Assembly (NCBI GenBank): GCA_001717025.1 | Contig: MAGU01000036.1 | Coordinates: 1 to 42,473, forward strand | DNA from: Candidatus Methanomethylicus oleisabuli | GTDB taxonomy: Archaea; Thermoproteota; Methanomethylicia; Methanomethylicales; Methanomethylicaceae | Direction: 5' to 3' | Length of the DNA: 42,473 nucleotides | Shown here: one piece after another, positions 1-42,473 of the stretch | Layout of the letters: every line of letters begins with the position of its first letter | Numbering within the stretch: position 1 is the stretch's first letter | Notes under the pieces: generated by a model | The model's input: only the letters and a program-made list of their open reading frames with translations | The model's database searches: none | What the model was told of the DNA's origin: nothing | Program-made: the position numbers and the translations under genes

Positions 1-904
1 GAACCGCCTGCTCCATCCTATATGCAGCATCGGACTCCCCCAGCCACTCAAGCATCATCTTCGCCGCCAGTATCATCGAAACGGGGTTCGCATCGTTCTT
101 GCCCGCATGCTTTGGCGCAGAACCGTGAATCGGCTCGAAGAGGCCGTAATTATCTCCCACGTTCGCGCCTGCCGCCATGCCGAGACCGCCCCCAATCTGG
201 GCGGCTTCGTCTGACAGGATGTCGCCGAACATGTTCGTCGTCACTATGACGTCGAAATCTTGCGGCCTCTTGATCAGCTGCATGGACGCATTGTCGACGT
301 AAAGCTCATCGAAGTAGACCTCTGGGTACTTCGATGCCACGGAATTGCAGACCTCCCTGAAAAGTCCGTCCGTCGTTCTGAGGACATTTGCCTTGTGAAC
401 CGCCGTGACCCTCTTCCGCCTCTTCATCGCCTGCCTAAATGCCGTCTCTGCAATCCTCTGGCATCCCCTCCTTGTTATGACCCTCAGACCTACAGTGTCA
501 TCGCCGACCTTGAATTCGTATCCCTTGTAAAGGTCTTCGGTATTCTCCCTCACGAAGAGCATGTCGATATCGTCCCTCATTGCCATAGCCCCGGGATACG
601 ACTTTATGGGCCTCAGGTTCGCATAGAGGTCGAACATCTGTCTAAGCTTGACAATCACATCCGCCGCGCTCTCGCCGACAGGCGCCTTGAGGCAGGCGTC
701 CGTGCTCCTGAGCGTCTGAATGGTATCTGCAGGCAGCGCCTCGCCGCGCCTCTTGAGGCAGTCGTCCCCTGCCGGCGCATCTATGAATACCATCCTTACG
801 GGGGTGACCTGCTCGACCGCAGCCAGCACCTCCAGGGTCGCATTTGTCTGTTCCGGTCCTATGCCGTCGCCGGAAATAAGCGCTATCTTGTATGCTTTTG
901 TCAT
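1..904 (-). CDS. leuB: 3-isopropylmalate / homoisocitrate dehydrogenase family protein (C-terminus truncated by window edge)
   Basis: Manual translation of the minus strand from ATG at 904: [40 protein letters not shown]...[37 protein letters not shown]...; open through position 1, so not in the ORF track. ATGA overlap with the upstream leuD stop. Confidence 0.9.
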
Positions 905-1413
905 TTCTTTTCCACCTTTTCAAATCTCTTCTTCAAGCTCTGCAGCAGCCCTCCATCCATCAGCATCTTGAGCAGGAAGTCGGGGTAACTCTCTGTGGGT
1001 ATCATCTCACCGTTGCTCTTAATCACCGCGCCCCCCTCAAGATCGATTGTAACCGTCTCGCCCTCGCCGACCCGTTCCCTTGCGTCCTTGGATATGACGA
1101 CCGGCAGGCCTATGTTTATCGCATTCCGGAAGAATATCCTCGAGAACGACTTGGCGATGATCGCCCCCACGCCAGCATGCTTCAAAGCAAGGGGCGCGTG
1201 CTCCCTGCTGGATCCGCACCCGAAGTTCTTCCCGGCGATTATTATGTCCCCTGGCTTTATCTTGTCTGCGAATCCCGGGACCAGCCCTTCAAGCGCGTGC
1301 TTGGCGAGATCCTTCGGATCAGTGAGTACCAGGTACTTCCCTGGAAGTATCACATCGGTATCGACGTCGTCGCCGAAGAGCCAAACTCTACCTTTGATGC
1401 CGTCCATGTTCAT
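901..1413 (-). CDS. leuD: 3-isopropylmalate dehydratase (or homoaconitase) small subunit
   Basis: 170 aa; GRVWLFGDDVDTDVILPGKYL and NFGCGSSREHAPLALKHAGV are typical of the small (swivelling) subunit; adjacent to the large subunit. Confidence 0.93.
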   Translation of the reverse strand: MNMDGIKGRVWLFGDDVDTDVILPGKYLVLTDPKDLAKHALEGLVPGFADKIKPGDIIIAGKNFGCGSSREHAPLALKHAGVGAIIAKSFSRIFFRNAINIGLPVVISKDARERVGEGETVTIDLEGGAVIKSNGEMIPTESYPDFLLKMLMDGGLLQSLKKRFEKVEKK

Positions 1414-2663
1414 CCCCTCATATACTTCCTTGGGTCCGCCAGCCTCCCCTCAATGGCGGTCGCTGCCGCCGTCTGCGGGGATGCGAGGTAAACCTTGGCC
1501 GCTGTACTGCCCATTCTTCCGATAAAATTCCTGTTCGAGGTGCTTATGCAGTTTTCCCCATCCGCGAGGATGCCCATGTGCCCTCCAAGGCATGGGCCGC
1601 AGTTGGGGTTGCACACAACGCCTCCCGCTTGGATGAACGTCCTGAGGTAACCTCTCTCCTCTGCCTCGAGGTATATCCTCTGAGAGGCGGGAATGACTAT
1701 CAACCTTGTGTTTGGGCTCACCTTCCTGCCTGAGAGTATCTTGGCCGCTGCCTCCAGGTCCTCGAGCCTTCCGTTGGTGCAGGAGCCTATGAAGACCTGA
1801 TCGGCTATGACGTTGCCCGCCTCGCATATCGGCTTTACGTTGTCCACCGAGTGCGGCATCGCAACTTGGGGCTCGAGCGTCGCCAGGTCAACCTCTAGCG
1901 TTCTGTAATACTCTGCATCAGGGTCGCTCTTGAGGGGCGCCTCCTTAACGCCAGTATACTCGAGGGTTCTCTTGTCCGGATTGATTATGCCCGTCTTCCC
2001 GCCCATCTCGATTGCCATGTTGCACATCGTAAGCCTGCTGTCCACGCTGAGCGATCCTACCCCGCCTCCAGTGAACTCGGCGGCGCAGTAGAGCCCTCCA
2101 TCTACGCCTAGGGTTCCTATGATGTTGAGTATTACGTCCTTGGAGGAGACCCCGTCTCTGAGCTTGTTCTTAAGGTCGCACCTTATTGTCTGCGGAACCC
2201 TGAACCACATCTCCCCCGTCAGATATACCGAAGCCATCTCCGTCGAGCCTATCCCTGTCGCAAATGCCCCGAGCGCGCCGAGGGTGCAGGTGTGCGAGTC
2301 CGCGCCAACGACGAGCATGCCGGGCTTCACATACTGTTCCGCAAGGATCTGGTGGCAGACGCCCTGCCTGCCGACCTCGTGGTAGTTCTTTATGCTGTAC
2401 TTCTTCGCATACTCCCTCAGGTCTTTGTGCAGCTGGGCGGTAACCGTTGAGTTTGCCGGGACTTGGTGGTCGAGTATTATGACCACCTTATCGGCGTCCC
2501 ACGGTCGCTCATACCCTACCTCCTTCAGCACCTTGAGCGTAAGAGGTCCGGTGAGGTCATGAATCATGGCAAGGTCGATTCTGCATACCACGTATTCTCC
2601 AGGATGGACTGCCTCATTTCCAGAGGCCCTTGCCAGTATCTTCTCGGAAATGGTCATTCCCAT
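1410..2663 (-). CDS. leuC: 3-isopropylmalate dehydratase (or homoaconitase) large subunit
   Basis: Aconitase-family motifs VGADSHTCTLGALGAFATGIGSTEMA, FIGSCTNGRLEDLEAAAKIL, NPNCGPCLGGHMGIL. Start chosen at ATG 2663 (MGMTISEKI) behind a GGAGG-like sequence; the ORF extends to 2696. Confidence 0.93.
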   Translation of the reverse strand: MGMTISEKILARASGNEAVHPGEYVVCRIDLAMIHDLTGPLTLKVLKEVGYERPWDADKVVIILDHQVPANSTVTAQLHKDLREYAKKYSIKNYHEVGRQGVCHQILAEQYVKPGMLVVGADSHTCTLGALGAFATGIGSTEMASVYLTGEMWFRVPQTIRCDLKNKLRDGVSSKDVILNIIGTLGVDGGLYCAAEFTGGGVGSLSVDSRLTMCNMAIEMGGKTGIINPDKRTLEYTGVKEAPLKSDPDAEYYRTLEVDLATLEPQVAMPHSVDNVKPICEAGNVIADQVFIGSCTNGRLEDLEAAAKILSGRKVSPNTRLIVIPASQRIYLEAEERGYLRTFIQAGGVVCNPNCGPCLGGHMGILADGENCISTSNRNFIGRMGSTAAKVYLASPQTAAATAIEGRLADPRKYMRG

Positions 2664-2862
2664 GCTAGGCCCTCCAATGCTCCACGATAATCGCATCTTC
2701 CTTTAAAAATTACCTGTAGCTCATCCTAAAAAATCATAAATGGCGTTCTACAATGACATGCTCTTTCATGCTTTCCACAATCAGATATTGCCAAATTTGC
2801 CAAGGGCTTCCTTTTCCGGCTATTAAGCGCTCATAAAAAAAGTAAAAAAAGTGGGGCGCCCT

Positions 2863-3084
2863 TCAGGACAAGGCATCTTTGAACGCGGTCTTCAACCTCC
2901 GCGAAAATTTCGCTATCAGGACGACCGCCATGACCGCCGGTAGCGAAAGGAGGCAAGCCCCCCCCATGGGGCACGCACCGCAGGCGGCTCCGCATGGGGC
3001 GCTGAGCAGGTATGTGAGTGGCGCCGCAGAGGCCGCCATTGCATACGCCCACAGACCCTTAATTCTGCTGAGCCACGCCCGCAT
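2863..3084 (-). CDS. Small cysteine-rich membrane protein
   Basis: 73 aa MRAWLSRIKGLWAYAMAASAAPLTYLLSAPCGAACGACPMGGACLLSLPAVMAVVLIAKFSRRLKTAFKDALS: two hydrophobic segments flanking a four-Cys CxxxCxxCxxxxxC motif; start overlaps the end of the NapH-like gene. Confidence 0.6.
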   Translation of the reverse strand: MRAWLSRIKGLWAYAMAASAAPLTYLLSAPCGAACGACPMGGACLLSLPAVMAVVLIAKFSRRLKTAFKDALS

Positions 3085-3955
3085 CCTTCTTTCTCCCCCA
3101 CCTCATCGAGTATGCCCCTTTGGGGCAGCGATTGACGCACTCTTTGCAGTTTATGCATAGGGTCGTCTCGATCGACTTGTCGTCATTTATTGCCCACATC
3201 GGGCACATCTCCTTGCAGCTATTGCAATCCGTGCATTTGGTCTTATCATACTCCGTCCGGTACATGCCAAGTTTGCTCCCAGCCTTGTGTGCCAGATTTG
3301 ACATTGCACCAAGCGGACAGAAGAAGAGGCACCAGCCCCTGCCTCCGAACATCAAGACTCCGCCTATTATGAGCCACCCGATAAGGACCATTATTCCACC
3401 CGTGTGCCAATACTCCAGCGCTGTTGCGTTGCCGAATGCTGCATCGACCAAGTTCTGGAGAGTGGCTGAGGCGCAGTACCTGCAGCATACCGACGAGATC
3501 TGGTCGCCGAATATCTTGAATCCAGCAAAGACTGAAACTGCAATGAACCCTGCAAGGAAGCCATACCTGAGCCCTCGCGTGACCTTGGGGTCCTTTATCT
3601 TCAGCCTGAACTTGGATGGCAGAGGTATCACTCTGCTAAGCCCTTCGCTCACCGCACCGACTGGGCATAGCCATCCGCAAAAGACGGGGCCCAAGAAGAA
3701 CGACAGCAGTATGACCCCTATCACGAATGCCGCGCTGACCGAGCCTATGAGCGAGTAATACCTCCCGCTGAACATCCAGTCAATGGGCATCCTGAGGCAG
3801 ATCGTGTGGAGCGTAGGATCCGCCACGTTGCCGATGGCAAAGTAGACCAGCCGGCTGAAGAGAGCGAAGGGCGCGACGAATAAGAAGAAGCCCGCGACCA
3901 GCGAGATGTAGCGCATCTTATTCTTTCTTAGCGTATCCAAGAATTTCAACTGCAA
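3059..3955 (-). CDS. Membrane-bound 4Fe-4S protein, NapH/NosR-like
   Basis: 298 aa, several TM helices, CGWLCPVGAVSEG and CLFFCPLGAMSN motifs, then a C-terminal 2x[4Fe-4S] ferredoxin domain CTDCNSCKEMCP...CINCKECVNRCP. Confidence 0.88.
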   Translation of the reverse strand: MQLKFLDTLRKNKMRYISLVAGFFLFVAPFALFSRLVYFAIGNVADPTLHTICLRMPIDWMFSGRYYSLIGSVSAAFVIGVILLSFFLGPVFCGWLCPVGAVSEGLSRVIPLPSKFRLKIKDPKVTRGLRYGFLAGFIAVSVFAGFKIFGDQISSVCCRYCASATLQNLVDAAFGNATALEYWHTGGIMVLIGWLIIGGVLMFGGRGWCLFFCPLGAMSNLAHKAGSKLGMYRTEYDKTKCTDCNSCKEMCPMWAINDDKSIETTLCINCKECVNRCPKGAYSMRWGRKKDAGVAQQN

Positions 3956-4530
3956 CAGTCAGCCACCCCTCCAACAATCTCCTGGCCATGACCAATGATT
4001 ATGGGTATGAAGGTCAGGACCTGCTTCGTATCAGCATCGATTACCTTCAGCCCCCCTTGGTAGACGATCTGCTCGTCCATGTAGTAAGCCGGAATTCTGA
4101 AGTACCAGTCGATTCCCAAATTCTTGATCGACTGTCCTGGATACAGCCGCTCCGTGAATGTGTGGGCCTCCTCGTCATAAGGCAAATTCGCGCTTACCGA
4201 CCACTCCACCGGGAACGTCGTATTTGCAAGCTCCAGCTGCACCCTGACCGGCTTCTTTCCTAGGTTGTATATCCAGTGCGTGGAGAGCGCCTCGATATTC
4301 GGGTTCAGCGCGTTCTTTAGGGCGCCCCTGCTATCTAGGTCTATCACTATCGGTGCCATGGATACCGGAGGGCCCGCCCCCCTCAACGTAATCGGCTCGG
4401 TCACATTTCCGGCAGGGAAGGCGACCCAGAAGTGGACCATCTCAGATTTTCCGAAGACCGCAGCATACGCCCCCAACGAGAGCGTTATCACGAACATAGC
4501 TGCGAACGCAATCAACACTGTCTTGTTCAT
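3946..4530 (-). CDS. Membrane-anchored extracytoplasmic protein of unknown function with C-terminal vicinal cysteines
   Basis: 194 aa, N-terminal TM segment (MNKTVLIAFAAMFVITLSLGAYAAVFG), beta-rich ectodomain, C-terminus VADCCS; stop overlaps the start of the NapH-like gene. Confidence 0.7.
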   Translation of the reverse strand: MNKTVLIAFAAMFVITLSLGAYAAVFGKSEMVHFWVAFPAGNVTEPITLRGAGPPVSMAPIVIDLDSRGALKNALNPNIEALSTHWIYNLGKKPVRVQLELANTTFPVEWSVSANLPYDEEAHTFTERLYPGQSIKNLGIDWYFRIPAYYMDEQIVYQGGLKVIDADTKQVLTFIPIIIGHGQEIVGGVADCCS

Positions 4531-4583
4531 GTCTCACACCTGACCGATAAAAACTGGCGCCCTACTCGGTATTTCTACTTGAT

Positions 4584-4628
4584 GGAATTGAATTCCTATC
4601 GCAAGGTTCATATATTGAATTCAAATAT
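4584..4628. promoter_or_regulatory. Two palindromes in the divergent promoter region upstream of the PadR-like gene
   Basis: ggaatt-g-aattcc (4584-4596) and ttgaattcaa (4615-4624) within tatattgaattcaaatatat, centres about 30 bp apart, between the divergent genes 4530(-) and 4649(+). Confidence 0.5.
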
Positions 4629-4648
4629 ATCTCAGATGGCGAAGACTG

Positions 4649-5194
4649 ATGGCAAGCGACCCTGTTTCCAAGAGCTTGGAATGGAGCAAGAAAGGTTACA
4701 TGGGCATGGCATTGCTCCTCATGATAAACGAGAGGCCACTCACCGGATACGACATAATGCGTTCGATAAGGGAGACGACTGACGGCTCTTGGACCCCAAC
4801 GCCGGGTGGAGTATACCCTGTCCTGAAGAAGCTTGAAGCGGAGGGGCTTGTCCACGGCGAATGGTACGTCCACAAAGGAAGGAAGTGCAAGACATACGTC
4901 ATAACCGAGAGCGGAAAGCGGACCCTTGAGAATGTGCTGATCAAGCAGAGCCAGATCGCATTGGGGATAAACCGCCTATTCGAGGGCTGCATGAAAGACA
5001 TCTTTGGCTTCGAGCACCCATTCGTTGCTCGCCCCGTCATCTTTGCGATGCTGGAGGACGACTCTGTAAGGCAGGGGCTCGAAGACCTGGAAGATAAGAG
5101 GGAAGCCGTGCTGGAGCTGATCGATTCACTACGTCGTTATTTGGCCGACACGGATGCCAAGATCGCGGAGCTGAAGAGGGGCACTACCTTTTAG
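4649..5194 (+). CDS. PadR family transcriptional regulator
   Basis: GYMGMALLLMINERPLTGYDIMRSIRE...TPTPGGVYPVLKKLEAEGLVHGEW...KTYVITESGKRTLE is the PadR winged-helix signature; C-terminal helical domain. Confidence 0.9.
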   Translation: MASDPVSKSLEWSKKGYMGMALLLMINERPLTGYDIMRSIRETTDGSWTPTPGGVYPVLKKLEAEGLVHGEWYVHKGRKCKTYVITESGKRTLENVLIKQSQIALGINRLFEGCMKDIFGFEHPFVARPVIFAMLEDDSVRQGLEDLEDKREAVLELIDSLRRYLADTDAKIAELKRGTTF

Positions 5195-6047
5195 CGAGCC
5201 CCAGCGCATACTCTATTATCTTGCCCGGGATGTCGACCTCAGTCGCCGACATCGCACCCTTGAACTCTACCGTGCTGTTGACCTCGTGTATAACGAATCC
5301 GTTATCCGTCTCCATGGCATCGACGCCTAAAACCCCCCCGCCGACGACCTCCGCCGCCTTCAAGATCATCTCCCTGAGCTCTCCGCTGACGGGGAACGAC
5401 TCTGCATGCCCGCCCCTGGCTATGTTGGTCCTCCAATCGTCTGGTGCGGAGTACCTGAATATAGATGCGGCGATGAGGTCTCCGACCACCACTGTTCGTA
5501 TGTCCCTGGGTGGCCGCTTCACCATCTCCTGTATGTAGTATATCTGGTAGAGCGGGTTGCCCATCTCCTCCCGGTCCTCAAGGATTGCTTGGGTCGTCTC
5601 CCGGTCCTTTAGTGGCGCTATGAGCCTCCCCCAGCTCCCGAATACAGGCTTTATCACCGCGGGATAGCCGATCTCTTCTACTGCCCTCATTGCCTCCTCC
5701 TTCGTGAAGGCTACTATCGTCTTGGGGGTAGGTATCCCTGCCTTCGCAAGGGCCATGCTACATAGGAGCTTGTTGCCGCAAATCGAGGCTACCTTGTGCG
5801 AATTTATGACGTTCACACCTTTGCTCTCGAGTATTGCCGTGATGTAGAGCCCCCGGAAATGGCTGACGCACCTCTCAAGTGCCACCTCGCCAAACAGTTC
5901 GCGGTCTTTGTCCGGATCGGTTATGGTCAGGTGGAGCTCCTTCGCGTCCACGGCTCTGAAATCCACCCCCCTCTTCTGCGCGGCATTGATGAGCTCCTTC
6001 TCTTCAACCCTGATCCTGTCGTAAAGAAGGGAGATGGATGGGGGCAA
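5184..6047 (-). CDS. lysX: LysX/RimK-type ATP-grasp ligase (LysW-aminoadipate/glutamate ligase)
   Basis: 287 aa; ATP-grasp motifs (YPAVIKPVFGSWGRLIAPLKDRE, GGGVLGVDAMETDNGFVIHEVNSTVEFKGAMSAT); immediately downstream of lysW. Confidence 0.9.
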   Translation of the reverse strand: MPPSISLLYDRIRVEEKELINAAQKRGVDFRAVDAKELHLTITDPDKDRELFGEVALERCVSHFRGLYITAILESKGVNVINSHKVASICGNKLLCSMALAKAGIPTPKTIVAFTKEEAMRAVEEIGYPAVIKPVFGSWGRLIAPLKDRETTQAILEDREEMGNPLYQIYYIQEMVKRPPRDIRTVVVGDLIAASIFRYSAPDDWRTNIARGGHAESFPVSGELREMILKAAEVVGGGVLGVDAMETDNGFVIHEVNSTVEFKGAMSATEVDIPGKIIEYALGLAKR

Positions 6048-6050
6048 CTG

Positions 6051-6221
6051 CTATTCTCCCCAGTCTTCGCCTTCGGACTCCGCGACCTTCAGTTCAAAGT
6101 TTCCTTTGCTGTTCTTGGACACTTCGAGCTCTGCACCGCAGTCCCCGCAGCTGATAATCTCGCCCTCGATAACTTCTTTTGTCTCGATGTCTCCATCGCA
6201 TTCAGGACATTTGAATTTCAT
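6051..6221 (-). CDS. lysW: LysW amino-group carrier protein
   Basis: Manual translation (56 aa, below the ORF-track cutoff): MKFKCPECDGDIETKEVIEGEIISCGDCGAELEVSKNSKGNFELKVAESEGEDWGE; zinc-ribbon CxxC pairs and the diagnostic EDWGE C-terminus. Confidence 0.95.
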   Translation of the reverse strand: MKFKCPECDGDIETKEVIEGEIISCGDCGAELEVSKNSKGNFELKVAESEGEDWGE

Positions 6222-6315
6222 TTCTCTTCCTCCAAATTATTGCTTCGAAACTAACAATAATTTATATTAATAAATATTTCTATAACATTCTGTTAATCCT
6301 CTATTGGAGTCGCGT

Positions 6316-7296
6316 TTAATAAACCACATTCAAATCGGCTGTTTTTTCAGTTATCGCCGCATTAAAAAGCCTCAAAAATGTATCGAATTTATCTATGGGG
6401 ATCCGTGCCCCTGCTGCCTTCGGGTGACCTCCGCCGGTCCCGCCCAACTGATCCACGATCTGCGGTAGCATCTTATTCATCTCTATCTTGTCCGAGTGCG
6501 ATCTCAGGCTCATCTCGATGAATCCCCTCCGGGTCTCACCACCGATGCCAACCGTGGCCCCGGTCGCGCCCTTGGCGTATACTGCCGTCTTTCCCAAAGA
6601 CCAGTCCATGTCAAGGACGTAAGCTATCTGCCCAACCGTCTTCACGTCCTCCTTGATCTTCTTGCGCATAGCCTCCTCCCTCAGTGCCTCCCCTATCGCA
6701 AGGTTTACCAGCCACTCATTAGAACTGGGCGTCTTGGCCGCCGCAAGGAACTGCGCCACCTTGCGTTTGCTGTCGTGATTTCTTCCGAGGGCATCTATGG
6801 CTTGTATCATGATGCCGCACTCGAGGTATAGCCCGCGTTTATCCCATTTGTTGAGGAGCGCCTCTATCTCGTAAGTCTTGTCAAGGTAATCCCCTATGGC
6901 GCCAAATATGGCGACCCTGCTCATATCATCCGGCATCTGCCTCGGGGTCTCCTTCATGAGCCGTGTGAACGTGAGCTCTGCAGCGCACGATGAGGTGGCA
7001 TGCACGAGCTCGGCGGGGAACTCCTTTGCATCGAAGACCTCAGGGAGTGGGTGATGGTCAATATACAGGATCCTCTTCCCCCCCTGCGCTATCCTCTTTA
7101 ACTCCCTCACAACCTGCCCGTATACGCTTCCTGAGAGTGCTATGTCGCATATCACGACATCCCCCTCGACATGGGCGAGGTCCTCAGCCAGCCCTACCGG
7201 GTGTGAGAAGTAAATGCTGGCGTCCTTGAATGCGGAGAGCGCCAAGGCGGCAGAGCAAATCCCATCAGTGTCCCCGTGAGAGACTATCCACTTCAT
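6316..7296 (-). CDS. DHH/DHHA1 family phosphoesterase (RecJ/NrnA-like)
   Basis: MKWIVSHGDTDGICSAALAL, DIALSG, LYIDHHPLP and C-terminal GGTGGGHPKAAGARI (DHHA1). Confidence 0.9.
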   Translation of the reverse strand: MKWIVSHGDTDGICSAALALSAFKDASIYFSHPVGLAEDLAHVEGDVVICDIALSGSVYGQVVRELKRIAQGGKRILYIDHHPLPEVFDAKEFPAELVHATSSCAAELTFTRLMKETPRQMPDDMSRVAIFGAIGDYLDKTYEIEALLNKWDKRGLYLECGIMIQAIDALGRNHDSKRKVAQFLAAAKTPSSNEWLVNLAIGEALREEAMRKKIKEDVKTVGQIAYVLDMDWSLGKTAVYAKGATGATVGIGGETRRGFIEMSLRSHSDKIEMNKMLPQIVDQLGGTGGGHPKAAGARIPIDKFDTFLRLFNAAITEKTADLNVVY

Positions 7297-7339
7297 AAAC
7301 GATAATATGCTGCGGAGTTAAAAAAGGATTGAGTTCGCC

Positions 7340-8548
7340 TTACTCCGCCCTGAATATGTTTTCATACTTTGTGTAGATCTCCAGCGACTCCGCCTGCACG
7401 CTCGCCCTCCTACGGTTTATGACATCTATGAAATCGTCCATTGTTATGGGCCTCGGTATCGCGTTCCTATCTGACGCCTTCCCCGACTCAAAGAACTCGC
7501 TGACGACCTTTAGTTGGGCCGCCTGCGCGATGTCCCTGATGTCGCTGCCGGAGTAGCCTTCCGTCTTCTGCGTGAGAATGTCGAGGTCCACGCTGCTCAT
7601 GTTGAGCTCCTTGGTGTATATGATGAACATGCGCCTCCTCGCCTCACTATCGGGGATGGGGACATAGATCCTCTTCTGGAAGCGGCGTATGAATGCCTTG
7701 TCAAGCGACCACGGTTTGTTGGTGGCGCCTATGACATAGAGGGGGAGGTTCTTGCTCTTATCCGTGAGTCCGTCCATCTCCTTTAGGATCTGGCTCCGCA
7801 TCCTTATCTCGCCGCCAACTTCTTGGGAACGGGTTCCAAGCAGTGAGTCTATCTCATCAATGAATATGATTGCCGGCTGTCCGTTCGAGGTCTTTTCCCT
7901 AGCTGACCTGAACAGCTTGGCGACGTTCTTCTCTGCCTCGCCGAGCCACTTTGACATGATCGATGCCGCATCAACTGAGTAAAACGCTGCGCTGATCTCG
8001 GTTGCAACCGCCGCCGCTATCAGCGTCTTGCCGCATCCCGGCGGGCCATACAGCAGGATTCCCCTAGGCCATCCAAGGGGGAATAGGTCGGCGCGCATAG
8101 TCGGATATATGATGGCTTCCCTCAGCGCTTTCTTGGTGGTCTCAAGACCCGACACGTCATCCCACTTGACATTAGGCTTCTCTGTTACCAACAGCTGATC
8201 ATAAATCCCTGCCTTCTGCTGCGTTGCCGCCTCCCCTGGCTTCTGGGGGAGTGTTGGGCTTTCCATCGCTGGCCTGCTTGGGAAGACCTCCGGCTCGCTC
8301 TCGTCGGAGTCGGCGGCGTGCCCTACCTGGAGTATCTTTATCCTTTCTTGGTACTCCATCGCTTTCTGTATGTATATCCGGTTAAGCTCATAGCTGGGGT
8401 CAAGCTTCACAAGCCTCATGAACGATTCGATTGCCCTTTGGTAATATGTGATCGCCATGCCCTTAGCGCCTTGCCTGTCGAGGCGCATCGCCTCCATGGC
8501 ATACTTCTTTCCGTCAGATTCTAGTATAGCCGCCGCGTTCATTGTCAT
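7340..8548 (-). CDS. cdvC: CdvC / Vps4-like AAA+ ATPase with N-terminal MIT domain
   Basis: MIT-like helices at the N-terminus (YAMEAMRLDRQGAKGMAITYYQRAIESFMRL), Walker A GPPGCGKTLIAAA, Walker B IIFIDEIDSLLG, DRxxx sensor region; downstream of ESCRT-III genes. Confidence 0.93.
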   Translation of the reverse strand: MTMNAAAILESDGKKYAMEAMRLDRQGAKGMAITYYQRAIESFMRLVKLDPSYELNRIYIQKAMEYQERIKILQVGHAADSDESEPEVFPSRPAMESPTLPQKPGEAATQQKAGIYDQLLVTEKPNVKWDDVSGLETTKKALREAIIYPTMRADLFPLGWPRGILLYGPPGCGKTLIAAAVATEISAAFYSVDAASIMSKWLGEAEKNVAKLFRSAREKTSNGQPAIIFIDEIDSLLGTRSQEVGGEIRMRSQILKEMDGLTDKSKNLPLYVIGATNKPWSLDKAFIRRFQKRIYVPIPDSEARRRMFIIYTKELNMSSVDLDILTQKTEGYSGSDIRDIAQAAQLKVVSEFFESGKASDRNAIPRPITMDDFIDVINRRRASVQAESLEIYTKYENIFRAE

Positions 8549-9392
8549 ATGCCTTCGCCTCTTCGACCGTCTGGATCTTGATTAGCCCCTTCTTCGATAG
8601 CCCCTCGATCACTATGGGCAGCTCGTCCTCTGAGATCCTGCATCGGCTGCTGCAGTCTCTGAATTTAAATGAGCCTCCGTTCTCCTTGAGGTACTCCAAC
8701 AGCACCTTCTCCTTTACAGGCTCAAGATCATTTCCAGCGTTCATGTTGCTCTGGATTGGAACGAAGTCGAATTCGTCGTCTGCTACCTCGTCCTCCTCGT
8801 CCTCACCAATGGCAATGGCCTTCCTCACGATCACCTCGTTTGGCACCGGTGGCAGATCCGAATCGAGCTTATTCTTGAGAAACTCGCATGCCTGGTCCAA
8901 TATCTCATCGTTCAGTGCGCTTTCAGGTATGTGAACGAGAGATTCCTGACCGGCGCCAATATCCATTCTGATCATCGCATCGTCGAGTGCACTGCCGATC
9001 TGGGACAGCTCGTTGGATACCGTTGGCATGACCTCTGACAGCTGCTCTGAGATGTTCTTGACCACCTCAAGTGTCGGCTGGAGCTGTGCAAATGTGGATC
9101 CTATCTCCTTCAATGTTTCCATCCTTAGCACCAGCTGCTCCAGCAATAAAAGACCGTTGGTAACGGTCCTCCTGACCTTTTTAACCTCGGTGAGTTCGTT
9201 AGCGTAAATCTTAGCCCTATCCGCATCCTTCTTTCTCATTGCAGTAGAGCAGGAGTCAAAGAGCGTCGTGGCCCTGCCCTTTAGCCTGCCGTCAAGTAGC
9301 TCAAGCTTCCTCTGCTGCTGCCTGAGCCTTATTATCGTCTCTTCCAACGTGTCCTTTAGAGGTGGAGTATGCTTAAAGAAGTTCAATTTCAA
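8514..9392 (-). CDS. cdvB: CdvB-type ESCRT-III/Snf7 family protein with C-terminal winged helix
   Basis: Snf7-like helical core (LEETIIRLRQQQRKLELLDGRLKGRATTLFDSCSTAMRKKDADRAKIYANELTEVKKV), candidate MIM2 DLPPVPNE, C-terminal winged helix (KEKVLLEYLKENGGSFKFRDCSSRCRISEDELPIVIEGLSKKGLIKI); overlaps cdvC. Confidence 0.9.
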   Translation of the reverse strand: MKLNFFKHTPPLKDTLEETIIRLRQQQRKLELLDGRLKGRATTLFDSCSTAMRKKDADRAKIYANELTEVKKVRRTVTNGLLLLEQLVLRMETLKEIGSTFAQLQPTLEVVKNISEQLSEVMPTVSNELSQIGSALDDAMIRMDIGAGQESLVHIPESALNDEILDQACEFLKNKLDSDLPPVPNEVIVRKAIAIGEDEEDEVADDEFDFVPIQSNMNAGNDLEPVKEKVLLEYLKENGGSFKFRDCSSRCRISEDELPIVIEGLSKKGLIKIQTVEEAKAYDNERGGYTRI

Positions 9393-9523
9393 TTTTCTCC
9401 ACCTCTAAGGACTAGATTTTTTGGGGATACTTGTATTCGTGTAAGCCTAACAACCATCGCTTCCTTTAGAGCCTTCTCTCGACAAAAAAATAAGGGAAAA
9501 AGGAGTGGCAATTACTTGCGCTC

Positions 9524-10162
9524 CTAGAACCCTGTCTTCTCTCCTGTGGCTATTCCCGCTGGCAGCTCCGGGAACTTCTCCTTCACTCTCTGCTCGGCCA
9601 CTATGGCGGCCTCGCCGAGTATCTTCTGGGCATCCTCGTTGGCGCTCTCGAAGTTGAGGCTCAGTCCACCGGTCTGTCCAGCATCGACGAGTATTCCGCT
9701 CAAGACTGTGCTGATGTCCCCGAGCTCTCTCTCCGCCTCTGGCAATAGGGATGAGATGCCGCTCCTGACGTTCTTTATTACACCCATTGCCGGTGCGAGC
9801 GTCATCACGATGTCTCCAAGCTCGGTTACCGTGCTCAGCCTCATGACGATCTGTTCAAGCGCCATCTTGGCCTGCATCAGCATCTTGGACATCTTTCTTA
9901 TCTCAGCCAGCTCGTTGGCATAGATCTTGGCATGGTCGATATCGTGCTTCGAGTAAGCATCAACTACCTTATTGAACATCATGCGGTCCCTTTCTTGGAA
10001 CCTCTGATTTGCAATGTCTAGCTTCTGCATCTGAAGCTGTATCGACCGAACCGCCTGCTCCAGTCTAGGTTTCAGAGGGCCTGGTGGGTTGACTGAGCCC
10101 TTGATCCTAGAGCTTAGACCGGGTTGTTCTTTCCTCTCCCAGTTCTTTGAGAAATTGCTCAC
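9524..10162 (-). CDS. Second ESCRT-III/Snf7 family protein (CdvB1-like, no winged helix)
   Basis: 212 aa paralogue of the downstream CdvB core (KLDIANQRFQERDRMMFNKVVDAYSKHDIDHAKIYANELAEIRKM); C-terminal KEKFPELPAG candidate MIM; GTG start at 10162. Confidence 0.88.
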   Translation of the reverse strand: MSNFSKNWERKEQPGLSSRIKGSVNPPGPLKPRLEQAVRSIQLQMQKLDIANQRFQERDRMMFNKVVDAYSKHDIDHAKIYANELAEIRKMSKMLMQAKMALEQIVMRLSTVTELGDIVMTLAPAMGVIKNVRSGISSLLPEAERELGDISTVLSGILVDAGQTGGLSLNFESANEDAQKILGEAAIVAEQRVKEKFPELPAGIATGEKTGF

Positions 10163-10164
10163 TT

Positions 10165-10260
10165 TCGGTCACCACTCTACGCTTTCCTATGAAAAATTTA
10201 TAAGGCTAGTGTGACCAGATAGTAGTGTAACCGCAGTATCTGTAGCTTCGGTGACACCGA
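10165..10260. promoter_or_regulatory. Divergent promoter/operator region between the cdv operon and the TrmB-like regulator
   Basis: AT-rich TATA-like aaaaatttataa at about 10192-10203; repeats tagtgtgacc (10207-10216) and tagtgtaacc (10223-10232); palindrome tcggtg-a-caccga (10248-10260); related tcggtcacc at 10165-10173. Confidence 0.5.
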
Positions 10261-11610
10261 TTGGAGTCACAACTTAAGCCGCTCGCCCAGTCCCTCTCCA
10301 AATTTGGACTTACTGATTATGAATCCATGGTATATTTAACTCTTATCAGAAATGGTCCAAGCGGGATTAAGGATATCGAAGCGAAGAGCAATGTGCCGAG
10401 GACCAAGATTTACCCCGTCTTAAAGAACCTGGAGAAGAGGAAACTTGTCAGCATCATGCCTGGTAAGCCGATTAAAGCAAAGGGAATGGCGCCAGACGCC
10501 TCGCTTCTCAGTCCGATAAGGAGCATGGAGCAAGACCTTAAGGCAATGAAAAAGACAATTCAGGATCTGCGGAAGCTGCACGAAACCTCCTCCGTAAGCG
10601 ACCAATTCGAGAAGAAGGAGTATTGGGTTACCAGAAAGCTGGAAGACGCCGTCAAAAGCATAGCCGAGACCATCAACAACAGCTCAGAGGAGATACTGCT
10701 CTTCCTGAGCCACGAGGGGCTGGAGATTATATCGCAATACTGTTATGAGCTACTCAACCATGCGGCTCTAGACGATATCCCAGTCAAGATAATGATCAAC
10801 GCTAATAAGAACGATCTCGCAACCCTTAGGCGGTTCACAGACCTCATCACCATAAAATACGTCCCATTCGCGCCCCAAGTGAGCACACTCTTCTCGGACG
10901 GCAAAGAGCTGCTCATCTTCAAGAGGATATTTCCCCTCGATAACAAGAGTTCATCGATCTCCGTGGAGCACTATGTTGGTGGCGGCGTATGCGAATTTAT
11001 CAAGAACGCGCTTACAGGCATCGAATGGACCTCCGGCAAGGACTTTGCTACCCTGCTTCCGGTAATAGAGAATTCGTGGATGCCCGAGGATGCAATCATA
11101 CACCCAAAGGAGAACCAGGCATCTCCGCTCCTCTACCTATATCTCATGGATCTGATAACAACACACTTTGGGCAAAAGAGGGATGCGGCCTTTGCTGAAC
11201 TTGGAAAGAAGACGCTGGAATCCATGATGAATGGAAACACAAATTACGTCCAGACCACGCTCGAAAACTCTCTCAGCGTCCTCAGCTCCCAGTACCTGAT
11301 ATACGAAGGCGTGCAGGCTAAGTACTCCTATGATGACCCTGTAAACCTCATAACGTGCGAGCTGAGCGGCAGCTTGACCCCCGCTTACAAGACAGCCGCC
11401 GACCGGGGCTTTCCAATACCGCCCTCCGTATGGGGGTTCTTCTTCCTCGGTCTCTTGGACGTCTTCGGCTTCGACTGCAAAGTAATCGACTCAGTATACA
11501 ATTCAAGCAACAACTATTGGCTGATACAGTATCGCCTCACGAGAAGGCAATCCCTGCCATCCGACAAGAGCGCTTTGGCAGAGCCAGCGATCCTTCCGAA
11601 GACGCCTTAG
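10261..11610 (+). CDS. TrmB-like transcriptional regulator with large C-terminal domain
   Basis: 449 aa; N-terminal TrmB-type winged helix (LSKFGLTDYESMVYLTLIRNGPSGIKDIEAKSNVPRTKIYPVLKNLEKRKLVSIMPGKPIKA) followed by a PLD-like/effector region and an unrecognised C-terminal domain; TTG start. Confidence 0.8.
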   Translation: MESQLKPLAQSLSKFGLTDYESMVYLTLIRNGPSGIKDIEAKSNVPRTKIYPVLKNLEKRKLVSIMPGKPIKAKGMAPDASLLSPIRSMEQDLKAMKKTIQDLRKLHETSSVSDQFEKKEYWVTRKLEDAVKSIAETINNSSEEILLFLSHEGLEIISQYCYELLNHAALDDIPVKIMINANKNDLATLRRFTDLITIKYVPFAPQVSTLFSDGKELLIFKRIFPLDNKSSSISVEHYVGGGVCEFIKNALTGIEWTSGKDFATLLPVIENSWMPEDAIIHPKENQASPLLYLYLMDLITTHFGQKRDAAFAELGKKTLESMMNGNTNYVQTTLENSLSVLSSQYLIYEGVQAKYSYDDPVNLITCELSGSLTPAYKTAADRGFPIPPSVWGFFFLGLLDVFGFDCKVIDSVYNSSNNYWLIQYRLTRRQSLPSDKSALAEPAILPKTP

Positions 11611-11706
11611 AGCATTTAGACGCTTCGTTGTTAAGCCTCATAAAATTAAGCCAAGGAAGGCCAAAAAAAAGGCCTACATTCTGCGTCTGATTTACTGCCT
11701 GCTTGC

Positions 11707-11919
11707 TCACTGTCCCTTTGACGAGTACGACCAAATCACCACGAGAATTACTGAGAATATGGCCCCGACAAATCCCGATATCAACCACTCTGCTTGTAGC
11801 AAATTCGGCAAAACCTGCATAAGCCACGGCTCAAGGTTCTTGAATATGTAATATCCTGCCACACCGAGGAAGTATCCTATAACCGCGATCGCAACTAGTA
11901 TTCCTGTTCTTCCCATCAC
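11707..11919 (-). CDS. Small two-TM membrane protein
   Basis: 70 aa MMGRTGILVAIAVIGYFLGVAGYYIFKNLEPWLMQVLPNLLQAEWLISGFVGAIFSVILVVIWSYSSKGQ; two hydrophobic helices. Confidence 0.55.
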   Translation of the reverse strand: MMGRTGILVAIAVIGYFLGVAGYYIFKNLEPWLMQVLPNLLQAEWLISGFVGAIFSVILVVIWSYSSKGQ

Positions 11920-12121
11920 TTTCCCTCCCTAACGCTTCTCTTTCTCTCATGATGAGTAATATAAACGTTACTAACGCCCTTTCTTGTTAGGCGATCAAGG
12001 CGGAACGCCCTTCCGTTGAGCAAAAGCCCTCTTTAAATACCTACGCCATTCAAAATAATAGGTGCGAGTCTGCATTCGTCAAATGCGTCTCGATCTACTA
12101 GTCGACCTGTGGGGTGCCTAC

Positions 12122-13324
12122 ATGCTGGACGTCGATGCCGTAAGGAAGGACTTTCCATCTTTGAAGGAGGGTCGGGTCTATCTAGACTCTGCAGCAAGCA
12201 GCCTTACACCGGACCCCGTCATCCGAAAGATGGTGGACTATTATAGCGACTACCGTGCAAACGTAGGGCGGGGGATATACGGCATTTCCCGGCGCGCCAC
12301 CGACGAATTCGAAGCGGCAAGGGAGAAGATCGCCGCGTTCATAGGGGCAGGAAGGGACGAGCTTATACTCTTGCGCAACTCTTCCGAAGCCCTGAACCTT
12401 ATCGCCAGCGGCGTGCAATTTAGGCGGGGCGACAGCGTGGTCATTACGATACAGGAGCACCATTCGAACTTCGTTGTTTGGCAGCGCGTAAAGGAGCGAC
12501 TGGGGATTGACTTGAAGATAGTGAAGTCTGACCGTCAGGGGATCTTCAACTTATCTGATTTCGAGGATGCAATCGATGGCAAGACGAAGCTCGTCTCCCT
12601 CGCCCACATATCAAATGTTTTGGGCGTTAAGCTGCCAGTCAAGGAGGTGGCGAAGCTGGCCCACGACCAAGGCTCGCTCGTAGCTATCGACGGCGCCCAA
12701 TCTGCCCCCCACACTAGCGTGAACGTCAAAGACTTGGGGTGCGACTTCTTCGCCTTCTCGGGGCACAAGATGTGCGGCCCGACAGGTGCCGGCGCCCTGT
12801 TCATAAGGGGCGACCTGCAGGAGCACGTTGAGCCACTGTGCGTCGGAGGCGGCACTATAGAAGATGTGGGGATCGATTACTACAGGCTGCGCAGAGGGCC
12901 ATACCGATACGAGGCCGGCACCCCCGCGATCGCGGAATCGATCGGGCTCGGCGCGGCGGTCGATTACCTCCGCTCAATAGGGATGCAGAATATATCCGAG
13001 CATGAGCAAGCGCTGACCAGGCGGATGATGGAGCGGCTGCCTGAGGTTCCGGGGATAATCCTGTACGGCCCACCAAACGCCAGCGATAGGGCCGGCATCT
13101 TCTCATTCAACATCAAAGGCTTGAACTCCCACGACGTTGCTCTGGCGCTGGACTCCGCCGCGGGCATCATGGTCCGTTCAGGGCACCACTGCGCGCTTCC
13201 TCTGATGAAAGATCTGTTGGCCGCCGAAGGCTCGGTCAGGGCATCTGTCTATCTATACAATACCCTCTCCGAGGTTGACCTCTTTGCAGACGCCCTGACT
13301 GAGATCGCAAAAACAATGGCATGA
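12122..13324 (+). CDS. sufS: SufS/CsdA-type cysteine desulfurase
   Basis: VYLDSAASSLTPDPV, EHHSNFVVWQ, DFFAFSGHKMCGPTGAGAL (PLP Lys), RSGHHCALPLM (active-site Cys). Start chosen at ATG 12122 (MLDVDAVRKDFPSL). Confidence 0.92.
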   Translation: MLDVDAVRKDFPSLKEGRVYLDSAASSLTPDPVIRKMVDYYSDYRANVGRGIYGISRRATDEFEAAREKIAAFIGAGRDELILLRNSSEALNLIASGVQFRRGDSVVITIQEHHSNFVVWQRVKERLGIDLKIVKSDRQGIFNLSDFEDAIDGKTKLVSLAHISNVLGVKLPVKEVAKLAHDQGSLVAIDGAQSAPHTSVNVKDLGCDFFAFSGHKMCGPTGAGALFIRGDLQEHVEPLCVGGGTIEDVGIDYYRLRRGPYRYEAGTPAIAESIGLGAAVDYLRSIGMQNISEHEQALTRRMMERLPEVPGIILYGPPNASDRAGIFSFNIKGLNSHDVALALDSAAGIMVRSGHHCALPLMKDLLAAEGSVRASVYLYNTLSEVDLFADALTEIAKTMA

Positions 13325-13333
13325 GGTGGTAAT

Positions 13334-13837
13334 GTGCATTCTATTGTCGATGCATATTCGAGATTCCCGAAAGCCGACTGCGGATATTGCGGAAACCCGT
13401 CCTGCATAACCGCGTTGAGGAGGCACTGCAGCGGCGAGATGCCGCTAGACCAGTGCATATTCTTCAGGACGGGTGCATTGGACCCCCAGTCGATTAGATG
13501 CCCTCCAGCAACGGAGTCATCTGGCGTGCCCGGGATTTCTTACATCAATCCATGCCCCAGCGATGCCCACGCGGTGACCGTGGAGGTCTCGTTGGCTTCA
13601 GGCGAGCACGCGAAGCACGGCTACTACGACATGGTGACGCTTGACCGCATATTAGGCGGGCACGTCCCCTCCTTGAAGGTATCCCCGTCCCTCGGCATGG
13701 CGCGGATCGAGCTGGAGGGGCGGTCGATAATGGCATTCGGAGAGGGCCGCATCCTAATCCGGAGGGCGCTTGATGAGGAAGACGCATTATTGCAGCTCAG
13801 CAGGGCTATGCGCCAGCTCTGGGCAGCGGTTAACTAA
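13334..13837 (+). CDS. 4Fe-4S domain protein
   Basis: 167 aa; N-terminal DCGYCGNPSCITALRRHCSGEMPLDQC matches the PF04060-type Fe-S spacing; GTG start 10 nt after the desulfurase stop. Confidence 0.75.
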   Translation: MHSIVDAYSRFPKADCGYCGNPSCITALRRHCSGEMPLDQCIFFRTGALDPQSIRCPPATESSGVPGISYINPCPSDAHAVTVEVSLASGEHAKHGYYDMVTLDRILGGHVPSLKVSPSLGMARIELEGRSIMAFGEGRILIRRALDEEDALLQLSRAMRQLWAAVN

Positions 13838-13853
13838 GCTAAGCTAAGCTAAG
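13833..13853. repeat. Pentanucleotide tandem repeat (CTAAG)x4
   Basis: actaagctaagctaagctaagaag at the stop codon of the Fe-S domain gene. Confidence 0.9.
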
Positions 13854-14086
13854 AAGCCCAACGCTTAGGCCGAATCTGCCCAGAGACCGCCTCGCCCGCG
13901 ATTGAATGCGTCGCCTCCTGCGCCGGCGGCGAGTGCGGCTGCTGCCAACGGCTACCCGACTCTGTGCTGGCAGGTCGCCTTCCGCCATCCACATCCAGGG
14001 GGGCGCCACCCGCCAAGATTCCCATCCTGCCAACGTCCGTCGGTGCAGGGTCATTCGACTTCGGGTCGCATACCCGATCGGTCCTC

Positions 14087-14386
14087 ATGGGCATCGCGCC
14101 GGAGGACTCCCGCGATCTTGCTCTTGCCAAGCTGAAATCCGCCTCAGCCTCCCTCTTCCTGGGGCGCGCAAGGCAGGGCATCGAGTCGGGCAACTTGACC
14201 GCACTCAAGCCGCAGATGGACGCCGTGCTGGATCGCCGGGGGGATTCGCTGTTGCCTGCCCTTCAGCACGAGCTCGACAGCCTAAGGTCCATGTGCCCAG
14301 AGCGCGGTAGCGAAGAAGAGATCAGCCAAAGGGCAAAGGCGCTCTTCGGCCTGATCAGCGCAGCAAAACTATTGCGTTGCACCTAG
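14087..14386 (+). CDS. Hypothetical protein (start uncertain; open frame runs from 13853)
   Basis: MGIAPEDSRDLALAKLKSASASLFLGRARQGIESGNLTALKPQMDAVLDRRGDSLLPALQHELDSLRSMC...; helical composition; overlaps the start of the following wHTH ORF. A GTG start at 13964 is the alternative. Confidence 0.45.
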   Translation: MGIAPEDSRDLALAKLKSASASLFLGRARQGIESGNLTALKPQMDAVLDRRGDSLLPALQHELDSLRSMCPERGSEEEISQRAKALFGLISAAKLLRCT

Positions 14387-14673
14387 CGAAACTCTTTTTT
14401 AGTAACCCGCAATTAGGATTAGCGAGGCAATTCCAATGGGGTATTCACTTTGCGAAATCCCTTCCTGCGACAGTAACGCGCGTCTTTGAAGCCATACCAG
14501 ACGAAGATTTCATAACGCAGCGCATGATCTTCGAGAAGACCGACATCCGTCCGAGGACTATAAAATACGCAATCAAGATGCTCAAGGAGCAGAACCTTAT
14601 CCGGGAGGCTCCCAATTGGAGGGACATGCGCGAAAAATTATACCTGAGGAATGCGGCAGCACGAACGAGCTGA
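14377..14673 (+). CDS. Winged-helix DNA-binding protein
   Basis: 98 aa; DEDFITQRMIFEKTDIRPRTIKYAIKMLKEQNLIREAPNWRDMREKLYL is wHTH-like; TTG start. Confidence 0.55.
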   Translation: MHLAKLFFSNPQLGLARQFQWGIHFAKSLPATVTRVFEAIPDEDFITQRMIFEKTDIRPRTIKYAIKMLKEQNLIREAPNWRDMREKLYLRNAAARTS

Positions 14674-14790
14674 CGCCTTCCGGACGCTTTTGCCCTCATT
14701 TAGGTTAATGTCGGCATAACTTAATTGCGGCACTCAACGTAGGGCTGGGCGAGGGTCTGCAAGAAAGATACATGAACTTATTAATACATA

Positions 14791-15111
14791 TTGCTTAATT
14801 GTGTGGGATGGGCATTGAACGTAAGGGCTGCGAAGAATGGCGTCTTAATAACTGTTTATGTAAAGCCATCTTCTTTGAATGATCGGGTATACCTGCTCTC
14901 TGATGAGGTCATCGTAGAGACCAAAGCGCCGCCTTCGAATAATAAGGCCAACTTCAGTGTAATCAAGTTGCTATCCAACGCATTGTCCGTCCCTCCTGCC
15001 TCGATATCGTTATCCCGTGGCGCCACAGATCGAGTCAAGACTCTCTTTATTCCATGTTTGTCACTCGCAGAAGCCAACGAACGGCTGAGTCTCTGCTTGA
15101 CAAAAAAATGA
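14791..15111 (+). CDS. DUF167/YggU family protein
   Basis: NGVLITVYVKPSSLNDRVY...VIVETKAPPSNNKANFSVIKLLSNALSVPPASISLSRGATDRVKTLFI matches the DUF167 pattern. Confidence 0.85.
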   Translation: MLNCVGWALNVRAAKNGVLITVYVKPSSLNDRVYLLSDEVIVETKAPPSNNKANFSVIKLLSNALSVPPASISLSRGATDRVKTLFIPCLSLAEANERLSLCLTKK

Positions 15112-15261
15112 AGAAGATCATCATTGTGGGCAGATCTATACTTTTATCGGGTATTGCTTATTTGAGCGCAATCCTTTAAAATATTGAACATTATTTTAAT
15201 TATTAACGTCATTTTCAACAAATTACTAGACAATATGCGAAAGTTTTATAATCATTAGACA

Positions 15262-17304
15262 ATGGATATAAAAGCGGAGAACATCAGTATGAAGAATAGT
15301 TATTTGATTGGAGCTATCGTTGTTGTAATCGTCGTCGTTGCTGGCGCATACATGCTTTGGCCAAAACCGACCATCGATGTTACTTATATGACAACAACTA
15401 CCAACTTTGCTAGGGCAAACGAGCCTTTCAACGTTACATTGCTAGTCAAGAACACGGGATCTGCTATAGGCACATACACTCTGGCTTTGAAGCTAGACAA
15501 CACTGTAAAGAATTCAACCACACTAACCATCAATGCTGGCGAGACGCAAAACCTGACATATACTGTATCATTTAATACGACTGGGCAGCACACAATTGCC
15601 GCTGGATCCCAGTCCAAGAATGTAAAGATCATTAATCCGATCTTTGCAGATGTTCGGGCAAGACAAGCACTCGCCTATGCATTTGATGCAGACACGTACA
15701 TCAACGAGGTCTTGTATGGTGGCGGACAACAGCCAAATAGCGCCATTCCGGAAGGCCTCTTCGGATATAACCCCGACATCCCCCGATACACATACAACCT
15801 TACTACGGCTAAAAGTCTGCTAACTGCAGTAGCTGCTGACTATGGTTTCAGCCCAAGCAACCCGCTTAAGCTAACGCTCTACTACAACGCTGGAAATACT
15901 GCACGGGAGAATTTCTGCCTGCTGATTTCAAGCGCAGTCAACAGCCTTAACACCGGGCTTGTAATTGATGTCCAATCTGTTGCATGGCCTCAGTTCCTGT
16001 ATCTCCGGGACAACGGCCTCCTTCCAATCTTTAACTTGGGTTGGATGCCTGACTACGTCGATCCGGACGACTATCTAGTGCCTTTCTACCACAGCGAAAA
16101 GGGAATGTTCCCTATGAGGACTGGTTGGTCTAATCCGACAGTCGATGCGCTAGTCGACCAACAGGCCACTATATTGAATGAGACGGAGAGGCAGGCAATT
16201 ATCGACCAGATCAACCTCCTCGTCTACAATGACTGTCCATATGTCTGGCTCGATCAGCCACAGGGCATACACTTCGAAAAAAGTTGGATAAATGGTTGGT
16301 ACTACAACCCTGCATACTCCGGCTTCTACTATGCAACAATCTCTAAGGCTGACGGCGCACCTGACCCCAATGCAATAATCATGGAGACCATAGGTGAGCC
16401 GCAGTATGTCGATCCGGCAGTTGACTACGAAAGTGCGGGCGGGGAGATCATCGACAACGTCTATGAACGCCTGTTCTGGTTCCCACTACCTACTGAAGAG
16501 AACCCAACAATGAGCGATGCTACAACAGTGATTCCATGGCTTGCATCAGGCTATGATGTAACTGATGATGGCTTAACCTACACGATCTACTTGAGAGAAG
16601 GCATAAAATTCCATGACGGCACGCCATTCAACGCAACTGCCGTGAAGTATTCGCTTGAGCGTGTTGTAAAGATCAGCGACCCCAACGGTCCTGGATGGTG
16701 TATCGACCCAATCAAGGGTGCTGCTGCTCTCAGGGAGAAGGTCTGGGACGGCACTGCAACACAGGCTGACTTCGAAACTTGGAGCGCCTCTGATGCCATT
16801 GTGATCGTTGATGACTACACAGTTAACATAACACTGGACCACGCCTACTCGCCATTCCTAAAGGTGCTTGCATACTCGGTATGCGCCATCGTCTCGCCTA
16901 CATCTGTCGAAGCGAACGGCGGAGTTGAAATTGGCTCACAGAACGAATGGATGAATACGCATGCAGAGGCTGGAACTGGTCCATACACGCTCGCATCTTG
17001 GGATGCAGGCGTACTTATCCTCGAGAGGAATGCTGGCTATTGGGGCGGACCCACTGGCACTATTGTGCCGAGTATCGAGCGCGTTATAATCAAAGATGTA
17101 GAGGGTGGTAACACGAGATACCTCGACCTCAAATCCGGCGTAACCGACTTTGCGGTGATCGACAGGACAAGTTGGTACTCCCTCATCAACCAGACCCTCT
17201 GGGAAGACAATAAAACAGTAACGTCCATTGTTGAAGGTGTTAGAGCCATTGGTCCATTGCCTTCTTTGAATATCGACTTCTTGGGCATCAGCCTAAGGTA
17301 CTAA
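15262..17304 (+). CDS. Peptide-type ABC transporter solute-binding protein (SBP family 5), apparently circularly permuted, with N-terminal TM anchor and CARDB-like domain
   Basis: N-terminal TM (SYLIGAIVVVIVVVAGAYML), CARDB-like TYMTTTTNFARANEPFNVTLLVKNTGSAIGTYTLALKLD, then sequence normally in the C-terminal half of DppA/OppA (VRARQALAYAFDADTYINEVLYGG...LGWMPDYVDPDDYLVPFYH), then sequence normally N-terminal (EPQYVDPAVDYESAGGEIIDNVYERL...DGLTYTIYLREGIKFHDGTPFNATAVKYSLERV). Confidence 0.88.
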   Translation: MDIKAENISMKNSYLIGAIVVVIVVVAGAYMLWPKPTIDVTYMTTTTNFARANEPFNVTLLVKNTGSAIGTYTLALKLDNTVKNSTTLTINAGETQNLTYTVSFNTTGQHTIAAGSQSKNVKIINPIFADVRARQALAYAFDADTYINEVLYGGGQQPNSAIPEGLFGYNPDIPRYTYNLTTAKSLLTAVAADYGFSPSNPLKLTLYYNAGNTARENFCLLISSAVNSLNTGLVIDVQSVAWPQFLYLRDNGLLPIFNLGWMPDYVDPDDYLVPFYHSEKGMFPMRTGWSNPTVDALVDQQATILNETERQAIIDQINLLVYNDCPYVWLDQPQGIHFEKSWINGWYYNPAYSGFYYATISKADGAPDPNAIIMETIGEPQYVDPAVDYESAGGEIIDNVYERLFWFPLPTEENPTMSDATTVIPWLASGYDVTDDGLTYTIYLREGIKFHDGTPFNATAVKYSLERVVKISDPNGPGWCIDPIKGAAALREKVWDGTATQADFETWSASDAIVIVDDYTVNITLDHAYSPFLKVLAYSVCAIVSPTSVEANGGVEIGSQNEWMNTHAEAGTGPYTLASWDAGVLILERNAGYWGGPTGTIVPSIERVIIKDVEGGNTRYLDLKSGVTDFAVIDRTSWYSLINQTLWEDNKTVTSIVEGVRAIGPLPSLNIDFLGISLRY

Positions 17305-17307
17305 AAA

Positions 17308-17338
17308 ACCCCCCCTCAGGGGGGTCAAAATCTTTTTA
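17308..17338 (+). terminator. GC hairpin with T-tract between the SBP and permease genes (terminator/attenuator-like)
   Basis: acccccc-ctca-ggggggt stem (7 bp) followed by caaaatcttttta, 3 nt after the SBP stop. Confidence 0.6.
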
Positions 17339-17415
17339 TGTTTGTGAAATTATGCTTTAATGTCGTTTGGATGAGTGTATGCTAATTAAATTGCATTAAG
17401 AGAGCTGGTGTATGT

Positions 17416-18447
17416 TTGAAGATTTACGAATACGCTATTAGGCGCATATTTCTCTTAATATTTGTGATATTTGGTGTTACTATAATCACTTTTATATTTA
17501 CGCGAGTGCTGCTCAATCCCCTTGCCGCATATATCACCGACAAAACACCTCCAGACGCAGTTATTGCTATAATCCAAGCTCATGGCTTCGACCGTCCGAT
17601 CTACGAGCAGTATTTCATTTATTTGAAGGATCTCGTCACTCTCGACTGGGGATGGTCAAACGTAGGACATATGGCGCTTACCGACGCCATAAGGACATTC
17701 TTCCCCGCTACGGTAGAACTGACGATCCTTGCAATCATAATTACCGTGTTGATAGGCGTTCCATTGGGAATAATCAGCGCACTCAAGAACAACAAATGGC
17801 AAGACCATGCCTCGAGGATATTCTCGCTCGTTGGGATCTCTATCCCCGTCTTTTGGCTTGGTCTTTCGCTCCAGTATGCATTCACATATTGGACCCGATC
17901 AATCGGGCTGCCCTTCCTGCCAAGCACAGGCCGCGTGGATCCATTGCTCTTGATACAGAACCCCGTCCAAGGATGGACCGGCATGCTCATGCTTGATTCC
18001 TTTTTACAAGGCAATTTTGTAATCACATTGGACGTATTTAAGCATCTGATATTGCCCGCCATCACGCTCGCGTTTCTGAACGTGGGGATTCTGACGAGGC
18101 TGACCCGGTCATCGATGCTCGAGGTCATACGCCAGGATTACATCACGATGGCAAAGGCGTACGGTTTGCCAAGAAGGGTCATCATATACAAATACGCGCT
18201 TAAGAATGCAATGATACCCGTAATAACCTCCGTAGGGCTGATCTTTGGAGGCATGCTTGGCGGCGCGATCATAACCGAATCAATCTTCTCCTATCCTGGC
18301 ATGGGGTGGCTAAGCTACAGGGCCATCGTGTTCAACGACTCTAACACCATACTGGCATACGTCGTCGTGGTCGCAATCATCTTCGTCAGCGTCAACCTCC
18401 TCGTTGACATAATCTACGCATGGCTGGACCCGCGCATAAAATACTGA
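17416..18447 (+). CDS. dppB: Dipeptide/oligopeptide ABC transporter permease, DppB-like
   Basis: 343 aa; IRRIFLLIFVIFGVTIITFIFTRVLL N-terminus and EAA-loop-like DYITMAKAYGLPRRVIIYKYALKNAMIPVIT. Confidence 0.93.
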   Translation: MKIYEYAIRRIFLLIFVIFGVTIITFIFTRVLLNPLAAYITDKTPPDAVIAIIQAHGFDRPIYEQYFIYLKDLVTLDWGWSNVGHMALTDAIRTFFPATVELTILAIIITVLIGVPLGIISALKNNKWQDHASRIFSLVGISIPVFWLGLSLQYAFTYWTRSIGLPFLPSTGRVDPLLLIQNPVQGWTGMLMLDSFLQGNFVITLDVFKHLILPAITLAFLNVGILTRLTRSSMLEVIRQDYITMAKAYGLPRRVIIYKYALKNAMIPVITSVGLIFGGMLGGAIITESIFSYPGMGWLSYRAIVFNDSNTILAYVVVVAIIFVSVNLLVDIIYAWLDPRIKY

Positions 18448-18457
18448 GGCAACTGAC

Positions 18458-19345
18458 ATGACTTCTACCAACCGAAACTCATCGCGCACAGGTTCGCTGA
18501 AGTACAAGGAATTTCGCTACTCGCTGCACCTGTTGTTTAGCAACAAGCTGGTCGTCTTTGGGATGTGCATAGTCCTCTTCTTCAGCACATTGGCCATCAT
18601 AGGCCCATTGCTGGTCGACCCAAACGAACCAATGAACGTCAATTTTAAGAACGATCTACTCCCGCCAAGCTGGGAGCACCCATTTGGGACCGATGATTTG
18701 GGCAGGGACGTCTTCAAGCTAGTCATACTCGGCGCAAGGTATGACCTCAGCATCTCGCTGCTTGTTGTCGCAATAGCCGCAATCGTAGGGATATTCGTGG
18801 GCGCGGTCTCAGGCTATGTCGGGGGAAAGGTGGACGAGCTCTTCATGAGGATAGTTGACATCCTCTTTGCATTCCCAGGCCTGATATTGGCCATGGCCAT
18901 ATCAATGGTTTTGGGCCGGTCTTTCCTCAACCTCTTCTTATCGTTGGTGTTGGTGTGGTGGACCTCATATGCCCGGTTCATGCGCGGTCAGGTTCTCGCT
19001 GAAAGGGAGAAGCTTTACGTGAAGGCGTCCAAATCGCTAGGTCTGTCCAACTTCCGGACGCTCTTCAGGCACGTCCTGCCGAACGCCGTCTTCCCGATGA
19101 TCATCCTTGCGACCATGGATATAGGCAGCGTGATGCTCTCGGCCGCGGGCCTGAGCTTCATTGGGCTCGGTCCGTCTCCATTCGAGCCGGAGTGGGGAAC
19201 GCTTGTGAATAGGGGTGCGCCATACCTGTTTATGGCGCCGTGGCTAATCAGCATTCCTGGTGTGACCATCCTCCTTGCGAGCTTAGGGTTCAACTTGATG
19301 GGGGACGGCATAAGAGATGTGCTGGACCCGAGGCTGAGGAGGTAA
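18458..19345 (+). CDS. dppC: Dipeptide/oligopeptide ABC transporter permease, DppC-like
   Basis: 295 aa; EHPFGTDDLGRDVFKLVILGARYDLSISLLVV and EKLYVKASKSLGLSNFRTLFRHVLPNAVFPMI. Confidence 0.93.
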   Translation: MTSTNRNSSRTGSLKYKEFRYSLHLLFSNKLVVFGMCIVLFFSTLAIIGPLLVDPNEPMNVNFKNDLLPPSWEHPFGTDDLGRDVFKLVILGARYDLSISLLVVAIAAIVGIFVGAVSGYVGGKVDELFMRIVDILFAFPGLILAMAISMVLGRSFLNLFLSLVLVWWTSYARFMRGQVLAEREKLYVKASKSLGLSNFRTLFRHVLPNAVFPMIILATMDIGSVMLSAAGLSFIGLGPSPFEPEWGTLVNRGAPYLFMAPWLISIPGVTILLASLGFNLMGDGIRDVLDPRLRR

Positions 19346-19350
19346 ACCTG

Positions 19351-20349
19351 TTGGAAAAAGTGCTTGAAGTCAAGGACCTGAGCGTTCAATTCAAGACCTA
19401 TCGCGGAATCGTGAAGGCACTAAACGGCATATCCTTTGACGTGCTCAAGGGCGAGATGCTTGGGCTTGCAGGAGAGACCGGCTCAGGGAAGTCAGTCACC
19501 AGCCAAGCCATAATGCGGACCCTTCCTGAAAACTCAAAGATCGCTGGCGGCTCAGTCTTATTTGAAGGCAAAGACCTGCTGAAGCTAACTGAAAAGGATA
19601 TCGAAATGGTGAGAGGCAGGTCCATCACTGCTGTCTTCCAGGATCCTCACACCTACCTAAATCCTGTCTTCAGAATAGGTCAGCAGTTCAAGGACATCCT
19701 GCTTAACGACCCGGCCATATCGTCAATAAAGGATAAGAAGAAACGTGAGGCCACCATAAATGAGAAGATGACGCAGTCCTTTAGAGACGTGAAGATGCCG
19801 TCGCCTGAACGCATCATAAGGTCATACCCCCATGAGCTGAGTGGGGGCATGAAGCAACGAGTATTGATAGCAATGGCATTCTCCTTGAAGCCTAGCCTGA
19901 TAATTGCCGATGAGCCTACAACGGCACTTGATGTAACGATACAGGCCCAAGTGCTCCGGCTGATGCGCGAGCTGCAGAAGAAGTATCACACATCTGTCGT
20001 GCTCATCACACATGATCTCGGTGTTATAGCCGAAAACTGCGACAGGATTGCAATCATGTATGCCGGCAGGATCGTCGAGTTCGGCGATGTGAAGACCGTC
20101 TACGCCAAACCACTCCATCCATACACGCAAGGTCTTATGAGAGCGCTTCCAAGAGCCGATAAGGACGCCCAAATTGAGAGCATCGGTGGGACTGTCCCTG
20201 ACCTTGTTAATCCGCCGAAGGGCTGCACTTTCCACGAACGCTGCCGGAATGTCATGGATGTCTGCAAGACATCTCCGCCCTCGCCACTATTTCATGAAGG
20301 GCGAATCGTCGAATGCCACTTGTACAACGAACCGTTGGGAGGGAGCTAA
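19351..20349 (+). CDS. dppD: Dipeptide/oligopeptide ABC transporter ATP-binding protein, DppD-like
   Basis: Walker A AGETGSGKSVTSQ, signature HELSGGMKQRVLIAMA, oligopeptide C-terminal CTFHERCRNVMDVC. TTG start at 19351 behind gaggaggt; the ORF track extends upstream to 19240. Confidence 0.92.
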   Translation: MEKVLEVKDLSVQFKTYRGIVKALNGISFDVLKGEMLGLAGETGSGKSVTSQAIMRTLPENSKIAGGSVLFEGKDLLKLTEKDIEMVRGRSITAVFQDPHTYLNPVFRIGQQFKDILLNDPAISSIKDKKKREATINEKMTQSFRDVKMPSPERIIRSYPHELSGGMKQRVLIAMAFSLKPSLIIADEPTTALDVTIQAQVLRLMRELQKKYHTSVVLITHDLGVIAENCDRIAIMYAGRIVEFGDVKTVYAKPLHPYTQGLMRALPRADKDAQIESIGGTVPDLVNPPKGCTFHERCRNVMDVCKTSPPSPLFHEGRIVECHLYNEPLGGS

Positions 20350-20354
20350 AAACC

Positions 20355-21323
20355 ATGAGCGATAGCGATATCGCATTAAGGCTAGAAGGTCTTCAAAAGT
20401 GGTTCCCGATTACGGGGGGGCTGCTCCAGAAGACCGTGGGATATGTATATGCTGTAGATGATGCGACATTCGATATAAAGAAGGGTGAGACCGTCGCCCT
20501 CGTTGGTGAAAGTGGGAGTGGCAAATCAACCGTTGGGCTTGTCATAAACCAGCTGGAGCGAGCCACTGGCGGCAGAATCTTCTACAATGGGAAGGAAATA
20601 TCAAATCTGAAGGGCAAGGATCTGAATGCATACCGTTCAAAGATTCAGATGGTCTTCCAAGACCCGCAGGCGTCGATGGACCCGAGGATGCGCCTCAAAG
20701 ACGCCATCATTGAAGTGATGAAGGCTCATCGTATCGAAGGAGACGTCTACAAAAAGGCAGTCGAGATCATGGAGCGCGTCGGGCTTAGTGAAGAGCACCT
20801 ATATCGCTACCCTCACGAACTATCGGGCGGTCAGCGGCAACGCGCCGTAATAGCAAGAGCGTTGAGTCTAAACCCCGAATTCATAATACTGGACGAGCCA
20901 ACCGCCTCGTTAGACGTCTCGGTCCAAGCGCAAGTATTGGAGCTGCTTCGAGAGCTGCAACGGAAGTATGGATATACCTACCTGCTGATCACGCACAACC
21001 TCGCAGTGGTCCGTTATATCAGCTCAAGGACCGTCGTGATGTACCGAGGCTTCTGGGTGGAGAAGTCGACGACAAAGAGGCTATTCAAGAGCGCAGCTCA
21101 TCCGTATACATTGGCGCTGCTATCCAGCGTGCCTATCCCTGAACCTGGCGCGGTAAAGCGGGACATCATCCTCCAGGGCGAGCCGTCGAACCCAACGAAG
21201 AGGGCTACCCTCTGCCCATTCGCAGAGCGCTGCCCACTCATAATGCCCATCTGCAAGGAGAAGATGCCTCCAATCAGGGAACTCGAACAAGACCACTTTG
21301 TGAGGTGCTGGCTCGAGCATTGA
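20355..21323 (+). CDS. dppF: Dipeptide/oligopeptide ABC transporter ATP-binding protein, DppF-like
   Basis: Walker A GESGSGKSTVG, signature HELSGGQRQRAVIARAL, C-terminal LCPFAERCPLIMPICKEKMPPI. Confidence 0.93.
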   Translation: MSDSDIALRLEGLQKWFPITGGLLQKTVGYVYAVDDATFDIKKGETVALVGESGSGKSTVGLVINQLERATGGRIFYNGKEISNLKGKDLNAYRSKIQMVFQDPQASMDPRMRLKDAIIEVMKAHRIEGDVYKKAVEIMERVGLSEEHLYRYPHELSGGQRQRAVIARALSLNPEFIILDEPTASLDVSVQAQVLELLRELQRKYGYTYLLITHNLAVVRYISSRTVVMYRGFWVEKSTTKRLFKSAAHPYTLALLSSVPIPEPGAVKRDIILQGEPSNPTKRATLCPFAERCPLIMPICKEKMPPIRELEQDHFVRCWLEH

Positions 21324-21338
21324 TCTGAGGTATTTGTC

Positions 21339-21485
21339 ATGGGCGAGAGGGCAAAATTTGGGTGGAGAGACTTCATTGCGGTCTTCATTGCGTTACTCAG
21401 GACCGTGCTCTTGCCACTTGTCATACTTGGGATAGTCCTCTTCGTTCTCTCCATCATCTTCACTCATCTTCCGATTGCTGCCTAG
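21339..21485 (+). CDS. Small single-TM protein at the end of the dpp operon
   Basis: Manual translation (48 aa): MGERAKFGWRDFIAVFIALLRTVLLPLVILGIVLFVLSIIFTHLPIAA; starts 15 nt after the dppF stop; below the ORF-track cutoff. Confidence 0.6.
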   Translation: MGERAKFGWRDFIAVFIALLRTVLLPLVILGIVLFVLSIIFTHLPIAA

Positions 21486-21579
21486 AATTTTAACGCGTTC
21501 CATTTTAGTGAGCGCTCCGTAGGGCTTATCTATTTGGTCGCAAAATTGTTATAGGTTTAGATTTGATCTCGTGGTTTCT

Positions 21580-22416
21580 ATGCCTTCAAAAAAGAAGAAC
21601 CAGTCCTCTTTGAAACTAAAGGCGTTTGTAATATTCGTAATCTTTATACTCACCGCATCATACGCTCTCTCTTTTCTCAATTTTGGCTCGGGTGCAGCTC
21701 TTCCGCCGGCATCCTCTTTCGTGGCAGAGGACTGGATGAATTTTCTGCCGGAAGGGGCAAGTTACAGCCGTTTCCTGAACTACACCGATTTGGAAGACCT
21801 TACGGACATGTTCCCAGACACCGTCGCGCTTTATCTGTGGGACATCGGCTACAACCTGAGCATATTCGACGTCAATTACGAGCTCTATATGACAATCAAC
21901 GAAACCGACGTGCTGGCGCTTAACCTCAACTCGTCCATGGCAAGCTTCATCGAGACCTCCTATTACCTATCCAACCAGTCTGTGTTGCCCTTTAATGGAA
22001 TACCTGTCTTTCTTATCAACGACTCAAGAAGTAACGGAGTCGCATGGATTGCCGTCTACAACGATACCGTGCTTTACTCTGAAGGTAATGCTACTGCATG
22101 GATAGGCATATCAAATGTTATCTCTGCCAAATATGCGCCCTTATTCAACAACGATGATTACAAGATCGGCCACCTCCTCGCGTCGAAACAGCAGCATTAC
22201 TTTGCGATGTACTTCTTCTATGATGCCGATCCCTCTCTACAGATCGACTGGGCGATGATCGGGCTCTCAAACGCAGTGTCGCCTGTTCAGCGGCAGGTGT
22301 TTCACTTTGAATCAAGCGCCATAGCAAGTTCTCAATACAACGCTGTAGTCTCCAAGTACTTCTCAAACCCGTCAAGCGCATTACTGGTGGGAAGTTACAT
22401 ATACGGCGACGCATGA
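21580..22416 (+). CDS. Membrane-anchored extracytoplasmic protein of unknown function
   Basis: Basic N-terminus plus one TM (MPSKKKNQSSLKLKAFVIFVIFILTASYALSFL), ectodomain rich in N-x-S/T sequons. GTG at 21571 is an alternative start. Confidence 0.65.
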   Translation: MPSKKKNQSSLKLKAFVIFVIFILTASYALSFLNFGSGAALPPASSFVAEDWMNFLPEGASYSRFLNYTDLEDLTDMFPDTVALYLWDIGYNLSIFDVNYELYMTINETDVLALNLNSSMASFIETSYYLSNQSVLPFNGIPVFLINDSRSNGVAWIAVYNDTVLYSEGNATAWIGISNVISAKYAPLFNNDDYKIGHLLASKQQHYFAMYFFYDADPSLQIDWAMIGLSNAVSPVQRQVFHFESSAIASSQYNAVVSKYFSNPSSALLVGSYIYGDA

Positions 22417-22515
22417 AGCGCAAGTCGCATCAGTGTGTAGTTTAGCGCTGCCAAACAGATTATTCAGGCCGCTTTGAACTCGTAACCAACCGGCATCTGC
22501 AAGAAAAACTGCCTT

Positions 22516-23004
22516 ATGCAGACGGCAGACGAATCACGGTTGCCCGTCGACAGAAACGCTAATATCCTTCATGCTTTCTCTCAAAACTGGTGCCGCGATA
22601 TGCGAAAACGCCCTGCCTTAATTCTTGTAATGGTGGCCATCCAAGTAATCATGGTTGCTATAGACCTGCTCATGCCATTCCTTTTGGGCACATACGTAGA
22701 TATGGGCACTACCGACTTCCTGATGGCTTACTTCTACGCGATGCTCGACTTCCTGTTGATATTGGGCTTCCTGCGCGGCGACAAGTGGGCGTTCATCTTC
22801 GGCCTCCTCTTCTCAGGCATAAACCTCACGATGAACGTCTTCTCATACTTTAGCAACCCTGTCCTCCTCTATGCTATAATCATCATACTTAGAGCTATAG
22901 TGATGCTCTGCTTGAGGGACAGCAACGTGAGGATCTACATGGACATGAAGAAGGTAGGTCCAAAAAACCCAAAAAAGGCTGACACGAAGAAGCTCAAGAG
23001 ATGA
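22516..23004 (+). CDS. Multi-spanning membrane protein of unknown function
   Basis: 162 aa with about four hydrophobic segments (PALILVMVAIQVIMVAIDLLMPFLLG...); basic C-terminus. Confidence 0.65.
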   Translation: MQTADESRLPVDRNANILHAFSQNWCRDMRKRPALILVMVAIQVIMVAIDLLMPFLLGTYVDMGTTDFLMAYFYAMLDFLLILGFLRGDKWAFIFGLLFSGINLTMNVFSYFSNPVLLYAIIIILRAIVMLCLRDSNVRIYMDMKKVGPKNPKKADTKKLKR

Positions 23005-23677
23005 GGGGGAACACCTCGTCCCTGATGTAGGACAGGAACTCCTCCTCTTTTACCTTGCTGAAAGCCGTCACGACGGCGCTCCTAGTAACTCCAACGACGA
23101 TGCCGTACCTTCTGGACTTGAAGACCATGTACCATATGCTTCCGCGCGACGAGTATTCGTTGTAAAGCGACGTGTCCGCGAGGCCGGACCCATACAGCGA
23201 CAGCTTGTTTATGTTGGGGATGTCGACGCCGTCGAAGAACATGACCTTCGTGTCCTCTGGGTTCTGCTCGTGGAATCTCTTTAGCGTCTTGGGGTCGATC
23301 TTCGCCTCGGCAATGCTCCCGGTGGCTATGAACAGGATCTTGCTCATCATATTGGCAATGCTGTTCGCCATCGCCTTCTTCTCCAGCACGATCAGGTATA
23401 CCCGTTCCCCGTATTTTGCGAAGAGGAAGGGCGCTTCCAGCGTCTTGGTGACCAGCCTGCTGCCATCCCTGTGCCTGACCTCGAATGCTACGTCGTGGGA
23501 GAATGTGCCTTGCAGCGTGTCTGGCGAGAGGCTAAGCCCGGTGATCTCTGTGACGAGCGGAACCGTCTGGTCCCCATAAGCAAACTCATCCTCTGACCTG
23601 TAGCCTTTCAGCTTACCTGATATCGTTGGGAGGTCCGCCTCCTCCTTGATTATAAAGACCTTGCCCGCAAGAACCAT
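22994..23677 (-). CDS. Conserved-looking archaeal protein of unknown function
   Basis: 227 aa MVLAGKVFIIKEEADLPTISGKLKGYRSEDEFAYGDQTVPLV...; compact alpha/beta composition; convergent overlap of 11 nt with the preceding gene. Confidence 0.65.
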   Translation of the reverse strand: MVLAGKVFIIKEEADLPTISGKLKGYRSEDEFAYGDQTVPLVTEITGLSLSPDTLQGTFSHDVAFEVRHRDGSRLVTKTLEAPFLFAKYGERVYLIVLEKKAMANSIANMMSKILFIATGSIAEAKIDPKTLKRFHEQNPEDTKVMFFDGVDIPNINKLSLYGSGLADTSLYNEYSSRGSIWYMVFKSRRYGIVVGVTRSAVVTAFSKVKEEEFLSYIRDEVFPLIS

Positions 23678-23715
23678 GGCCTACCACTAGAAAACCGAAG
23701 GACGCCGATTCCTTA

Positions 23716-25239
23716 TTATCCTTGCGCCCCGTCAACCCACGCGAACCTCCTCTGCAGGGACTTGGTGTAGTAGAGCTTCCAGTCAAAGTCCACCTCCCTC
23801 CCCCAGTCGGCGTATACCCTGGGATCGATGTAGTTCTTAAGCGAAGTGTTGAGGTTATAGTCGCGGGTCGCCCGCATAAGCTTCACCCTCAGCTCGGCCT
23901 CCTTTATCTTCTCGCTCTTTGCATTCCTCTCCTTTAGGAGCTCGAGTCTGGACTTCCTCTTCTTCAGCGCCTCCTCCCAGTTCTTCGGTAGCTTCCTCTT
24001 GTGGTTGCAGACTATTGCAGACTGGAGATTTGCCATCGCGGCATGGTACTTCTTCAGGTAGACCGGATCGCCCTTCTTTACCCCCGACTTGCGGAGCGCC
24101 TCCTTTGTTGTTGTGGACGCATGGAACGTCCTGAACACCTTCGCAGTAAGGTTCTCCATCGCCTGACCGAGGTATTCGTTCACCTTCTGTGATCTGACGC
24201 CGTTGAATATCGTCTCGCCGCCCTCCTCGATGAACTCCTTCAGGTTCTCGATGACGATCTCTGGAGGGTTGATCTTATGGTACCACCTTACCGAGTCCTT
24301 GCCTAAGAAATCGAACGTTACCGTCTTCGCCTCTTCGTCTATTATTACGTGCTCCGCCCTCAGCGTCGTCGCTCCGACTGTATCCGCCTCATCATCGTCC
24401 TTCTCGTCGCCGACCCGCATCTTCAGTGTGTCGATGAGGTAGCAAACCGTGGCGACCTTCCTCTCAACAATGCCGTCCGACTCCATGCCCTTTGAGATGT
24501 AGCGCCGGACCTCATTGATCTTCTTCTCAAGCTCCCATGCCTTGTCGAACTTCTCTATATCCCTTGCCTGCTTGATATACGCCGTGTCCGAGAGCCAGAC
24601 GTATTTCATCTTCCCCCTCAGCTTGTCCTTCCATCTGGCTATCCACAGCGATTCAGCATCGAAGGTGGTGCCTCCCCATCTCCCGCCTCCCGGCGGGACC
24701 GGCGGCTTGACCCCGGGTGACAAGTTGAGCGTTATGTCCTCTGTCATTATCCCGGGTTTCCAGCTCCCTCGCAGAGGGTGCTTCCCCCTTCCCATGAATA
24801 TAGATGCCGGCTCGACGAGGTAGTTGCTGACCTCCATGGGTACGCCGTTGATCTTCGCAAACCCGTACTTCAGCCTGTTCTCTTCCCTCTTGGCCTTCCG
24901 TTCGGCGGCGAGCGCCTTCTTCTCATCTCTGCTCATCGCTTCCCTCTTGGTCCTCTCCGAATCCAGCCACCTCTGTATGGCTGAAAAATCAAAATCTTCT
25001 GGACCGACCCTCCCCTTCAGCTTCATCGCCTTACCGAAGTCCCGGAAGAAGTTGCGCACGAATACTGGATCCGACGAATACTCTGTGGGGATCTTCCTCA
25101 CCCACGCGACCGCCATCTCCTCCTGCTCGGGTGTAAGCTTGACAAAGTTACCCCTGAATCCGATGGAAAATCCCTTGTAGTCATAAGTGGGTACCATGAC
25201 GCCGTTATGCTCCAGCCTCTTGACCTCTATCTTCTCCAT
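23716..25239 (-). CDS. Eukaryotic-type DNA topoisomerase IB
   Basis: 507 aa; EPASIFMGRGKHPLRGSWKPGIMTEDITLNL, WLSDTAYIKQARDIEKFDKAWELEKKI, VATVCYLIDTLKMRVGDEKDDDEADTVGATTLR, and C-terminal NLNTSLKNYIDPRVYADWGR with the catalytic Tyr context. Confidence 0.95.
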   Translation of the reverse strand: MEKIEVKRLEHNGVMVPTYDYKGFSIGFRGNFVKLTPEQEEMAVAWVRKIPTEYSSDPVFVRNFFRDFGKAMKLKGRVGPEDFDFSAIQRWLDSERTKREAMSRDEKKALAAERKAKREENRLKYGFAKINGVPMEVSNYLVEPASIFMGRGKHPLRGSWKPGIMTEDITLNLSPGVKPPVPPGGGRWGGTTFDAESLWIARWKDKLRGKMKYVWLSDTAYIKQARDIEKFDKAWELEKKINEVRRYISKGMESDGIVERKVATVCYLIDTLKMRVGDEKDDDEADTVGATTLRAEHVIIDEEAKTVTFDFLGKDSVRWYHKINPPEIVIENLKEFIEEGGETIFNGVRSQKVNEYLGQAMENLTAKVFRTFHASTTTKEALRKSGVKKGDPVYLKKYHAAMANLQSAIVCNHKRKLPKNWEEALKKRKSRLELLKERNAKSEKIKEAELRVKLMRATRDYNLNTSLKNYIDPRVYADWGREVDFDWKLYYTKSLQRRFAWVDGAQG

Positions 25240-25368
25240 CGGAGATCGCCTTTATCATTCAATCAACATGCAGTTCTTAGATAAACTTTATCATCATTTT
25301 CAAGGGATATTGGACTAGCTCAGCTAGCATAGCCTAGCTTGGCGGTGCTGACAAGGTGCCCCCAAACT

Positions 25369-25401
25369 CCATGCCGGTGCCGGCACGACGATCGCGCATG
25401 G
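25369..25401. promoter_or_regulatory. Nested inverted repeats in the intergenic region between topoisomerase IB and the SMC operon
   Basis: tgccgg-tg-ccggca (25372-25385), nested in an outer ccatgc (25369-25374) / gcatgg (25396-25401) pair; TATA-like cataaattaatat follows at about 25415. Confidence 0.4.
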
Positions 25402-25454
25402 GATGCCTTCCTAGCATAAATTAATATGCCACTAAACCTCTAAAGAAAAAGCCT

Positions 25455-27230
25455 TTGGGGGCTGCAAATACGTCGAAGTTGACTATACTTGAGGTCATCC
25501 TCGAGAACTTCATGTCGTACGAGTATGCCAGGGTCCCCCTCCGGCGGGGGCTCAACCTCATATGCGGCCCCAACGGCGCAGGAAAATCATCAGTCCTGCT
25601 CGCCATCTCGGTAGCAACCGGTCAGAGCTACACCGAGCGTTCTAGGAAGCTCGCAGACCTCATAAGGAGGGGCAAGGAGACTGCGAGGGTTAGCCTGGTC
25701 CTCAATAACTATGCCGAGGATGGCAAAAGGCCCGTTCCGCTGATAAACAGCGACTTGATCACGGTCTCGCGCTATCTTAAGAAGGATGGAACATACTGGT
25801 TCGAGATAAACGGTAAAGAGGCCAGCAAGTTCGATGTCAACAACCTCTTCAAGCGAGTAGGCATGAATCCTGACAACATGCTCATAATAATGCACCAGAA
25901 CATGATCGAGGAGTTTGCGATAACAACCCCTGAAGAGAAGCTGCGGATGGTCGAGGAGGCTGTCGGGTTCTCGCAGTACCGGAAGGCCATCTATGAGTCG
26001 GAGGAGAAGCTGAACCGCATCCTAGGGGAGGAGGCTGCGACCTCGCAGCTCCTCTCGAGCGCCGAGCAGACGCTACTATACTGGAAGGAGCTGAACGACC
26101 GCTATGCCGAGAAGGTGTCGCTCCTTGAAAGGAAGTCCTTCGTTGAGAGGGAGATGATGTGGGCACAGATCATACGCAGCGAGCGCTCGCTCGCCGCTGT
26201 GGATGAGCGCATACGCCTGAAGTCATCGCAGCAGGAAGACCTGGCCGCCGAGATCTCATCGAGGTCGAAGCTCGGGAATGCCCTCTGGGAGCAGTACCTC
26301 GCCGAGAAGGAGCGGTTCAGGAGGGCACTCGCCGGCGGCGGTGCGTCTGACGACCTTCTGAAGGAGGTTGGGACGGTCAGCTCCAAGCTCGATGAAGTGG
26401 TCCGGGGATACGTCGACGCGAAGGTCAGCGAGGCCGTCCTCACTTACAGGATTGGCGAGGTAGGGAAGGAGCTCAAGGAGCTAAACAGCGCCCGCGGAGA
26501 TGCCAAGGCGCAGCTCGACGAGGCACGCAAGCTTATCGATAAGGCGGGCGAGCGGATAGAAACCTCCAGGACTTTGCAGGAGATCTCAGACGAGATGAAG
26601 TTCTTGAACGCCCACCTGCTCTCCCTCGGCGAGATACCCGACGACACGCCTTCGATGTATCAGACCTACCAGAGGACCTACAGCGAGCTGAAGCAGAAGG
26701 CAGATGTCGTGGGCATCAACAGGAAGAAGGCGATCGAGGAGATAGACGAGCGGAAGAACGTCTGGCGCAGGGTGATGGAACGTCTGGTAGACGATATAAA
26801 CCCCATCTACCACGAGGTTCTAGCCAAGGTTGGAGGGCTCGGAAACGTTAGGCTCTCAAATCTGGATGATCCGGATCATGCTGGGGTAGAGGTCTCGGTA
26901 GGCTTCAGGGGGACCTCTCCGGTCCTGCTCGATGCATACGCGCAGAGTGGGGGGGAGAGGGCGGTAGCAACGATGGCCTTCCTGCTTGCGCTGCAGCACA
27001 ATCTGAAATCTCCAGTTCGTGCAGTCGATGAGTTTGATGTGCACATGGACCCTTCGAACAGGGAGTCCATGATGCGCATGCTCTTCTCTTTCATGAACGA
27101 GAATTCGGACGTCCAATTCATCGTGATCACTCCAAGCCAGCTGAGCGCCATTGGCGAGTTTGCAAACATCATATTCGTCCAGAACGTTCACGGCAGATCG
27201 GAGGTGGCAAAGGCTGCCCCAAAGCCATAA
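25455..27230 (+). CDS. Smc5-like SMC-family ATPase with short arms and no obvious hinge
   Basis: 591 aa. N-term ILEVILENFMSYEYARVPLRRGLNLICGPNGAGKSSVLLAISVATG; MLIIMHQNMIEEFAITTPEEKLRMVEEAVG; C-term VGGLGNVRLSNLDDPDHAGVEVSVGFRG...YAQSGGERAVATMAFLLALQ...VRAVDEFDVHMDPSNRESMMRM...VQFIVITPSQL. Order and wording resemble Smc5 heads. TTG start uncertain. Confidence 0.85.
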   Translation: MGAANTSKLTILEVILENFMSYEYARVPLRRGLNLICGPNGAGKSSVLLAISVATGQSYTERSRKLADLIRRGKETARVSLVLNNYAEDGKRPVPLINSDLITVSRYLKKDGTYWFEINGKEASKFDVNNLFKRVGMNPDNMLIIMHQNMIEEFAITTPEEKLRMVEEAVGFSQYRKAIYESEEKLNRILGEEAATSQLLSSAEQTLLYWKELNDRYAEKVSLLERKSFVEREMMWAQIIRSERSLAAVDERIRLKSSQQEDLAAEISSRSKLGNALWEQYLAEKERFRRALAGGGASDDLLKEVGTVSSKLDEVVRGYVDAKVSEAVLTYRIGEVGKELKELNSARGDAKAQLDEARKLIDKAGERIETSRTLQEISDEMKFLNAHLLSLGEIPDDTPSMYQTYQRTYSELKQKADVVGINRKKAIEEIDERKNVWRRVMERLVDDINPIYHEVLAKVGGLGNVRLSNLDDPDHAGVEVSVGFRGTSPVLLDAYAQSGGERAVATMAFLLALQHNLKSPVRAVDEFDVHMDPSNRESMMRMLFSFMNENSDVQFIVITPSQLSAIGEFANIIFVQNVHGRSEVAKAAPKP

Positions 27231-28011
27231 TGAAGGGTATTACGATGAGCTGGCGAGGATAATACTCCTATGCGAGAGCATAAGCACGAAGAGCGACGAC
27301 CCATTCCTAGTCGATGTGCCGCAGAAGCTTCTAGTCCTGAAGCGGCTCCTCCCCAAATGGAAGGCGATCGATGATCTGCTCCTCGACGCCGAGGCGTTGA
27401 AGGAGCTCTCCTTGATGGTAAAGCTCCAGAGCGATTGGGTAAAGCGCAGGGCTACGGGGCTATACATTGACCCCTTTCTGGTAGAGGTAAAGATCAAGGT
27501 GATGCCAAAGGAATCGCTGGCCTCGGCGCTCTTGGCATCCTGGCACCCCATCGTCGCTGGGGAGCAGCTGACCGAGGGCAGGCTGTCAAGGGCACTCGAT
27601 TACTGGAACGCGCTCGTCCCCCTATCCCAGCGCGTGAGCGAGCTTGACGCCGCGAGGGATATGCAGGAGAAGACCTTGAGCGTCTCGGACCTAATCAAGC
27701 TCAGGTTCCTCTCGGACAAGATCTTTCAGGAGGAGACGTCGAAGGTGCTCTCCGAGCTAAAGGAGCGGTCAAAAGGCGGCGCCATCGACTACTGGCACTT
27801 CGTAACGGTCGACACCTACGAAGAAACCGTTATGAGATCGTATGCGCTGACCTTCCTGATCTCAAACGGTTATGCCAACCTTATCATAAACCCGATAGAA
27901 GAGACGGTCATGGTTGAGGCGTTACCGGCGCAGGAGCAGAAGAGCAGCGGCGGCAGGTCCGTGCCGATAGCTGTAAGCTACTCAAAGTGGAAAGAGATGC
28001 GGGGTTTGTAA
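27151..28011 (+). CDS. Nse4-like kleisin candidate
   Basis: C-terminal IDYWHFVTVDTYEETVMRSYALTFLISNGYANLIINPIEETVMVEALPAQEQKSSGGRSVPIAVSYSKWKEMRGL resembles the Nse4 C-terminal domain pattern. Start ambiguous: TTG 27151/27160, or CTG 27214 behind ggaggtgg; no in-frame ATG near the start. Confidence 0.65.
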   Translation: MASLQTSYSSRTFTADRRWQRLPQSHNEGYYDELARIILLCESISTKSDDPFLVDVPQKLLVLKRLLPKWKAIDDLLLDAEALKELSLMVKLQSDWVKRRATGLYIDPFLVEVKIKVMPKESLASALLASWHPIVAGEQLTEGRLSRALDYWNALVPLSQRVSELDAARDMQEKTLSVSDLIKLRFLSDKIFQEETSKVLSELKERSKGGAIDYWHFVTVDTYEETVMRSYALTFLISNGYANLIINPIEETVMVEALPAQEQKSSGGRSVPIAVSYSKWKEMRGL

Positions 28012-28012
28012 G

Positions 28013-28594
28013 ATGAGCGAGGATGCGACGATATCAAAGAAGGTGAAGAAGGCAGCTCAGCTGCTGCTCTACCAGCACCACCGCCTTCCAGGCTCCAAGG
28101 GATGGGAGATAAAGAAGGTCATCGGGAAGGATTATATGAATGTCATAAAGCTGCTGGAGCGCAAGCTCGACGACCTTGGGCTGGAGATCAAGATAGTCTA
28201 CCCTGACGGCATAGATCGCGTGAGCCCCACCGAATACGATCTCGAGCAGGCGAGGTTTTACGTCCTCTCCAAGGTCCCGATACAGAGCGGCGAGGCATCG
28301 CTCTCTGGCTGGCGGATCGACACGCTTGCAGTTCTTGCGGCAGCACTCGCCACGATCACCTCCAAGCAAGGGAAGGCGACGAGGAGGGAGGTCGAGGAGC
28401 TTCTCCAGGAGAAGTTCCCTGACTGGAAGGTGGATCAGGACCTCAACCGCTTCATAAGGAGGGGATACCTAGACGAAGACGAGTCAGGCATGCTCTTCAT
28501 CGGATGGCGGACGAGGGCCGAGGTCGACTTGAAGAAGCTAATGGGCATCGTTGCCGGCTCGTTGCCCGAGGAGCATGCGGACGAGGTCGGCTGA
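28013..28594 (+). CDS. Nse3/MAGE-like tandem winged-helix (KITE) protein candidate
   Basis: 193 aa; EIKKVIGKDYMNVIKLLERKLDDLGLEIKIVYPDG then LAVLAAALATITSKQGKATRREVEELLQEKFPDWKVDQDLNRFIRRGYLDEDESGMLFIGWRTRAEVDLKKLMGIVA, resembling MAGE WH-A and WH-B including the ...YL...FxWGxRAxxE segment. Confidence 0.65.
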   Translation: MSEDATISKKVKKAAQLLLYQHHRLPGSKGWEIKKVIGKDYMNVIKLLERKLDDLGLEIKIVYPDGIDRVSPTEYDLEQARFYVLSKVPIQSGEASLSGWRIDTLAVLAAALATITSKQGKATRREVEELLQEKFPDWKVDQDLNRFIRRGYLDEDESGMLFIGWRTRAEVDLKKLMGIVAGSLPEEHADEVG

Positions 28595-28638
28595 GAACGG
28601 TAACGCAGCCCAGCCGATCAGCGCTTGGCGGTTCCGGC

Positions 28639-31521
28639 TCACGGGCGCGGTCTGCGCATACGCATGCGCGCCTTCATGGCCGTCCGCTCCTCCCGCAGTA
28701 TCGTGTCAACAAAGTAGTCCAGATCGCCGATCTTAGACGTCGCCAGGGTGATCATGACCGGTTTGGATATCCCCTTAGCAGCCAGAGCAAGTGCCGCCGA
28801 CAGCCCATATGCTCCTACGAGCTCCCCGCTCTCTATCGCCTCTTTGTATATGCCTTTGAACCTCTCCGAGACCCTATCTAGTTCTGACCTCTCGGCCGCC
28901 ATCTGCGCAACCTCGGTGGGGTCATCGCTTAGTAGGCCTATCTTCTTGGAGCCACATTCAGGGCAGCTGAACTCTGCCATGAACCTCTTCACCTTGACGT
29001 TCTCCACGTATCTGAAGCAGTTGGTGCAGACCGCGACCATCGCCTCGTTCAGGAGCCTCGCCTTGCCCGATTCTATGAGCAGCCTCCTTAGCCTGTCGGC
29101 CGGCACCAGATCTGTCTTCCAGCTCAGCTCCCTTATGCCTATTCTCGACATGGGCGAGAGCGGCAGGTCGCCCCGCATCACCCTTACATTATACTCCCCT
29201 GCGATAATGCCCCTGACGACCTTGGTAGTGCCCTCCACGTCTAGGTCCTTGAAGAGCACCTCCTTCATCGCCTCCTTGTATATGACCGTACCCCTCAGGT
29301 TCTCGAGCAGGTGGGTCAGGCCCACATCGCTGACATCGGCGTCCTTCTCGATGATCCCCATCCTCTTTGAGACGTGGAGGAGCCTCCTCTTGAACAAGCC
29401 GGTCCTCTCGACAGCGACGCCGGTGAGGCGCTCGACGTCGCCAGGCTCTATCGCACTAATCGCCTCGGCAACCATCTGCGGGTCAGCGCTCGTCTTAAGG
29501 AAGATCCTATACGCATCTTGGGATGCCCCTGCCCCGCTGCCTGTCCTCTGGGTCAGAACGTATCCAAAAATTCTTGAGAGCGTCTTGTTGATCATCAGGC
29601 CGAATGCGCAGCTTATTATCGCGTACCCCTCCCACCCCTCGATAGTGATGACCTTATCTGACGGCATGTCCCAGCCGCCGTCGGCCTGTTCCCTCACCTC
29701 GGCGAGGGCCCTGCCGAGTGTGGCCTCGTTTACTGGGTAGTCGACCGCGATACTCTTTATCGCCTCGTCATACGGCATGCCGGACTTCAGGTAGCCTGCT
29801 ACCCTTCCCCTGATAGATGCTACCTCTTGAGCCACCTCAAAAGGAACCGGTATCTCATCACCGACCCAGTCCGGAATTGCCCCCGACGGGTCCTGCTCTG
29901 CCCTGACGTAGACCGCGTCGTTGAATATCTGCACGATCTTCCAAGGCGACCCCCTGACGATGAACTTTACTCCGGGTTCGCCATACTCCGCAACGAACGC
30001 CTCGTCGAGCATCCCTATAGGCTCGTCCTTACCCTCATCTATGACTACGTAGTGCTTCTCCTCCGGGATCATTGAAAGGTTTTCAAAGTAGTATTTGTAG
30101 AGCGCCTCCGTTGGCCTGGACTTTATGAATAGCCCCTCCTCCTTCAGGAGCAGACCAAGCCTCGGCCTCCTGTTTGCCATGTACTCCAGCACCTCCATCA
30201 GCTCCCCCTCCTCCAGGTCCCTGAATGGGTAGGCCCTCCTCACTATCCCCAGTATCTCCCCTGTCTCCCTCCTTCCATCCTCGAGCAGCAGCCCCGCCAC
30301 CTGCTGGCAGAGGACATCGAGCGGGCTCTTAACGATCGAAACATCCTCGAGCTCCTCCTTGAGTGACCTCTTGACTATGACCGTGGACTCTAGCGCATCG
30401 TCCGAGTCCATCGTTATTATTACGCCCTTGGAGGTACCGCCGACCCAGTGCCCGGCCCTGCCGACCCGCTGGAGTAGCCTGGTCGCCTGCCTAGGAGAGT
30501 TGTACTGAACCACTAGGTCGACGTTCCCGATGTCGATGCCAAGCTCGAGTGACGATGTGCAGACGACCCCCCTTAGCTCGCCCTTCTTGAGGCTGTTCTC
30601 CACGTCAACCCTCGACGGCTTCGCGAGGCTCCCATGGTGTATGCTGATCGGCATATCGATATCCCAAACCCTGAACCTGCTTGCGAGTATCTCCGCCTCT
30701 GAACGCGTATTAGTGAATATGAGCGTGGAGCGGTTCTCATCTATGAGCTCCCTAATCTTCCTGAGCCTCGCCGCGACCTCCGGGAATGTGGCTATCCTCT
30801 CGGCGAGTTCATAGTCCCTCTGCTCCGCCTCAGGGAGGAGCACGTCCAGTTGCGTGTCCTTCGCAACCGACACCCTTGCTATCTCGCAAGCTCTGCTGGG
30901 ACCGACGAGGAACTTCGCGACGACCTCTGGCGAGCCTATTGTGGCGGAGAGGCCTATTATCTGCGGCTCGGTCTGCGTGAGCATACGGAGCCTCTCGAGC
31001 GCGACCGTCAGCTGGCTGCCCCTCTTGTCGTTTGTGAGCTCGTGGACCTCATCCACGATGATCCACCTCACCTTCGACAGATGCCTCCTGAGTATCTTGC
31101 CTGGCAGTATAGCCTCCAGCGTCTCGGGCGTAGTTATCATTATGTCTGGCGGCGCCATCGCCTGCTTCCCCCTCTCCTTCGTCTCAGTATCGCCGTGCCT
31201 GACCGCAACCTTCAGGTCAAGCCTCCCACACCACCACTGCAGCCTGTCCATCAGATCCCTGTTGAGTGCCCTGAGCGGCGAGATGTAGAGCGCTCTGATG
31301 CCGCTCCTGTCGCCGTCCTTTATCAGGCTGTCCAGTATGGGAAGGAACGCCGCCTCAGTCTTGCCGGTACCCGTCGGGGCTATTATCAGCACGTTCTTGC
31401 CGGAGGCTATGAGGGGTATCGCCATCCTCTGCGGCTCGGTGAATCCCTCAAACCCCCTCTCCGCGATTATCCTCTGTATAGGCTTTGAGAACAACGGCAG
31501 AAGATCATCCATAAGGATCAA
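28639..31521 (-). CDS. lhr: Lhr-type DEAD/DEAH superfamily 2 helicase
   Basis: 960 aa; APTGTGKTEAAFLPIL, IIVDEVHEL, GLSATIGSPE, SLELGIDIGNVDLVVQYNSPRQATRLLQRVGRAGH; C-terminal zinc site CTNCFRY...CPECGSKKIG. Confidence 0.93.
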   Translation of the reverse strand: MILMDDLLPLFSKPIQRIIAERGFEGFTEPQRMAIPLIASGKNVLIIAPTGTGKTEAAFLPILDSLIKDGDRSGIRALYISPLRALNRDLMDRLQWWCGRLDLKVAVRHGDTETKERGKQAMAPPDIMITTPETLEAILPGKILRRHLSKVRWIIVDEVHELTNDKRGSQLTVALERLRMLTQTEPQIIGLSATIGSPEVVAKFLVGPSRACEIARVSVAKDTQLDVLLPEAEQRDYELAERIATFPEVAARLRKIRELIDENRSTLIFTNTRSEAEILASRFRVWDIDMPISIHHGSLAKPSRVDVENSLKKGELRGVVCTSSLELGIDIGNVDLVVQYNSPRQATRLLQRVGRAGHWVGGTSKGVIITMDSDDALESTVIVKRSLKEELEDVSIVKSPLDVLCQQVAGLLLEDGRRETGEILGIVRRAYPFRDLEEGELMEVLEYMANRRPRLGLLLKEEGLFIKSRPTEALYKYYFENLSMIPEEKHYVVIDEGKDEPIGMLDEAFVAEYGEPGVKFIVRGSPWKIVQIFNDAVYVRAEQDPSGAIPDWVGDEIPVPFEVAQEVASIRGRVAGYLKSGMPYDEAIKSIAVDYPVNEATLGRALAEVREQADGGWDMPSDKVITIEGWEGYAIISCAFGLMINKTLSRIFGYVLTQRTGSGAGASQDAYRIFLKTSADPQMVAEAISAIEPGDVERLTGVAVERTGLFKRRLLHVSKRMGIIEKDADVSDVGLTHLLENLRGTVIYKEAMKEVLFKDLDVEGTTKVVRGIIAGEYNVRVMRGDLPLSPMSRIGIRELSWKTDLVPADRLRRLLIESGKARLLNEAMVAVCTNCFRYVENVKVKRFMAEFSCPECGSKKIGLLSDDPTEVAQMAAERSELDRVSERFKGIYKEAIESGELVGAYGLSAALALAAKGISKPVMITLATSKIGDLDYFVDTILREERTAMKARMRMRRPRP

Positions 31522-31622
31522 CTCTCAAGAGGTCTGCCCCCTAATATTTCTAATTTTGATGCTACCGCCGGGTCGCTGGACTTCGCTTGCTGTGCCATAC
31601 GCAAATATATCCGGCGCGCGCA

Positions 31623-32210
31623 ATGGAACTCATGGTACAGGTGGGCATATTCACAACTTATGATGCGGTGCCTGCTGCCACCGCGGAGACCGCTAGGGCG
31701 CTTGGCCGGGCGCTAGCGGAGCGGAAATGCATGGTCCTAACCGGTGGTAGTGGCGGTCTGATGAATGTGATCTCCGAGGCGGTCGTGAAGGCTGGCGGGC
31801 TGACCGTTGGCATAATGGCGCGCGAGGCCGAGGGCATCACGGAGGGCGACGCGTGGCACAACCCTTACAACACCGTCAGGATACTGACGGGTCAGACCTT
31901 TACGATGAGGAGCGCCATGCTCGCAAGGAGCAGCGATGCTGCGATCGCAATGGCCGGAGGCGTCGGGACACTGACCGAGGTTTCCATCGCATACAACCTT
32001 GGGAAGCCTATAATAGTGCTCAAAGGGACCGGCATGATGGCCGACCGACTCACCTCCCTCTTCCCTGACGGGTACATCGACCACCGGAAGCTCAGCCGGA
32101 TGCATTATGTGGGCGATCCCGTCGAGGCTGCCGACCTGGCGTTCAGGCTAGGAAAGGAGCACGAGGGCAGGGGCGACGTGGGCGGGCGCTCCCAGCCGAT
32201 GATGCTCTGA
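31623..32210 (+). CDS. SLOG-superfamily (TIGR00725/LOG-like) protein
   Basis: VLTGGSGGLMNVISEAVVKAGGLTVGIM...AIAMAGGVGTLTEVSIAYNLGKPIIVL. Start chosen at ATG 31623. Confidence 0.85.
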   Translation: MELMVQVGIFTTYDAVPAATAETARALGRALAERKCMVLTGGSGGLMNVISEAVVKAGGLTVGIMAREAEGITEGDAWHNPYNTVRILTGQTFTMRSAMLARSSDAAIAMAGGVGTLTEVSIAYNLGKPIIVLKGTGMMADRLTSLFPDGYIDHRKLSRMHYVGDPVEAADLAFRLGKEHEGRGDVGGRSQPMML

Positions 32211-32233
32211 CTGCTTGTCTTCGCGTCTCGGAC

Positions 32234-33163
32234 TCAAGAACTCTCTAGTATGTAATCGTATGCTGCCAGTGCAGCGACGGCCCCTTGACCTGAGGCGATT
32301 ATTGCCTGCCTGTAGGGAAGGTCAGTTATGTCTCCGGCGGCAAATAGCCCTCTGCAGGACGTCCTCTGCAGCCTGTCCACGATGACCTGCCCATACTCGT
32401 TCATATCGGCTAGCCCCTTGATGTAATCGAGCTTGACCTCCATCCCTATCTCTACGAAGACCTTCTGAACCGGGACATCCATCTCTTTGCCTGATGCGCC
32501 GTCCCTGACCCTGATCGCCTCGACCTTCGCGGATCCCTTGATCTCGAGCACCTCCTTGCCAAGCATGAACTCCACGTTCTGGACCTTCCGAAGCCTCTCT
32601 ACCAATATCGCATCTGCCCTGAGCGCGCCCCGGCGGTGGACCAGATACACCTTATTCGCGAACTTCGCAAGCAGTTCTGCGCTCTGGAGTGCAGCGTTCC
32701 CGCCCCCTATCACTGCAACATCCTTTTTCCTGGTCATTGGCGCATCGCATGTCGCACAGACGCATACGCCTTTCCCAAGGTACGCCTCCTCGCCTGGAAC
32801 GCCTAGCCTCTTTGCGCTACTGCCGCCCGTCGCTATGACCGCTCTTCCGCGATACTCCCCATCCTCGCACCTGACCATGAATACAGCGCCATCCCTCGTC
32901 ACTTCAACTGCGACGTCGCTGGCGACCTCTGCCGAGACCGCCTCGAGCTGCCGCTCGAAGATGTCTGCCAAGCCTGCGCCGGACCTCCCTTCGTAACCCG
33001 TATAATTTTCAATGTTGTCGGTCTGCAACACCTGCCCGCCAATGTTCTTGCTAATCAGCAGCGTCTTGAGTAGCTTCCTGCGGGCGTAGACTGCAGCGGT
33101 AACCCCTGCCGGCCCCCCTCCTATGACTATGATATCATAGATTCCCATCTGCTGCACCTGCAC
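32234..33163 (-). CDS. trxB: Thioredoxin reductase
   Basis: DIIVIGGGPAGVTAAVYARRKLLKTLLI, CATCDAP redox CxxC, VAVIGGGNAALQSAELL, GLFAAGDITDLPYRQAIIASGQGAVAA. Confidence 0.95.
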   Translation of the reverse strand: MQVQQMGIYDIIVIGGGPAGVTAAVYARRKLLKTLLISKNIGGQVLQTDNIENYTGYEGRSGAGLADIFERQLEAVSAEVASDVAVEVTRDGAVFMVRCEDGEYRGRAVIATGGSSAKRLGVPGEEAYLGKGVCVCATCDAPMTRKKDVAVIGGGNAALQSAELLAKFANKVYLVHRRGALRADAILVERLRKVQNVEFMLGKEVLEIKGSAKVEAIRVRDGASGKEMDVPVQKVFVEIGMEVKLDYIKGLADMNEYGQVIVDRLQRTSCRGLFAAGDITDLPYRQAIIASGQGAVAALAAYDYILESS

Positions 33164-33265
33164 TGAAAAAAGTGGCGCGGTAATATAAATCCACGACTAT
33201 GCCACGTGCCCTCGGCAATCTTATCTTACACTTGCGAGAGTTACTCCTGCAGATGGGGTTTCCTT

Positions 33266-33607
33266 ATGACGCTGTTCAAAGTTGCTGAGACAAGCGACCT
33301 GCCTCCTGGCACCATGAGGCGCTATTCAATTAACGGCAACGAGGTGATTGTGGCAAACTTGGAAGGCGCCTTCTTCGCAATGGATGGGAATTGTACCCAT
33401 GCCGGCGCCGACCTCTCAAAGGGGACGCTCGAGGGCGGCATCGTAACCTGCCCTTGGCACGGGTCCAGATTTGACATAAAGACAGGGAGGGCACTCTCCG
33501 GACCGAAGATCGGATCCAACAAGCTAAAGACTGGCGACGCGAAGACTTACAGCGTCAAGGTCGCCGGTGAGGACGTGATGGTGGAACTTCCTGACCGATC
33601 TCCCTGA
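33266..33607 (+). CDS. Rieske-type [2Fe-2S] ferredoxin
   Basis: CTHAGADLSKGTLEGGIVTCPWHGSRFDIKTG: CxH...CxxH Rieske motifs. ATG at 33266. Confidence 0.92.
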   Translation: MTLFKVAETSDLPPGTMRRYSINGNEVIVANLEGAFFAMDGNCTHAGADLSKGTLEGGIVTCPWHGSRFDIKTGRALSGPKIGSNKLKTGDAKTYSVKVAGEDVMVELPDRSP

Positions 33608-33636
33608 CGCATCGTTGCTACAAAGGGTGCATTCGC

Positions 33637-35085
33637 ATGGAACATTACGATTTGGCGGTCATAGGAAGCGGAACGGGGCTGGACGTGGCGGTCGCAGCCT
33701 CAAACTTGGGTAAGAAGGTGGCGATAATTGAGAAGGGTGCCCTTGGTGGGACCTGCCTGAACAGAGGATGCATACCTTCGAAGATGCTGATCCACAGTGC
33801 GGATGTTGCGGAGACGATAAGGAGGGCCCCCATCTTCGGAATCAACACCAGCGGCATCTCAGTCAACTTCGGTTCGATGGTAAAGAGGGTGACCGACGAG
33901 GTCGATGCCGAGTCAGCCAGCATAGAGAAGGCGTTGCTCCAGTCATCAAACCCGCGCCTCTACAAGGGGCAGTGCCGGTTTACGGCACCGCGGACCGTGG
34001 AAGTTGGCGGCGAGGCGATTTCCGCCGAGAAGGTGCTCATAGCAGCTGGCAGCCGTCCCAACATCCCGCAGATAAGGGGGCTCGCTGGCTCTGGCTTCAT
34101 GACGAGTGATGAAGCTCTTCGATTGACCAGCATGCCCGCCTCGCTCACCATACTTGGCGGGGGATACATCGCTGCGGAGCTTGCGCACTTCTATGGGTCG
34201 CTCGGCACCGAGATCGCCATCGTGCAACACAACCCGCTACTCGTGCCGTCGGAGGACGAAGAGGTGTCGATGAGCTTCACACATGTGATGGGCGAGAAGC
34301 ACCGCGTCTATACCCGATCAGAGGCAGTCGAGGTATCCCGCTCCAACGGTACCTACTCTGTCGAAGTGAATACTGCCGAAACAAATGAGCGAACCGTCCT
34401 CAACTCCGATGCCCTTCTAGTAGCCGTCGGCAGGGTACCCAACTCTGACCTCTTGGACCTCCAGAATGCCGGCGTTAGGGTCGACGCCAAGGGATACATC
34501 ATAACGGATGAATATCTTGAGACAACCTCCCCCGGGACCTTTGCATTGGGGGACATCATAGGGAGATTCCAGTTCAAGCACGCTGCGAACCACGAAGCCG
34601 ATTACGCACTGCAGAACATCCTATATCCAGATCAGAAGATACCCGTTGACTATTATGCCATGCCCCACGCCATCTTTACATCGCCCCAGATTGCGGGTGT
34701 CGGCAAGACTGAGCAGCAGCTGAAGGAGCAGGGGGCGAGTTACGTCGTTGCCAAGTGGAACTACATCGACTCCGGGATGGGGCAAGCAATTGAGGACAGA
34801 ACTGGTTTCGTCAAATTCCTCTTGGATCCGGACAGCCTCGCAATACTGGGTTGCCATATAATGGGCACCGATGCAGCGTCAATAATCCACGAGGTCATAG
34901 TGGCCATGAGATGCGGTCAAGGATCAATAATGAACATACTGAACGCCGTCCATATCCATCCTGCTCTGCCAGAGGTGATTGCTCGGGCAGCATCAAATTT
35001 CATGGTGCATCATCATGAGCATGATGGTGGTGGTGACAGTGCTGAAGACAATGTGCACGAGGGGAACGATGGCGCATCGAGCTAG
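33637..35085 (+). CDS. Class I pyridine nucleotide-disulfide oxidoreductase (dihydrolipoamide dehydrogenase/mercuric reductase-like) with His/Asp-rich tail
   Basis: YDLAVIGSGTGLDVAVAASNLGKKVAIIEKGALGGTCLNRGCIPSKMLI; FALGDIIGRFQFKHAANHEADYA; AVHIHPALPEVIARAAS; tail MVHHHEHDGGGDSAEDNVHEGNDGASS. Confidence 0.9.
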   Translation: MEHYDLAVIGSGTGLDVAVAASNLGKKVAIIEKGALGGTCLNRGCIPSKMLIHSADVAETIRRAPIFGINTSGISVNFGSMVKRVTDEVDAESASIEKALLQSSNPRLYKGQCRFTAPRTVEVGGEAISAEKVLIAAGSRPNIPQIRGLAGSGFMTSDEALRLTSMPASLTILGGGYIAAELAHFYGSLGTEIAIVQHNPLLVPSEDEEVSMSFTHVMGEKHRVYTRSEAVEVSRSNGTYSVEVNTAETNERTVLNSDALLVAVGRVPNSDLLDLQNAGVRVDAKGYIITDEYLETTSPGTFALGDIIGRFQFKHAANHEADYALQNILYPDQKIPVDYYAMPHAIFTSPQIAGVGKTEQQLKEQGASYVVAKWNYIDSGMGQAIEDRTGFVKFLLDPDSLAILGCHIMGTDAASIIHEVIVAMRCGQGSIMNILNAVHIHPALPEVIARAASNFMVHHHEHDGGGDSAEDNVHEGNDGASS

Positions 35086-35110
35086 ATGGACATGCTAGAC
35101 GCGAAGCCGC

Positions 35111-35218
35111 TCACGCGCCGTGACGTTTTATGAAATGCAGCATCCATAATGCAACCAATGCAACAACTGATGCCGTTGCGACCAACGCATTGATGATTGG
35201 GCACGCGCACACGTTCAT
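35111..35218 (-). CDS. Small cysteine-containing single-TM protein (candidate)
   Basis: Manual translation (35 aa): MNVCACPIINALVATASVVALVALWMLHFIKRHGA; upstream minus-strand SD-like ggaaggagcgctt before the ATG. Confidence 0.45.
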   Translation of the reverse strand: MNVCACPIINALVATASVVALVALWMLHFIKRHGA

Positions 35219-35376
35219 AAGCGCTCCTTCCCCAATCCATTGCTTGCATGACGGCAAATCTTTTTCTGCACACAAGCTTCCGGCCGATGCGCTGCACTCG
35301 GCGCGAGGTCGCTCTTGCCGAAGCTCACCCTTTTTAGCCTCCAGCTATATAGAGCAACTCTGCATTGGGGTATACG

Positions 35377-36636
35377 ATGAACACATCCGAAATCTTCGAC
35401 GGTTTATCAAAGAGCAAGATGCAACAGGAGCCATACGTGCGGAAGATCTGGGAACTCGTCAACGACAAAGCGCTTTTCAGCAAGTCGCCCGATTACCTGC
35501 ACTCCCTCAGGCGTTCCCTGCTTAGGGATGCGCTAGCCTTCTTCGGCGAGAAGGGCGAGTACTACCGGGCACTATACGAGCGCCTCAACATCAATCCCAG
35601 GTGTGCTGACCTCCCTGACCTTGCAAAGCTTGCCGTGCCCTCTGTGGCGCTCCGGGGTGACGGGCACAAGTCCCTCCTCATAGATGGCATCGATGAAGGG
35701 GGGATGTACTTCCATTCCAGCGGCACAGGTGAACGGGCGCCGGTCAAGATATACCGTAGCCCGCTGGACCTAGCCGTCATGGTAAGGGCAAACGCGTCGC
35801 TCTTTCAGCACGTCTACGGCAGCGCACTAGGCGAGGGGAAGGGCATCGTGCTTGTCATGGCGGCGCCGGAGCAAGTGGACGATTTCGGCATCGTAGCGTT
35901 CGTCCACCTCATGCTAAAATATATGGGCGTCGAGCCGCTCTATGGAATGGACCTCGCGGACGGCGACAAGCCCGGCAGGCAGTGGCATAATCTCGTTCCC
36001 AATAAGGGGGCACTGTCCAAGTTCGCGAAGAGCAAGGCCGAGCCCAAGCTGCTCTTTACTGCGCCGGAGGGGGCACTCCTGCTGGCTCAGCGGTTCGATA
36101 AGATGAACCTGCTCCACAAGGTCGCCTACAAGCTAGTGACGGGCATCCCTCCTATCAACTTGGGAAGGGGGGGAACGGTGGTTACCGGTGGCGAACCGAG
36201 AGGTAGCGCTCTCCCGCCCTATGACCAGGTCGTCGACCTATCCAGAAAATACATCGTTGCAAAGGACAACAATGGGGACGAGATGCAGGTGCCGTTCATG
36301 GACGCGATGTGGATGAGCGGGGCGCTGACCTTATTTATAGACCGATACGAGGGATTCGATAAGTTGCCACATCCACTCTCTCAGGCGTTCCTGCTGAATC
36401 CAAATACCTTTGAGTATATGGAGGAGGACGGCAGGGAGGGCGTTCTCGGAGTCTTCGACCCGTTCGTAACGTCTTGGCTCGAGGCGATCTGCCCTGGAGA
36501 TGTGATGATCTCGGAGCCTGCGCCTGGATACTACGGCAAGTCATACAAATACCGCCGGCGGATAACCGCAGATGAGGGGATGGCATTAGCCAGGGCGTCA
36601 GGAAAGGTCGCCGAGGGCACTCCCCGCGGAATTTGA
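35377..36636 (+). CDS. LuxE/PaaK-like acyl-protein synthetase family protein
   Basis: YFHSSGTGERAPVKIYRSPLD (adenylate-forming P-loop in LuxE style), VTGGEPRGS, DAMWMSGALTLFI. ATG at 35377. Confidence 0.75.
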   Translation: MNTSEIFDGLSKSKMQQEPYVRKIWELVNDKALFSKSPDYLHSLRRSLLRDALAFFGEKGEYYRALYERLNINPRCADLPDLAKLAVPSVALRGDGHKSLLIDGIDEGGMYFHSSGTGERAPVKIYRSPLDLAVMVRANASLFQHVYGSALGEGKGIVLVMAAPEQVDDFGIVAFVHLMLKYMGVEPLYGMDLADGDKPGRQWHNLVPNKGALSKFAKSKAEPKLLFTAPEGALLLAQRFDKMNLLHKVAYKLVTGIPPINLGRGGTVVTGGEPRGSALPPYDQVVDLSRKYIVAKDNNGDEMQVPFMDAMWMSGALTLFIDRYEGFDKLPHPLSQAFLLNPNTFEYMEEDGREGVLGVFDPFVTSWLEAICPGDVMISEPAPGYYGKSYKYRRRITADEGMALARASGKVAEGTPRGI

Positions 36637-36778
36637 ACGTCAAAGCGAGGGCGTTGCCACGCTCCGCAGGCGTCCTGCCTGTGGACAGGCTTTAAGCTTA
36701 GCTTGGAATCTGCTGCGGAATGGCTGCCTCTAAGGCCTTCTTGCGTCACGGTTATATCGTTGCCAAAAGAATAATCAA

Positions 36779-37075
36779 GTGTGGTCGTTTGTGAACATCG
36801 TAAGAGTTAATGGGAATAATAATGCCCACAAGGTCTTCGTCTATGCTCTCAGCACATGCGCATGGTGCAAGAAGACCAAGAAGTTCCTTGAGGAGAAGGG
36901 CATAGAATACGAATACGTCGATGTAGATCGGTGCGACGACGAAGACTTGGCGAGGGTGAGGGCTGATATCGAGTCAAAAGGTCTGCCTATGAGCTTCCCA
37001 TTGGTTATGATCGACGATAAGGCATTCATAACTGGTTTCCACGAGGACAAGATCAGCGAGGCATTAGGCGTATGA
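36779..37075 (+). CDS. Glutaredoxin-like protein
   Basis: HKVFVYALSTCAWCKKTKKFLEEKGIEYEYVDVD, CxxC and SFPLVMIDDKAFITGF. Start may be GTG 36791. Confidence 0.88.
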   Translation: MWSFVNIVRVNGNNNAHKVFVYALSTCAWCKKTKKFLEEKGIEYEYVDVDRCDDEDLARVRADIESKGLPMSFPLVMIDDKAFITGFHEDKISEALGV

Positions 37076-37635
37076 CGAGCGTGCAGGAAACCAAACGGAG
37101 GGTAGAATCCGACGCGATGTCAGGGGGATACTTCCTTAATCCCGATGTCGAATTCCTCAATGACCTCCTTGAGGGGCTAACAGTAAACGAGGAGCGTTAC
37201 GGCTATCCTTCCTGCCCATGCAGGGTGGCGACCGGAAGCTTTGCCATAGACAGGGACATAATCTGCCCCTGCGATTATCGGGATGCCGATGTAGCCGAGT
37301 ATGGGACCTGCTACTGTGCGCTCTTCTTAAGAAAGGACGTCTTCGAGGGCAAAGCCAAGCTTATGCCCGTGCCTGAGCGGAGGCCCCGCGAGAAGTCTGT
37401 GCGGTCGATGTCCCGACCGATAGGCGGTGCCGCCAATGCGCCCGGCGGTCGTGCCGAGGTCAGCTCCGGGAAGGAAGATCTGGTTGCTATCGGTGAAGGA
37501 AAGATGAGGCTATACTACTGCAAGCAATGCGGGTACGTCTGCTACAGGGAGGAGCCGCCACTCGTATGCCCGGTCTGCAAGGCGAAAAGGGACCTCTTCT
37601 CCGAGATCAGTCTTCAGGCGATCGCAAAAGGGTGA
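37072..37635 (+). CDS. Ferredoxin:thioredoxin reductase catalytic subunit fused to a rubredoxin-like domain
   Basis: CPCRVATGSFAIDRDIICPCDYRDADVAEYGTCYCALF (FTR-beta cysteines) plus C-terminal YYCKQCGYVCYREEPPLVCPVCKAKRDLF; ATGA overlap with the glutaredoxin stop. Confidence 0.92.
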   Translation: MTSVQETKRRVESDAMSGGYFLNPDVEFLNDLLEGLTVNEERYGYPSCPCRVATGSFAIDRDIICPCDYRDADVAEYGTCYCALFLRKDVFEGKAKLMPVPERRPREKSVRSMSRPIGGAANAPGGRAEVSSGKEDLVAIGEGKMRLYYCKQCGYVCYREEPPLVCPVCKAKRDLFSEISLQAIAKG

Positions 37636-37739
37636 CTCACTCCCCCGCCTACTATTTCCCTCCTGCACAATCTACCTCAGCTAGCTAATATAACCCCTTA
37701 CCATAACCTCTACCGTAAAATGCGATGTGAGTGGTATAC

Positions 37740-40700
37740 ATGTGGCGCATAAACCTCCCGTTGGCACTGCTCGTGTTCTTAGTGTCATCCTCTCTATTCT
37801 TACCAGTGTCTGAAGGCACGTCAAATTCCGCGCAAATTGCCGCAACCAGCCCAACCGTGGATCCCGCCCTTCTATCGGCAAAGGGGGAATGCAGGGTCAT
37901 CGCCACCGTCAAGGACCTGCCACTGGAGACCATAATTGACGATCTGGACGGCGTCTTCCTCAACCTGCGCCTGTCTCCAGTCTTATTCGGCTACCGATTC
38001 GCGACTGGGGTCCTAGCGGCAGGTTCGTCTGAGGAGCTCATCCGCTGCAAGTCTCTAAGCTATGTCGGATTGGACACGCCGCTCGGAGGGATCGGGTCAG
38101 CCTGCGGGGGGGCTACGATCTCGCGGCAGCAGAAGCCATCCTTCGATGAGCTATGCGCGGTGATCTGTAACCAGCCTCCCGGCTCAAACGCGAGCCATGA
38201 TGCCTTTTCAGGCGGCGTATTTACAACAGTGCCTGGCGCCTCATCAATCATAGGATCGAGCGAAGTCTGGGCGATTGGAATAGACGGTTCAGGCATCACC
38301 ATAGCTATAATCGACACCGGGGTCGACTTCGCCTCGCCGGGTCTCGGTTACTGGAATGACTCGACATCGAGAGACGGCGACGGCGTGCCCTCCTCTATCG
38401 ATGCCGATGCTCAGTGCCTCGCTCTCACAAACACAACGCTGCAGTCGTATTCAGGGGGCGGAGGCAGAGTCTTCATAAAGACACGCGGGCTAGACCCTAC
38501 AATCTATCTATGGGGGTACTCCTACTCCTACTCGGAGATTGCGGGCGGGGCGTTTCCCTCCGATATGGACGTCACCGGCATAGTCCCTGCTGGCAGACCG
38601 TGCCACTTCGGAGTCATGGTGCAGCTCTACAACGATAACACCGGCACATACGAGAGCATCTACCCCGTGCTGGTGGTCGATAAGGACGGCGACTCGGTCT
38701 TCGAAACAGCCTATGTGGACCTCTCATCAGTTTACTACCCTCAAGACCCCGATTACCGCTTCTCTGACGAGGCACCACTCACGGTGACCGGCAGCCTCAT
38801 AGCCGCAAGGGACCTCACCCATGATGGCATATTCGATATCTCTGCCGGCTCGCTTGGGCGATTCCTCGACGTCTGGGGCATCTCGCCGAACACCTCCGAC
38901 CGTGGGCGTGTCCTGCTCCCCATAGATCCATTGGGGAACTATGTCAGCTTCATAGTCGACATGGACGGGCACGGAAGCATGTGCGCAAACACCGCAGCTG
39001 CCAGGAACACCTCACTTGCGACCGGCGTCAGCAACCCCTACTGGTTCACCGGCGTAGCCCCAGGTGCGACAATAATGAGCGTAACCTCCCTCACCATGGG
39101 TGACATCATCGAGGGGGAGCTGTGGGCATGTGGCTTCGACCTCCTGCCCGTCAACCTCACCTCATACGACGTGGAGTCGTATGGCACCGTCTATGGCGTA
39201 TGGGGCTATACAGGCGAGCACAGGGCAGACATCGTAAGCAACAGCTGGGGCATATCCGCGTCTATGAGGGACCTATATGGATACCCGTGGTACAGCATAA
39301 TCTGTTGCCTACAGGACTGCCTATCGATACCGCACTATATCGACCCATCATATCCTGGTACGCTCTTTCTGCAGTCCTCCGGCAACGGTGCCCCTGGATA
39401 CGGAACGGTCACCGACCCAGCATGCTCCCTTCTCACGCTTACTGTTGGGGCGACCACCTCCCTCAACTTCAGCTGTAGCGAATACGGCTTCGCCGGGGGG
39501 TATGCCGATGAAGTCATACCTTGGAGTGGTCGGGGTCCAGCCCCTGCCGGGTATGTGAAGCCTGATGTTGTAAACGTTGGTATGGCCGATTACGTCCCGA
39601 CGGCGGTGAACTACGGCGGCATGAGCGGCATGAAGGCATATGCCCTCTTCAGCGGGACCTCGATGTCCTGCCCCATGACCGCTGGCGTTGCTGCGCTAGT
39701 GCTGCATGCTTACCTGTCCGCAAGTGGCGGGGTCCTTGATCCGCAGGCTCTGAAAGCCATCATCAAGTCATCCGCCGTCGACCTCGGGTACGATGCGTTC
39801 CTTCAGGGATCGGGCAGGGTGGATTGCTTAGGTGCGGTCGAGCTAGCCCTTGGGTCCTCAGGCATCCTGCTGGAATCCGGCGCCTCTTATGCAAACATCG
39901 CGCAGCACCTCTCCAACACATGGGCGTTTTCAAACGCCTCCCTTGGCGAGACCCCTTCTATGCTGCCTCTGGGCACGCTCTACGATCCCTCGTGGTTCGC
40001 TGGCTACATGTCGCCGGGATCAAGCACAAACGCTACACTTATGTTGATTAACCCGACGGCCTCCCAACGCGAAGTAGCCCTTGAGCCTCAATGTTACAGC
40101 CTTCTCGAGGGGGGCATCACCATCAATGGCAGCACGGCCGATCTGCCTGAAGAATGGCGCAACAACCCCAAATACGGCTTCGGCGTCGGCAACATGCAGT
40201 ATCTCAATTCATCAGTGGTGCAGATGCCCGCAAGCGCCGACTTGATGACCTTTCAGCTCAGCTATCCTTTTACCTACTTCGATGACGATGACGACTATTG
40301 GTCTGATCGACGTTTTGCCATCTTCGTCTTGGACTGGATCGACTACAATTCGGATGGCGAGTGCACCCCTGATGAGGCATGGCTCGTAACTTACGGAGAG
40401 AACGAAGGCAACAGCATCGCTGCCGCAGTCTCGTATCCGTCGAGCAAGTTCCAAGGCCAGCCCGTCGTCCTAGTTTGGCAGTCAACCGGCTCGTCTCCTG
40501 TGCCTTACCACCTCGAGTTGCGGTTATGGTCGAGGTCAGACTGGGGCTGGATCTCTTTGAACTCTAGCAATGTAGAGCTCGCCCCTGGGACCAAGTCCGC
40601 CGTGACTGCAACGATGTCAATCCCGCCGACCGCCTCGCAGGGCGTATATGAGGGGCTCATCTTAGCAAACTATTCCGGCGGAGGGTCAGAAGCCCGCACA

Positions 40701-42452
40701 TTCGCCATGCCCGTATCCGTCGCCGTACCGCAGGTCATCGATGGCGATTCGCTGGCTGTGCGGCTCACCCCCGATCCGGGGGCGCCACTCCTATACGACC
40801 CTTATTCGGTGGCAGGGCTGTTCGACTGGAGCTGGCGCTACGAAAGCGGGGACTGGAAGATATGGCTTGTGGAGCTGCCACACGATCCAGGGATCGTTGC
40901 CGCGTTCGCCATATGTAACTGGAGTGATGAATTGACCGACATTGACCTCTTCAGCATCAACTCCTCGTGGATGGTTTGGGATGCGACCGACACGCCGGAG
41001 AACTCGAGCTATTGGCGCAAGGGGATATTTCACAGGATAACGAGAGACGGCGGGTCCTATGACTGGGTCTCCCTCTCTACTGAGGCTGGCATCCATACCA
41101 TTCTGCTGCACAACGTGCTCTTCGGAGGCGACTCGGCGAGCGAAGCTGTGGAGGGGACTCTTGCGCTGGTCAGATTGGGCGGGCTTCAGCAGCCATTAAC
41201 TGCGAGAAGCGGCTCTTACCTGACCATTCCTGTCAACCTCTCCACAGGATTCAGGATAACTGGCCTAAGCGCCAATCTCTCAAAGGTTGGCTCGCTCCCC
41301 TCAGGTGTCATTTACTCCATTACGCCATCGGGTGTGAACGAGGTAGACGCGGCTGATGCCGCCGGATTCGTGCTACATATATCCGTCCCGTCAGGAGCTG
41401 AAGACGGCTCCTACGCCCTCAAACTCACTCTCGATGCAGACCAATTCGAGCAATTGCCCGAACTCCCATCCGTCACCTTCGATCTAATCATAGACAACTC
41501 GCCGCCCGACCTCTCATTTTCATCTCCGCTCAACGGCTCCATGTCATCCGACGCCCTAGTGCCTATTCTGATCAACTTCAGCGATGCCCTATCAGGCGCG
41601 AACACGTCCTCCGCTGTCCTGTCCCTCGATGGCGTCGACGTAACTCAAGCGTCAACCTTAACCGACACGTCCATTCTCCACTCGCCCGAATCGCCATTGT
41701 CTGATGGTCCGCACACGGTCTCGCTATCGATCTCCGACAACGCCGGCAACGAGGCGACCTCCACCTGGTCCTTCACCATCGACACCTCCCCTCCCCGTAT
41801 ATCATGGGTATCACCCTCGCCAGCCTCCTTCTTCAACAGCACCATAGGCACCATTTCTGCCGAGTGCTACGACCCTGTCTCCGGCATCGATCCCTGCTCG
41901 TTCGTGATGCTAGTGGACTCCTCAGAAGTCGATGCAAACCTTGACCTATCCAGCGGCTTTGCGCAACATGCATTTGCAGGGCTCCCCTCTGGTCCGCACA
42001 CGGTCTCGCTATCGATCTCCGACAACGCCGGCAACGAGGCGACCTCCACCTGGTCCTTCACCATCGACACCTCCCCTCCCAGCATTAACCATACCTCTGC
42101 TGTGCCCGCGAACAACAGTGCCATCTTCGGGCAGAATATACTGATTGCTTGCAACTATTCGGATAATTACATCTTGGACCTCGGTTCGATATCGCTGATA
42201 GTGGACGGAACAGAGTATGCCGCCAACGCGACTGCCACACCATCTGGCATATCCCTCAACCTATCCCTGCAGGTCGGTCTTCACACTGTCAACTTGACCA
42301 TTTCAGATGTGGCAGGCAATACCGCGGTAGCATCATGGTCATTTGCGGTCAGCTATGACCTGACCATCTTGGCGGTTATCGGGGCAGTCCTTGTAATGGC
42401 TGCTCTTGGGTCTGCCATAATAATCAGGAGACGAAGGCGCGGTGGCAACTAA
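37740..42452 (+). CDS. Large secreted, membrane-anchored subtilisin-family (S8) serine protease with Ig-like repeats
   Basis: Signal peptide; catalytic GITIAIIDTGVDF (Asp), DMDGHGSMCANTAAA (His), LFSGTSMSCPMTAGVAALVLHAY (Ser); repeated SPPxI...DNAGNEATSTWSFTIDTSPP modules; C-terminal TM LTILAVIGAVLVMAALGSAIIIRRRRRGGN. Confidence 0.92.
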   Translation: MWRINLPLALLVFLVSSSLFLPVSEGTSNSAQIAATSPTVDPALLSAKGECRVIATVKDLPLETIIDDLDGVFLNLRLSPVLFGYRFATGVLAAGSSEELIRCKSLSYVGLDTPLGGIGSACGGATISRQQKPSFDELCAVICNQPPGSNASHDAFSGGVFTTVPGASSIIGSSEVWAIGIDGSGITIAIIDTGVDFASPGLGYWNDSTSRDGDGVPSSIDADAQCLALTNTTLQSYSGGGGRVFIKTRGLDPTIYLWGYSYSYSEIAGGAFPSDMDVTGIVPAGRPCHFGVMVQLYNDNTGTYESIYPVLVVDKDGDSVFETAYVDLSSVYYPQDPDYRFSDEAPLTVTGSLIAARDLTHDGIFDISAGSLGRFLDVWGISPNTSDRGRVLLPIDPLGNYVSFIVDMDGHGSMCANTAAARNTSLATGVSNPYWFTGVAPGATIMSVTSLTMGDIIEGELWACGFDLLPVNLTSYDVESYGTVYGVWGYTGEHRADIVSNSWGISASMRDLYGYPWYSIICCLQDCLSIPHYIDPSYPGTLFLQSSGNGAPGYGTVTDPACSLLTLTVGATTSLNFSCSEYGFAGGYADEVIPWSGRGPAPAGYVKPDVVNVGMADYVPTAVNYGGMSGMKAYALFSGTSMSCPMTAGVAALVLHAYLSASGGVLDPQALKAIIKSSAVDLGYDAFLQGSGRVDCLGAVELALGSSGILLESGASYANIAQHLSNTWAFSNASLGETPSMLPLGTLYDPSWFAGYMSPGSSTNATLMLINPTASQREVALEPQCYSLLEGGITINGSTADLPEEWRNNPKYGFGVGNMQYLNSSVVQMPASADLMTFQLSYPFTYFDDDDDYWSDRRFAIFVLDWIDYNSDGECTPDEAWLVTYGENEGNSIAAAVSYPSSKFQGQPVVLVWQSTGSSPVPYHLELRLWSRSDWGWISLNSSNVELAPGTKSAVTATMSIPPTASQGVYEGLILANYSGGGSEARTFAMPVSVAVPQVIDGDSLAVRLTPDPGAPLLYDPYSVAGLFDWSWRYESGDWKIWLVELPHDPGIVAAFAICNWSDELTDIDLFSINSSWMVWDATDTPENSSYWRKGIFHRITRDGGSYDWVSLSTEAGIHTILLHNVLFGGDSASEAVEGTLALVRLGGLQQPLTARSGSYLTIPVNLSTGFRITGLSANLSKVGSLPSGVIYSITPSGVNEVDAADAAGFVLHISVPSGAEDGSYALKLTLDADQFEQLPELPSVTFDLIIDNSPPDLSFSSPLNGSMSSDALVPILINFSDALSGANTSSAVLSLDGVDVTQASTLTDTSILHSPESPLSDGPHTVSLSISDNAGNEATSTWSFTIDTSPPRISWVSPSPASFFNSTIGTISAECYDPVSGIDPCSFVMLVDSSEVDANLDLSSGFAQHAFAGLPSGPHTVSLSISDNAGNEATSTWSFTIDTSPPSINHTSAVPANNSAIFGQNILIACNYSDNYILDLGSISLIVDGTEYAANATATPSGISLNLSLQVGLHTVNLTISDVAGNTAVASWSFAVSYDLTILAVIGAVLVMAALGSAIIIRRRRRGGN
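41705..41795. repeat. Exact 91-bp direct repeat, copy 1 (copy 2 at 41990-42080)
   Basis: tggtccgcacacggtctcgctatcgatctccgacaacgccggcaacgaggcgacctccacctggtccttcaccatcgacacctcccctccc identical in both copies, offset 285 bp (95 codons). Confidence 0.95.
41990..42080. repeat. Exact 91-bp direct repeat, copy 2
   Basis: See copy 1 at 41705-41795. Confidence 0.95.
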
Positions 42453-42473
42453 TAAATATATATTATATATATT

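Follow-up and report, generated by a model that had tools for sequence, protein, structure and literature searches.

In the genome of Candidatus Methanomethylicus oleisabuli, the gene of a eukaryote-type topoisomerase IB (TopoIB) stands head to head with an Smc5/6-like operon, and the locus raises the question of whether the two form a functional pair. Here we consider a stretch of 42,473 nucleotides (contig MAGU01000036.1), hereafter the window, together with related loci of other Thermoproteota. The reading that we favour, at a probability of about two in three, is that of a chromosome-maintenance block, which comprises the core of an Smc5/6-like complex, an ancient partner with the RdgC fold, and a TopoIB gene inserted once. 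Smc5/6 is the least understood of the eukaryotic SMC complexes, and an archaeal relative encoded by three genes, one of them for an Nse4-type kleisin, offers a minimal system for asking about its ancestral role.

Topoisomerase IB

TopoIB is encoded on the minus strand (23716-25239) by an intact open reading frame of 507 aa. The protein matches three Pfam domains, the DNA-binding N fragment (1.8e-53), the catalytic core (8.7e-66) and the C-terminal domain (8e-16), and its best match in PDB is the archaeal TOP1 of Caldiarchaeum (CsTOP1; 9e-139), followed by human TOP1 (~1e-78). The equivalents of human R488, K532, R590 and H632 are retained in the alignment, and the tyrosine motif TSLKNYIDPR is found in the C-terminal end region. 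Judged by its sequence, the protein is hence a eukaryote-type topoisomerase IB with all three domains and the Arg/Lys/Arg/His/Tyr active site, in agreement with the first-pass annotation of this DNA. Its domain order and catalytic residues are the same as in the eukaryote-like TopoIB of Thaumarchaeota and Caldiarchaeum (PMC2621148; PDB 6z01), but, unlike the latter, the TopoIB of the host family adjoins an Smc5/6-like operon.

The Smc5/6-like operon

The first gene of the operon (ORF1, 25455-27230, plus strand) encodes a mini-SMC ATPase of 591 aa with the Walker A motif GPNGAGKS, the signature QSGGER and the Walker B motif DEFDVHMD. The profile of 25 relatives of ORF1 scored far better with Smc6 (3e-64) and Smc5 (4e-63) than with bacterial SMC (2e-48) or SMC2 (2e-42); ranked by profile score, the ATPase thus appears closest to Smc5/Smc6, ahead of SMC1-4 and bacterial SMC. 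A hinge domain is absent from the Pfam matches of the 591-aa protein, the coiled coil is short, and the middle region lacks the CxxC of a zinc hook; the relatives have open frames of up to ~760 aa. Membership in the ASRP (coalescin/Sph) family was rejected, given the missing CxxC and an NCBIfam ASRP score of 50.6 bits against a cut-off of 300. At 1e-6, the genome of the window contains one match to the operon SMC, and at 1e-50 there is one SMC locus per genome of the host family, except for one extra fragment in G157.

The second gene (ORF2, 27214-28011, plus strand) encodes an Nse4-type kleisin of 265 aa. It matches Nse4/EID3 in PDB (4e-5), the Pfam domain Nse4_C is found in 21 of 25 members of its family, and the top fold match of its predicted structure (model pLDDT only 75) is Nse4 (2.6e-4), with the C-terminal winged helix of ScpA also among the matches. 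Together with the Smc6 and Smc5 profile matches of ORF1, this bears out the earlier designation of the operon as Smc5/6-like. The start of ORF2 is most likely the CTG at 27214, which overlaps the 3' end of the SMC gene and is preceded there by a GGAGGTG Shine-Dalgarno sequence (window 27190-27230), rather than the listed TTG at 27151. Most family members have no ATG, GTG or TTG at the conserved N-terminus of ORF2; in the sister family and genus g5, the apparent start codon is TTG instead of CTG. The missing standard start had raised the idea of a frameshift fusion of the SMC ATPase and the kleisin, which we dropped, as a properly spaced GGAGGTG precedes a CTG or TTG there.

The third gene (ORF3, 28013-28594, plus strand) encodes a tandem winged-helix protein of 193 aa that may be KITE-like. 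The similarity is weak: among 25 relatives, MAGE is matched in seven and SMC_Nse1 in four (best 2e-5), the window protein itself matches neither, and the PDB search with ORF3 yielded no match of the KITE (Nse1/Nse3) type.

The eukaryotic Smc5/6 complex consists of Smc5, Smc6, the Nse4 kleisin and the Nse1/Nse3 KITE subunits, to which the archaeal operon is similar in its SMC heads nearest to Smc5/Smc6, its Nse4-type kleisin and one tandem winged-helix subunit that weakly resembles MAGE/Nse1; the Walker B motif of Smc6, DEFDVYMD, shares DEFDVxMD with that of the operon SMC. The differences are that the eukaryotic complex is built on an SMC heterodimer with a long coiled coil and a hinge, whereas the operon has only one KITE-like gene and a single SMC gene, whose 591-aa product has a short coiled coil and lacks a recognisable hinge. 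Neither the Nse2 SUMO ligase nor Nse5/Nse6 is encoded among the operon genes. Archaeal "SMC5/6-related" SMCs that branch with Smc5/6 were described by Yoshinaga and Inagaki, as cited in PMC9389158. The operon SMC most likely belongs to this group, and in itself it is therefore of a known kind; the literature on the group that we covered, to which the 2021 primary paper does not belong, gives no description of an Nse4/KITE operon or of its neighbours.

The divergent intergenic region

Since the SMC gene starts at the TTG at 25455, which aligns with the start in the closest relative (G169), the gap between the two divergent genes (25240-25454) is exactly 215 bp. Thus, the coordinates proposed earlier, with TopoIB at 23716-25239 on the minus strand and the operon extending on the plus strand to the ORF3 stop at 28594, are exact.

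If TopoIB and the operon were a co-regulated divergent pair, the topoisomerase would relax supercoils made or sensed by the SMC complex, and the shared gap would coordinate the expression of both sides. The gap length fits this, as the spacing is 169-247 bp in most members of the family. However, when the gap was aligned with that of G169, its two ends proved conserved, and the middle was diverged and contained indels. By eye, a candidate BRE/TATA element of topoIB (AAAGTTTATC, 25280-25293, minus strand) can be seen at one end; it is kept between the window and G169, and a sequence of the AAAGYTTATG type is found near this position in the intergenic regions inspected. At the other end, the SMC operon has a candidate TATA element of its own (CATAAATTAATATG, 25415-25428, plus strand; also located by eye), which is identical in G169. 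As it lies ~27 nt ahead of the TTG start, the SMC transcript is probably near-leaderless. The ends of the gap thus look like two separate core promoters, from which the TopoIB side and the SMC side would each be driven.

A shared operator or a bidirectional promoter is unsupported, given that the middle of the gap aligns poorly, with indels, between close relatives. In addition, the spacing in G022 is 820 bp and carries an inserted ORF of 161 aa between topoIB and the SMC gene (L063 6727-7212). With two separate conserved ends, a diverged middle and an ORF within the gap of a family member, co-regulation via a shared element, as suggested earlier from the arrangement of the genes, does not find support. 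Rfam and tRNA searches revealed no Rfam family and no tRNA in the gap.

Distribution of TopoIB and the SMC operon

The sample of the host family (Methanomethylicales lineage) comprised 22 genomes from seven genera. TopoIB is present in 18 of them, and in all 18, representing six of the seven genera, it is head to head with the SMC gene. The remaining genomes are the two of genus g6 (90 and 92% complete), G145, whose contig begins within the SMC gene, and G234, which is 59% complete. This conservation of the order across six genera is in favour of a co-regulated pair. Against it, among the 31 sampled Thermoproteota genomes outside the family that have both TopoIB and the SMC gene, the two are seen adjacent in none: mostly they are on separate contigs, and in G017 and G249, where they share one, they are more than 500 kb apart.

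The presence of TopoIB is also not associated with that of the SMC complex. The phylum sample consisted of 300 genomes drawn from a larger set, many of them drafts; in the 299 genomes other than that of the window, we observed both genes in 48, TopoIB only in 64, SMC only in 79 and neither in 108 (odds ratio 1.03, p = 1.0, at the genome level, where relatedness is ignored; p = 0.24 by family). The calls of SMC presence are clear-cut, as the genomes, ranked by best E-value, split into two groups with a gap between ~1e-48 and 1e-19. The head-to-head order is thus not unique to the genome of the window, and the conservation that the first-pass annotation proposed to examine holds throughout the TopoIB-bearing part of the family but not outside it, while the correlated distribution expected for topoIB and the operon is not observed. 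An ancient specific TopoIB-SMC pair is rejected on account of this phyletic independence and the lack of linkage beyond the family.

The RdgC-fold protein, an older divergent partner

Immediately behind topoIB, at 38 bp and on the same strand, there is a gene for a protein of 227 aa (22994-23677, minus strand). In loci without TopoIB, such as those of genus g6 and the sister family f2, this gene directly abuts the SMC gene in divergent orientation; in the window TopoIB lies between the two. By match coordinates, 20 genomes from 11 other families, the sister family included, have it in direct divergence from SMC, as does g6. In the same 299 genomes, both genes are present in 111, the 227-aa protein only in 13, SMC only in 16 and neither in 159 (odds ratio 85, again at the genome level with relatedness ignored); by family, the respective numbers are 27, 3, 4 and 21 (p = 4e-8; table compiled by hand). 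Nor does their co-occurrence depend on proximity: in families f17, f19 and f35, among others, the two genes are far apart or on different contigs.

Searched against Pfam, NCBIfam and PADLOC, the 227-aa protein gave nothing above background. Its AlphaFold2 model (pLDDT 90.8) has E. coli RdgC as the top Foldseek match in PDB (E = 8.5e-6, TM 0.61 by query length), and in the viral library BFVD named RdgC proteins match the model at 9e-7 and 1.5e-5. Hence, according to two structure libraries, its predicted fold is shared with RdgC of E. coli and the RdgC-like proteins of Halobacteria and Bacillus (PMC11390915), although it has 227 aa against ~300 aa in RdgC and no sequence similarity is detected: none of the 23 members of its family matches the RdgC Pfam domain, and hhalign against one and against 13 RdgC sequences indicated no relation (probability 0.2% with the 13). 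Because the sequence profiles are silent and the rmsd is 6-9 Å, RdgC should be understood here as an approximate fold assignment predicted from the model rather than as family membership. The RdgC-like proteins of Halobacteria adjoin a histone gene or operon (PMC11390915), whereas in Thermoproteota the link is to the SMC operon; for an RdgC-like protein adjoining an SMC operon, we found no report in the literature covered, which is incomplete and excludes preprints.

As a partner of the SMC complex, the RdgC-like gene is a stronger lead than TopoIB. We consider it possible, though rather less than an even chance, that in much of Thermoproteota a minimal Smc5/6-like complex has the RdgC-fold protein as its dedicated, hitherto unrecognised accessory factor, either for loading or for regulating recombination, and that TopoIB was a further addition in one family.

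History of the locus

In the TopoIB tree, the sequences of the host family form one clade (support 100/100), whose neighbours are TopoIB sequences from other lineages rather than those of the f12/f22/f44/f48 group. In the SMC tree, the TopoIB-less genus g6 is nested within the host family (95/95). As TopoIB is monophyletic and g6 is nested, one gain and one loss suffice; the simplest history suggested by the trees is a single basal insertion of TopoIB in the family, between the RdgC-like and SMC genes, followed by a single loss. Since the RdgC-like gene is the older, co-occurring divergent partner, TopoIB would have joined an already existing block of the RdgC-like gene, the Smc5/6-like operon and the gene of an Lhr-type helicase. 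The helicase (960 aa; 28639-31521, minus strand) is convergent with the operon, and it adjoins the operon in several other families too (L087-L089, L091-L093, L098, L100).

A DUF2127-like membrane protein (window 22516-23004) adjoins the RdgC-like gene in the family. As this unrelated gene is kept as faithfully as TopoIB, the persistence of the TopoIB-SMC order does not in itself point to a function. The genes of an oligopeptide-type ABC transporter (window 17416-21323) are located beside the block and have no match in the compared flanking stretches, including that of G169.

Given the confinement to one family, the single insertion, the loss in g6, where the SMC complex was kept, and the older divergent partner, the specific TopoIB-SMC pairing proposed in the first-pass annotation is not supported, and a functional co-regulated pair seems unlikely. 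A looser connection is reasonable, because in eukaryotes Smc5/6 is enriched where DNA is positively supercoiled and upon topoisomerase inactivation (PMC11668287), an observation that speaks for the co-regulated pair as well; a functional link between TopoIB and the SMC complex is thus possible, if unproven.

The opposite alternative is that TopoIB landed at this place by chance and that the block has no joint function beyond the three-gene complex. The single insertion, the phyletic independence of TopoIB from the SMC complex and the generally high synteny of the block in the family all agree with it. On the other hand, the RdgC-like gene and SMC co-occur strongly even on different contigs, and their divergent arrangement recurs in 11 other families, so that chance is a very unlikely explanation for the RdgC-like gene. 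Hence, mere hitch-hiking is possible for TopoIB alone, while as an account of the whole block we hold it to be the less probable choice, ahead of the co-regulated pair. In either case, the example of TopoIB calls for caution: a back-to-back order kept by a whole family may stem from a single insertion and does not imply a functional pair.

The block could also be an SMC-based defence system of the Wadjet or Lamassu kind, whose effector would be TopoIB or the RdgC-like protein. PADLOC models indeed match the SMC ATPase (mad3 best, 8e-35; LmuB, 1e-17), as is expected of SMC-like ATPases in general. However, this ATPase is the only PADLOC match, the kleisin, KITE-like and RdgC-like proteins matching no model; the neighbouring genes include no JetD or other nuclease effector and no Lamassu partner genes. 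Defence islands also differ from a block that is near-universal and largely vertically inherited in whole families and that keeps its location. We therefore reject membership in Wadjet or Lamassu and regard a defence role as highly improbable.

Proposed roles of the proteins

For the favoured chromosome-maintenance block, we infer the following division of labour. The SMC ATPase, probably as a homodimer, would form a complex with the Nse4-type kleisin and the KITE-like subunit produced from the same operon; by analogy with its relatives, this complex may entrap DNA and compact or extrude it at recombination and replication structures. RdgC is a ring-shaped dimer that surrounds duplex DNA and inhibits RecA. 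The RdgC-fold product probably binds duplex DNA and would, at the same sites as the complex, tune strand-exchange recombination, which RadA performs in archaea. The recurrence of such a neighbour suggests that recombination control is within the job of the complex, and it names a partner that can be tested. TopoIB most likely relaxes supercoils in general, among them perhaps those generated by the SMC complex. A type IA topoisomerase is also encoded elsewhere in the genome.

Follow-up and report, generated by a model that had tools for sequence, protein, structure and literature searches.

A hinge-less, probably Smc5/6-related SMC-kleisin-KITE operon in the archaeal class Methanomethylicia

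Three adjacent genes of Candidatus Methanomethylicus oleisabuli very probably (roughly 85% by our estimate) encode a minimal complex of SMC, kleisin and KITE that belongs to the Smc5/6 lineage. The window analysed was the whole stretch of 42,473 nucleotides (contig MAGU01000036.1, assembly GCA_001717025.1), from a genome of 1.37 Mb that is 95% complete; mcrA was present in this genome and in every searched member of its family. A relative of Smc5/6 had been proposed at this site in a sequence-only reading, and the profile and tree of gene 1, the profile of gene 2 and the fold of gene 3 all agree with that proposal. The evidence supports relatedness to Smc5/6, short of the status of a direct precursor. 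Conservation of the genes, their relatedness and the absence of the hinge are established, while the winged-helix folds are predicted.

Open reading frames in the window confirmed three genes on the same strand (+) at 25455-28594. The spacing was as claimed, genes 1 and 2 overlapping and genes 2 and 3 being separated by 1 nt. The motifs cited earlier (among them, for gene 1, ENFMSYE, GPNGAGKSS and QFIVITPSQL) were all found in the translation. The operon and its neighbours are as follows.

22994..23677, - strand: 227-aa product matching nothing in Pfam or the PDB, possible associated gene
23716-25239, - strand: eukaryote-type topoisomerase IB, directly upstream of and divergent from the SMC operon
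25455..27230, + strand: gene 1, 591 aa, TTG start, hinge-less SMC5/6-related ATPase
27151..28011, + strand: gene 2, 286 aa from TTG, Nse4-like kleisin, true start uncertain
28013..28594, + strand: gene 3, 193 aa, ATG start, KITE (tandem winged-helix) protein of the MAGE/Nse1/Nse3 type
28639-31521, - strand: Lhr-type helicase, downstream of the SMC operon

The gene 2 product measures 259-286 aa depending on the start used (end at 28011); two things make that start uncertain, the overlap of its first 80 nt with gene 1 and differences among relatives in this stretch. When compared with a same-genus genome, dN/dS was 0.042 for gene 1, 0.112 for gene 2 (compared from 27190, its first codons overlapping gene 1) and 0.083 for gene 3, and all three genes are therefore under purifying selection. 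Of 24 sampled Thermoproteota loci examined with profile searches, 21 have the SMC, kleisin and KITE genes adjacent, in one order and all facing the same way. One of the three exceptional loci ends at a contig edge, another carries the KITE gene at a different place in the genome, and in the third genes 2 and 3 lie roughly 2 kb off and face the other way. Given this recurrence and the low dN/dS, the three-gene set is not a chance association, as had been argued from the sequence.

Relatives of gene 1 were present in nearly all members of the source family and are widespread in the phylum. The KITE profile matched 154 of 399 Thermoproteota genomes, representing 81 of 172 genera. A pattern scan of contigs was too general, returning mostly canonical SMC, and yielded three true members (a Thermofilales MAG, 'Thaumarchaeota' UBA160 and a Bathyarchaeota MAG). 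No members were found on viral contigs. The source genome holds one SMC-type gene, as does each genome of its family, barring genes split between contigs and Rad50 matches. At 13 of 24 Thermoproteota loci the strongly conserved 227-aa gene (motif FFDNVDIPNIxKLSLYG) is the operon's divergently oriented neighbour, with topoisomerase IB sitting between the two in the source window; its product is a possible candidate for a fourth partner. The divergent arrangement of topoisomerase IB and the SMC operon was also seen in locus L038.

Gene 1 carries a Walker A motif (GPNGAGKSS), a signature motif (QSGGER) and a Walker B/D-loop (RAVDEFDVHMDP). A short coiled-coil hairpin tipped by GGGASD takes up its central part (about residues 200-435), and members of its family total 579-699 aa. 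The lack of a hinge noted earlier was borne out, PF06470 not being listed in the Pfam search even at E values up to 10. An apex motif (YVDAKVSEA) was tried as a conserved feature and rejected, since its conservation (0.40-0.45) was not clearly above the arm background (0.27-0.65).

The ten best matches of the gene 1 family profile against PDB sequences were Smc5 and Smc6 (183-229 bits), with yeast Smc5 at 229, yeast Smc6 at 219, human Smc6 at 213 and human Smc5 at 183 bits. Canonical SMC reached at most 168 bits, and cohesin and condensin SMC proteins and Rad50 also scored below Smc5 and Smc6. A maximum likelihood tree of the head was built from concatenated N- and C-head segments (332 columns, Rad50 root), with human and yeast Smc5 and Smc6 (PDB alignments) as the only eukaryotic references, SMC1-4 being left out. 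In this tree, which contains long branches, the Thermoproteota gene 1 family grouped with Smc5 and Smc6 at 98.6/99 (SH-aLRT/UFBoot), and at 94.7/99 with the hinged Asgard group A added. The corresponding split in a larger tree of all Asgard groups received 94/98. The claim that gene 1 is nearer to Smc5 than to canonical SMC or Rad50 thus stood, with the addition that the tree places it with both Smc5 and Smc6.

Gene 2 is supported, by family profile and predicted structure, as a kleisin closest to Nse4. Against PDB sequences its profile found human NSE4B/EID3 first (3.2e-5) and yeast Nse4 at 0.0022, followed by ScpA at 0.06 and weaker. The predicted structure (pLDDT 63, weak) has helices at the N-terminus, one of them long, and a winged helix at the C-terminus. 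With Foldseek (all E-values >0.01) the model gave Nse4 as the best match, and next the C-terminal winged helix of ScpA (TM 0.77 over 69 residues). The Pfam match expected of an Nse4 was not obtained from the single sequence, for which no Pfam or NCBIfam family scored above threshold; identification as Nse4-like was upheld by the family profile.

For gene 3, no Pfam or NCBIfam family was found above threshold with the single sequence, and the family profile gave no match among PDB sequences, so that a MAGE/Nse3 identity was sustained by the predicted fold and not by Pfam. The model (pLDDT 74, moderate) is a tandem winged helix. When searched against 350,542 PDB chains, its best seven matches were MAGE-G1/NSE1, Nse1-Nse3-Nse4 complexes, MAGE-A3 and MAGE-A4, with MukE ranking after the MAGE/Nse chains. 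Two of the best matches have TM-scores of 0.60-0.65; several others superpose poorly globally, perhaps because the two winged helices differ in orientation. A KITE fold closest to MAGE, Nse3 and Nse1 is supported by this model. A sucrose-phosphatase match to gene 3 (3e-4) was discarded, being far under the cut-off and without support from the fold. Because single-sequence Pfam matches were absent, the link of genes 2 and 3 to Nse4 and MAGE draws on family profiles and predicted fold.

The hinge family PF06470 was found in none of the 40 Methanomethylicia genomes searched, 23 of which are at least 90% complete; it was present in 11 of 21 other Thermoproteota genomes. ScpA (PF02616) was likewise found in none of the 40, by a model that is weakly sensitive here (4 of 61 genomes matched). 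Since both were absent from all 40 genomes, the hinge-less complex is apparently the only SMC-kleisin complex of its class. In families f3 and f6 of Methanomethylicia neither this operon nor a canonical SMC system was found.

Relatives were also found outside the phylum. The Thermoproteota KITE profile matched 7 of 231 Asgard genomes, and 65 (about 50 strongly) after those sequences had been added. Asgard group A has an SMC of about 835 aa with a hinge (E = 1e-13), followed by kleisin and KITE genes in the Thermoproteota order, and its operon adjoins genes for an AAA ATPase, a RING protein, an M48 peptidase with RING, an E2 with RING and an E1. In groups B and C the SMC is 964-1001 aa, its placement near Smc6 being weakly supported (90.4/60), and there is an extra zinc-finger gene. 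The middle genes of these two groups are termed kleisin-sized rather than kleisins because no PDB relative was found with their profiles, nor with those of the KITE proteins. Asgard KITE proteins matched Pfam MAGE weakly (0.014 and 0.033). Some group C loci also carry JAMM, E1 and E2-like genes. Ubiquitin-type genes (E1/ThiF, E2, RING, JAMM) thus lie beside SMC5/6-like operons in two separate Asgard groups; no homologues of the Asgard RING, E1, E2 or JAMM genes were found at the Thermoproteota loci. The zinc-finger protein (147-162 aa) is conserved as the fourth gene of the B and C operons and matched no Pfam family above threshold. Strong KITE matches were obtained in 28 of 249 genomes (about 11%) of a euryarchaeal phylum centred on 'Euryarchaeota archaeon BL5_bin.18'. 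The loci concerned are listed below.

L188 1527-9404 and L165 4950-12998; also L163, L164, L198, L186 and L187: Asgard operons with ubiquitin-type neighbours
L166 8309-8761; equivalents in L167, L168, L186-L191, L193-L196 and L204: Asgard zinc-finger gene
L207-L212 (phylum of G418): euryarchaeal KITE loci

The most serious alternative, though an improbable one, is that the operon encodes a canonical SMC-ScpAB (bacterial/archaeal condensin), shortened by loss of the hinge, in which genes 2 and 3 would be divergent forms of ScpA and ScpB. Searched alone, gene 1 does have its top NCBIfam score with the canonical SMC model TIGR02169, no Smc5/6 model being listed there, Pyrococcus Smc stands level with Smc5 in the single-sequence search, and gene 2 has its weak match to ScpA. 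However, with the family profile every canonical SMC is outranked by Smc5 and Smc6, and the head tree agrees, with the AU test marginally rejecting a forced grouping of the gene 1 family with canonical SMC (p = 0.042). Nse4 ranks above ScpA for gene 2, the fold of gene 3 gives MAGE, Nse1 and Nse3 with ScpB absent among the best 50 PDB matches, and elsewhere in the phylum single genomes have a hinge-bearing canonical SMC at a separate place in addition to this operon. A defence system of the Wadjet/MukBEF kind, directed against plasmids, would have the same three component types, and gene 1 matches the JetC model in PADLOC (2.5e-10). It is very unlikely here, as PADLOC gave no match for genes 2 and 3, the operon has no JetD-type (nuclease) gene, and near-universal presence in the source family is unlike a defence island. 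The gene order of JetABCD also differs from SMC-kleisin-KITE.

We give very little credence to a third explanation, a coalescin/ASRP- or Rad50-like hook protein beside two unrelated neighbours. The missing hinge and small size of gene 1 are reminiscent of coalescin, a relation raised in the sequence-only reading, and the ASRP model is matched at E = 1e-13. This score is weaker than that of canonical SMC in NCBIfam, a CxxC hook was absent in 22 of 22 family members, and the suggested relation was not upheld. Grouping with Rad50 was clearly rejected (AU test, p = 0.001). The kleisin and KITE partners are conserved across the phylum, whereas published ASRPs are without conserved neighbours (PMC9389158). 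Gene 1 falling firmly within Rad50, RecN or canonical SMC with no Nse4 or MAGE signal, the contrary outcome named beforehand, was checked and did not occur.

Counting against the Smc5/6-lineage assignment, which we prefer, are the presence of one KITE and one SMC type versus two of each in Smc5/6, and the need for the SMC protein to dimerise with no hinge. In Smc5/6 and Smc-ScpAB a kleisin links the two SMC heads, and KITE contacts both this kleisin and DNA, as in an ATP-gated clamp. By analogy, we infer the following stoichiometry, subunit contacts, DNA binding, clamp action and cellular role for the archaeal complex. Two copies of the gene 1 product would pair via ATP-bound heads, bridged by the kleisin, whose N-terminal helices would hold the neck of one SMC while its C-terminal winged helix held the head of the second. 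The KITE protein would sit on the middle of the kleisin and grip double-stranded DNA atop the engaged heads; ATP binding would clamp the DNA, and hydrolysis would release or shift it. With no hinge and only short arms (a coiled-coil hairpin of about 12 nm), the complex would most likely clamp DNA locally and not extrude loops with long arms. As what would be the sole SMC-kleisin complex of the class, it may help to maintain the chromosome, or take part in recombination and the repair of replication.

A broader evolutionary scenario is offered tentatively, with the odds somewhat against it. The archaeal complexes might represent an ancestral Smc5/6, an ancient SMC-Nse4-KITE operon having become the eukaryotic complex by duplication. 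Asgard operons would already have had the tie to ubiquitin-type ligases, represented today by Nse1 and Nse2, and Methanomethylicia would have reduced the complex to a hinge-less clamp as their only SMC complex.

An archaeal 'SMC5/6-related' SMC clade grouping with SMC5 and SMC6 has already been published (PMC9389158, citing Yoshinaga and Inagaki 2021), and gene 1 very probably belongs to the same or an overlapping clade. In the available passages of the 2022 text, no kleisin or Nse protein is mentioned. No description of the kleisin and KITE partners, the operon, the hinge loss, the sole-complex status or the Asgard ubiquitin link was found in open-licence PMC literature. The clade is thus already known, and its kleisin-KITE operon and hinge loss, found in no paper searched, are apparently new. 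Methanosuratincola petrocarbonis is a cultured member of Methanomethylicia (PMC12244365).

Coalescin and ASRPs are also small archaeal SMC-like proteins without an SMC hinge, but most ASRPs have a zinc hook (PMC9389158) and the gene 1 family has none. MukBEF and Wadjet co-encode SMC, kleisin and KITE as the archaeal operon does; gene 1, however, is not MukB/JetC-like, JetD nuclease is lacking and the gene 3 fold is nearer to MAGE than to MukE. Canonical archaeal SMC-ScpA shares the SMC head and kleisin bridge but is hinged and long-armed. In archaea, ScpA prevails with no KITE partner (PMC7055376), and a KITE-bearing archaeal complex is notable because canonical archaeal SMC complexes have been reported without one.

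The likeness is greatest to eukaryotic Smc5/6, gene 1 having QSGGER as in Smc5 and DEFDVxMD as in Smc6, with a kleisin nearest to Nse4 and a KITE fold nearest to MAGE, Nse3 and Nse1. Smc5/6 has two different SMC proteins and two KITEs (Nse1, Nse3), whereas the archaeal operon has one SMC gene, hinge-less and with short arms, and one KITE with MAGE, Nse1 and Nse3 as best folds. Eukaryotic Smc5/6 includes a RING subunit (Nse1) and a SUMO ligase (Nse2), and no such domain is present in the source operon; nor do we know of Nse5/6 in the archaeal complex. To our knowledge, Smc5/6 is the one eukaryotic SMC complex to have retained KITE subunits and to bear ubiquitin and SUMO ligases. Its origin, and the reasons for these two features, are questions that an archaeal relative could address. 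If it is indeed the sole complex of its class, the hinge-less form tests the need for hinge and long arms in SMC function, and with its Nse4-like and MAGE-like partners it offers a compact, expressible and solvable outgroup for the origin of Smc5/6.
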